DNA from: a virus
Direction: 5' to 3' (one strand)
Virus record (IMG/VR): IMGVR_UViG_3300009684_001783
Location: 1-31,934 of that record
DNA length: 31,934 nucleotides
In this document: positions 1 to 31,934 of the stretch, one piece after another
How positions within the stretch are numbered: position 1 is the first letter of the stretch
Layout of the letters: each line of letters begins with the position of its first letter
Program-made: the position numbers and the translations under genes
The notes under the pieces: model-generated
What the model was told of the DNA's origin: nothing
What the model saw: only the letters and a program-made list of their open reading frames with translations
The model's database searches: none

Positions 1-124
1 CCGTGCCAACTCCATGATTTATATGCAGTGCGGCCTTCTAGATATGCGTCGGATTTGTTATAAACGGACATGCGTTTGCTCCAATTTGTATAATTGTAAT
101 TATACGTAACAATCCGTTACTCAC
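1..124. other. Left-edge region, possible tail of a plus-strand gene and inverted repeats
   Basis: No complete gene is visible. Reading plus-strand frame 1 gives an open stretch to a TAA at 61-63 that could be the last 20 codons of a gene entering from the left; frame 2 stays open to about 117, so the frame cannot be decided. Two small inverted repeats follow: GTATAATT/AATTATAC at 88-105 with a 2-base spacer, and GTAAC/GTTAC at 106-120. They could be operator-like or part of a transcript end. Low confidence in any specific role. Confidence 0.2.
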
Positions 125-158
125 AAGAACAGACCCCGCAGGGTCTGTTCTTTTATTT
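125..158 (+). terminator. Strong intrinsic terminator hairpin
   Basis: A perfect 12-bp stem (125-136 with 141-152) closes a CGCA loop and is followed on the plus strand by TTATTT. The T-run favours termination of plus-strand transcription arriving from the left edge. The same hairpin lies just past the stop of the minus-strand gene ending at 171, so it may serve both directions, but no T-run follows on the minus strand. Confidence 0.6.
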
Positions 159-170
159 GGCAGTATTGCA

Positions 171-740
171 TCAAGCGTAGATCATATCGTCCACAGGCAG
201 GTCGATGCCCAAGTCGCTCAACTCAACATCGTCTACATCAACTTCTGCATCCAGCAGCGTGACATCTTTGTTGTTGTCAGCTTGCATACGCTGATGAACT
301 TCTTTGATAGTCTTCAAACGCTTGGCGTTGATAGCAGCCTGTTCTTCCGCAGTGCGAGCAGGACGATTTTTGACAGCCATTTCAGCCAGTTTGGCCAACA
401 GCATTTCTTCGCGGGTTTCGCGCTTGATGAAGTGACCTTTGCCATCACGCTTGGGCATATCGTCCAGCGTCAGCTTGGGTGCCTTAGGAGCCTTTGCAGG
501 CTTCTCATCATCGCCGTATGCAGCCAACACAGCCTGTGCAGCAGCATCTTGGAATGCATCGTGCACCATTAGTGCAGCAACAGCAGCATCTTTGGTCATT
601 GCTGCGGCAAGTGCAACCAAGCGCACATCGGTATGGCCATTCTTCTCGAGAACTTTTACACGGGCCATTTCGTTTGCGAAACGAACTTTGACTTTGCCGT
701 CCAAGTTCGACATACCAGCAACTGCGAACATCTTTTCCAT
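171..740 (-). CDS. Conserved phage protein of unknown function
   Basis: Encodes 189 residues. The start at 740 is chosen because AAGGAAC lies 7 bases upstream and a promoter-like TTGACG/TATGTA pair sits just before it; the frame extends further upstream but without a ribosome site. The N-terminal part (FAVAG, GKVKVRFAN, ARVKVLEKNGHTD) is a compact domain of a kind I associate with small marine-phage proteins. The middle is Ala/Lys/Pro-rich (KPAKAPKAPK), followed by a charged helix-rich region and a very acidic tail (DAEVDVDDVELSD). No catalytic motif is visible. It is the last gene of the leftward series and ends just before the hairpin at 125-152. Function unknown. Confidence 0.75.
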   Translation of the reverse strand: MEKMFAVAGMSNLDGKVKVRFANEMARVKVLEKNGHTDVRLVALAAAMTKDAAVAALMVHDAFQDAAAQAVLAAYGDDEKPAKAPKAPKLTLDDMPKRDGKGHFIKRETREEMLLAKLAEMAVKNRPARTAEEQAAINAKRLKTIKEVHQRMQADNNKDVTLLDAEVDVDDVELSDLGIDLPVDDMIYA

Positions 741-788
741 TTTGTAGTTCCTTTGTGTGTGTGTTACAGCGTCTTGCGCTATGTCACA

Positions 789-817
789 TACATAGCAGTT
801 GATAATACCACCGTCAA
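789..817 (-). promoter_or_regulatory. Putative sigma70-like promoter
   Basis: On the minus strand TTGACG (812-817) is followed after 17 bases by TATGTA (789-794). It lies between the terminator at 849-873 and the start at 740, which is where a promoter for the last leftward gene would be expected. The -10 box is a weak match. Confidence 0.4.
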
Positions 818-848
818 CCACATTTTGGATCTTTTTCACATTTTTTTC

Positions 849-873
849 AAAAAAAAAGCAGCGTTGCCGCTGC
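849..873 (-). terminator. Intrinsic terminator with nine T residues
   Basis: On the minus strand GCAGCG-GCAA-CGCTGC (873-858) runs straight into nine T residues (857-849). The stem overlaps the stop codon of the gene ending at 873. This is the cleanest Rho-independent terminator in the window and separates that gene from the one starting at 740. Confidence 0.85.
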
Positions 874-1088
874 TAATTAAACCATCCTTCACTGCCAGTA
901 TTAACTCTTTCAAGGTCTTCGTGTGTCATCGCCTCTAAAGAGGTCCGTAGTACCATAACATGGTATGGTAGTTGGTTGATAATGTTGTCTAGCTGCGCAG
1001 GATAGGCACCGTTATTCTTCCACACTTCAATTGCTATCTTAACGGATTTGAGTGATACCATCCGTACTTCTGAAAAGTCTTTGCTCAC
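873..1088 (-). CDS. Small hypothetical protein
   Basis: Encodes 71 residues from a GTG start whose first bases overlap the TGA of the upstream gene (GTGA overlap), with GGAGGG 8 bases upstream; this is typical of translational coupling. The product is predicted soluble and helical, with acidic and basic residues mixed and no cysteine or recognisable motif. Its stop lies inside the stem of the terminator at 849-873. I do not recognise the family. Confidence 0.65.
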   Translation of the reverse strand: MSKDFSEVRMVSLKSVKIAIEVWKNNGAYPAQLDNIINQLPYHVMVLRTSLEAMTHEDLERVNTGSEGWFN

Positions 1089-1318
1089 CAGCCATGCCCT
1101 CCACGTTCAGATTCTGCAATTTCTTCTTGTGTAAACTGCCCGCCCATGCGATCTTCCCACGGTTCAACAGGTTTTGATTCCAGCTTCGTAATCTTGTCGT
1201 TAAGTGCCTTAATATGTGCAGCCAGGTATTCAGCCACTTCGTCGACTCCATGCAGCGATCCTGAGTGATCAGCATCGACTCCTTCTTCAATCAACTGTTT
1301 GATAACGTTGGCATCCAT
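1085..1318 (-). CDS. Small hypothetical protein, coiled-coil-like
   Basis: Encodes 77 residues. The start at 1318 is supported by AGGAG 7 bases upstream; the longer reading back to 1414 would cross the hairpin at 1359-1386 and is rejected. The sequence has a short acidic N-terminus with an HSGS patch, then a heptad-like helix (AHIKALNDKITKLESK) that could form a short coiled coil, then a Glu- and Gly-rich tail. It overlaps the next gene by 4 bases, so the two are probably co-translated. Function unknown. Confidence 0.7.
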   Translation of the reverse strand: MDANVIKQLIEEGVDADHSGSLHGVDEVAEYLAAHIKALNDKITKLESKPVEPWEDRMGGQFTQEEIAESERGGHGW

Positions 1319-1358
1319 CCGTTTACTCCTAGGAAAGTTAATGTAAAGTTTGTCAAAT

Positions 1359-1386
1359 AGATAGGCAGGGGTTACCTTGCCTATCT
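1359..1386 (-). terminator. Hairpin terminator after the TAXI-binding-protein gene
   Basis: AGATAGGCAGGG (1359-1370) pairs with CCTTGCCTATCT (1375-1386) over a 4-base loop, 12 pairs with one G-T. It lies just past the stop of the gene ending at 1398, and on the minus strand is followed by a moderately T-rich stretch. It probably insulates the binding-protein gene from the next gene. Confidence 0.6.
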
Positions 1387-1397
1387 TATAGCACTTG

Positions 1398-2321
1398 TTA
1401 CTCCAGCGTACCAAACGTGTTCTTGATTGCCGGCTTGGCTTTTGCTACAGCACCGATCAAGTCTTCCAGCGCCTTGGGATTTTTGGAGAAGTAGTCATAG
1501 TTGACATATACTCCAGCCATCCATGCTACAGTGTTCTTGCTGCTGAACCAACCTTGCAGATTCTGCGGATACGTGCCGCTGGGAATTTTTTGCCACACAT
1601 ACAGAGGTTTACCGTCAATGGCAGTTGCGTTGTTGAAACTCCAGTCATTGGCCCCAACCAAATTCAGCTGATCACCAAAGTCGTTATCAGCTTGCAGCAT
1701 TGTGGCATTGCCGAGTGCAGCAGGGATAATCATACAAGTGGTGATGTTGTTTGCAACACTGCTCAGTGCCAGCGCACCATCTTCAGGTGTAACTTGCACT
1801 TCTGCATAGGCTTTGTTGGTTGCAACAAAGTTTTGCCAAATTACCCATGCACCGGATCCTTCTGGCCCTAGAGCAACGCTTTTGGTATTGTCGCCTGCAA
1901 GTTTGTCTAGATCCTCAACACCTGAATCTTTGCTACAAAGCACATGTAGGAATTCACGAGGTCCTTGCCCAATAATTCGCAGGTTTGCAGCAGCAGCAGG
2001 ATTTTTGCGTTTCAGCAATACTGCGCCATCAGGCTGTCCAATATACGCTTGGCAAGATTCGCCACTTGCAATGGACTCAGGCGTTTGCGGATCGACCACA
2101 GTACGTTGAATGTTATCCCATGTGCCTGACGACGTCATAACATGCAAGTCGATGTTTTTGGACATCTTAAGGAACCCTGCAATATATCCGCCAGTTAGGT
2201 TGTAGGGTTTACCTTCACCGCCTGTACAAAGGTTAACACGCAGTGGTTCGGCAAATGCAGAACCTGCAAGTGTAGCAGTAGCCAGCACAGCGCCGGCAAA
2301 GATAGTGAAAATCTTGTTCAT
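1398..2321 (-). CDS. TAXI-family TRAP transporter periplasmic binding protein
   Basis: Encodes 307 residues. An excellent ribosome site (AGGAGAAAACAG) precedes the ATG. Residues 1-24 form a Sec signal peptide with a Lys near the start, a hydrophobic core and an S-A-F-A cleavage site, so the product should be exported to the periplasm. The mature part has the feel of the TAXI substrate-binding family: a Gly-Gly-Tyr-Ile-Ala stretch near the N-terminus, a QPDGAVLLKR segment, a Leu-rich DLDKLAGD followed by SVALGPEGSGAW, and a helical C-terminal lobe. In bacteria these proteins deliver small organic acids to a TRAP membrane permease. No permease gene is present here, so the protein would have to work with a host permease or as a free scavenging or binding protein. 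It is monocistronic, with a hairpin terminator behind it. Family call fairly confident; substrate unknown. Confidence 0.8.
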   Translation of the reverse strand: MNKIFTIFAGAVLATATLAGSAFAEPLRVNLCTGGEGKPYNLTGGYIAGFLKMSKNIDLHVMTSSGTWDNIQRTVVDPQTPESIASGESCQAYIGQPDGAVLLKRKNPAAAANLRIIGQGPREFLHVLCSKDSGVEDLDKLAGDNTKSVALGPEGSGAWVIWQNFVATNKAYAEVQVTPEDGALALSSVANNITTCMIIPAALGNATMLQADNDFGDQLNLVGANDWSFNNATAIDGKPLYVWQKIPSGTYPQNLQGWFSSKNTVAWMAGVYVNYDYFSKNPKALEDLIGAVAKAKPAIKNTFGTLE

Positions 2322-2362
2322 CTGTTTTCTCCTAGATAAAGTTGTTTACGTTGAGTTGTTGA

Positions 2363-2569
2363 TTATTTGCCATGTACCCATGCATAGCGTACAGTGGCTA
2401 CGCCTTTTGATTCTGAGTAGCAATTGTAACTGATAATTTCATGCCCTTGTGCTCGCAGTGCGTAGATCTGCTTGCCAACATGTTCAATGCCCAACTTCTT
2501 TTTGGCTTTCTTGGCAGTCAGCATCTTGCCAGTTTTGAGATAGTTGAGAACTGTTTGATTCTTACTCAT
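2363..2569 (-). CDS. Small winged-helix/HTH DNA-binding protein
   Basis: Encodes 68 residues, starting at 2569 where AAGGATACACCG precedes ATG; the upstream in-frame extension overlaps the neighbouring gene and lacks a ribosome site. The pattern VLNYLKTGKMLTAKKAKKKLGI followed after a short turn by a helix with QIYALRAQGHEI fits a small winged helix of the type common in T4-like phages: basic helix-turn-helix, then a beta wing (ISYNCYS, VRYAWVHG). It is basic overall. Likely a transcription or replication accessory factor; the target is not known. Confidence 0.7.
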   Translation of the reverse strand: MSKNQTVLNYLKTGKMLTAKKAKKKLGIEHVGKQIYALRAQGHEIISYNCYSESKGVATVRYAWVHGK

Positions 2570-2645
2570 CGGTGTATCCTTGTATGTTGCAGTAGTCAGT
2601 TTGATTACAGTAGCATCTCTGTACGGGATGTCAATAGGTATGTTA

Positions 2646-3074
2646 TCAAACGCCGTAGAGTTCTGTGACGATTTCGCCTGCACGTTTCATGTCGATTTTG
2701 GCGCCAAACTTGAAACGCAGCGTTTTCATTACGTCGCCTTTGGCAGGTTTGACATCCACATAAGACTCTTGCAGGAATGCACGAACTTCTTCTTCGCTAG
2801 CCATTTGCGGCAGCACAGATTCAAGGATCCTTTTCTCGTGATTGAATGCAATCTTACGGCCAGGATCTGCGGCAACTTTCAAGTTTTCAACGAGTGTTGC
2901 AACAAGCTTTTGCAAGACTTTGATTGCTTCATCTTCAGTTGTAGCGCGGTTACCTGCGTTCTTGCCAACCTTTTCAATTTCACTCAGTGCGAAAGTGATA
3001 GACGCAGCAATGGGATTGCGTTCTTTACGGAGACGCATAGATTCCGTTTTGAGTTTTTCAATCACACTCATCAT
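2646..3074 (-). CDS. YqeY/GatB-tail-like protein
   Basis: Encodes 142 residues from ATG at 3074 (or the adjacent ATG at 3071), one base past the stop of the gene before it. The layout matches YqeY-like proteins, which resemble the tRNA-binding tail of amidotransferase subunit GatB: an N-terminal helix with SVIEKLKTES, a helix with SITFALSEIEKVG, a TTEDEAIKVLQKLV segment, an ILESVLPQMASEEEV segment and a final DMKRAGEIV helix. Family length is about 150 residues. In bacteria the exact role is unsettled, though a tRNA or translation role is suspected. Finding it in the same window as a tRNA, TilS and a CCA enzyme fits a tRNA theme, but that link is inference. Confidence 0.65.
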   Translation of the reverse strand: MMSVIEKLKTESMRLRKERNPIAASITFALSEIEKVGKNAGNRATTEDEAIKVLQKLVATLVENLKVAADPGRKIAFNHEKRILESVLPQMASEEEVRAFLQESYVDVKPAKGDVMKTLRFKFGAKIDMKRAGEIVTELYGV

Positions 3075-3075
3075 A

Positions 3076-3330
3076 TTACCAAATCTTGGGTTTGTTAGCG
3101 GTTTTGCGAACTGCACGGTCATTCATATGCTGAATGGCAACTGCATAGCTCTGCGGTGAATATTCATTTTCCCATGCATGACGTGCAGCCAGTTTGGTAA
3201 TTTTGCTGGCATCAACATTGCGACGTTTGATCTCCGCAATCAACATCTCAGTCCAATCTGCCAACGAGGTATTCAAGTTGGTGTGAACCTTACGCAAGGG
3301 AGTTTTGATTTTTTCAGATTCGATAGACAT
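3076..3330 (-). CDS. Small basic hypothetical protein
   Basis: Encodes 84 residues. The start at 3330 has GAGGAATACAAC immediately upstream; the frame is open to 3375 without a ribosome site. The product is basic and helical (SESEKIKTPLRK-like N-terminus, WTEMLIAEIKRRNVD, ITKLAARHAWENEY, then a basic tail KTANKPKIW). It is translationally tight with the YqeY-like gene, whose ATG begins one base after its stop. No recognised family. Confidence 0.7.
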   Translation of the reverse strand: MSIESEKIKTPLRKVHTNLNTSLADWTEMLIAEIKRRNVDASKITKLAARHAWENEYSPQSYAVAIQHMNDRAVRKTANKPKIW

Positions 3331-3374
3331 GTTGTATTCCTCGTTGTTATCTGTTGCAGTATTGTTATGCCACA

Positions 3375-3692
3375 CTAGCTATTAGTGTCTGTGTTGTCAA
3401 TGTATGATTTCCACATATCACTAAATTGTGCCATCATAGCATCGTCTTTGAGATACAGTGTGCCATGGTCTATAGCCGCACCTTGAAACTTGGAACTTTG
3501 CCAAGCCCAGGGCATCGCCTTGTGTGTATAGAACTTGTAGTTTAGCCAATGCTCATATTCAATACCTGGACCCCATTGTTCCCAACACCATGTACGAGCA
3601 TCAAAATACGCAGGCAAACTGCATTTAATTTGCCATGACATAACATTGTGCAGTTGATTGCGTGTACTAACTGGCTTGCAGGTCCATTTCAT
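3375..3692 (-). CDS. Small Trp-rich phage protein, D/E-A-x-x-F-x-x-W type
   Basis: Encodes 105 residues, starting with an ATGA overlap on the upstream gene. It is rich in Trp (nine or more) and aromatic residues, and has a PWAW motif and a segment LYLKDDAMMAQFSDMWKSY. A similar ending (beta strand, two acidic residues, Ala, Phe, Trp) occurs in the genes ending at 3689, 17297 and 22147, so it seems to be one member of a small paralogous set. The motif is one I associate with tiny proteins of T4-like marine phages. Function unknown. Confidence 0.7.
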   Translation of the reverse strand: MKWTCKPVSTRNQLHNVMSWQIKCSLPAYFDARTWCWEQWGPGIEYEHWLNYKFYTHKAMPWAWQSSKFQGAAIDHGTLYLKDDAMMAQFSDMWKSYIDNTDTNS

Positions 3693-3982
3693 CGTTTACT
3701 CCATGTGAATCTAAAAAACAGTGCATCTTCTTCAGTTAAGAACCAAAACATTCCACTTATAAACGCATAGCGGTTATCATATTGTGCGTGGCACCATACC
3801 AGTACTTCGGCTACGTCGGGAATAATAGACTTATCTACTGCAACACCCCAGTAGCCAGCTTCTGCAAACGCACCACCGACGATCATTCGTTTGGGATTTA
3901 ATCGAGTGAATACTCGACGATGGCGTTCGCGGTCGTGTGGATTGGGTAGAAGTGATACTTTAGCAGGCATTCTGAATACCAT
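3689..3982 (-). CDS. Small phage protein of the same acidic-Ala-Phe-Trp type
   Basis: Encodes 97 residues if started at 3982, where GGGGGTGTC precedes ATG. An in-frame ATG at 4003 is less likely, because the promoter at 4012-4039 would start transcription at about 4005. The C-terminus MFWFLTEEDALFFRFTW has the shared pattern of aromatic strand, acidic pair, Ala, two Phe and Trp. The middle includes RMIVGGAFAEAGYWGVAV and VLVWCHAQYDNRYAF. Overlaps the next gene by 4 bases (ATGA). No function assigned. Confidence 0.7.
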   Translation of the reverse strand: MVFRMPAKVSLLPNPHDRERHRRVFTRLNPKRMIVGGAFAEAGYWGVAVDKSIIPDVAEVLVWCHAQYDNRYAFISGMFWFLTEEDALFFRFTWSKR

Positions 3983-4011
3983 GACACCCCCTGTGCATAC
4001 CATAGTATAAA

Positions 4012-4039
4012 ACTATAGCATACACAGTGACGTTGTCAA
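4012..4039 (-). promoter_or_regulatory. Strong sigma70-like promoter
   Basis: Minus-strand TTGACA (4034-4039), a 16-base spacer and TATAGT (4012-4017). A perfect -35 and a 5-of-6 -10 box, placed between the metallophosphoesterase stop and the small gene starting at 3982. It probably drives the operon 3982 to 2646. Confidence 0.65.
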
Positions 4040-4047
4040 GACAGCAA

Positions 4048-4884
4048 TTAGACTTCTATAACCAGTGCAGGATTGAAAGCACCTTCGGGTCGTTCTCGTG
4101 GATAGCCATGCGGATTGCACAACACACGAGTATTGCCAATCACATAGTCATGTGAGTCATGCACATGACCATGTACCCAAACTGCAACATGATCTGCGTC
4201 TATCATCATCCAGTCCAAGCTGCTGGCAAATGCACCGTTCATATGCAGTTGATTAGCAAATCTGGGATGGATACTTTGACGGCTAGGAGCATGATGTCCG
4301 ATAACAACTGTTTTACGCTTGTCCAATTCCAACTGCGTCTTTAGCCATTCTACGCTAGCACGGTGAGTAGCAGCAGTGGTAGCGGGCGTTAGCTTGTGAT
4401 ACATGCCATTGATGTCTTGCGTGATGACTTTGTAGTCATTCATCATGTCCTTTACACTTAACTCGGTCAACGGATCGTATCCATTCAAATCCGACCACAG
4501 TGTGGAACCAAGAAACACAACGTCATTGATCACATGCTTGTGTTTTTCCATTAGGAAAATGTTGCCGTGCCGCGCACATTCTTCATTGAGTACGTCTGCT
4601 GTACGACTCCAACGACCGTTGTAATGTTCGTGGTTGCCCATAACATAGAGCACAGTTTCAAACTCTTGGCTCGCTTGTTTGAAAAAGTTGCGATATTTGA
4701 TAGCTTCATCTGCATAGAAGCCTTTTTGAATTACATCATTCAAGCCAGCAGTGGGATTGCGATACAGATGTTCGGCTACACAGATATCGCCTGCCATAAT
4801 CAGCACATCTGCTCCGGCATTGCGAATGTCAGGTGCAGGGCTAAACTCCATATGCAAATCACTAATCAGTTGTATCTTCGTCAT
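4048..4884 (-). CDS. Calcineurin-like metallophosphoesterase
   Basis: Encodes 278 residues. All hallmark metal-ligand motifs of the calcineurin-like superfamily are present in order: SDLHMEF (about 8-14), AGDICV (31-36), MGNHEHY (81-87), GHHAPS (about 195-200) and HGHVHDSHDY. These coordinate two metal ions for phosphoester hydrolysis. The start has AGGTACG close before ATG. It overlaps the end of the upstream DUF805 gene by 23 bases. Substrate cannot be read from sequence; nucleotide, nucleic-acid or phosphoprotein hydrolysis are all possible. Family call confident. Confidence 0.9.
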   Translation of the reverse strand: MTKIQLISDLHMEFSPAPDIRNAGADVLIMAGDICVAEHLYRNPTAGLNDVIQKGFYADEAIKYRNFFKQASQEFETVLYVMGNHEHYNGRWSRTADVLNEECARHGNIFLMEKHKHVINDVVFLGSTLWSDLNGYDPLTELSVKDMMNDYKVITQDINGMYHKLTPATTAATHRASVEWLKTQLELDKRKTVVIGHHAPSRQSIHPRFANQLHMNGAFASSLDWMMIDADHVAVWVHGHVHDSHDYVIGNTRVLCNPHGYPRERPEGAFNPALVIEV

Positions 4885-5305
4885 CGTACCTATTTGTTCC
4901 CTGTGTTCCCGGTATTAGTGCAAGTGCTACATAGCACGACGCTAACAGTGTGTAAAACAGAACCAACGCTATCCAATGCGAGTTGAGCAGTCCCGATATA
5001 CAAATATCAAGTACAACAATACCAGACACAAGTAAACCGCTAAGATCCATGTCATGCAATCTTTTTATTACAATGCAGATATTGCTGTAGATATACGCAA
5101 TAAATCCAACAATAACAACCAACACGGGTACAATAACTGTAACTGGATTGTAGGGTAATAGTAACTTTGCCCAATGGTATGTCAGAGATACTGTTGATAA
5201 TAGTGCAACAAACAGCAGCGCAGACAGTATTTGATACCATACAAATTCGCTGCGATTGTATCGATTATTGTAATCAAATAGTTTGTCTATTAGTTGCGAG
5301 ATCAT
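4862..5305 (-). CDS. DUF805-type inner membrane protein
   Basis: Encodes 147 residues from ATG at 5305, which has AAAGGACAGCAAC upstream. The N-terminal YNNRYNRSEFVWY and the middle IVIKRLHDMDLSG and C-terminal PGTQGTNRY are the conserved boxes of the DUF805 family. Three to four transmembrane helices are visible (about 25-45, 50-75, 95-115, 118-135). Role unknown in bacteria; in a phage it may modify the host membrane. The ATGA junction with the cytidylyltransferase gene indicates one transcript. Confidence 0.85.
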   Translation of the reverse strand: MISQLIDKLFDYNNRYNRSEFVWYQILSALLFVALLSTVSLTYHWAKLLLPYNPVTVIVPVLVVIVGFIAYIYSNICIVIKRLHDMDLSGLLVSGIVVLDICISGLLNSHWIALVLFYTLLASCYVALALIPGTQGTNRYDDEDTTD

Positions 5306-5754
5306 GTTGCTGTCCTTTTGCATTCTTCACTTGCATGTACTCTTTTACGTAAACTGCTGCTGCTGAAATCGTGCCTACGTGGATTAAACCAAAGTTCGAT
5401 GCCACGCTGTTTACAAATATCCTGTCCTGTAAACGGTTTATCTCGGTATTCTTCACCTAGTATACGCACATCGATAGGCAGTATGTTGAGAAGGTCTTCC
5501 AAGTCTTTTTCTGTGTTGTAGATCCAAACTTCATCTACAAACTTACAACCGCGTATTTGTATCTGCCGTTCTACTATAGTTTGAACTGGACTGTTTTTAT
5601 GTGTCCTGTCAATGGATGGATCGCTTTGAATACCAACCATAAGCCAATCGCAATGGCGTTTGGCATCTTCCAACATTGCTATGTGACCTGCATGTAATAA
5701 ATCAAACGTGCTGCAAGTCCAACCCACTCTACCAGATCGCATAATATCGTTCAT
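5302..5754 (-). CDS. Cytidylyltransferase-like nucleotidyltransferase
   Basis: Encodes 150 residues. The nucleotide-binding signature CSTFDLLHAGH (about 14-24) matches the GTFDxxHxGH motif of glycerol-3-phosphate cytidylyltransferase-like enzymes. A second conserved patch near the end, FNPRRHDFSSSSLRKR, corresponds to the RxxxxSSSxLR region that closes on the nucleotide. Such enzymes activate a sugar phosphate or polyol phosphate with CTP (or ATP). In this genome it could feed the glycosyltransferases. No clear ribosome site is seen at 5754; an ATG at 5742 is an alternative start. Family confident, substrate unknown. Confidence 0.85.
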   Translation of the reverse strand: MNDIMRSGRVGWTCSTFDLLHAGHIAMLEDAKRHCDWLMVGIQSDPSIDRTHKNSPVQTIVERQIQIRGCKFVDEVWIYNTEKDLEDLLNILPIDVRILGEEYRDKPFTGQDICKQRGIELWFNPRRHDFSSSSLRKRVHASEECKRTAT

Positions 5755-5798
5755 ATTTTGTTAAATTTGCCTTTGATTTTAATAACATACGTGTAGTT

Positions 5799-5828
5799 AG
5801 ATGCTGCTACGCAGTCGTAGCAGCATCT
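5799..5828 (-). terminator. 13-bp perfect hairpin downstream of dnaK
   Basis: AGATGCTGCTACG (5799-5811) pairs perfectly with 5816-5828 over a 4-base loop. It begins 8 bases past the dnaK stop. There is no T-run on the minus strand, so it may act as an RNA-stabilising 3' end or a processing site as much as a terminator. Confidence 0.6.
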
Positions 5829-5836
5829 GTTGCTAA

Positions 5837-7693
5837 TCAGCTTGCTGGGTTAGCTTCTACATCAATTGGCCCATCATCTGTAGGTGCGTTTGATTGACTC
5901 TTGTAGATAATTTCACCCATCTTCATCAGGCTTTCACTCAATGATTGCAGTGCAGGTTGCATGTCTTCTACAGTATCTTTTGTCAATGCTTCACGTGCTT
6001 CAGAAAGTTTAACATCCAATTCTGCTTTGAGATCCGCAGGCAGTTTATCTTCATGTTCCTTCATTTGCTTTTCGGCTTGATGAATTTGGGATTCACCAAC
6101 GTTGCGAGTTTCAATTACCACACGCTTTTGCTTGTCAGATTCTGCATTTTCTTCGGCTTCTTTGATCATACGTTTGATATCATCGTCTGACAATCCGCCG
6201 CTGCTTTGGATAGTGACTTTTTGTTCTTTGCCAGTTGCAGAGTCTTTGGCACTGACATTGACAATACCGTTGGCATCAATATCAAATGTGACTTCAATCT
6301 GCGGCAAGCCACGAGGAGCAGGTGCAATACCTTCCAAGTTAAATGTTGCCAGCAGCTTGTTATCGCGGGCCAATTCGCGCTCACCCTGGCACACAGTGAT
6401 TTGAACGCCGGGTTGATTGTCCTGTGCAGTACTAAACGTCTGACTTTTACGAGTTGGAATAGTAGTATTGCGTTCAATCAGTTTGGTGAACACGCCGCCC
6501 AGCGTTTCGATACCCAAGCTTAGCGGGGTAACATCCAACAGCAGCACATCTTTGACATCGCCTTGCAATACACCTGCTTGAATAGCCGCGCCCATGGCAA
6601 CTACTTCGTCAGGGTTAACTGAACTATTGAGAGGTTTACCAAAATATGCTTTAAGTGCATCTCGTACTGCTGGTATACGAGTGGTACCACCTACTAAGAG
6701 TATATCTTTAACATCGTTAACTGACATATTTGCATCGTTAAGTGCTAATTTACAGGGTGCTATAATTCTATCAACTAGGTCACTAGTAAGGCTATTAAAT
6801 TTAGACCTTGATAGTTTGCAAACCAAATGTTTAGGACCACTAGCATCCGCAGTAATGTATGGCAAATTAACATCGGTTTCTAGACTGTTACTAAGTTCAA
6901 TTTTGGCTTTTTCTGCCGCTTCGCGTAAACGTTGTAGTGATACACTGTCTGTGGTCAAGTCTATACCGTAGTCTTTTTTAAATTGGTCGGCCATCCAGGA
7001 TACTATACGAGAATCGAAATCACTACCACCAAGATGCGTATCACCGTTTGTACTCAATACTTCGATGACACCGTCACTGATATCCAATACAGACACGTCG
7101 TGAGTACCGCCACCGGCATCTACAACGATGATTCTACCATTACTATTAGTGTCTACTGCAAATGCCAACGCAGCAGCAGTCGGTTCGTTAATAATACGCA
7201 GCACTTCCAGACCAGCGATTTTACCAGCATCTTTAGTTGCCTGACGTTGTGCATCATTGAAATATGCAGGAACTGTGATCACTGCTTGATGAACTTTTTC
7301 GCCTAAATATTCTTCCGCTGTTTCTTTCAGCTTGGATAAAATTTTTGCAGAAATCTCTTGTGGCGAATATGTTGTATCATTTGCACTAATAAGTGCATCA
7401 TTGTTAGCAGATGCAACAATGGTATATGGCAATAGTTTTCTGTCATCTGTAACAGACTTATCACTGAACTTACGACCGATCAGACGTTTAACTTCAAAAA
7501 TTGTATTTTTACTATTGGTTACAGACTGACGCTTGGCAGCTTGCCCGACCAACTGCTCGGTACCTGTCCACGATACTATACTGGGTGTTGTACGCATACC
7601 CTCTGAATTTTCTATTATTTTGGGGGTAGAACCATCTATAAATGCAATTGCACTATTTGTTGTACCCAAATCTATTCCGATTATCCGACTCAT
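5837..7693 (-). CDS. dnaK: Hsp70 chaperone DnaK
   Basis: Encodes 618 residues, nearly the length of bacterial DnaK (about 638). ATPase-domain signatures are in place: [10 protein letters not shown] (5-14), a [20 protein letters not shown] block, [35 protein letters not shown] and [11 protein letters not shown]. The linker ([18 protein letters not shown]) and a full substrate-binding domain with helical lid follow. The second phosphate motif reads DAGGGTHD where DLGGGTFD is usual. The extreme C-terminus (DVEANPAS) differs from the EEVxD-like tail of the cellular protein. The ribosome site is AAAGGAGACAAC, with a promoter-like TTGAAA/TATATT pair upstream. No DnaJ or GrpE is in the window, so it would rely on host or distant phage partners. 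A phage DnaK would be expected to support folding or virion assembly. Confidence 0.95.
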
Positions 7694-7758
7694 GTTGTCT
7701 CCTTTAAAAGCAAGATTATTCTGATAGCCTATATAAATGTAGCACTACCAGTAGTTTA

Positions 7759-7787
7759 AATATAATAGAGAGTTACTTAAATTTCAA
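7759..7787 (-). promoter_or_regulatory. Promoter for dnaK
   Basis: Minus-strand TTGAAA (7782-7787), a 17-base spacer and TATATT (7759-7764), about 65 bases before the dnaK ATG. TTGAAA also resembles a heat-shock -35, but the -10 is of vegetative type, so sigma70-like control is the simpler reading. Confidence 0.5.
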
Positions 7788-7801
7788 TCACAACTGCATA
7801 A

Positions 7802-7882
7802 TTATTTGCAATTTTTATGCCATCTTATCAAATTTGTTTTGGTAGTAGATTTACCACAATATTGGCATGTTTCATATGGCAA
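7802..7882 (-). pseudogene. Orphan zinc-finger remnant, homing-endonuclease type
   Basis: Between the YcgN-like gene and dnaK a short minus-strand reading of about 26 residues, starting at a TTG at 7882, contains CQYCGKSTTKTNLIRWH followed by a spaced Cys (C-x2-C, then R-W-H and N-C-K). This C2HC module is the one often found at the C-terminus of phage HNH or GIY-YIG homing endonucleases. Here it is isolated, overlaps the end of the YcgN-like gene in another frame, and has no nuclease domain. The simplest reading is the scar of a lost endonuclease gene; a very small real protein cannot be excluded. Confidence 0.4.
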
Positions 7883-8312
7883 TAGTTTGCTCTAAATATT
7901 GAATTAACTGCATTATATTGATTTTATCCTCGTTGACTTCTACCCATCCAACAACACTGATTCCTGCTGCGTTTACAGAGGATCTAGTACCGCTTATCAA
8001 TGGATGCCAGTCGTACAGTGGTAGTCCATCTTTCAACAGTTTGTATGCACAAGTTTTAGGCAGTAAGCCAGGCGTGTCAATGGCATCTATGGTAATTTTT
8101 ACACAGTTTTTAACACGCTGTTGTCTATTGTCATAATCAGTACACCGGGCAGTTTTAACATCCAGTAGTTTGCATGCCACTCTACAGCTTTTGACTTCGT
8201 TGTCTCGCCATGCTTTGACCAAGCAACAGCGGCCGCAACCATCGCAGAGGCTATCCCACTGCGACTCAGTCATAGACTCAAGCGGCGTTGTTTCCCACCA
8301 ATTGTCCGTCAC
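7872..8312 (-). CDS. YcgN/UPF0260-like CxxCxxCC metal-binding protein
   Basis: Encodes 146 residues with the GTG start at 8312, whose bases overlap the upstream TGA (GTGA); a longer start at 8327 is possible. The product follows the UPF0260/YcgN layout: WW...MTESQWDSLCDGCGRCC, then VACKLLD, RCTDY, an R-x-x-V-x-x-C segment, LPKTCAYKL, and WHPLISGT with an AGISV patch. The clustered cysteines probably bind iron or zinc. The length is close to that of the bacterial protein (about 150). The function of bacterial YcgN is not firmly known. Its presence in a phage-like region, next to an SGNH hydrolase, suggests host-gene capture. Confidence 0.85.
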   Translation of the reverse strand: MTDNWWETTPLESMTESQWDSLCDGCGRCCLVKAWRDNEVKSCRVACKLLDVKTARCTDYDNRQQRVKNCVKITIDAIDTPGLLPKTCAYKLLKDGLPLYDWHPLISGTRSSVNAAGISVVGWVEVNEDKINIMQLIQYLEQTIAI

Positions 8313-8971
8313 GGTAGATCGAACCACTTGCCAACATCAGTCTTTATTAGACTAGACATACTATCAGCAACAGCAGCATTTAATTGTACAGACATGTGAT
8401 TTTCGTTCATATCTGTTAGGTTTATCCCGTGCCTTGTTATAAGATCGAATAGAGGTTCTCTGCAACACGGCCCGCTAGCAAACTCAGTTGTGGTACATTC
8501 CGCAGGGAAGCAGTGAAAATGATATACCTTCTTGTGCGGATTAGACGATATATGTTGTGCAAGTATTTCATCACATTTCTTTATGATTAATTCATGCACC
8601 AGTTCGTGGTATGGTTGGTGGTAGAGATATTTGAAGTAACTAAGACCTGCATTCCATAGATCAGCATCTGGAAAGCTATTGCTATCATGTGACAACATAC
8701 CTTGTAAGCCACGTTTTTCAAAATCAAAACAACTGCTGGTGTTTAACGGATATAGCTGGCTATTGTATAACCTGCGATGATCAGTATACAACATGAAATA
8801 CATGTCAGCATCATACAGATGCGTCATTAAATCAAAGTATGCTTGACCAATGCTTGTGCCGCCGTGACCACGACAGCTGATTTCAGCACCAATGTTTTTT
8901 GCTAAAATATCTGTCCAGCTATAATCTCGATTGCTACTGCAAAAGCTATCGCCTATGAATGCTACCTTCAT
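8309..8971 (-). CDS. SGNH/GDSL-like hydrolase
   Basis: Encodes 220 residues. The N-terminal FIGDSFCSS contains the block-I GDS nucleophile; RGHGGTSIGQAY fits the block-II Gly region; and ENHMSVQLN near the end fits the block-V His (usually D-x-x-H). An oxyanion-type Asn region is not obvious. SGNH enzymes remove acyl groups from lipids or glycans, and many phages carry them as tail or envelope esterases. No signal peptide is seen. No clear ribosome site precedes the ATG. Family call moderately confident. Confidence 0.7.
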   Translation of the reverse strand: MKVAFIGDSFCSSNRDYSWTDILAKNIGAEISCRGHGGTSIGQAYFDLMTHLYDADMYFMLYTDHRRLYNSQLYPLNTSSCFDFEKRGLQGMLSHDSNSFPDADLWNAGLSYFKYLYHQPYHELVHELIIKKCDEILAQHISSNPHKKVYHFHCFPAECTTTEFASGPCCREPLFDLITRHGINLTDMNENHMSVQLNAAVADSMSSLIKTDVGKWFDLP

Positions 8972-8987
8972 ACTATATCACTGCTTA

Positions 8988-9440
8988 TTAAGCATAGCTG
9001 CTGAGGTCTACTGGTCGCATGCGTATAATTGGCGTAGGTTCTGCTGGCGGTTCGCCCTTGCTAATACCATTATGTACATGGTTCATACCGTATATGACTT
9101 TGCCCCATACAGTGTAGTTGTTGTCTAGGAACCGTGCATCGCCGAAGCAGATGAAAAATTGATCACTTGCACTGTTTGGATCGTTGGTACGGGCCATGCT
9201 GCAAATGCCTTCCAAGTGAGGCACGTCGTTAAACTCTGCTTCTAGCTGCGGCAATGCTTTTTGAGTCCATCCACCTTGTGCCATAAAGCCTTGAATAACA
9301 CGGTGAAATACTGTACCGTCATACATGCCTTCTGTTGCTTGCGATAGTATTTGTGCAACGTGCTTGGGTGCTTTGTCCGGATAGCATTCTATTAGTACAG
9401 TGCCAGATGGCAAGTCCATTTTGATAATAGGTTTGTTCAC
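8988..9440 (-). CDS. Cyclophilin-type peptidyl-prolyl isomerase
   Basis: Encodes 150 residues from a GTG start with AGGAGAACGCT upstream. The cyclophilin core is clear: VFHRVIQGFMAQGG (44-57, with catalytic Arg47), SMARTNDPNSASDQFFICFGD (about 81-101) and NNYTVWGKVIYGM. It is a cytoplasmic single-domain form with no signal peptide. It catalyses cis-trans isomerisation of prolyl bonds and would act with the Hsp70, Hsp20, ClpS and ClpX genes around it. Phage-encoded cyclophilin is uncommon but plausible. Confidence 0.92.
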   Translation of the reverse strand: MNKPIIKMDLPSGTVLIECYPDKAPKHVAQILSQATEGMYDGTVFHRVIQGFMAQGGWTQKALPQLEAEFNDVPHLEGICSMARTNDPNSASDQFFICFGDARFLDNNYTVWGKVIYGMNHVHNGISKGEPPAEPTPIIRMRPVDLSSYA

Positions 9441-9492
9441 AGCGTTCTCCTGTTGTGTTTTATACAGTATAACACCATTATTACAAATAACA

Positions 9493-9516
9493 AAAAAGGT
9501 CCCGAAAGACCTTTTT
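9493..9516 (-). terminator. Intrinsic terminator after clpS
   Basis: AAAAAGGTC (9493-9501) pairs with GACCTTTTT (9508-9516) over a 6-base loop; the minus-strand copy also ends in a run of T. It lies between the ClpS gene and the cyclophilin gene and can work in both directions because of its A/T flanks. Confidence 0.8.
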
Positions 9517-9552
9517 GTAGCTGACAGAAGTTTCTAAAATTTCTATTCTAGC

Positions 9553-9864
9553 TTATTCCACAGGAGTCATATCTGCCACAAGCGGATAACCATTTTTACG
9601 TGCAATGGCAATGGTTTCGTCGCGCTTTTGTGTTGCAACCTCGTGACTGTAAGTACCAGCAATACCACGGTCATTGTTGTGAATATTCATCATAATATCT
9701 TGTGCTTCTTCAAAGCTGCGATGGAATATCTGCATCAACACAAGTACAACAAACTCCATACTGGTTTGGTCATCATTAAGCAACCATACATTCCACATAC
9801 GTGGCGGACTAAGAGTGACTTTGTCTACCACTGTAACTACTGTATCTGTTTTAATGTTTGCCAT
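9553..9864 (-). CDS. clpS: ClpS N-end-rule protease adaptor
   Basis: Encodes 103 residues, starting at ATG with TAGGAG upstream. The ClpS core is complete: WNVWLLNDDQTSMEFVVLVL (24-43), IMMNIHNNDRGIAGTY and EVATQKRDETIAIARKNGYPL. Residues lining the N-degron pocket in E. coli ClpS (Asn34, Asp35, Asp36, Thr38, Met40, His66) are matched here by Asn30, Asp31, Asp32, Thr34, Met36 and His62. In bacteria ClpS hands N-degron substrates to ClpAP. No ClpA is in this window, so the phage ClpS would presumably act through host ClpA. It sits between Hsp20 and cyclophilin, each in its own terminator-bounded unit. Confidence 0.93.
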   Translation of the reverse strand: MANIKTDTVVTVVDKVTLSPPRMWNVWLLNDDQTSMEFVVLVLMQIFHRSFEEAQDIMMNIHNNDRGIAGTYSHEVATQKRDETIAIARKNGYPLVADMTPVE

Positions 9865-9890
9865 GTAAACTCCTATGTGTGTTAAAGTAT

Positions 9891-9918
9891 GCAGTTGACC
9901 TGTTGTAAGGTCAACTGC
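9891..9918 (-). terminator. Hairpin terminator after hsp20
   Basis: GCAGTTGACC (9891-9900) pairs perfectly with GGTCAACTGC (9909-9918) over an 8-base loop. It follows the hsp20 stop at 9928 on the minus strand and is followed by an A/T-rich but not T-only stretch. Confidence 0.65.
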
Positions 9919-9927
9919 TGTAGTCGA

Positions 9928-10401
9928 TTAAACTTGATCAGTGTTGACCTTTACATCAACAACATTGTTGGTGGTAATGGGTATGTTAATACCTTTTGCA
10001 GGTTCTGGTACTTCACGCAGCAATTCGATAATCAACAATCCGTCTTCGAGTTTAGCAGAAATCACTTTGATATGTTCTGCAAGTGTAAACTGTCGTTCAA
10101 AATCTCGTGCAGCAATACCGCGATGTATCCAGTTTCGTTCAGCCTGTTCATCTGCTTTGCTGCCTTTGACACTTAGAATACGATCATTGGTAATATTGAT
10201 ATCCAACTCGCCAAGTTTAAAACCTGCAACTGCAAGCTCTAACTTGTACACGCCGTTGTCGTGAATCAAATTATACGGCGGATATGTGGCGGGATTGCTT
10301 GTAACTCTTGCCATCATAGGCTCAAAGCCTATTGCAAAACGATTGAAATCTCTAAAAAGATCTTCCATAGAATTAATAACTGTAGATGGTAATTGACGCA
10401 T
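9928..10401 (-). CDS. Small heat-shock protein Hsp20 (IbpA-like)
   Basis: Encodes 157 residues, with a very strong ribosome site (TAGGAGGTATAAC) before ATG. The alpha-crystallin domain is clear: YPPYNLIHDNGVYKLELAVAGF, LDINITNDRILSVKG, RNWIHRGIAARDFERQFTLAEH, then ISAKLEDGLLIIELLREVPE. The GINIPI tail has an I-x-I element used for oligomer packing. It is an ATP-independent holdase that keeps unfolded proteins soluble. Hsp20 genes are known in T4-like cyanophages, so this fits a related phage. The promoter and hairpins just upstream (10437-10492) suggest regulated expression. Confidence 0.95.
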   Translation of the reverse strand: MRQLPSTVINSMEDLFRDFNRFAIGFEPMMARVTSNPATYPPYNLIHDNGVYKLELAVAGFKLGELDINITNDRILSVKGSKADEQAERNWIHRGIAARDFERQFTLAEHIKVISAKLEDGLLIIELLREVPEPAKGINIPITTNNVVDVKVNTDQV

Positions 10402-10436
10402 GTTATACCTCCTAATCTAGCGAAGCACTACCTTAC

Positions 10437-10492
10437 GTGGGCCCCGTAGGCACCCACACACTATATTTAATAGCATGTGGGTGTTTTGTCAA
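10437..10492 (-). promoter_or_regulatory. hsp20 promoter overlapping competing hairpins
   Basis: On the minus strand TTGACA (10487-10492) and TAAATA (10464-10469) are 17 bases apart. An inverted repeat CACCCACA (10451-10458) with TGTGGGTG (10476-10483) spans the -10 box. A second hairpin, GTGGG (10437-10441) with CCCAC (10452-10456), shares the left arm, so the two structures exclude each other. The first would also fold at the end of the clpX transcript; the second would lie at the 5' end of the hsp20 leader. Confidence 0.45.
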
Positions 10493-10495
10493 GAT

Positions 10496-11749
10496 TCAGT
10501 TGGCAGCTTCTGCGGATTTGTTGTATACCTTCAACGGCTCGCAGCGATCATTTGCAACGTCTTCGGTAATAACAATACGGCGTACACCGTCATGCGATAG
10601 TGTAGGCAGTTCGAACTGCATACGTAGTAAAACTTTTTCAAGAATACTACGCAATCCACGAGCACCTGTTTTACGCTCCATTGCTTGTTTTGCAATAGCA
10701 TGAAGTGCATCGGGCTGGAATTCCAAGTCAACTCCATCAAGTCCAAACATTTTTTGGTACTGTTTGACAATTGCGCTCTTGGGTTCGGTAAGAATGTTTA
10801 CCAAATCTTCTTCCTTCAAATCGCAGAACGGCACCATAACAGGTATGCGTCCAATCAATTCAGGAATAAGACCAAACTTGATAAGGTCTTCTTGCCGAGT
10901 TTGAGAAATCAAATCAAACGTGTCTTTGTCGCTGATAGTTTGGCTGCTAAGAGTTGCACCAAATCCAATACCACTGCCTTTATCCAATCGCTTGTTGATG
11001 ATGTCAGTGAGTCCAACAAATGCACCGCCCAGAATAAACATGATATTCTTGGTGTTGATCATAATAAATTCACCATGCGGATTCTTACGACCACCAGTGG
11101 GCGGTACTTTGACATCGCAGCCTTCGATCATTTTCAGCAGGGCTTGTTGTACGCCTTCGCCGCTTACGTCACGTGTGATGCTGCTGTTCTCACTCTTGCG
11201 ACCTTTTTTATCAATTTCGTCGATGTAAACAATGCCGCGTTCGGTTTTTTCAATGTCTTGGTCTGCTGCTTGATACAGTCGTGCAATTGCTTCTTCTACA
11301 TCAAGACCAACATAACCACTTTCAGTCAAGCTGGTAGCATCAATAATGACCATGGGTACATCCAGCAGTTTTGCAGCTTGCTGAATAATGTAGGTCTTAC
11401 CAACACCAGTAGGCCCGATAAACATAAGGTTTGTCTTGTCGATCTCTACACCGTCGATAATGGAATTATCAACACGTTTCATGTGCGAATAGATTGCAAC
11501 ACTCAACATCATCTTGGCTTGATGTTGTCCAACCATTCGCTCATCCAAATATTCCATAATTCTCTGTGGTGTCAGTTGTGTAGGATTGGACTTTGGCGGT
11601 ACAAATTCCTCTTTTAGTACACCGTGGCACAGTTCCACGCATTCGTTACATATATAAACGTCATTACCGCTGATTAGCTTATTGACTTCGTTTTGGTTCT
11701 TGCCGCAGAAACTGCAAGAAACGGTAGGACGTGAAGTATCCCGGCCCAT
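10496..11749 (-). CDS. clpX: ATP-dependent Clp protease ATP-binding subunit ClpX
   Basis: Encodes 417 residues, full length (E. coli 424). The zinc-binding domain has Cys12, Cys15, Cys34 and Cys37. Walker A GPTGVGKT is at 112-119, the pore-1 loop GYVG at 145-148, Walker B with DEID at 177-180, and the sensor and C-terminal domain regions follow (KTGARGLRS). The IGF loop that docks on ClpP is intact (261-263, in GSGIGFGA), so the protein should engage a ClpP peptidase. No ClpP gene is in the window, making host ClpP the likely partner. It begins 3 bases after the upstream gene with GAGGG as ribosome site. It could redirect host proteolysis or act as an unfoldase on phage complexes. Confidence 0.97.
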
Positions 11750-11752
11750 GTG

Positions 11753-13531
11753 TTAACCCTCTGTTTTTTTATTTGCGAATTGTTGTAGTCTACGCTGATA
11801 TAACTCTTTCAGTCTATCAAGAAATTCAGCTGCTGTCTTTCGTTTAGTGCCTACAACTGGTAGCTGATCTATCAGTTGCCATTCTAACTTTCCATCTTCT
11901 GATATTACAGGTGATTTGCTTGCATTGTCAAGATCGTCTTCAACTACCGGCAGTCGTACTACGGGTTCTTCATCAACTGGTGTTTGGGTTTCCTCTACTA
12001 TTGTCAAGTTAGCAGTCGCACTATCAAACGAAATAGTAAGATTGCGAGGTTCAACATTGTTGGTTTGAACTGTTTTATTTAAAAATTGTTCAAACTCAAC
12101 ACGTTCAGCTTCTGTTAAATCGCCAAATACTTCTTTGGTTTCTGTTTGTACTGCGGTAGGAGCGGGCTCTTCGTTTACTGGTACATCTTTTGGCGTTTGG
12201 TGCTGTGGCCGAATTGGGTAACTCGGTGCAGTTTCTGGTTGAGCAGGTGCGGGTGTTGGCGTTTGATGCTGTGGTCGAATCTGAAAACTACGAGCAAACG
12301 GTGCAGTTTCTGGTTGAGCAGATGCGGGTGTTGGTGTGGGTGTGTTTACAAGTTTTGCAGATTCCAGCTTGCGTGTACGGTGTTCAGCAAGACCTTGGTT
12401 AGCAGCAATCAACATCAACAATGCCAGAGGATCAAATACTACGATGATCAGCATGATGATCCATCTAACTGCATGTTCTAGCAGATTTTGATCAACTGTA
12501 TCTCCATACAATGCCTGTGCAATATATTTGATAGGACCAGTCTCTGCTTCTAGCTTGCGACCTTCTGTCTCCAACGTAAATTTGTCAGCATTGAGTGTTT
12601 CTATCTTTGCTTCAGCAGCTTTAACAACTGCGGTCTGTGTATCAATATCAGACTGTATTTTAGTAGTGTCACTGCCTTGTGACAACTTGGCAGTAAGCTG
12701 ATCTATTACATCGCGTGTTTGTTTGATATCGTCTTCAACTTTACTGCGCAGTCTGGTTATCTCAGCCTTGGCAGCAATAACCACTGGATCAGGGGCCTGT
12801 CGCATAACATCAATCTGTGCTAGCAGATCAGACTTTTGTTTGGCCAGTTCATCTCTTGCAGCTTTTTGTTCTGTTTGTTTGGCCTGCGCCTTGGTTGCAT
12901 ACTTTTGATCAATCAAACTCTTGATGATTGCATCTAAGTTAGACACCTGCTTATCTACGTCGTCAATTTGACTTTGTATGCTACCGACACGCAGTTCTAC
13001 CTTGGCAATAGCGTCGTCGATTATCTTCTGCTGCTCATCAATTTGAGGCTGTACACGACTATTGGCACTGGCAATGACCTTATTGGCATCGTCAATGCGG
13101 GCACTGATTGCAGCATTGCCAGCTTCGTCACCTTTGCCGGCATTGGCCATTTTCTGCTTGGCACTGGCAATGGTTGCAGTTTGCTGATCAATTTCTTGAG
13201 TGATGCGCAGTATCTTGGCCTGTTGTTCGGCATTGGCAGCAGCTTGTTCCACGTGGGCTTTGCTAAGAAAACCAAAGATACCCAAGCTGGTAATAAACAT
13301 CAACACAATTACTGCGCCTGTTAGATAGCTTCTTAACAGAAACGGTGTTTTTTGCCAGTTGTTATACAGCCAGCTAGCTGTGATAACCTTACTGGTTTCC
13401 AGTGTACCGGCCATAATCAGCACTGGAATAAATGCACTGCTGAATATGGTAGTTAATCCGATAACACTATAATAGCCTGCAACGCAGCTTAGCGATACCG
13501 CAGCTATAAACATGAGTATGGTGGACAACAT
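11753..13531 (-). CDS. Polytopic membrane protein with long coiled coil
   Basis: Encodes 592 residues. Hydrophobic helices are at about 3-25, 27-42 and 70-90, followed by a long Gln/Lys/Glu/Ala-rich coiled coil (about 92-330), another membrane helix (354-377), and a Pro/Thr-rich cytoplasmic or periplasmic tail with a tandem repeat (IRPQHQTP ... AQPETAP). The tail ends in a short basic segment (FLDRLKELYQRRLQQF). This layout is one I associate with unnamed membrane proteins of T4-like marine phages. The arrangement could sense or brace the inner membrane; no enzymatic motif is visible. It is the first gene of the clpX transcript, with a good promoter at 13557-13584 and AAGGAATTATTA as ribosome site. 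Confidence 0.85.
   Translation of the reverse strand: MLSTILMFIAAVSLSCVAGYYSVIGLTTIFSSAFIPVLIMAGTLETSKVITASWLYNNWQKTPFLLRSYLTGAVIVLMFITSLGIFGFLSKAHVEQAAANAEQQAKILRITQEIDQQTATIASAKQKMANAGKGDEAGNAAISARIDDANKVIASANSRVQPQIDEQQKIIDDAIAKVELRVGSIQSQIDDVDKQVSNLDAIIKSLIDQKYATKAQAKQTEQKAARDELAKQKSDLLAQIDVMRQAPDPVVIAAKAEITRLRSKVEDDIKQTRDVIDQLTAKLSQGSDTTKIQSDIDTQTAVVKAAEAKIETLNADKFTLETEGRKLEAETGPIKYIAQALYGDTVDQNLLEHAVRWIIMLIIVVFDPLALLMLIAANQGLAEHRTRKLESAKLVNTPTPTPASAQPETAPFARSFQIRPQHQTPTPAPAQPETAPSYPIRPQHQTPKDVPVNEEPAPTAVQTETKEVFGDLTEAERVEFEQFLNKTVQTNNVEPRNLTISFDSATANLTIVEETQTPVDEEPVVRLPVVEDDLDNASKSPVISEDGKLEWQLIDQLPVVGTKRKTAAEFLDRLKELYQRRLQQFANKKTEG
12192..12332. repeat. Two-copy direct repeat in the coding tail
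   Basis: A unit of 66 bases (12192-12257) is repeated as 75 bases (12258-12332), the second with a 9-base insertion. The two encode the Pro/Gln-rich repeats AQPETAP...IRPQHQTP in the membrane protein's tail. The ends GGCGTTTG and GCGGGTGTT are shared. Probably a slippage or duplication product that lengthens a flexible linker. Confidence 0.75.
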
Positions 13532-13556
13532 TAATAATTCCTTAGGATAATTATCA

Positions 13557-13584
13557 ATTGTACTGCATAACTCAAATTTGTCAA
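13557..13584 (-). promoter_or_regulatory. Strong sigma70-like promoter for the membrane protein-clpX operon
   Basis: Minus-strand TTGACA (13579-13584), a 16-base spacer and TACAAT (13557-13562), about 25 bases before the ATG at 13531. It lies in the gap after the virion-like gene's stop at 13592. A perfect -35 and 5-of-6 -10 make it one of the best promoters in the window. Confidence 0.65.
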
Positions 13585-13591
13585 CAAGCTA

Positions 13592-14752
13592 TTAAGCGTA
13601 GGCTATTTGAGTAACCGACAAATTGTCTTCTACAACTGCAACATTGGATGCAATATCAATCGCAGCAGCAGTTACCTGTTGTGTAACTACCTGTACATCA
13701 TTGTACGCTACCATACTACCTGCAATAACTACATTGCTGTTCCAAATGCTGCGGTTACTGATCCAAGTACTCGTTAATGCACGAGCAATTAATCTTTCCA
13801 GTGCAGCAGGTCCAACTAGCTGAGTGTTTATAGCTTCTGGCTCACCGGCAACAGTATAAGTTACAAGCTGGTCAATGTGTTCAATACCAACTGTCCACGA
13901 CACTGTTGTTGGCGGCGTATTACCTGATGTGGTAGTACCTGTCATTGCAGTTGCGCCGTATACAGTTGCAGTCAGGTTGCTTTCTATATAGCTGGCAACA
14001 CCTGTCCAGCGCATATTACCCTGTTCAATTGCAGTAGCTTGTGCAAATGTCATGCTGGGTACATACACAGTAGATGCAGCAAATCCAAGATCAGATGCAG
14101 CACTGCCAGTATCTGTACCGATATAAATCGGTGAAAGGCTCAGGCTATTCAGCTGAATTTTATCAGCATATCTAGTTGCAACAACACCTGTTACACCGCT
14201 AACAGAATTGATAGTAGAGCATGCACCTGCCACAGTGAGTCCGCCAGATGTTGTAAATGTAATATTTGCGCCGTTGACTATAACAGTGTCATTGTTTCCC
14301 AGTGTAGTAAATGACCCACCATAGATTGGTGCTTTGTAAGAGAATGCGCCGACTGGGAATCCCAGTGTTGTAAGAGGAGTGCCGTTTACGTTTGCAAGTA
14401 CAATTGGCAATGTGCTTTGAGGCCATGCACTTTGCAACGTAACGTAACCACTGAAGTTAACACTGGCCATTACATTTGTGTATTGGTTCATCAAGTTAAA
14501 ACGATCTACAATTGCTGCAACGTTATCACCTGAATCAAACGGACCAATTATGTATCCGTTGCAGCTTAGCGTGTCGCCAGTTGTCATAGTTGGTGTTGCA
14601 TTGTAACTGGTCAATGCAACCATTGTGTGATATTGGTTACTGGTATATGGGGAAATGCCACCAGCAGTGGTCCCGGTCCCAGTATAATCTTTAGGGCTAG
14701 TTAGATTCCAGGTTACCCTGTAATAAGTAGGTGTTGGTTGAAAAGTTGCCAT
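13592..14752 (-). CDS. Probable virion structural protein
   Basis: Encodes 386 residues, rich in Thr, Ser, Val, Asn and Gly, with few Lys and almost no Cys. This composition and the beta-rich repeats (TTGDTLSCNGYIIG, NDTVIVNGANITFTTSGG, STINSVSGVTGVVA) are typical of phage tail or decoration proteins. A VAGEPEAI segment and LTSTWISNRSIWNSNVV are near the C-terminus. No homology can be named from sequence alone. It is preceded by GGAG 8 bases before ATG, and by a hairpin at 14765-14810 that contains a TAAATA box, which fits late expression. It is the only likely structural gene in the window. Confidence 0.6.
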   Translation of the reverse strand: MATFQPTPTYYRVTWNLTSPKDYTGTGTTAGGISPYTSNQYHTMVALTSYNATPTMTTGDTLSCNGYIIGPFDSGDNVAAIVDRFNLMNQYTNVMASVNFSGYVTLQSAWPQSTLPIVLANVNGTPLTTLGFPVGAFSYKAPIYGGSFTTLGNNDTVIVNGANITFTTSGGLTVAGACSTINSVSGVTGVVATRYADKIQLNSLSLSPIYIGTDTGSAASDLGFAASTVYVPSMTFAQATAIEQGNMRWTGVASYIESNLTATVYGATAMTGTTTSGNTPPTTVSWTVGIEHIDQLVTYTVAGEPEAINTQLVGPAALERLIARALTSTWISNRSIWNSNVVIAGSMVAYNDVQVVTQQVTAAAIDIASNVAVVEDNLSVTQIAYA

Positions 14753-14764
14753 CTAATGCTTCTC

Positions 14765-14810
14765 CGGGCTATGCTTGAATATTTAGCCAAAATGTCTACA
14801 GCATAGCCCG
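14765..14810 (-). promoter_or_regulatory. Hairpin with late-promoter-like box in its loop
   Basis: CGGGCTATGC (14765-14774) pairs perfectly with GCATAGCCCG (14801-14810) across a 26-base loop. The loop contains minus-strand GCTAAATA (6 of 8 to TATAAATA, the T4 late box; TAAATA at 14780-14785). The stem ends at the first base of the GGAG ribosome site of the virion-like gene. Transcripts from upstream would carry the whole hairpin, whereas transcripts started in the loop would have only the second arm. It may also end the QueD-like transcript. Confidence 0.5.
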
Positions 14811-14820
14811 TTGATATCGC

Positions 14821-15273
14821 TCATTCCACATAAAGTGCAGAATTACCGTCGTGTTCTATGCATTCAACACTTCTTATAGTAACACGATGTGTCATATCCT
14901 GTGTATGAAGCCATGTCATAACATGAATGAACACATGCTCTGCAAACTTTTCACAACCTACACCTGGTAATATACGCAAATCACACAGTTTTTTATCACT
15001 CATTTGTTTGAACATTGCCAGTTCTGGATCATCTGCTGCAACCAATGTAGTGTGATCAAATTGTGTTCTTAACCAGTCTTTTATATGTGACATATAAGTG
15101 TCGTCAAATGTCCAGTCGTTTTCATCCAACCGGTGACATTCGAATACAAACTTAAAACTCAGTGCAGCACCATGTAGTAGATCGCAGCGATTGTGTATTG
15201 CACGCCACTGCCTATAACAACAACTTAGTCCTTCTACGTTTGTGCATGATTTAGTGCTAATCCAAAATGCCAT
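14821..15273 (-). CDS. QueD/6-pyruvoyl-tetrahydropterin synthase-like protein
   Basis: Encodes 150 residues, with AAGGACACAAC before ATG. The T-fold pattern of QueD/PTPS is recognisable: a CDLLHG motif (Cys30, His34), SFKFVFECHRLDENDW, FDHTTLVAADDPE (Asp73-His74), a GCEKFAEHV helix and a C-terminal VTIRSVECIE strand with a Glu that binds the pterin. QueD makes 6-carboxy-tetrahydropterin, an early step toward queuosine and 7-deazaguanine DNA bases. The usual HGH is HGA here, and the His expected ahead of the catalytic Cys appears as Tyr20 or is shifted (CCYRQW), so the zinc site looks incomplete. It may be inactive, use other ligands, or have a new substrate. No QueC, QueE or FolE is nearby. 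Confidence 0.65.
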   Translation of the reverse strand: MAFWISTKSCTNVEGLSCCYRQWRAIHNRCDLLHGAALSFKFVFECHRLDENDWTFDDTYMSHIKDWLRTQFDHTTLVAADDPELAMFKQMSDKKLCDLRILPGVGCEKFAEHVFIHVMTWLHTQDMTHRVTIRSVECIEHDGNSALYVE

Positions 15274-15282
15274 GTTGTGTCC

Positions 15283-15933
15283 TTAACTCAGTATAATGCT
15301 TTTTTGATGACCCACACGTATGGTGGGATCTACTATAATAGATTCGCCTATTTCAGCAGCAGTCCAACAAAATCCCACATCTTCTGCTGTGAATTCTGCA
15401 AATGAATCTTTCTCTACCCAACGAGGTCTAAACCATGGATATTCCATACGTTCCATAACACCCTTGGCTATTGCAATGAATCCAAAGCCCACATAGCTAA
15501 CAGCAAATGGATCGGTTCTAGTATCCAGTTCAGGCCTTGTCATAAACTCAAACTTGCCATCTTGTAGCAGGCGATTGTAGTCTAGGGTTTCAACAATGGG
15601 AAAGTCTCGGTTGCTGTGTGTGGGATAACAACCACTGACAATGGGCTTGTTGTGTGATAGCAGTTTGATGACATCGTCGCCCTTCCATACCATGTCGCTG
15701 TCTATCCACACTTGGTAATCGTAATCCAGTGTGCCGCCGAATGGTTTTTGCTGTTTTCCAGCAACATTGTTGCCACCCAATACACGATTGCGTGCATAGT
15801 AGACAACTGGATCATAGGCCATACTAAACGCCCATTCAATGTTGTTTGCACCACAGGTTGTCACAGTATCAGTCCAGGATCTTACCCAGTTGTCACTGAA
15901 CTCTCTACCTGGAAAACAGAATATCACTCTCAT
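15283..15933 (-). CDS. Family-2-like glycosyltransferase (GT-A)
   Basis: Encodes 216 residues. A GT-A fold is suggested by the early beta strand VIFCFPGREFS, and the metal-binding DxD motif is in WIDSDMVWKG (about 76-85). Later segments (IVSGCYPTHS, VSYVGFGFIAIAKGVMERM, FTAEDVGFCWTAAEIG) match the acceptor and catalytic-base regions; Glu and Asp in AEDVGF could be the base. The enzyme would transfer a sugar from a nucleotide sugar. AAGG precedes the ATG. Phages use such enzymes to modify DNA, virions or host surface; which applies here is not known. Confidence 0.85.
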   Translation of the reverse strand: MRVIFCFPGREFSDNWVRSWTDTVTTCGANNIEWAFSMAYDPVVYYARNRVLGGNNVAGKQQKPFGGTLDYDYQVWIDSDMVWKGDDVIKLLSHNKPIVSGCYPTHSNRDFPIVETLDYNRLLQDGKFEFMTRPELDTRTDPFAVSYVGFGFIAIAKGVMERMEYPWFRPRWVEKDSFAEFTAEDVGFCWTAAEIGESIIVDPTIRVGHQKSIILS

Positions 15934-15985
15934 ATCGAAACCTTATATTGTCATTACAACTATAAGATTACCATAGGGCCAATTC

Positions 15986-15993
15986 AATTTATA
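15986..15993 (-). promoter_or_regulatory. Late-promoter-like TATAAATT
   Basis: Minus-strand TATAAATT lies 53 bases before the glycosyltransferase ATG at 15933. It is 7 of 8 to the T4-type late box TATAAATA. No -35 is expected for this promoter class. Confidence 0.4.
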
Positions 15994-15995
15994 AG

Positions 15996-17285
15996 TCAAC
16001 GAGGTTTGATTATTTCAACAGTCCATCTACCCTTGTTGCGCAGATATCGCACCATTGTACGTTTCTCGATGTAGCCTACCAGCGCATCGGCTGCGTAGTT
16101 GCGTTTGCCTAAATGATCGTATACAGACATAACCATTACATCTTCCATTTTGGACATGTCCCACATGTCGCCATCATCTGAGTTAAGTTGTCCTCGATCG
16201 GCGTATTCTCTTGCATCCGTTGGCGTTAACGTAATAGCGGCTGTCATGCTCTCATATGCGGTTTCGGCATCACTGTTATATTCAAAATAACTAGGTGCAC
16301 GCTCCCAATCCACTTCGTCAGTTTCCTCATCCACGTAGCCCTGTTCTCGCAGCCAAGGATAGTAAGTGTCGTCACCGGCTTCCCATTCTGATAAGATCTC
16401 ACTTACAACGTCTTGCAATATATCATGATATTCTGTTAACACAGGCTGCAACTCGCGATCTGGTGCAAATGCAATCAAATCACTCATTGCATCTTGTTCT
16501 GCAACTGCAAAAAACTCTTGTAATTTTGGAAATCTGCCTTCTGCACCTAACAGTGAACTCAACGACACTGGATCGTCATTTTCGTCCATAAACTGACCAC
16601 TGGCAAAATGCAACTGATACTTTTCGCCTGCATATTTAGGCGTTTTTGGTATCAGTATGTACATGGGACCTTGACGGTTGTATTGGTCAAAATAATTGTT
16701 ACCGTGTACTGCTGCTGTACACCAACGTGTGTCACGTCCATACTTGCAGGCCGCAGCTTCATTTTCTGGTACAACGACTGTTACATCATCGTCTGCGTAG
16801 GCTTTTTTAGCTTTGCTGTTTTTATCTTCACTGTCGTCAACTATGTCTTCAAACTCGTCCATCTTGCTCATGAACTCGCTAGCAGTTTTATAACGATTGA
16901 TGTCGTTGAATGGTGCAGGTATTTTCTTTTTGCGATTCAGCTTGTCGAATTTAGCAACAGAATCTGCAAGAGTGCTTACCACATCTTCCAACTTGAGTAC
17001 GTGGCCTAGGGCAAACTGGCGAGCCATCCACTGTGTGTATTTTTTATTAGTAGTTGGATCTGCTGCTTCGATTGCGCTCATCGCATCATCTGTATAGCGT
17101 TTTTGATCTTCTGGCTCAGTTCTTGCAGATGATCCAAATTTATCAACTATATGTTGTAGTAGTTGATCCAGTGGCACACGCCATGCACTGACCCTATCTC
17201 GCAGTGCAGCTAACCATAAACTATTACCCAATGCTTGTACAGCACGGTCTCGTTCGTATTCTAATAATATATCACGTATTTGCAT
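15996..17285 (-). CDS. Conserved phage protein with GRDTRWCTA motif
   Basis: Encodes 429 residues. The N-terminal part is helical and includes a Gln-Trp-Met-Ala-Arg-Gln-Phe stretch. A central conserved block reads CKYGRDTRWCTAAVHGNNYFD, followed at once by NRQGPMYILIPK and then EKYQLHFASGQFMDENDDPVSL; this looks like a small beta domain with a strict Trp-Cys pair. The C-terminal part is acidic (EWEAGDDTYYPW, DEETDEVDWERAP). I have seen the block in other phage proteins as I remember them, but cannot give a function. The ATG at 17285 has an AATAAATA box only a few bases ahead, so the transcript may be nearly leaderless. Confidence 0.7.
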   Translation of the reverse strand: MQIRDILLEYERDRAVQALGNSLWLAALRDRVSAWRVPLDQLLQHIVDKFGSSARTEPEDQKRYTDDAMSAIEAADPTTNKKYTQWMARQFALGHVLKLEDVVSTLADSVAKFDKLNRKKKIPAPFNDINRYKTASEFMSKMDEFEDIVDDSEDKNSKAKKAYADDDVTVVVPENEAAACKYGRDTRWCTAAVHGNNYFDQYNRQGPMYILIPKTPKYAGEKYQLHFASGQFMDENDDPVSLSSLLGAEGRFPKLQEFFAVAEQDAMSDLIAFAPDRELQPVLTEYHDILQDVVSEILSEWEAGDDTYYPWLREQGYVDEETDEVDWERAPSYFEYNSDAETAYESMTAAITLTPTDAREYADRGQLNSDDGDMWDMSKMEDVMVMSVYDHLGKRNYAADALVGYIEKRTMVRYLRNKGRWTVEIIKPR

Positions 17286-17296
17286 ACTGATATTTA

Positions 17297-17548
17297 TTAA
17301 ACACTTAGCCTAAACTGCATTAGTTCTTCTTGGCTGGCAAATCCAATATATGCATGTCTTGCATCAAACCACCACGCCCAGGGTTGTTTACAATTATGCT
17401 CGCACCATTCTATCAATTCGTTTTCTATATAAGGCATTGTAGTATCTTCGTAATACGCAGTATGCCTATACACAAACGGTACATCGTCAGGCGGGATATT
17501 ACCCCGCCTGAACTTGCTTTCAGTGGACTTACGCCGGGAAGAAGTCAT
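17297..17548 (-). CDS. Small phage protein with acidic-Phe-type C-terminus
   Basis: Encodes 83 residues from ATG at 17548, overlapping the nitroreductase stop by 20 bases. An alternative start at 17437 gives 46 residues and would place the hairpin at 17487-17511 outside the gene. The C-terminus PWAWWFDARHAYIGFASQEELMQFRLSV resembles the other members ending at 3375, 3689 and 22147 (PWAW, beta strand, acidic residues, Phe). The true start is uncertain. Function unknown. Confidence 0.6.
   Translation of the reverse strand: MTSSRRKSTESKFRRGNIPPDDVPFVYRHTAYYEDTTMPYIENELIEWCEHNCKQPWAWWFDARHAYIGFASQEELMQFRLSV
17487..17511 (-). terminator. GC-rich hairpin after the nitroreductase
   Basis: TCAGGCGGG (17487-17495) pairs perfectly with CCCGCCTGA (17503-17511) over 7 bases, 18 bases after the nitroreductase stop codon. 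There is no T-run, so termination is uncertain. It lies inside the longer version of the next gene, where it would encode FRRGNIPPD. Confidence 0.45.
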
Positions 17549-18134
17549 ATATCATAACCTGCTCACGGGCAAGTTGGGTCTTGGGATGGGGAATACCTTG
17601 TGGGATACCAATTGCAATCAGCATGCCCACAACATGGTTGGCAGGCATATTGATAGCAGTGCCAACATCAACAGGGTTGAAGCCAATCATTGGACTGCTA
17701 GCATATCCCAAGTCAGTGGCTGCAAGCATGATTGCGGTAGCAGCCATACCCACACTGCGCATGGCTTCATCGCGTTGCATTTCAGGATTTTTGTCATAAA
17801 ATCCGCGAGTCATACCTGCCATAGTTTTAGCAGTGTCTTCGCCATTGGCATCCCAATAACGTTCGGTATTGTCATTCCACGCATTGAGATCTGCACAGAC
17901 TGCAAGCAATACACTGTTGACAGCAACTTGAGGTTGATCCCAGGCAGCACGCTTGATCTTTTCTTTGATACCACGGTCTCGAATTGCAACAAAGCGCCAA
18001 TTTTGAATATTAAAGCTGGTAGGTGTGGCACGAGCAGCGTCGATAATAGTATTGAGATCGTCGTCTGACATCATATGGCTGCTATCAAAGTCTCGTTGTG
18101 TACGTCTGGTGGCAATTACGTCTTTAAATTCCAT
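17529..18134 (-). CDS. Nitroreductase-family FMN oxidoreductase
   Basis: Encodes 201 residues from ATG at 18134 with AAGGAGAC upstream; the longer in-frame start at 18218 lacks a ribosome site. The FMN-binding pattern is clear: ATRRTQRDFD near the N-terminus, ARATPTSFNIQNWRFV (phosphate-binding and Trp), SVGMAATAIMLAATDLGYASSPMIGF and a C-terminal IPHPKTQL. Nitroreductases use NAD(P)H to reduce nitro or quinone compounds. A second member lies at 25999, suggesting a redox role for the phage in this host. Confidence 0.9.
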   Translation of the reverse strand: MEFKDVIATRRTQRDFDSSHMMSDDDLNTIIDAARATPTSFNIQNWRFVAIRDRGIKEKIKRAAWDQPQVAVNSVLLAVCADLNAWNDNTERYWDANGEDTAKTMAGMTRGFYDKNPEMQRDEAMRSVGMAATAIMLAATDLGYASSPMIGFNPVDVGTAINMPANHVVGMLIAIGIPQGIPHPKTQLAREQVMIYDFFPA

Positions 18135-18233
18135 GTCGGTCTCCTTATGGTATAACAGTGTATAGTCATTTGGTCGGTAAAACAATGTGTAGATGCGCAG
18201 AGTGATCGTGCAGGTCAAAAGAAACGTAAGTTG

Positions 18234-19043
18234 CTACATTTTAATCCTAGGCGCGATTATTCTACCTTTGTAGTAACCATTTGGTATTACGTCTGTTGGC
18301 GATATACGAAGATTATTTGTGCCATTTGTTATCCAAATACTAAAAGTTTTTCCCTTCATCGCAACAGACAATTTTGCTTTATGTTCATCTGATATCGTCC
18401 TGCCAAGTTGTGAACTAGACATTTTAGCTTTAGTTTCGTCTGATAATTTTTTACCTAAATTAATAGCAGACAATTTTGATTTGTGCTCGTTGGATAATCG
18501 TCTGCCAGTATTAGCTATTGATAGGTTAGCCTTATGTTCGTCTGATAATGGTTGTCCGCGTCCTCTGTGATGCCCTGTATTCGCAGCTGATATTTTTGCT
18601 TTTGTCTCGTTGGAACATATCTTGCCTTTACCAGCTGCTGATATTTTTGCTTTTGTTTTCGCTGTTGGTTTATAATTTCGATTTTTATTACGTAATTTTT
18701 CACGTGTTTCGTTACTTACAACTTTACCGGTATGTAATTCGGACATTGCCGCAGCATGCAATATTTTTAATCTTTCATATAATCTGTTTGTTGTGCGTTG
18801 TAATCGATTAGTAGATGCACACATCATTGCAGCGGCAAATATTAATTTATGATTAAAAGGGTAAATTTTAATTAAAAGCTGGTGAGCTACAAAATGTTCT
18901 CGTGCAGTTAGATTAACTAAGTTTGTTGCATCATCCGTACCGTCCATACATTTTGGTATAATATGATGCTTCTCTGTATATCCTGTGGTAATTCTAAGTT
19001 GCGCACGATATATTAACGCATCATATATCTTTTTATAATCCAT
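18234..19043 (-). CDS. HNH homing endonuclease with seven NUMOD3-like repeats
   Basis: Encodes 269 residues and is visibly more A+T-rich than its neighbours. An HNH catalytic region begins with EKHHIIPKCMDGTD (His26-His27) and continues with NLTAREHFVAHQLL (Asn44, His50, His54). About seven repeats of the NUMOD3 DNA-binding type follow (S-N/D-E-T/H-K-A-K-x-S-x-x-N-x-G-K), then a C-terminal ITNG...PNGYYKGR domain. This is a free-standing homing endonuclease that would cut related phage genomes lacking it, spreading its own gene. Its ribosome site lies inside a hairpin at 19045-19075. Confidence 0.9.
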   Translation of the reverse strand: MDYKKIYDALIYRAQLRITTGYTEKHHIIPKCMDGTDDATNLVNLTAREHFVAHQLLIKIYPFNHKLIFAAAMMCASTNRLQRTTNRLYERLKILHAAAMSELHTGKVVSNETREKLRNKNRNYKPTAKTKAKISAAGKGKICSNETKAKISAANTGHHRGRGQPLSDEHKANLSIANTGRRLSNEHKSKLSAINLGKKLSDETKAKMSSSQLGRTISDEHKAKLSVAMKGKTFSIWITNGTNNLRISPTDVIPNGYYKGRIIAPRIKM

Positions 19044-19044
19044 A

Positions 19045-19075
19045 AAATAACTCCGTAAATTATACGGAGTTATTT
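19045..19075 (-). promoter_or_regulatory. Hairpin sequestering the HNH ribosome site, with TATAAT in the loop
   Basis: A 13-bp perfect stem (19045-19057 with 19063-19075) with a 5-base loop. On the minus strand the stem's second arm contains CGGAG, which is the ribosome site 7 bases from the HNH ATG at 19043. TATAAT spans the loop. A transcript from upstream would hide the site; a transcript started at this TATAAT would lack the first arm. It could also be read as a terminator of the gene ending at 19103. Confidence 0.6.
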
Positions 19076-19102
19076 ACCTTTGTGCTCAACTGGTAAGATG
19101 TG

Positions 19103-19615
19103 TTATTGCCATTCGGCACCGTTTGCTCGCATCGAAATAATGCTATCAAGAGCAAACGTCCTGATAATGACTTTATTACTGGCAGACAATCCGCCTTGGC
19201 CGTTGTCTTCGCGACCTTCTGACAGTCCGTCAATCAACTCCTTTGCAATCGGGTAACCATCTTGCAGGTATTGTGTTTTTCCAGATTTAAGCACGATTAC
19301 TTCCAGATAGTGCTCGCCGTTGTGTTCGACAAATGCAGTACCCGGCACACGCTGGCCCCACTTGCGCGGTCCCAGCACAAACGTGTCGGGGTCCTTGCCC
19401 TCTGCTACAAGCCTACGCTTGACCATTGCATCGTATGCGCTGCCATTAGTGTTGCTAAAGCACATGACTTGCGAACCAGTAGTCTCTTTGGTAATGCGAC
19501 CTTGCTGCGGATTCTTTTTACCACCCGACAGTTTAACTTCAGTGACAGTGTCGATACCAACAAACGTACCGCCTGCAAGTGCTGCAAGTGCGTTTTGTGC
19601 AATTTCCAGTTTCAT
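19103..19615 (-). CDS. Hypothetical phage protein
   Basis: Encodes 170 residues, with GGAGTTACGCAA before ATG. The sequence has a basic Gly/Lys patch (LSGGKKNPQQGRITK), a FVLGPRKWGQRVPGTAFVEHNGEHYLEV core that looks like a beta domain, and a PIAKELIDGLSEGREDNGQGG segment. No catalytic motif recognised. It is a plausible nucleic-acid-binding protein because of its Lys/Gly loops, but that is only a guess. A weak promoter pair (TTGACG at 19672-19677, TAGTGT at 19649-19654) lies upstream. Confidence 0.7.
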   Translation of the reverse strand: MKLEIAQNALAALAGGTFVGIDTVTEVKLSGGKKNPQQGRITKETTGSQVMCFSNTNGSAYDAMVKRRLVAEGKDPDTFVLGPRKWGQRVPGTAFVEHNGEHYLEVIVLKSGKTQYLQDGYPIAKELIDGLSEGREDNGQGGLSASNKVIIRTFALDSIISMRANGAEWQ

Positions 19616-19693
19616 TTGCGTAACTCCGTGTGTGTTGCTTATGAGTTCACACTACAGTAGTCTGCATACCACGTCAATGGGATATTTGCCAAT

Positions 19694-20086
19694 TTAGGCA
19701 GATTTATTTGCCATTTTTTCTAGTCTTGCTGCACGAGCCGACGCTTGCGCCGCCTTGCTTTTTTCAACATGCGCAAGACCTTCAACCAGTGCAGTTTGCA
19801 TGGCAGCAATGCCCTTGTCGTCCAGTATCACTTCGCCTGTGGCAGTATAGTAACCTGTGAACAATACCTTTGTCGCTATGGTAATACGACGCCATAGGTT
19901 CTCCGGCCAATTATATCGCGGATAAATGCCCACTTCCATACTGATATTAAGTCCAACTGATTCAAGCTGCGCATGTGGCTCAAACCAAAGCTCGCAGTCG
20001 TGGTTGCTATCAAGGCAGTCACAGGCTATGCGCCAATGACCTGACCCATCTGAATAGTCGTTGAGTTTCATGAGTTTTTCTTGCAC
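19694..20086 (-). CDS. Hypothetical protein
   Basis: Encodes 130 residues from GTG at 20086 with AAGGAAC 4 bases before it; an ATG at 20071 is an alternative. The N-terminal domain has an HWRIACDCLDSNHDCELWFE beta-type motif with two or three Cys and His, which could bind metal. The C-terminal 50 residues are Ala/Lys-rich helix (KSKAAQASARAARLEKMANK). It lies immediately downstream of the tRNA in the same direction. Function unknown. Confidence 0.7.
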   Translation of the reverse strand: MQEKLMKLNDYSDGSGHWRIACDCLDSNHDCELWFEPHAQLESVGLNISMEVGIYPRYNWPENLWRRITIATKVLFTGYYTATGEVILDDKGIAAMQTALVEGLAHVEKSKAAQASARAARLEKMANKSA

Positions 20087-20103
20087 AGTAGTTCCTTTTG
20101 ATT

Positions 20104-20180
20104 TGGTAGGGAATGCAGGACTCGAACCAGCAACCTACGGATTATGAGTCCGGCGCTCTAACCAATTGAGCTAATCCCCC
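20104..20180 (-). tRNA. tRNA-Ile2 (anticodon CAU, lysidine type)
   Basis: On the minus strand a 77-nt cloverleaf folds: acceptor GGGGGAT/ATTCCCT, D-arm GCTC/GAGC, anticodon stem CCGGA/TCCGT (27-43 not paired), loop CTCATAA with anticodon CAT, T-loop TTCGAGT, discriminator A and encoded CCA at 20104-20106. The T-stem has a T-T mismatch. CAT alone could be Met, but the weak 27-43 pair, the similarity to bacterial Ile2 and the TilS gene 8 bases upstream point to tRNA-Ile2, which reads AUA only after TilS converts C34 to lysidine. One 3'-CCA is already encoded. Confidence 0.9.
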
Positions 20181-20188
20181 AATGTGTA

Positions 20189-20794
20189 TTATATAGCACG
20201 TTCCTTTTGATCATGCAACCGTTTCATAATCATTTTATGAATGCCGGGATTTACTTTAAGAACATGCGGCATCAACTCCTTGCGGATGTAGTTGCGAGTC
20301 AGTTCCAGCTTTTCATTGCTGGTATCTTCAATCCACGGAATATCACGTTGCGTACACCAGTTGCGCAACTCAAACTTTCTAGTACCTAGAAACGGACGTA
20401 CCACGTTGCCACGATGCAGTTGCGGTAGTTTTGGCTGGCCATTCAAGCTACCCCAGACCCAGGTTTCAACTGCATCGTCGAGATGATGTGCAGTAACTAC
20501 AGTTTCGCCCAATGCGTCTAAGAATCCATAACGCTGGTCGCGCCAATATGCTTCCAAGCTTTCGTTTCTACCACGTTCTTTATTCACAGTGCCGATCACC
20601 AATGGGATATTTTCAGTATCGCAATAGCTTTGAACAAACTGCAATGAGTCTTTGCTGTTGTCACTGCCGTGATCAAAATATGCAGCAGCGACAGTGTGAT
20701 TCCTACGCAAGAAATCCAATGCAGCCATAGAATCTACGCCGCCAGAACAGGCAACATACAATTCACGCGGCAGTTTTTCCATAAGCTTGATCAT
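20189..20794 (-). CDS. tilS: tRNA(Ile)-lysidine synthase TilS, N-terminal catalytic domain
   Basis: Encodes 201 residues. The PP-loop ATPase motif SGGVDS is at 17-22, the HHLDDAVET motif at 103-111, RPFL at 133-136 and the EDTSN ... RNYIR motif (156-171) that holds the tRNA anticodon region. These are the defining motifs of TilS. Most bacterial TilS proteins have about 430 residues with two extra C-terminal domains; this one keeps only the catalytic part (Aquifex TilS has about 311). It converts C34 of tRNA-Ile2 to lysidine. The tRNA lies 8 bases after its stop, so enzyme and substrate are on one transcript. Confidence 0.92.
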   Translation of the reverse strand: MIKLMEKLPRELYVACSGGVDSMAALDFLRRNHTVAAAYFDHGSDNSKDSLQFVQSYCDTENIPLVIGTVNKERGRNESLEAYWRDQRYGFLDALGETVVTAHHLDDAVETWVWGSLNGQPKLPQLHRGNVVRPFLGTRKFELRNWCTQRDIPWIEDTSNEKLELTRNYIRKELMPHVLKVNPGIHKMIMKRLHDQKERAI

Positions 20795-20797
20795 CTG

Positions 20798-21517
20798 TTA
20801 CACCGTATTGCGCCACGGATATTCACCGTTGTATCTACCATACATGACACTGTTGCCGTTGTCAAAGAATTGTTTGTTCACACTGTTGGGATTTCCATCC
20901 AGTCTGTAATTTAATGTATACAGGCCAGTGGTTCCCCATTGTGGAAAGTGTTGTGATATAGCTGATAGGAAACGTCTATCGCCTCCCCAGCCCCAATGCC
21001 ATGCAGAACCAATCTGTGTGATAACATCTCTGCGAATGCAGAAACTGCTGGTATCCACCAAGTGATGTTCACTGCTGAGATAGATAGGCCATTTGCCAAG
21101 GCTCTCGCAATCATCCAAACAGAGATAGTTGCCATACTTGTCTGTAATCTTACGTAAGCTGTGACCCCATTGCCAGTCATTGCGTTCAATGGCTGCTATC
21201 TGTGTGGACACATGGTTGTTGTCAAACCAGTTGTCTTGATCTAGAAAAAGTATGAAGTCTGTGTTAATCAAATGTCCGGCTGCTGCATAGATGCGGTGCC
21301 CGTAGAATCCATTGGCACCCGTGTTCTCCGGTAGCTGCAAAACATGCAAACGGTTTCGGTATGGTGCTATGACTGCGTCAACTGCTGTGGTAAACACAGG
21401 GCCGTCTGTTACAACCCATACACGGGTGTCTGCGTGATCTTGTGCAAGTGCAGATTCCACTGCTTTTGCCAGTTCATTGCTGCCTGTTGCAGCTATAACA
21501 ATTGTTGCTGTACTCAT
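20798..21517 (-). CDS. Family-2-like glycosyltransferase
   Basis: Encodes 239 residues with an early ATIVIAATGSNELAKAVESALAQ strand-helix, DGPVF near 39-43, a GANGFYGHRIYAAAG segment and the DxD-type motif FLDQDNWFD (91-99), followed by a GWGGDRRFLSAI acceptor region. The N-terminal layout is GT2. It precedes TilS by 3 bases in the same direction. With the cytidylyltransferase and the other GT genes it indicates glycan modification by the phage. Target unknown. Confidence 0.85.
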   Translation of the reverse strand: MSTATIVIAATGSNELAKAVESALAQDHADTRVWVVTDGPVFTTAVDAVIAPYRNRLHVLQLPENTGANGFYGHRIYAAAGHLINTDFILFLDQDNWFDNNHVSTQIAAIERNDWQWGHSLRKITDKYGNYLCLDDCESLGKWPIYLSSEHHLVDTSSFCIRRDVITQIGSAWHWGWGGDRRFLSAISQHFPQWGTTGLYTLNYRLDGNPNSVNKQFFDNGNSVMYGRYNGEYPWRNTV

Positions 21518-21539
21518 ATAGCATTGTGCAGTCTAACAG

Positions 21540-22091
21540 TTAACCTTGCAACCAAAGTGGGAACAAAGAGTTTTTATTATCAGTGCTGACAAAGTATCCG
21601 CCCGGGTCACTGGTGTTAGGCAGTATGCGCCAATTGGTATCTGCAACACAGCGTTTGATATCGCGCAGCGGTATATCTTGTGTGTAGCATATGTGTGAAC
21701 GTGGCGGTAGTTGTTTGGTCCATACCAATGCATCGTCTATCATTTGATGTGTGCCTATGACAACCAATTCATTTTCATCATAGGTATAATCTATCAAGTC
21801 TGGTGGCAAGTTCATTACTTTTTCTGAATATCCAGTGTATAAGAAATCTTCAAACTTGCGTTTCTTTGAAATATATTCTGCGCCATGTGAATTGCAATAT
21901 TCAATGATTGTTGCATGCTCGCGGTCGCTCATACCGGCAATACTCATGCCTTTTACCGTAGTGATATTCCACCACTTACGAAAACTATCGTCGTGCCGTA
22001 AATTCAATTCCCAACTTGCTAAAGCGAACGGAACTTTGTCTATACTGTTTACCATTCGCCTGAACATACGATATCTATGATGTGCAACCAC
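21540..22091 (-). CDS. Hypothetical protein
   Basis: Encodes up to 183 residues from GTG at 22091; ATG at 22067 or 22052 are alternatives, none with a convincing ribosome site. The sequence is rich in Trp, Tyr and Asp, with WWNITTVKGMSIAGMSDREHATIIEYCNSHGAEY and IDYTYDENELVVIGTHQMIDDALV. No motif is recognised. It lies 22 bases before a glycosyltransferase gene and may be part of the same process. Low functional information. Confidence 0.6.
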   Translation of the reverse strand: MVAHHRYRMFRRMVNSIDKVPFALASWELNLRHDDSFRKWWNITTVKGMSIAGMSDREHATIIEYCNSHGAEYISKKRKFEDFLYTGYSEKVMNLPPDLIDYTYDENELVVIGTHQMIDDALVWTKQLPPRSHICYTQDIPLRDIKRCVADTNWRILPNTSDPGGYFVSTDNKNSLFPLWLQG

Positions 22092-22146
22092 TTGAAAATA
22101 CTAAACCTTGTTGTATTATTTAAGAGATTTGCTAATATAATACAGT

Positions 22147-22401
22147 CTAGGCCCACACTAACCTAAACTCAATCCAAGATTCGTCATCTAACCATACTGA
22201 TATTGTTGTGGCTATCCATGGTTCGCTGTGTCGTTTGAATCGCACATGTTCCATGCCTATGGTTATGCCTCTGTCGCGCAGCCACTGATTCTGTTCATTG
22301 AGATCACAATTGTCTAATACTGAGTCGTAATGGCGTGCAGTATGGTAACTGCGCCACTCCATGAATTGCGGCTCGTCTATGCGGTGAAGGATTCTTTTCA
22401 T
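22147..22401 (-). CDS. Small phage protein with FRLVW C-terminus
   Basis: Encodes 84 residues. The ending ISVWLDDESWIEFRLVWA resembles the other small proteins of the window (beta strand, acidic pair, Phe, Trp). The N-terminal part is His/Arg-rich (HRIDEPQFMEWRSYHTARHYD). It lies downstream of the 73-residue gene, 9 bases apart, so it is probably in the same operon as the GIY-YIG gene. Function unknown. Confidence 0.65.
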   Translation of the reverse strand: MKRILHRIDEPQFMEWRSYHTARHYDSVLDNCDLNEQNQWLRDRGITIGMEHVRFKRHSEPWIATTISVWLDDESWIEFRLVWA

Positions 22402-22410
22402 GCGTATTAC

Positions 22411-22632
22411 TTACGCACGAAGTCTTTCTTCCATGGTAAAATGTTCTGATTTTAATATGCCCACTAGCCAATTGTTAACAGCACTGTCTATGTATACAAC
22501 GCTACGACCAGTAAACGTCCGTCTTGCAACTGCAACATCGTCGCTAAAAAATATTACTTCAAACGATTTATTAACAAAGTCTTCTTCAGTCGTACAGTGT
22601 TTGCCATCAAATGGTCCATATTTAAATATCAT
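22411..22632 (-). CDS. Small hypothetical protein
   Basis: Encodes 73 residues with its ATG overlapping the stop of the GIY-YIG gene (ATGA). The product is beta-like (FEVIFFSDDVAVARRTF, VVYIDSAVNNWLVGIL) and has no recognised motif. Expressed by translational coupling with the GIY-YIG gene. Function unknown. Confidence 0.65.
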   Translation of the reverse strand: MIFKYGPFDGKHCTTEEDFVNKSFEVIFFSDDVAVARRTFTGRSVVYIDSAVNNWLVGILKSEHFTMEERLRA

Positions 22633-23051
22633 TTGGCAGCACGTTTGCGATCTAGATATGCTTCATCATTGGCCCACGGGTCCAGCAGCTTCATCATGGG
22701 ACCTTCGTATGCTGCTTGATTTACAAAACCATCTTCAAAAAAGTATTCAATGGTCCACAGTGTGGGATCATACCAAGTCTGCGAACGTAGATCGCTCCAG
22801 CCATCTGTATCCTGTGTACCGTTGCGAGTACCTTTGCCTGTTTCCCACAAGCAATGTGCTTTGTTCCAGTGATGCACGAACCTACTAGGGATCTTGCCTT
22901 TACCCACATATATGCAGCGATCTTCTTGCCATATAGAGTAGAGTCCCATACGTTTAGGCAACTGCATATACACTGCAAAAGCAAGAGTATGTATTTCAGG
23001 AAACTGTTCCTGATACAGGTCAAACAGTGGTTTGAGTTTTTGAAGTTTCAT
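22629..23051 (-). CDS. GIY-YIG-like domain protein
   Basis: Encodes 140 residues. MGLYSIWQEDRCIYVGKGKIPSRF is a good GIY-YIG core (GLY ... IYVGK), the signature of single-strand-cutting nucleases and homing enzymes, followed by a helix with FVHHWNKAH and a Trp-rich region (CLWETGKG, GWSDLRSQTWYD). A catalytic Arg or Glu cannot be placed confidently. It may be a DNA repair or homing nuclease. The ATG is only a few bases from a promoter -10 (23058-23063), so the transcript may be almost leaderless, or the promoter may be coincidental. Confidence 0.7.
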   Translation of the reverse strand: MKLQKLKPLFDLYQEQFPEIHTLAFAVYMQLPKRMGLYSIWQEDRCIYVGKGKIPSRFVHHWNKAHCLWETGKGTRNGTQDTDGWSDLRSQTWYDPTLWTIEYFFEDGFVNQAAYEGPMMKLLDPWANDEAYLDRKRAAK

Positions 23052-23057
23052 AACACT

Positions 23058-23086
23058 ATTAGAACACTAGAGTGCAGGTCTGTCAA
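23058..23086 (-). promoter_or_regulatory. Sigma70-like promoter
   Basis: Minus-strand TTGACA (23081-23086), a 17-base spacer and TCTAAT (23058-23063). A perfect -35 and 5-of-6 -10. Transcription would start at about 23052, next to the ATG at 23051, giving a leaderless or very short-leader transcript. Confidence 0.5.
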
Positions 23087-23090
23087 CCGA

Positions 23091-23222
23091 TTATACTCGG
23101 TTTTTACCATCTGCGGTATAATACTTGCTGTTGTACCATGCATACTCTACACACGGCAGAGCATTGTAGTTGCGTGAACGTAGCACACGATACCACGCTA
23201 AGAACAGTTTAAATCTCACCAT
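23091..23222 (-). CDS. Very small basic protein (43 residues)
   Basis: The ATG at 23222 overlaps the stop of the gene before it (TATGGTGA), so it would be translationally coupled. The 43 residues are basic and aromatic (FLAWYRVLRSRNYN, EYAWYNSKYYTADGK). Such peptides are common in phages. Downstream lies a possible hairpin AACCGA/TCGGTT (23086-23103 region). Support is from overlap and composition only. Confidence 0.5.
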   Translation of the reverse strand: MVRFKLFLAWYRVLRSRNYNALPCVEYAWYNSKYYTADGKNRV

Positions 23223-23425
23223 AGTCCGAGGTTCCTACCGTTGCTGGCAATAATAAATGCACATGTAACCACATGCAATACAATCCAAAAAGTTCTAAAT
23301 GCCAGTGCCTTTTTCACATCGCTCTGTGAGATAGGTAAAAATTCTGGCTTGTCGTTGTCGGTAATACCAATTGGCATACCTACAGTTCTAGCCCATGTTT
23401 TAATCCAGCGTCGCTGACCGCTCAT
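23216..23425 (-). CDS. Small membrane protein
   Basis: Encodes 69 residues with GGAGTAATTAA before ATG. A basic N-terminus (MSGQRRWIKTW) is followed by a single hydrophobic helix (about 44-62: FRTFWIVLHVVTCAFIIAS). It probably sits in the inner membrane with its basic end in the cytoplasm. Function unknown. Confidence 0.65.
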   Translation of the reverse strand: MSGQRRWIKTWARTVGMPIGITDNDKPEFLPISQSDVKKALAFRTFWIVLHVVTCAFIIASNGRNLGLW

Positions 23426-23446
23426 TTAATTACTCCGTGTGGTTAT

Positions 23447-23896
23447 TCACCCAGCTTTTTTAACTCGTTCTTGGAACTGTTTAAGGCGTTCAGCAGCTTC
23501 ATCATTGCTCATCAACATGCCAATACTCCAGGTTTGCGGTTCTGGCATTTCGCCTAGGCTCTTCCATTTGTAATCAACATGTTCCCAATTGAGTTTGGGT
23601 TTGAACTGTTTGTTTACTGCAATAGCATAACACTTGTGAGTGAATGCAGGTTCTGTGGCATGGCTAACACTTAGCAATACTTTGGGATTATTAATCAAAT
23701 CCCTGCCAATTTCTTCTTGCAATTCTCTATGCAGTGCTTCATCGTAGCTTTCGCCCGATTCAACATGCCCGCCTGGAAAGCCCCATTGAAGTGGGTCGTT
23801 ACCCAATTCGCTGCGTAGTATAAACAGAACTGTGTCTGTAATTCTGCACCATATCAGGGCTGATGCTGCGCCGGGGGTAATATCATCATATCTCAT
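23447..23896 (-). CDS. Nudix hydrolase
   Basis: Encodes 149 residues. The Nudix box is near complete: GGHVESGESYDEALHRELQEE at 42-62 plus IG (consensus G-x5-E-x7-R-E-U-x-E-E-x-G-U). It hydrolyses nucleoside diphosphates linked to another group, such as oxidised nucleotides or ADP-ribose. The C-terminal helix is Lys/Arg-rich. No close substrate motif is seen. It could clean up nucleotides or remove 5' caps; which is not known. Confidence 0.9.
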   Translation of the reverse strand: MRYDDITPGAASALIWCRITDTVLFILRSELGNDPLQWGFPGGHVESGESYDEALHRELQEEIGRDLINNPKVLLSVSHATEPAFTHKCYAIAVNKQFKPKLNWEHVDYKWKSLGEMPEPQTWSIGMLMSNDEAAERLKQFQERVKKAG

Positions 23897-23904
23897 ATAC
23901 TAAT

Positions 23905-24504
23905 TTATCCAAATTCACGTATTGCAGCAACAGTGTCGGCATGCTGCAATATCTCATAGTGATTGGAATCTATTTTGTAAAACTCGCCGCAACTCCAATT
24001 GGTTTGTATTTTAATGGGTAGTACACCGTCATTGTCTTCGTATATAAACGGATTGAAACCGTTCGTTGCTACGATATGACGTATGGGTTTGGTGTATATT
24101 GCACGTTTCATATCTTTAATAATATGGCTGTCTTTGGCAATTTGCCCTATCAAGTTGCTGCGACTGAAGTATAGCTGTATGAGATTTAACTCCAGTCCAG
24201 CCAACGGCGATGCCAATGTTATAATACGCTCTACAAGTGGATTATCGTGCAAGTGTAGTGCAACAATACCACCCAGGCTGTGTCCTATAACAGTGGAAGG
24301 TTTGACAATTTCTTCGTTTGCACGGTGTATAATATCCCGCATGCCATCGCGAGTATGGTCGTAATTTAAAGTAGTCCAATCAGCATCGACTTGCGTTTGC
24401 AGATAATTGAAGCTGACTGGACTACTCCATGCACCATGTATTGCAAATATGTTTTTCAATGCGACTGCTTTCAAAATATATACAGTATTTACACACAACT
24501 GCAT
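23905..24504 (-). CDS. Alpha/beta hydrolase (lipase/esterase-like)
   Basis: Encodes 199 residues from ATG at 24504; TTG at 24516, 24474 or 24459 are alternatives, since no ribosome site is visible. The domain starts with IFAIHGAWSS (oxyanion HG), the nucleophile elbow GHSLGG, an EDNDGVLP acid region and NHYEI with the catalytic His. This is the alpha/beta-hydrolase triad. Small esterases of this type may act on lipids or acylated glycans. No signal peptide is certain. Confidence 0.8.
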   Translation of the reverse strand: MQLCVNTVYILKAVALKNIFAIHGAWSSPVSFNYLQTQVDADWTTLNYDHTRDGMRDIIHRANEEIVKPSTVIGHSLGGIVALHLHDNPLVERIITLASPLAGLELNLIQLYFSRSNLIGQIAKDSHIIKDMKRAIYTKPIRHIVATNGFNPFIYEDNDGVLPIKIQTNWSCGEFYKIDSNHYEILQHADTVAAIREFG

Positions 24505-24528
24505 TGATAATTTCAAGTTTTGTGTGTA

Positions 24529-25209
24529 TCAGTAGTACAAGTGCGCGACACGAATTTTTTCAGACTCAAACAGTTCTTCGGCACGTTTAATGAATGGTTT
24601 GCGATCAACCTTTAATTGTGTGTAATAATACTCCGTGCCGTCTATGTCGCGAGTATTGCCCAATGGAACTTTGCCTTGTACAAGATCACACATAGCAAAT
24701 GCCATTTTTTCGCGAGCTTTACTGGCATCCTGTGTATGCTCGTGTAGGCCATCTTCGTTGTGCGGCCTGGCCCATATAACTAACTCGTGTTGACTAATAT
24801 TTTTCAAATGTTTTGTGCGCATGTCGTATATCTTGCCACTGTGATTTGTTTTATTACCGCGCCAATCACCCTCAAACATTTTAAGACGTTTGAACATGCT
24901 TACAGTACTTTCGCCTATATACAAACAACGGGTTTCGAATGGAGTTGTAACGTTACGAGTTGTGTCTAGAGAAATTGCATATATACCAGGCTGGTGTATG
25001 AAATGACTCGCATCACTGTTAAACTCAGAAAGTTCAGACAGGCTAAGTGTACAAACTTTTTTCCACCCTGTGGTGATATCACACATATTCTCTTGCCACT
25101 GGGGCAATGCGTCTGGTTCAATACTATAGTCGAACGCATTAATCTGTTTCATTAGCGTGTCGAGTTCGTTGTAATTACCTTCAAAGTTAATTTTAGCAGT
25201 GACGATCAT
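24529..25209 (-). CDS. GIY-YIG-like domain protein
   Basis: Encodes 226 residues with AGGACC before ATG. A central segment QPGIYAISLDTTRN ... RCLYIGEST and then MFKRLKMFEGDW fits the GIY-YIG fold. The N-terminal 80 residues form a separate helical part, and the C-terminus contains EKMAFAMCDLVQGKVPLGNTRDID. No Zn motif or homing signature is seen, so it may be a nuclease for repair or defence. Activity is not proven by sequence. Confidence 0.65.
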   Translation of the reverse strand: MIVTAKINFEGNYNELDTLMKQINAFDYSIEPDALPQWQENMCDITTGWKKVCTLSLSELSEFNSDASHFIHQPGIYAISLDTTRNVTTPFETRCLYIGESTVSMFKRLKMFEGDWRGNKTNHSGKIYDMRTKHLKNISQHELVIWARPHNEDGLHEHTQDASKAREKMAFAMCDLVQGKVPLGNTRDIDGTEYYYTQLKVDRKPFIKRAEELFESEKIRVAHLYY

Positions 25210-25337
25210 ATAGTTGGGTCCTATGGTTATGGTACGACGAACGCAGCGTTATTGCTGCATATGATCACACCTTGTTAAATTTTCTTAGCACAATATATTT
25301 TTGATACAAACATCATTGCATCAGCAGTATTTCGAAA

Positions 25338-25511
25338 TTAGATACCAGATCCACCGATATCGTGATCCAATTCAAAATAACGAGCATCATCTACGGACTT
25401 TAGCCAACGGCCAGTTTGATCTGGATGAGTAAGCACATATGCACCGAGTGCAATGATCGACACACCTATAACAATAAAAACAACATCGCGAATATTTTTG
25501 ATTACATACAT
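25338..25511 (-). CDS. 57-residue small membrane protein
   Basis: GGAGTTTGTAA precedes ATG at 25511, an ideal ribosome site. The product has a basic start (MYVIKNIRD), one strong transmembrane helix (VVFIVIGVSIIALGAYVL), then a polar tail with HPDQTGRWLKSVDDARYF and a Gly-rich end. It is the only gene in the 390-base gap 25210-25598. Probably inserted in the inner membrane. Function unknown. Confidence 0.7.
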   Translation of the reverse strand: MYVIKNIRDVVFIVIGVSIIALGAYVLTHPDQTGRWLKSVDDARYFELDHDIGGSGI

Positions 25512-25598
25512 TTACAAACTCCATACAGTGTGTGTTATCACATGCCATATGATAAGACGTATTTGCTAGTAGTCAACTGATCGTAAAAGATAAAGTTT

Positions 25599-25898
25599 TT
25601 AGTAATTGCCGTCTTGCAGTATGACTGCATTTGGTACAGTCATATCAAGTTCAGTCATAGTACCTCTGTATGCAAGTCCTATAGCAGCAAGCTTGTCTGT
25701 TAACAACAATTCTGCTCGCTCAAGTGATTCTGCAACAACCACTGCACTTGTGCCAACTGGCCAGAGACCTTCAAAGTCTGTGTTGTAGTAGACTTTTAAA
25801 CGCTGTATTTCTAGTTTTTGTTCTGCATCATATAATTTAACTCGCAGTGATTCTGCTATTGCCTGCGCATATGTTGCTTCATTAAGCCAATCTGACAT
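25599..25898 (-). CDS. Hypothetical protein
   Basis: Encodes 99 residues with AAGGGCTAACAT before ATG. An N-terminal helix (EATYAQAIAESLRVKLYDAEQKLEI) resembles a coiled coil. The core VYYNTDFEGLWPVGTSAVVVAESLERAELLL looks like a small alpha/beta domain I associate with marine-phage proteins. No catalytic residues. Function unknown. Confidence 0.7.
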   Translation of the reverse strand: MSDWLNEATYAQAIAESLRVKLYDAEQKLEIQRLKVYYNTDFEGLWPVGTSAVVVAESLERAELLLTDKLAAIGLAYRGTMTELDMTVPNAVILQDGNY

Positions 25899-25968
25899 AT
25901 GTTAGCCCTTCTAGTAAAATTAAATTATAAGTTATGTTAGGTCAAAGCACAACTGGTGTGAAAACAAA

Positions 25969-25976
25969 AATAAATA
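25969..25976 (+). promoter_or_regulatory. Late-promoter-like AATAAATA
   Basis: Plus-strand AATAAATA lies 23 bases before the nitroreductase ATG at 25999, with GAAGGGAG as ribosome site between. It fits the TATAAATA late box at 7 of 8 positions. This matters because the gene is on the opposite strand from its neighbours and needs its own promoter. Confidence 0.5.
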
Positions 25977-25998
25977 CTATGAGAAGGGAGATATCGAC

Positions 25999-26637
25999 AT
26001 GTCAACAGATTACAGAGATATCATGAAAGCCGTGATTAGGAGTCAGCATTGCCAGCGAAACTTCGATCTATCAAAGCAAATGCCACAAGAAGACTTGGAG
26101 TTGTTAGTACAAGCTGCTACCAATTGCCCAAGCAAGCAGAATATTTCGTTCTACGATCTACATGTGTTAACAGATCCTGAATTAATTGCAAAGATTCACG
26201 TGTTGTCGACAGGTGTTACAGCAGACAACGTTGTAACCGGCAAACATGTGCCTACAACAAATAGTCAAACATTGGCTAATGTGTTGTTTGTTTATGTACA
26301 TAAAGAATTGGATGAAATTACGCCAAAGGCATTTGAAAAGTGGAGCAATGCAGATGAGTCAGAGCTCAAAGTATTCGAACGTGATGTCAATACTGCAATA
26401 GGTATTTCATCTGGCTATGTTAACTTTATTGCCAGCATGCTGGGATATGCAACAGGCTGCTGCCAGTGCTTCCAAAAGGATGAAATTGGCAAGTTGATGG
26501 GACTAAAGCGTGGTCCAGATCTGCTTATGGGCATCGGCTTCAATGACGATTCCAAAAATCGCAGAGTCCATGCAACCGACTCAGAGCTGGTATTCCCAAC
26601 TCGTACCAAAGAAAAGATAGAAGTCTTCTATCGCTAA
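25999..26637 (+). CDS. Nitroreductase-family FMN oxidoreductase
   Basis: Encodes 212 residues on the plus strand. GAAGGGAG precedes ATG. The FMN-binding elements are SQHCQRNFD near the start, TNCPSKQNISFYDLHV, a middle NTAIGISSGYVNFIASMLGYATGC helix and a GLKRGPDLLMGIG segment. It differs clearly from the nitroreductase at 17529 and is not a recent duplicate. The gene stands alone with its own promoter and a convergent hairpin behind it. Confidence 0.88.
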   Translation: MSTDYRDIMKAVIRSQHCQRNFDLSKQMPQEDLELLVQAATNCPSKQNISFYDLHVLTDPELIAKIHVLSTGVTADNVVTGKHVPTTNSQTLANVLFVYVHKELDEITPKAFEKWSNADESELKVFERDVNTAIGISSGYVNFIASMLGYATGCCQCFQKDEIGKLMGLKRGPDLLMGIGFNDDSKNRRVHATDSELVFPTRTKEKIEVFYR

Positions 26638-26651
26638 TTTAGCCACAGCAA

Positions 26652-26677
26652 GTGGCCCGGAATACTAACCGGGCCAC
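26652..26677. terminator. Bidirectional hairpin between convergent genes
   Basis: GTGGCCCGG (26652-26660) pairs perfectly with CCGGGCCAC (26669-26677) over 8 bases. It lies between the plus-strand nitroreductase (stop at 26637) and the minus-strand gene ending at 26687. It probably separates the two convergent transcripts; no long T-run is seen on either side. Confidence 0.7.
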
Positions 26678-26686
26678 AATTGCATA

Positions 26687-27010
26687 TCAATAGTCGGGCT
26701 TAACACTTTCTATAATATTGCCCGTTAGCAATTTGAATAACATTTCAAACTCTGCATTTACAAACTCAATATCAACAGGTTTACCATCTATAACTTGATT
26801 GTGTACATTCTTGGCAAATCGCAGTTTATAGTTGCCTATGCCAATGTGTTCTGCAAGAAATGCCACAAGGTGTGTACATGTACTATGGTACTGTTGATTG
26901 GTAATTGTAATTGTATGCGGACCTTTAGATGCGACGATCTGCTGAGTGGATCTGCGAGTTGGTGCATTGTTATATACTGCGGTCTGGTAGGTGGTATAAG
27001 TTTTAGTCAT
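26687..27010 (-). CDS. Hypothetical protein
   Basis: Encodes 107 residues. Its ATG overlaps the stop of the CCA-adding enzyme gene (ATGA), so it is translationally coupled. Thr/Tyr-rich N-terminus; a FVNAEFEMLFKLLTGNIIE helix at the end. No motif recognised. Confidence 0.65.
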   Translation of the reverse strand: MTKTYTTYQTAVYNNAPTRRSTQQIVASKGPHTITITNQQYHSTCTHLVAFLAEHIGIGNYKLRFAKNVHNQVIDGKPVDIEFVNAEFEMLFKLLTGNIIESVKPDY

Positions 27011-28179
27011 ACCACCACCAGGGCCATCAGTTCTTCTTTAGTAGCAACATAGCCACTGTCTGCCCAAGCATCTTTCAGCTGTCGCAGAACGTCCCCCATT
27101 GCTTTACCTTGCTTCATACCAACCGCAAACAGATCTTCCCCCGTTACCGGGAACGGATCAAATTCCCAATGCACAAGAGCATTTTGGCTCCATTCATCGC
27201 GTTTTTCAAATGCAGCAAGTTCTGCAACCCATTTACGAGGTGCACCATCTACTGCAATCAGACGACGCAGATCGTGTCGTTTAGCATATGGTCCTTTGAT
27301 ATGATTACACAGCCACAGTGCATGGTCACGTTCACTACTGCTCCATTTCAAATTAGCCGATGCCTTTTCAACAACAGTGTGGCGGAGATTCATCCATGCT
27401 GCCATTACAACTTCGGGATCTTGCGACCATTGCAGCAGTTCATTGATAAGGTCTGGCATATCCGGCGCACGTACAGCACCTTCAATTGAAATGTATGGCC
27501 ACATGCCAATGTCAGACATCACACGAAATAGTGCAGAACCGCGAGGATGAATAATGATACGTTTCAGTTCGCTCCATACACGCTCGCGACTGATTTTTTC
27601 CAGTCCTTCGAAGTTGTCCAAGATAGCTTGCCATGCAGCAGGATCAATGTTATCTTGCTTGCCAAATCGTGCTTGAAAACGGAACCAGCGCAGGATGCGC
27701 AGGTAGTCTTCCTTAACACGAGCATCTGCATCGCCAACAAAGCGAACAATCTGATTACGCAGATCCTCTTGTCCACCAAACGGATCAATCAGCACACCGT
27801 CAAAGGTCATTGACATGGCATTGAACGTAAAGTCTCGGCGACTCAGATCATCCATCCAATTGCGAGTGTATGCAACAGTTGCATGACGCCCATCGTGATT
27901 AGTTTCTGTACGCAGACTGGTGATTTCGTAGCCAACATGGTCAATTACAACAGTAATCGTGCCGTGTTGCAGACCAGTTTCTGCATACTTGTAGCCATTT
28001 GTTGTGTAGATTTCCAGTTGTTCAGTGGGATCTGCATCAGTGCAAAAGTCCAGATCCTTGGGATCTTCGCCTGCAACGATATCACGCACTGCACCGCCTA
28101 CTAGGCGGATATCAAATCCACGAGCTTGAAAAGCTGCCCGCAGTGTACGGAGTTCTTCTGTGATATACTTGTTGAACAT
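27007..28179 (-). CDS. cca: CCA-adding tRNA nucleotidyltransferase/poly(A) polymerase
   Basis: Encodes 390 residues from ATG at 28179, with AGGTG upstream; a start at 28233 would precede the promoter. The class II nucleotidyltransferase signature LVGGAVRD is at 26-33, the metal-binding DLDF at 42-45, then RRDFTFNAMSM and EDYLRILRWFRFQARFG. These are the catalytic and nucleotide-specifying motifs of the family. It would repair or add the 3'-CCA of tRNAs, or polyadenylate RNA. It fits with the tRNA and TilS genes. Confidence 0.92.
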   Translation of the reverse strand: MFNKYITEELRTLRAAFQARGFDIRLVGGAVRDIVAGEDPKDLDFCTDADPTEQLEIYTTNGYKYAETGLQHGTITVVIDHVGYEITSLRTETNHDGRHATVAYTRNWMDDLSRRDFTFNAMSMTFDGVLIDPFGGQEDLRNQIVRFVGDADARVKEDYLRILRWFRFQARFGKQDNIDPAAWQAILDNFEGLEKISRERVWSELKRIIIHPRGSALFRVMSDIGMWPYISIEGAVRAPDMPDLINELLQWSQDPEVVMAAWMNLRHTVVEKASANLKWSSSERDHALWLCNHIKGPYAKRHDLRRLIAVDGAPRKWVAELAAFEKRDEWSQNALVHWEFDPFPVTGEDLFAVGMKQGKAMGDVLRQLKDAWADSGYVATKEELMALVVV

Positions 28180-28205
28180 GTGGCACCTGTTGCTGTTGTT
28201 TGTGC

Positions 28206-28233
28206 ATAATAACATAACAGCAACAGGTGTCAA
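28206..28233 (-). promoter_or_regulatory. Sigma70-like promoter for the CCA-enzyme gene
   Basis: Minus-strand TTGACA (28228-28233), a 16-base spacer and TATTAT (28206-28211). A perfect -35 and 5-of-6 -10. The predicted start site, about 28199, gives a 20-base leader containing the AGGTG ribosome site. Confidence 0.6.
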
Positions 28234-28239
28234 TAGGTA

Positions 28240-28494
28240 TTAGGCCAGTTGCGTAAGTTTGGTGACGTTTTCTACACGAAAACTGCGCCATTCTTTCTTA
28301 TCAGTGCAGAATGCAGACATAAGAGTATCGGTATGTTTGCGTTCTGTACGCTGTTCGACTACAGCGGCATGTGCCGGCAATAGATCTGTTTTTAGCGTAC
28401 ACGGCATTGTGCGAACTTCGCCGTTTACTTTAGTAAATGTAACCTCGCAAATACCTTGTGTAAGTGCAGTGGTCAGTTCCTGTTTGGTAATCAT
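28240..28494 (-). CDS. SH3-fold DUF2693-like phage protein
   Basis: Encodes 84 residues. The sequence CEVTFTKVNGEVRTMPCTL then a middle helix and CTDKKEWRSFRVENVTKL matches the DUF2693-like SH3-barrel protein typical of T4-like phages. Its ATG overlaps the stop of the topoisomerase subunit gene by 4 bases (ATGA), so it should be co-translated with it. The function of this family is not established; it is small enough to be an accessory of nucleic-acid metabolism. Confidence 0.75.
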   Translation of the reverse strand: MITKQELTTALTQGICEVTFTKVNGEVRTMPCTLKTDLLPAHAAVVEQRTERKHTDTLMSAFCTDKKEWRSFRVENVTKLTQLA

Positions 28495-29846
28495 CTGTCA
28501 ACCTTTCCTAGTTTTTTAAGAGTTACAACTTCTCGACGATAAATGTCTTTTTGCTTTTTTGGGTCTGCCAGCACTGTTTGGTGTTCTGCAATTTTTGCAA
28601 TAAGATCTGCAATTTTAGCAACAATTTCTGCATAGGCATCTTTAGCCCACCTGTAGCTAGGCAAGCTAGCAATACGTTCCATTTGTTCATCGTCGACTTT
28701 GATAGTATTGCATAGATGCTTAACCTTGTCAAGCACATCTATCTTGTTTGCTGCGTTAGGCAAATACTCGGGCAACTTGCCATCGATACAGGCTTTGAGC
28801 GCAGAATTCCAATTCAACTGATAAGTCAAATCGGCGATCATCTTTTCAAAACGTGTTTTGTACCAGCCCAGGCGCCATTGTACAAACTCGTTGACCAGCA
28901 ATTCTGCTGTTTCAAATTGACGTACACTGTTGCCGTTCCAATCCAGCACAACAATACGTTCGGTAGAACGGCTGCGCAGTTTGAAGAAATCTATAGCTGT
29001 TTCTTCTGTCCAATCTGCAATTGTGCCGCGTTTGAAACGAATTTCAATTTTGATAGTTTTGGTACTGCGATCCACATAGGTCTGAATCTTATCTTCATCT
29101 TCCATTGCATTGAGTCGTTCTTTGAACTTCTCAAGGCTCAGGTTGGGAGGTAATTCTTCAATCCACACTGTGCTGCCGTCGATTCTAGCACGCCCTGTAA
29201 ATTCCCAAGCATTACCTGTGATGTTGCGCACGTTGCAATCAAGATAATCATACTTGGGTGCCAGTGTTTTAATAGCTTTGCCATCAATTGCAGCCAGTGT
29301 TGCATCAATCAAATCGTCAAGACTGCGAGGTAGAATGTCTGTACTCCACCCAACTGCAATACCACTTACGCCATTTAACAACACCATGGGAATCAAAGGC
29401 AAATAGTTCTTGGGCTCTAACACACTGCCGTCGTAGTTTTCTTTTAACGGCACGATGTCATAGTCAGTGAACACCAATGCATCAGTGTGTGCGTTGCGTT
29501 TTAGATATGTATAGCGTGGTGCGCCCCAATCAGTAGGACCAATCTTAGTACCGAATGCACCGATACCATGTAATAGTGGGATATTGTTGCAATAAGGTGC
29601 AGCCATAAGGCTAAGTGTTTCTGCCGCACTGGCATCGCCGTGCAGATAAACGTTTTGACTGATCATTTCGCCTGCCAACGAGATTGTTTTAATCTTATCA
29701 GCTTTGGGTTTGATTACAAACAGTGCTTTGCGTTGTGCATCTTTGAGACCATCACATACACTGGGAATACCGCGTGTTTGACACACATAGATACTGTAAT
29801 CCCTGCTGGTACTTTTGATGTAGTCTGTAGTTAAGTAGTCGGACAC
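28491..29846 (-). CDS. DNA topoisomerase II medium subunit (gp52-like)
   Basis: Encodes 451 residues, close to T4 gp52 (442). The breakage-reunion domain of GyrA/ParC type is seen: [15 protein letters not shown] near the start, a [19 protein letters not shown] block, [19 protein letters not shown] with the active-site Tyr112 in the usual RY motif, and a [16 protein letters not shown] segment. The C-terminal region is a long coiled helix ([13 protein letters not shown]). Together with the large subunit at 30990 it makes the phage topoisomerase needed for replication. The promoter TTGACA/TAATGT is just upstream. Confidence 0.93.
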
Positions 29847-29873
29847 TATCCATAACTCCTGTAATTGTATTAG

Positions 29874-29902
29874 ACATTACACTATATTAGCCAGTCTGTC
29901 AA
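29874..29902 (-). promoter_or_regulatory. Sigma70-like promoter for the topoisomerase gene
   Basis: Minus-strand TTGACA (29897-29902), a 17-base spacer and TAATGT (29874-29879). The -35 is perfect, the -10 weak. The spacing to the ATG at 29846 leaves room for the ACAGGAG ribosome site. Confidence 0.5.
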
Positions 29903-29916
29903 CTTATCGAGCATCA

Positions 29917-29936
29917 CATAAATATTACGTAATATT
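29917..29936 (+). promoter_or_regulatory. Late-promoter-like box and a 16-bp palindrome
   Basis: Plus-strand CATAAATA (29917-29924) overlaps the perfect palindrome AATATTACGTAATATT (29921-29936). The ATG of the plus-strand gene is at 29953. The box resembles a T4-type late promoter; the palindrome would be suited to a dimeric repressor. Both are reading the divergent gap between the two strands. Confidence 0.4.
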
Positions 29937-29952
29937 AGCAGTTAGGTATGTT

Positions 29953-30666
29953 ATGGCGAGAAAATTTGTGTCTCGTGCAACGGCTGTACATCGTATCGCC
30001 ATGCCGCCAAGAGTCGTCATACCCACCGAAGAACAAATTCAAAATAAGATAATTGCTGCCAGTGTACAGCAAGAAGCAATAACTGCTGTTGTACCAGAGC
30101 CAGTTATAGAGCCAATAGCTGAACCGGAACCGGAACCAGTTATAGAGCCAGAGCCAATAGCTGAGCCAGAACCGGAACCAGTTATAGAACCAGAGCCAAT
30201 AGCTGAGCCAGAACCGGAACCAGTTATAGAACCAGAGCCAATAGCTGAGCCAGAGCCAATAGCTGAACCGGAACCGGAACCAGTTATAGAACCAGAACCA
30301 ATCGCTGAACCAGAACCTGCTGATAAAAAGTATACCATAGCAATATTGTTTAGAGGTACGATTAGAGGTGATGTGAATACTGTTATAGAATTCATACAGA
30401 ACAGTATAGACGAATTAAGAGCAAATAATCACATAGTGCATGCATATCTTGCAACATGGGGAACTACACACGATCCTAAGATCAGTGCGTTACTGTCTGC
30501 TATAAAATTTGAAAACGTTATTTTACAAACTGCACCGGCATTAGAACAAATTCAAAGATTTGTTAAAAAATCTGCGATGGGATGCTATCCGATTAGTAAT
30601 ATGTACCGCATGTATTACAAAAACAAAAACTGCGTTGGATGTAATAACAAGTGCATACAATTATGA
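29953..30666 (+). CDS. Glycosyltransferase-like protein, N-terminal part (frameshifted)
   Basis: Encodes 237 residues on the plus strand, ending at a TGA in an apparently shifted frame. Residues 1-45 form a basic N-terminus. A Glu/Pro/Ile repeat tract follows (units like [14 protein letters not shown]). From about residue 122 a domain starts with [21 protein letters not shown], like a WavE-like or GT-type enzyme, with an [11 protein letters not shown] segment. The natural continuation ([16 protein letters not shown]) lies in another frame at 30560-30988. So the reading is either broken by an indel or joined by a +1 frameshift at the A5 runs (30619-30629). No close ribosome site is obvious. 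Confidence 0.65.
30094..30318. repeat. Tandem 42-base Glu/Pro repeat
   Basis: About four to five copies of a 42-base unit encode repeats of the type [14 protein letters not shown] in the glycosyltransferase-like gene. Copies differ by single bases (GAGCCA/GAACCA, GAACCGGAACC), so slippage is easy. It makes a flexible charged linker. Too regular in frame and too low in complexity to be CRISPR. Confidence 0.9.
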
Positions 30667-30988
30667 TTACATTATTCACAGTAGAACAGATGTCAAAGTA
30701 ACATTTGGAGAACATCTTTCAAACTGGCTTGTAAAAGGATATTATACAAGTCCACCAAGCGGTGCACCGTGGTTATGTGATTGGGTAGGTGCAGCAGAGT
30801 CCAAAATTATGAAAGATGCATGGGATTACGGCACACTTGAACGACTAGGGCAACTGCTAGACGACAAACATGTACCAGAACATATATTCATAGACCTTAT
30901 GTCTGCACATAGTATACAGCACAGAACTGCACCTGTCGCAAGTATCTTTCTCGATCCACACCGAGTAGAGTCCGGCGACAGGTTATAA
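30560..30988 (+). CDS. Glycosyltransferase-like protein, C-terminal part
   Basis: An open frame shifted by +1 from the 29953 gene, continuing its domain. After the crossover the sequence [26 protein letters not shown] fits the family pattern (Y-D-Y-I-I-x-S-R-T-D) of WavE-like glycosyltransferases, with a [22 protein letters not shown] segment and a C-terminal helix that ends with [17 protein letters not shown]. No separate ribosome site. This is either the second part of a frameshifted gene or the result of a sequencing indel; the first few residues here are not the real start. Confidence 0.6.
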
Positions 30989-30989
30989 A

Positions 30990-31934
30990 TTAAGTATCTA
31001 ATGCAATCCACTCTTTGCGAGCATCTGCGCCTTTGGGATCAAATATCAGTTTCAATGCAGCACTGAGATTGCCGTCATCTGTTAGTGGTACCAGTTTGGG
31101 CTTAACCAAACTGTGTCGCCAATCTGCTTCTTCCAAGCTACCAAGACCTTTTGCGCGAGTTGGCTTGGGACAGTTCTTCCAATCTTTAGCATCATACAAG
31201 TGGTAGTCGTCTGCATACCAATAATAGCGTGCTTTGCCTTTCTCTTGAATAATGAACGGCGTTTGAAACGCATAGAAGAACGGTTCCTGCTGTGCATCAA
31301 ACAGCTCAGGCCAGTGTAAATAGAAGAAATTTACCAACAATGCTGTGATGTTAGCGCCGTCGGGATCTTGGTCCGCAGCTAGATATACTTTCCCGTATCT
31401 CAAGTCTTTTCGCACAGCTTTTTGCCCTAACGCACAGCCCACACTGGTCATCAAGTCCATAAGGATTTGACTATCTAACAATGTCTTGGGTGCTTCACCA
31501 CGCACGTTGAGAATTTTACCACGCAGCGGCAGCGCACCGTGTATTTCAGGATCTCTAACAGCACTGACCATAGTCTTGGCACTGTCGCCTTCTGTGATAA
31601 GAAGAATACATTTTGTGCGATCCTTGCCATTTGCATCAAGCAGCTTAGGTACTTTGGTACGCATCATTTTGCGTCCAGCTTTGGCTAGCTCTGCATCGTC
31701 CTTTTTCTGTGTACGAGCAGCACAGCGAGCATAGATTTCATCAATCCATTCTTTATTCAGCTTGATGATGTTTTTGAATGTGGCATCATCATCCAGTGTT
31801 TTGCGAATATACGCATCAACACCGTCGTTAATCAGTCGTGTTTTACTTTGACTGTCAAAGTTAGGTGCATGCATCACTGTTACGTTGTAGATAAGCAAGC
31901 CATCTGCAATGTCACTGCGGTTGGGTGTAAGTCC
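30990..31934 (-). CDS. DNA topoisomerase II large subunit, C-terminal part (gp39-like, partial)
   Basis: The minus-strand frame is open across the right edge, so the N-terminal ATPase part lies outside. The visible part has the type II topoisomerase segment NVTVMHAPNFDSQSKTRLI and the TOPRIM domain: ILLITEGDSAKTM (Glu), LPLRGKILNVRGE and LAADQDPDGANI (Asp-x-Asp). It matches the GyrB/ParE-like large subunit of T4-type topoisomerase. It partners with the 28491-29846 subunit; the two are separated by the plus-strand glycosyltransferase-like gene. Stop at 30990, two bases from the end of the convergent gene. Confidence 0.93.
   Translation of the reverse strand, partial: GLTPNRSDIADGLLIYNVTVMHAPNFDSQSKTRLINDGVDAYIRKTLDDDATFKNIIKLNKEWIDEIYARCAARTQKKDDAELAKAGRKMMRTKVPKLLDANGKDRTKCILLITEGDSAKTMVSAVRDPEIHGALPLRGKILNVRGEAPKTLLDSQILMDLMTSVGCALGQKAVRKDLRYGKVYLAADQDPDGANITALLVNFFYLHWPELFDAQQEPFFYAFQTPFIIQEKGKARYYWYADDYHLYDAKDWKNCPKPTRAKGLGSLEEADWRHSLVKPKLVPLTDDGNLSAALKLIFDPKGADARKEWIALDT

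Follow-up and report, generated by a model that had tools for sequence, protein, structure and literature searches.

The window analysed here, a linear IMG/VR record of 31,934 nucleotides, carries a gene for a TAXI-like protein that we read as a ligand-binding envelope protein, one that would take an amino-acid-type ligand, would work independently of any TRAP permease and would control the cell envelope through an inner-membrane partner. We judge the probability of this reading to be evenly balanced. Viral orphan binding proteins are usually read as uptake boosters. The family to which this gene belongs is widespread, with a strictly kept pocket, and the phages, like several of the host genomes examined, lack the cognate permease; in many loci a tiny membrane protein takes the permease's place. 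If the reading is true, phages use a transporter receptor for a purpose other than transport, and a precise, testable module stands where there had been an annotation.

The open reading frame begins with ATG and has no internal stops (Table 1). The N-terminus of its product, MNKIFTIFAGAVLATATLAGSAFA^EP, is by inspection a textbook Sec/SPI signal, comparable signals are visible in 12 of the 12 phage relatives first aligned, and residues 1-18 of the structural model have low pLDDT, as expected for a signal peptide; the signal peptide proposed in the first-pass annotation is thereby borne out. Pfam NMT1_3 (PF16868) matched the protein with 46.5 bits, above the gathering cut-off of 27. With NCBIfam TIGR02122 (TRAP_TAXI) the score was 52.7 bits, below the cut-off of 84.35, and the protein is therefore taken as a divergent TAXI relative. 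The match to PHROG 6856, a family of unknown function, had an E-value of 1e-57 and covered residues 8-302 of 307. Phage relatives were found in 29 of 50,697 phage records, a patchy spread, with identities of up to 44% to the isolate-phage members of the PHROG 6856 family. A scan of viral contigs with the single protein gave one match and missed close relatives. A syntenic counterpart is on a viral contig of 518,643 bp (locus L191), where the TAXI-like protein is 71% identical to that of the window.

Table 1. Features at and around the TAXI-like gene, in window coordinates
Feature	Position	Strand	Basis or remark
TAXI-like periplasmic ligand-binding protein, PHROG 6856 family	1398..2321	(-)	307 aa; profile, fold, L191 synteny
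Shine-Dalgarno AGGAG	2329..2333	(-)	7 nt 5' of ATG; from sequence
Predicted Sec/SPI signal peptide, codons 1-24	2250..2321	(-)	AXA motif AFA before E25
Tyr40, equivalent of VcGluP Y45, ligand contact	2202..2204	(-)	36/36 family members
Gln96, equivalent of VcGluP Q93, ligand contact	2034..2036	(-)	36/36 family members
Glu123, equivalent of VcGluP E125, ligand contact	1953..1955	(-)	36/36 family members
Small winged-helix protein HTH_39	2363..2569	(-)	Pfam PF14090, 4.5e-6; in place of the 69-aa membrane protein of L191
YqeY-like protein	2646..3074	(-)	Pfam PF09424, 1.9e-9; upstream of the TAXI-like gene also in L191 and L002

The TAXI-type body proposed in the same annotation stood up to fold comparison, and homology to TAXI proteins goes well past what chance would give. 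A profile built from 12 phage proteins matched VcGluP (8s4j) at 9.6e-19 and TtGluBP (1us4) at 9e-16, and its significant PDB matches were TAXI structures only; phmmer with the single window protein found no PDB match at E <=1. The AlphaFold2 model, made from an alignment of 14 rows, had a pLDDT of 87.9 and a pTM of 0.83. When PDB folds were ranked against this model by VIA-align, six TAXI entries came first (Z 23.0-24.5), among them VcGluP, VCA0144, TtGluBP and the Ehrlichia TAXI protein, and the next family reached 14.8; Foldseek agreed. As modelled, the window protein thus has the TAXI fold of cluster F binding proteins. A DctP, ABC or TTT binding protein was rejected, the TAXI entries standing about 8-10 Z units higher. 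Separately, Bug/TTT-type binding proteins of uncultured Caudovirales were seen among the BFVD matches, so orphan phage binding proteins belong to more than one family.

VcGluP contacts L-glutamate through Y45, S75, Q93, E125, Y200 and M201, and its affinity for glutamate falls 213-fold in the Y45A mutant and 990-fold in Q93A (PMC11574862). The equivalents of Y45, Q93, D95, E125, S155 and G156 were invariant in all 36 phage-family members, and the S75 position was always Ser or Thr. In canonical TAXIs of Pseudomonadota (n=50), Q93 was present in 37 and E125 also in 37. The domain-2 positions Y200, M201 and P205 are altered in the phage family relative to VcGluP. Because the pocket residues above are kept, the ligand of the phage family is likely of the amino-acid type, judging from these residues, and because the domain-2 contacts are altered its side chain may be a different one.

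In a tree with canonical TAXIs only, a 100/100 branch set all 30 phage and prophage-type rows apart from the rest. Orphan bacterial relatives (L096-L106) came to light when 398 genomes were searched with a profile, and with these added the phage and orphan proteins together stood apart from the canonical permease-linked TAXIs at 94/92, with the phage proteins no longer a single clade (three label changes). Monophyly of the phage proteins was thus rejected, and the claim made here is therefore one of a phage-plus-orphan branch, not of a pure phage clade. Since that branch separates from the canonical TAXIs, the window gene was not recently copied from a host TRAP gene, and the phage members were not nested within host TAXIs as derivation from a host transporter would have it for a PstS-like auxiliary gene. 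Capture of a host gene was also rejected: the phage-family gene was detected at E below 1e-30 in only 2 of the 298 Agrobacterium-family genomes, plasmids gave a single weak match, and no close bacterial donor was found. The branch has a cysteine signature as well. Four cysteines (C32, C90, C129 and C196) are present in 32 of the 36 phage-family members and in 7 of the 10 orphan bacterial relatives analysed; each of the pairs C32+C90 and C129+C196 comes or goes as a unit, two members having one pair and two having none. These pairs are absent from 49 of 50 canonical TAXIs and present in one. The natural reading is that C32-C90 and C129-C196 would form two periplasmic disulfides.

The absence of a permease beside the gene, recorded in the first-pass annotation, extends to the whole window. 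No DctM permease (PF06808) was found in the 29 phage records (the window and 28 others), in which control families were detected, and a linked or available TRAP_fused permease of the TAXI type was found neither for these records nor in three of the four bacterial genomes with a phage-type copy (G019, G021 and G073); the fourth, G020, has both the copy and the permease. Among 39 Agrobacterium species, which may not include the host of the window phage, TRAP_fused exceeded its cut-off in two and GltS in three. In the wider family the TAXI-type permease is present in 188 of 298 genomes, so its absence is not universal.

These counts bear on an idea put forward as a possibility in the first-pass annotation, that this is an auxiliary metabolic gene boosting host uptake of amino acids or organic acids during infection. 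On that reading, as has been proposed for cyanophage PstS, the high-affinity product would feed the host TAXI-TRAP or some other permease. The conserved pocket of a known glutamate-binding TAXI would suit such a role, as would genome G020. TAXI proteins normally serve permeases, and for BP0403, a TAXI protein of Bordetella pertussis, the proposed partner is GltS, a non-TRAP carrier (PMC12344293). However, the pocket is kept without a matching transporter in the phages or in several host genomes, which makes a simple uptake booster less likely; GltS is itself rare in Agrobacterium, the phage gene was not captured from host TAXIs, and its domain-2 contacts differ. Because the window phage's own host may have a TAXI permease, the uptake idea is only weakened, but it no longer leads, and we regard it as possible but unlikely.

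What stands beside the gene in place of a permease is, in many loci, a small membrane protein. In annotated phages, small membrane CDSs (<=75 aa) occupied 8 of 20 adjacent positions versus 4 of 103 others (Fisher p 4e-5), and with uniform ORF calling a small membrane ORF was found at 16 of 26 loci (a count that includes a probably spurious match at L201) versus 13 of 107 control genes (Fisher p 6e-7); the loci are phylogenetically related, and both p-values are therefore too strong. The adjacent membrane ORFs are 37-69 aa long and of several unrelated sequence types. For example, in rhizobial phages the protein has 52-62 aa and is encoded downstream of the TAXI-like gene. The upstream position is taken by one of 37-39 aa in Bradyrhizobium phages and EBPR siphovirus 2, and by one of 56-60 aa in Erwinia jumbo phages; the Erwinia proteins match PHROG 1470, which bears the label 'TciB-like inhibition of cell division or resistance to colicin'. 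At L191, the gene for a 69-aa two-helix membrane protein shares 4 bp with the start of the TAXI-like gene, and next in the cassette comes a Band_7/SPFH lipoprotein. A similar membrane protein and an SPFH-like ORF lie directly upstream of the TAXI-like gene at L205. The resulting giant-phage cassette of microprotein, SPFH/Band_7 lipoprotein and TAXI-like gene thus occurs in two gene orders (L191 6486-8487 and L205 3888-5918). No membrane partner adjoins the gene in the window, L002, Vibrio 2.275.O or Noxifer, and when the rest of the window was searched by tblastn, neither the membrane protein nor the SPFH protein of L191 had a homologue there.

Other neighbours were seen in single loci. An Erwinia jumbo phage encodes TerB (PF05099) near its TAXI-like gene (L011:1489-1914), and a sub-threshold TerB was seen at a Mesorhizobium locus (L032:4499-4936). 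TerB was rejected as a regular partner and kept only as a lead, being adjacent only in SNUABM6 and, below the cut-off, at L032; in a few other records it lies elsewhere. Downstream of the TAXI-like gene at the same Mesorhizobium locus, two ORFs (L032:6593-7797) resemble a MotA/ExbB-type channel protein and its partner; Pfam gave no match for them. At L206, the ORF upstream looks like a VWA protein.

A periplasmic protein paired with a small membrane protein could also serve superinfection exclusion or lysogenic conversion, the two together blocking DNA entry by later phages. The gene order in Atu_ph08, PBC5 and L014-L020 is in keeping with this, since there an annotated regulator or XRE-like ORF immediately precedes the TAXI-like gene and a membrane ORF of 52-56 aa comes after it, and the PHROG 1470 label of the Erwinia partners points the same way. 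The comparison is with the Imm/Sp pair of T4, a likeness in working and not in homology, drawn from general knowledge. A plug, however, would not need a strictly conserved ligand pocket, and we consider exclusion distinctly improbable as the role of the gene.

That the gene belongs to a phage, as had been proposed, is confirmed. The window encodes phage-family topoisomerase II subunits, a homing endonuclease and a tRNA nucleotidyltransferase; its topoisomerase II subunit is nearest to those of the jumbo phages Phosso (57%), Atu_ph07 and Vibrio 2.275.O and has relatives on 60 viral contigs. The window and L191 have in common a block with the order PPIase, DnaK, adenylyltransferase, metallophosphoesterase, YqeY, TAXI-like gene and gene 171, and the closest viral relatives of the L191 TAXI-like gene (60-75%) are on further contigs. 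A bacterial origin of the contig was rejected on the phage families, the jumbo-phage topoisomerase II and this synteny. Between the window and L191, the TAXI-like gene has a dN of 0.23 and a dS of about 1.6, giving a dN/dS of about 0.14 with dS near saturation; the neighbouring YqeY gene is alike (dN 0.21, dS 1.6). With dN far below dS, as in YqeY, the TAXI-like gene is under purifying selection. An empty-site search through the downstream gene (171-752) found no relative. The patchy distribution might suggest a hitch-hiker or recent host-gene capture without any phage role, but the conserved locus, the constraint on the gene, the intact ORFs in more than 30 loci and the lack of a close bacterial donor make this very improbable.

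Several further genes of the window deserve mention in their own right. A chaperone and proteolysis row (5837-11749, minus strand) comprises DnaK (618 aa, 64% identical to Sinorhizobium DnaK) and PPIase-like, ClpS-like, Hsp20 and ClpX-like ORFs. A tRNA-related set on the minus strand (14821-15273, 20104-20180, 20189-20794 and 27007-28233) comprises a QueD-like ORF, a tRNA-Met gene 92% identical to that of Acidovorax phage ACP17, a TilS-like ORF and the tRNA nucleotidyltransferase. Two nitroreductase-looking proteins are encoded on this 32-kb phage fragment, at 17529-18218 (minus strand) and 25999-26637 (plus strand), and only the former matches a nitroreductase PHROG. At 29953-30666 (plus strand) there is a long EPEPEP repeat, and the segment after it seems to run on in a different frame, around 30560-30988, which may point to a frameshift.

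The preferred reading, an envelope function independent of a TRAP permease, can be set out as follows. The TAXI-like protein would be Sec-exported to the periplasm of the infected cell, where its two lobes would bind a small amino-acid-like ligand, most likely glutamate or a related zwitterion. In most relatives it would be made together with the tiny membrane protein, to which some megaphages add the SPFH-domain lipoprotein, and the ligand-bound form would signal to, or gate, an inner-membrane target. Possible outputs are superinfection exclusion, control of envelope stress and the steering of a non-TRAP host importer; phages would have kept an orphan, disulfide-stabilised TAXI branch for such a purpose. 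The lack of an adjacent membrane partner at the window locus speaks against the envelope reading, as do the shortness and unrelated types of the membrane ORFs in relatives, the permease of genome G020 and the chance that the window's host, like 188 of 298 wider-family genomes, has a TAXI permease. A broader proposal, tentative and on balance doubtful, is that phages of ~50 to >500 kb share a hitherto unrecognised envelope module in which a disulfide-stabilised TAXI-like sensor and a membrane protein of 37-69 aa, sometimes with an SPFH lipoprotein, TerB or VWA proteins, would read a periplasmic amino-acid-type ligand and control the membrane without a TRAP permease.

A TRAP solute-receptor-like protein has been reported from two Ralstonia jumbo phages, phiRP12 and phiRP31, in a list that also has ABC transporter subunits (PMC5468394), and GenBank relatives are already labelled, for instance, 'putative TRAP transporter solute receptor'. 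The novelty implied by the first-pass annotation is therefore smaller: 29 isolate-phage records already contain relatives, some of them annotated. Within the literature searched, no functional study of phage TAXI-like proteins was found, and the features that appear to be new are the signature in pocket residues and cysteines, the shortage of permeases and the association with a small membrane protein.

Among known systems, the PstS of cyanophages is likewise a phage-encoded orphan periplasmic binding protein, of a different family and specific for phosphate; unlike PstS, the TAXI-like family has its cognate permease missing from several host genomes. The BP0403 TAXI-GltS case is another TAXI protein without a TRAP permease, but BP0403 is a multi-domain lipoprotein encoded beside gltS, and no gltS was found near the phage genes read here. 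The orphan bacterial proteins (L096-L102) are chromosomal, and many of them have the same four cysteines and no permease within the loci read, of roughly 3.8 kb; several, unlike the phage family, are without Q93 and E125; at L097-L099 the TAXI-like domains are fused behind a long Ser-rich region and adjoin DUF2491 (YjfK-type) genes. The PHROG 6856 proteins of Atu_ph08 (Agrobacterium), PBC5 (Sinorhizobium) and RHph_I1_18 (Rhizobium) are members of one family with the window protein and have the same cysteines and pocket; the window differs from them in its giant-phage lineage, in having no adjacent membrane ORF and in having Pro-Arg-Glu where most relatives have His-Arg-Glu. Compared with VcGluP/VC0430 (8s4j, 9ibo) and TtGluBP (1us4), the window protein is without a permease, scores below the TIGR02122 cut-off, has altered domain-2 contacts and only 19% identity, and its two cysteine pairs differ from C53-C67 and C191-C216 of VcGluP; it has in common with them the fold (Z 24.5 and 23.1), the signal peptide and the pocket formed by Y45, S/T75, Q93, D95, E125, S155 and G156.

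Follow-up and report, generated by a model that had tools for sequence, protein, structure and literature searches.

The window, that is, the whole stretch of 31,934 nucleotides of the virus record IMGVR_UViG_3300009684_001783 that was analysed, is a fragment of a phage, with topoisomerase II subunits that match phrog_551 and phrog_543. As the preliminary description had stated, the gene of a tRNA with a CAU anticodon and that of a tRNA(Ile)-lysidine synthase (TilS) lie 8 nt apart on one strand, and both genes are intact (Table 1). The tRNA is the single one that ARAGORN detects in the window, and the Rfam tRNA model gives it 66.8 bits versus a gathering score of 29. Within the spacer there is no promoter-like match on the minus strand, and in the motif scans promoter-like matches occur at chance number and terminator-like ones slightly above chance, none of them being decisive. 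With this arrangement tilS and the tRNA would be expressed in a coupled manner, and the co-transcription of tilS with the glycosyltransferase gene directly upstream of it is possible.

Table 1. Features of the tilS-tRNA locus and its surroundings (positions in the window; residues in the TilS protein)
Feature	Position	Strand	Basis
Homing endonuclease	18234-19043		
130-aa ORF with no assigned function, 17 nt downstream of the tRNA	19694..20086	-	
tRNA-CAU, probable Ile2, CCA encoded	20104..20180	-	ARAGORN, Rfam tRNA
Encoded CCA of the tRNA	20104-20106	-	
Spacer from tilS stop codon to mature tRNA 5' end, 8 nt	20181..20188	-	
tilS, N-domain-only tRNA(Ile)-lysidine synthase, 201 aa	20189..20794	-	ORF and profile matches
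TilS PP-loop SGGVDS	residues 17-22		
TilS HHLDD..ET	residues 103-111		
TilS RPF	residues 133-135		
TilS D157, N160	residues 157, 160		
TilS RNxxR	residues 167-171		
TilS NPG, virus-specific	residues 182-184		
GT2-family glycosyltransferase, directly upstream of tilS with a gap of about 3 nt	20798..21517	-	
tRNA nucleotidyltransferase (CCA-adding), listed ORF 408 aa	27007..28233	-	PF01743 105 bits, phrog_2244 216 bits

Elsewhere in the window, a chaperone and protease cluster on the minus strand (5837-7693, 9553-9864, 9928-10401 and 10496-11749) comprises a full-length DnaK, ClpX, a ClpS-sized protein with a phage match to an ATP-dependent protease and a Hsp20-like ORF of 157 aa, judged by eye, a set that is unusually complete for a phage. 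One of the few plus-strand genes, the ORF at 29953-30666, contains a long run of repeated units and is rich in AUA (21 of its 30 Ile codons).

The 201-aa protein matches the TilS signature TIGR02432 (lysidine_TilS_N) with 128 bits versus a cut-off of 93.6 and PF01171 with 119 bits, while the TtcA model gives it just 19 bits, versus 125-275 bits for short TtcA-like bacterial controls. Its three sequence matches in the PDB are every one a TilS. The AlphaFold model, computed with 31 viral sequences as input, has a mean pLDDT of 94.5, and the best PDB folds for it are those of TilS (1wy5, 2e21 and 1ni5, TMq 0.81-0.86), with the A. aeolicus and E. coli TilS outranking TtuA. TtcA, TtuA or another PP-loop enzyme is ruled out by the scores of the two models, the TtcA controls and the PDB folds. 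Across 36 viral TilS sequences 31 columns are invariant, the conserved residues including S17GGVDS22, D107, E110, R133, D157, N160, R167, N168 and R171, and the ATP-binding loop and the other catalytic residues that are invariant in cellular TilS are retained in the viral clade. Between the window and the relative L016 the dN/dS of tilS is about 0.10 (dN 0.23 and dS about 2.2, which is near saturation); judged from this comparison, tilS is under purifying selection. By signature, modelled fold and motifs the protein is thus a genuine TilS, for which the formation of lysidine on C34 is predicted.

The preliminary description had also pointed out that this TilS lacks the C-terminal domains, and this is borne out by the relatives. 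A profile scan of viral contigs gave at least 557 contigs with such a TilS, and in all of the 85 loci measured the length is 195-205 aa; since the relatives are equally long, the length of 201 aa is real. The models of the C-terminal TilS domains, PF11734 and PF09179, give no above-cut-off match in either the window or nine related records; since many control genomes also fall short of the cut-offs of both models, the length is a stronger argument than the domain search. A truncated or split TilS is ruled out, the 85 relatives being of the same length and no C-terminal domain exceeding the cut-off elsewhere in the records. By contrast, in each cellular locus classed as TilS the protein continues for 92 residues or more past the matched N domain. 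In a maximum-likelihood tree of 30 viral-type TilS, 19 cellular TilS and TtcA, the 30 viral-type sequences form one clade (support 100/100) that is separate from cellular TilS and from TtcA.

Among ten short hits that were scanned there is no convincing cellular N-domain-only TilS: nine are TtcA-like and the tenth lies within the viral clade. It is noted that this tenth TilS (L094, on the Opitutia MAG contig PBSV01000107.1), which has three tRNAs downstream, falls inside the viral clade and its contig is therefore probably a phage contig that was binned with the bacterium.

A further difference concerns the segment directly after HHLDDxxET. In the cellular sample this is the loop RG[ST]GxxGL, with R and L in 20 of 20 sequences, a feature of this 20-sequence sample that stands outside the curated definition of the family. 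In 30 of 30 viral sequences the segment is absent, with a four-residue deletion and a changed sequence, mostly [H/N]GxP (e.g., NGQPKLP or HGTPKVI), in its place. Without this loop the chemistry or the partner of the viral enzyme could differ.

We now consider the tRNA. Its acceptor stem contains G1:U72, G3:C70, G4:C69 and G5:U68, its anticodon loop CUCAUAA is closed by A31:U39, it has A15 and U48, and mismatches occur at C27/U43 and U51/U63. An initiator tRNA-Met is marked by a GGG/CCC anticodon stem and a mismatch at 1:72. Here the pairs 29:41, 30:40 and 31:39 are G:C, G:C and A:U and 1:72 is G:U, so that these marks of an initiator are absent. The CAU anticodon, A37, A38 and A73, which are features of Ile2, are all present.

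Whether the tRNA is Ile2 or an elongator tRNA-Met was evaluated with a position profile trained on 71 distinct cellular CAU tRNAs (29 Ile2 and 42 elongator Met), the labels of which were taken from the acceptor stem and from the partner tRNA in the same genome. In leave-one-out evaluation the profile makes no error among the 29 Ile2 and none among the 42 elongator Met. The whole tRNA of the window scores +12.8 bits towards Ile2, the tilS-linked tRNAs of L007 and L010 score +33.4 and +41.3 bits, and L005 scores only +4.3 bits. The acceptor part of such a score is partly circular because the labels use the acceptor stem; the non-acceptor part of the window score, +11.6, is above that of all elongator Met (maximum 5.1) and inside the Ile2 range. 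The value depends on what enters the profile: it is +1.2 bits with a smaller first training set and +3.4 bits with positions 26-73 alone, and its sign changes between training on other bacteria (+8.4 bits) and training on alphaproteobacteria only (-12.6 bits), a label that was inferred from the tRNAs of the training genomes. Individual positions separate the classes as well, with G3:C70 occurring in 22 of 29 cellular Ile2 and A15 together with U48 in 3 of 29, versus none of the 42 elongator Met in either case. In the related genomes G004 and G007 an additional, separate Met-like elongator tRNA with U32 is present, and their ACUCAUAAU tRNA is therefore Ile2 by exclusion; the CAU tRNAs of G001 comprise two initiator-like ones, one other elongator and three of the window type. 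The preliminary assignment to Ile2 is thus favoured by the linkage to tilS, by the exclusion in relatives and by the full-tRNA profile, with the alphaproteobacteria-only profile speaking against it; on all this evidence together, we regard the tRNA as probably Ile2.

Two observations on these tRNAs may be added. One tRNA of G001 (L175:2378-2454, on a 518-kb contig) is identical to that of the window over all 77 bases and sits in a separate tRNA array, while the tilS of G001 is just 70% identical to that of the window and the tRNA copy beside it has one base different from the window tRNA, which suggests, as far as sequence comparison goes, conversion or transfer of the tRNA. Phage MIJ3 has two CAU tRNAs (L221:331-407 and 812-888) with identical anticodon and T arms and differing acceptor stems.

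The pairing of the two genes is conserved. Within the subclade that holds the window (support 97/94), a CAU tRNA follows tilS on the same strand after a spacer of 8-28 nt (distances of 9-29 when counted to the first base of the tRNA) in L014, L016, L017, L018, L020, L024 and L010, and thus in all members whose contig reaches past tilS, L023, the contig of which ends 41 nt after tilS, being outside this count. Around tilS, L014, L015 and L016 have neighbour genes in common with the window, among them the glycosyltransferase gene and the 130-aa ORF, which are common only to these three and the window. Near tilS in L004-L007, L010, L017, L018, L020, L022 and L024 there are no window genes save for one weak match in L017, on the opposite strand. 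The group of the window and L016 and that of L010, L017, L018, L020 and L024 therefore have only tilS and the tRNA in common, apart from this match. Because L007, L010, L006 and L017 have flanks in common with one another, these are two contexts rather than seven. As the two genes stay together in two groups whose flanks differ, the pairing looks selected, as judged from gene order. The preliminary description had suggested that the short enzyme may be a minimal version tuned to this one tRNA; most viral relatives, among the 85 loci measured, have the same short TilS and no nearby tRNA.

Other translation-related genes were seen on contigs of this kind. A permuted tmRNA gene of alphaproteobacterial type is present on many TilS-bearing phage contigs: it lies upstream of tilS on the same strand, at about 0.5-1.7 kb, in the group of L010, L017, L018, L020, L023 and L024, and is found also in G001, G002, G004, G007, G008 and G016-G018, with tag peptides given by ARAGORN that include ANDNFVRNEQIAQSIVVRDRDLVAA and ANDNVAPRLALAA; in the window itself there is none. 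In TilS-bearing huge phages, predicted tRNAs with a CUA anticodon (amber suppressor type; tRNA-Pyl according to ARAGORN) occur at L008:5225-5302 and in the tRNA array of G001. In the 634-kb phage W02 (LR745206.1) several stretches, including 32300-33595 and 404849-405808, give matches to the model of methionyl-tRNA synthetase, of which the strongest has 326 bits, just below the cut-off of 336.

Based on these data, we propose that the locus is probably a two-gene phage cassette, in which a virus-lineage, N-domain-only lysidine synthase is combined with its substrate, the CAU tRNA. The enzyme would use ATP to adenylate C34, lysine would then replace AMP to give L34, and the tRNA with L34 would accept isoleucine and decode AUA. 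Because there is no domain that reads the acceptor stem, recognition by the enzyme probably centres on the anticodon arm. According to a published study, the TilS of E. coli and that of B. cenocepacia both contact the acceptor stem, the former requiring C4:G69 and C5:G68 and the latter G3:C70 along with its own D-loop (PMC12514573). Of these pairs the window tRNA has only G3:C70, and the absence of C4:G69 and C5:G68 fits an enzyme without an acceptor-reading domain. The latter two pairs occur together in 23 of 29 cellular Ile2 versus 4 of 17 CAU elongator tRNAs of TilS phages, the 17 being not independent and some of uncertain isotype. Since cellular Ile2 without them occur, the pairs are not required in all bacteria, and several phages with the same short TilS retain them. 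From its acceptor stem, the window tRNA might thus be poorly modified by the TilS of some hosts; a host TilS that needs both pairs may act on it inefficiently, and this would account for the phage having a TilS of its own.

It is also conceivable that the adjacent tRNA is an elongator tRNA-Met for AUG, the position of which after tilS is inherited, and that TilS targets the host tRNA-Ile2 or other phage tRNAs. G4 and G5 of the acceptor stem resemble elongator Met, the anticodon arm is one base from that of the alphaproteobacterial-type elongator Met of genomes G103 and G123, the alphaproteobacteria-only profile points the same way, with the tmRNA type of the relatives hinting at alphaproteobacterial hosts, and many TilS phages have no adjacent tRNA. 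However, G3:C70 and the combination of A15 with U48 occur among cellular Ile2 and in none of the 42 elongator Met, the tilS-linked tRNAs of L007 and L010 are clearly Ile2-like, and the linkage is retained across differing flanks, so that we consider this reading unlikely.

The short TilS might instead depend on a host partner, for example the host TilS, for holding the tRNA and so not be autonomous; alternatively, it might have taken on a new role with its tRNA activity lost. This would accord with the residues that all cellular TilS examined retain after the N domain, with the acceptor-stem contacts of the two bacterial enzymes and with the loss of the loop in the viral clade. Yet the ATP-site and other catalytic residues are invariant in the viral enzymes, the selection on tilS is strongly purifying, the same architecture has long been retained in hundreds of contigs and tilS is linked to a plausible substrate tRNA, which makes such a loss of autonomy or activity improbable. 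The loop replacement in all viral sequences would also be expected if the changed loop meant a changed small-molecule site, with an amine other than lysine being attached; as the other conserved TilS residues remain, this would be very surprising. A TilS that modifies its neighbouring tRNA is thus the reading that we prefer.

An extension of the proposed cassette, which we put forward only tentatively and hold to be rather doubtful in its full form, is that the viral TilS represents a third, virus-only architecture that reads the anticodon arm only and evolved together with a phage CAU tRNA lacking the determinants for host TilS, possibly on a body derived from elongator Met, the two forming a self-contained, host-orthogonal pair for AUA.

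Two other proposals of the preliminary description concern the use made of the pair. The phage might, as was argued there, raise AUA decoding independently of the host. Its genes show no corresponding enrichment: AUA makes up 193 of 660 Ile codons (29%) in the chosen window genes versus 38% expected from four-fold sites. The CCA-adding enzyme that was counted with the set is present, its true start being possibly an inner ATG about 54 nt into the listed ORF; however, it is not specifically part of the set. With CCA already present in the gene, maturation of this tRNA does not require the enzyme, which is a related function outside the cassette.

The interest of the system lies in the fact that TilS must distinguish two CAU tRNAs, an ability which in bacteria is credited to the tRNA-contacting C-terminal domains. 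Hundreds of viral TilS without these domains, some of them linked to their likely substrate, provide a natural minimal system for the choice between Ile2 and Met, and make it testable whether phages bring a codon-reading modification besides the tRNA.

It is useful to compare the locus with known systems. The tRNA-Ile(CAU) of phage T4 depends on lysidine for reading AUA; T4 is not known to bring a TilS of its own and relies on that of the host. Viral TilS itself is already known, and what appears unreported is the N-domain-only viral lineage and the tilS-tRNA cassette, for which no report was found in the literature searched, most subscription papers lying outside it. In the accessible part of the MIJ3 paper, TilS is called a first for phages, with no function given and no discussion of the missing domains (PMC6892783). 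The TilS of the jumbo phages MIJ3 and PA5oct belong to the same viral lineage in the tree, are about 36% identical, have 203 aa and consist of the N domain only; like the window, these phages carry CAU tRNAs, but at least about 5 kb separate tilS from the tRNAs, and there is no cassette. Ralstonia phage RsoM2USA encodes a TilS together with 44 phage tRNAs; this TilS has 349 aa, so that it is not N-domain-only (PMC8504454), and the phage search did not return it among the relatives. Chloroviruses, which infect algae, also encode a TilS, proposed to overcome the host AUA codon bias, and its adjacency to a substrate tRNA is not described in the part of the source available (PMC7589089). Among bacterial enzymes, type I (NTD, CTD1 and CTD2) and type II (NTD and CTD1) are described, the accessible text making no mention of a type without CTD1 (PMC12514573). 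With both types the viral enzyme shares the catalytic N domain, the motifs and the fold, while it differs from them in being without both C-terminal domains, in having the loop replaced and in forming a monophyletic clade of its own.
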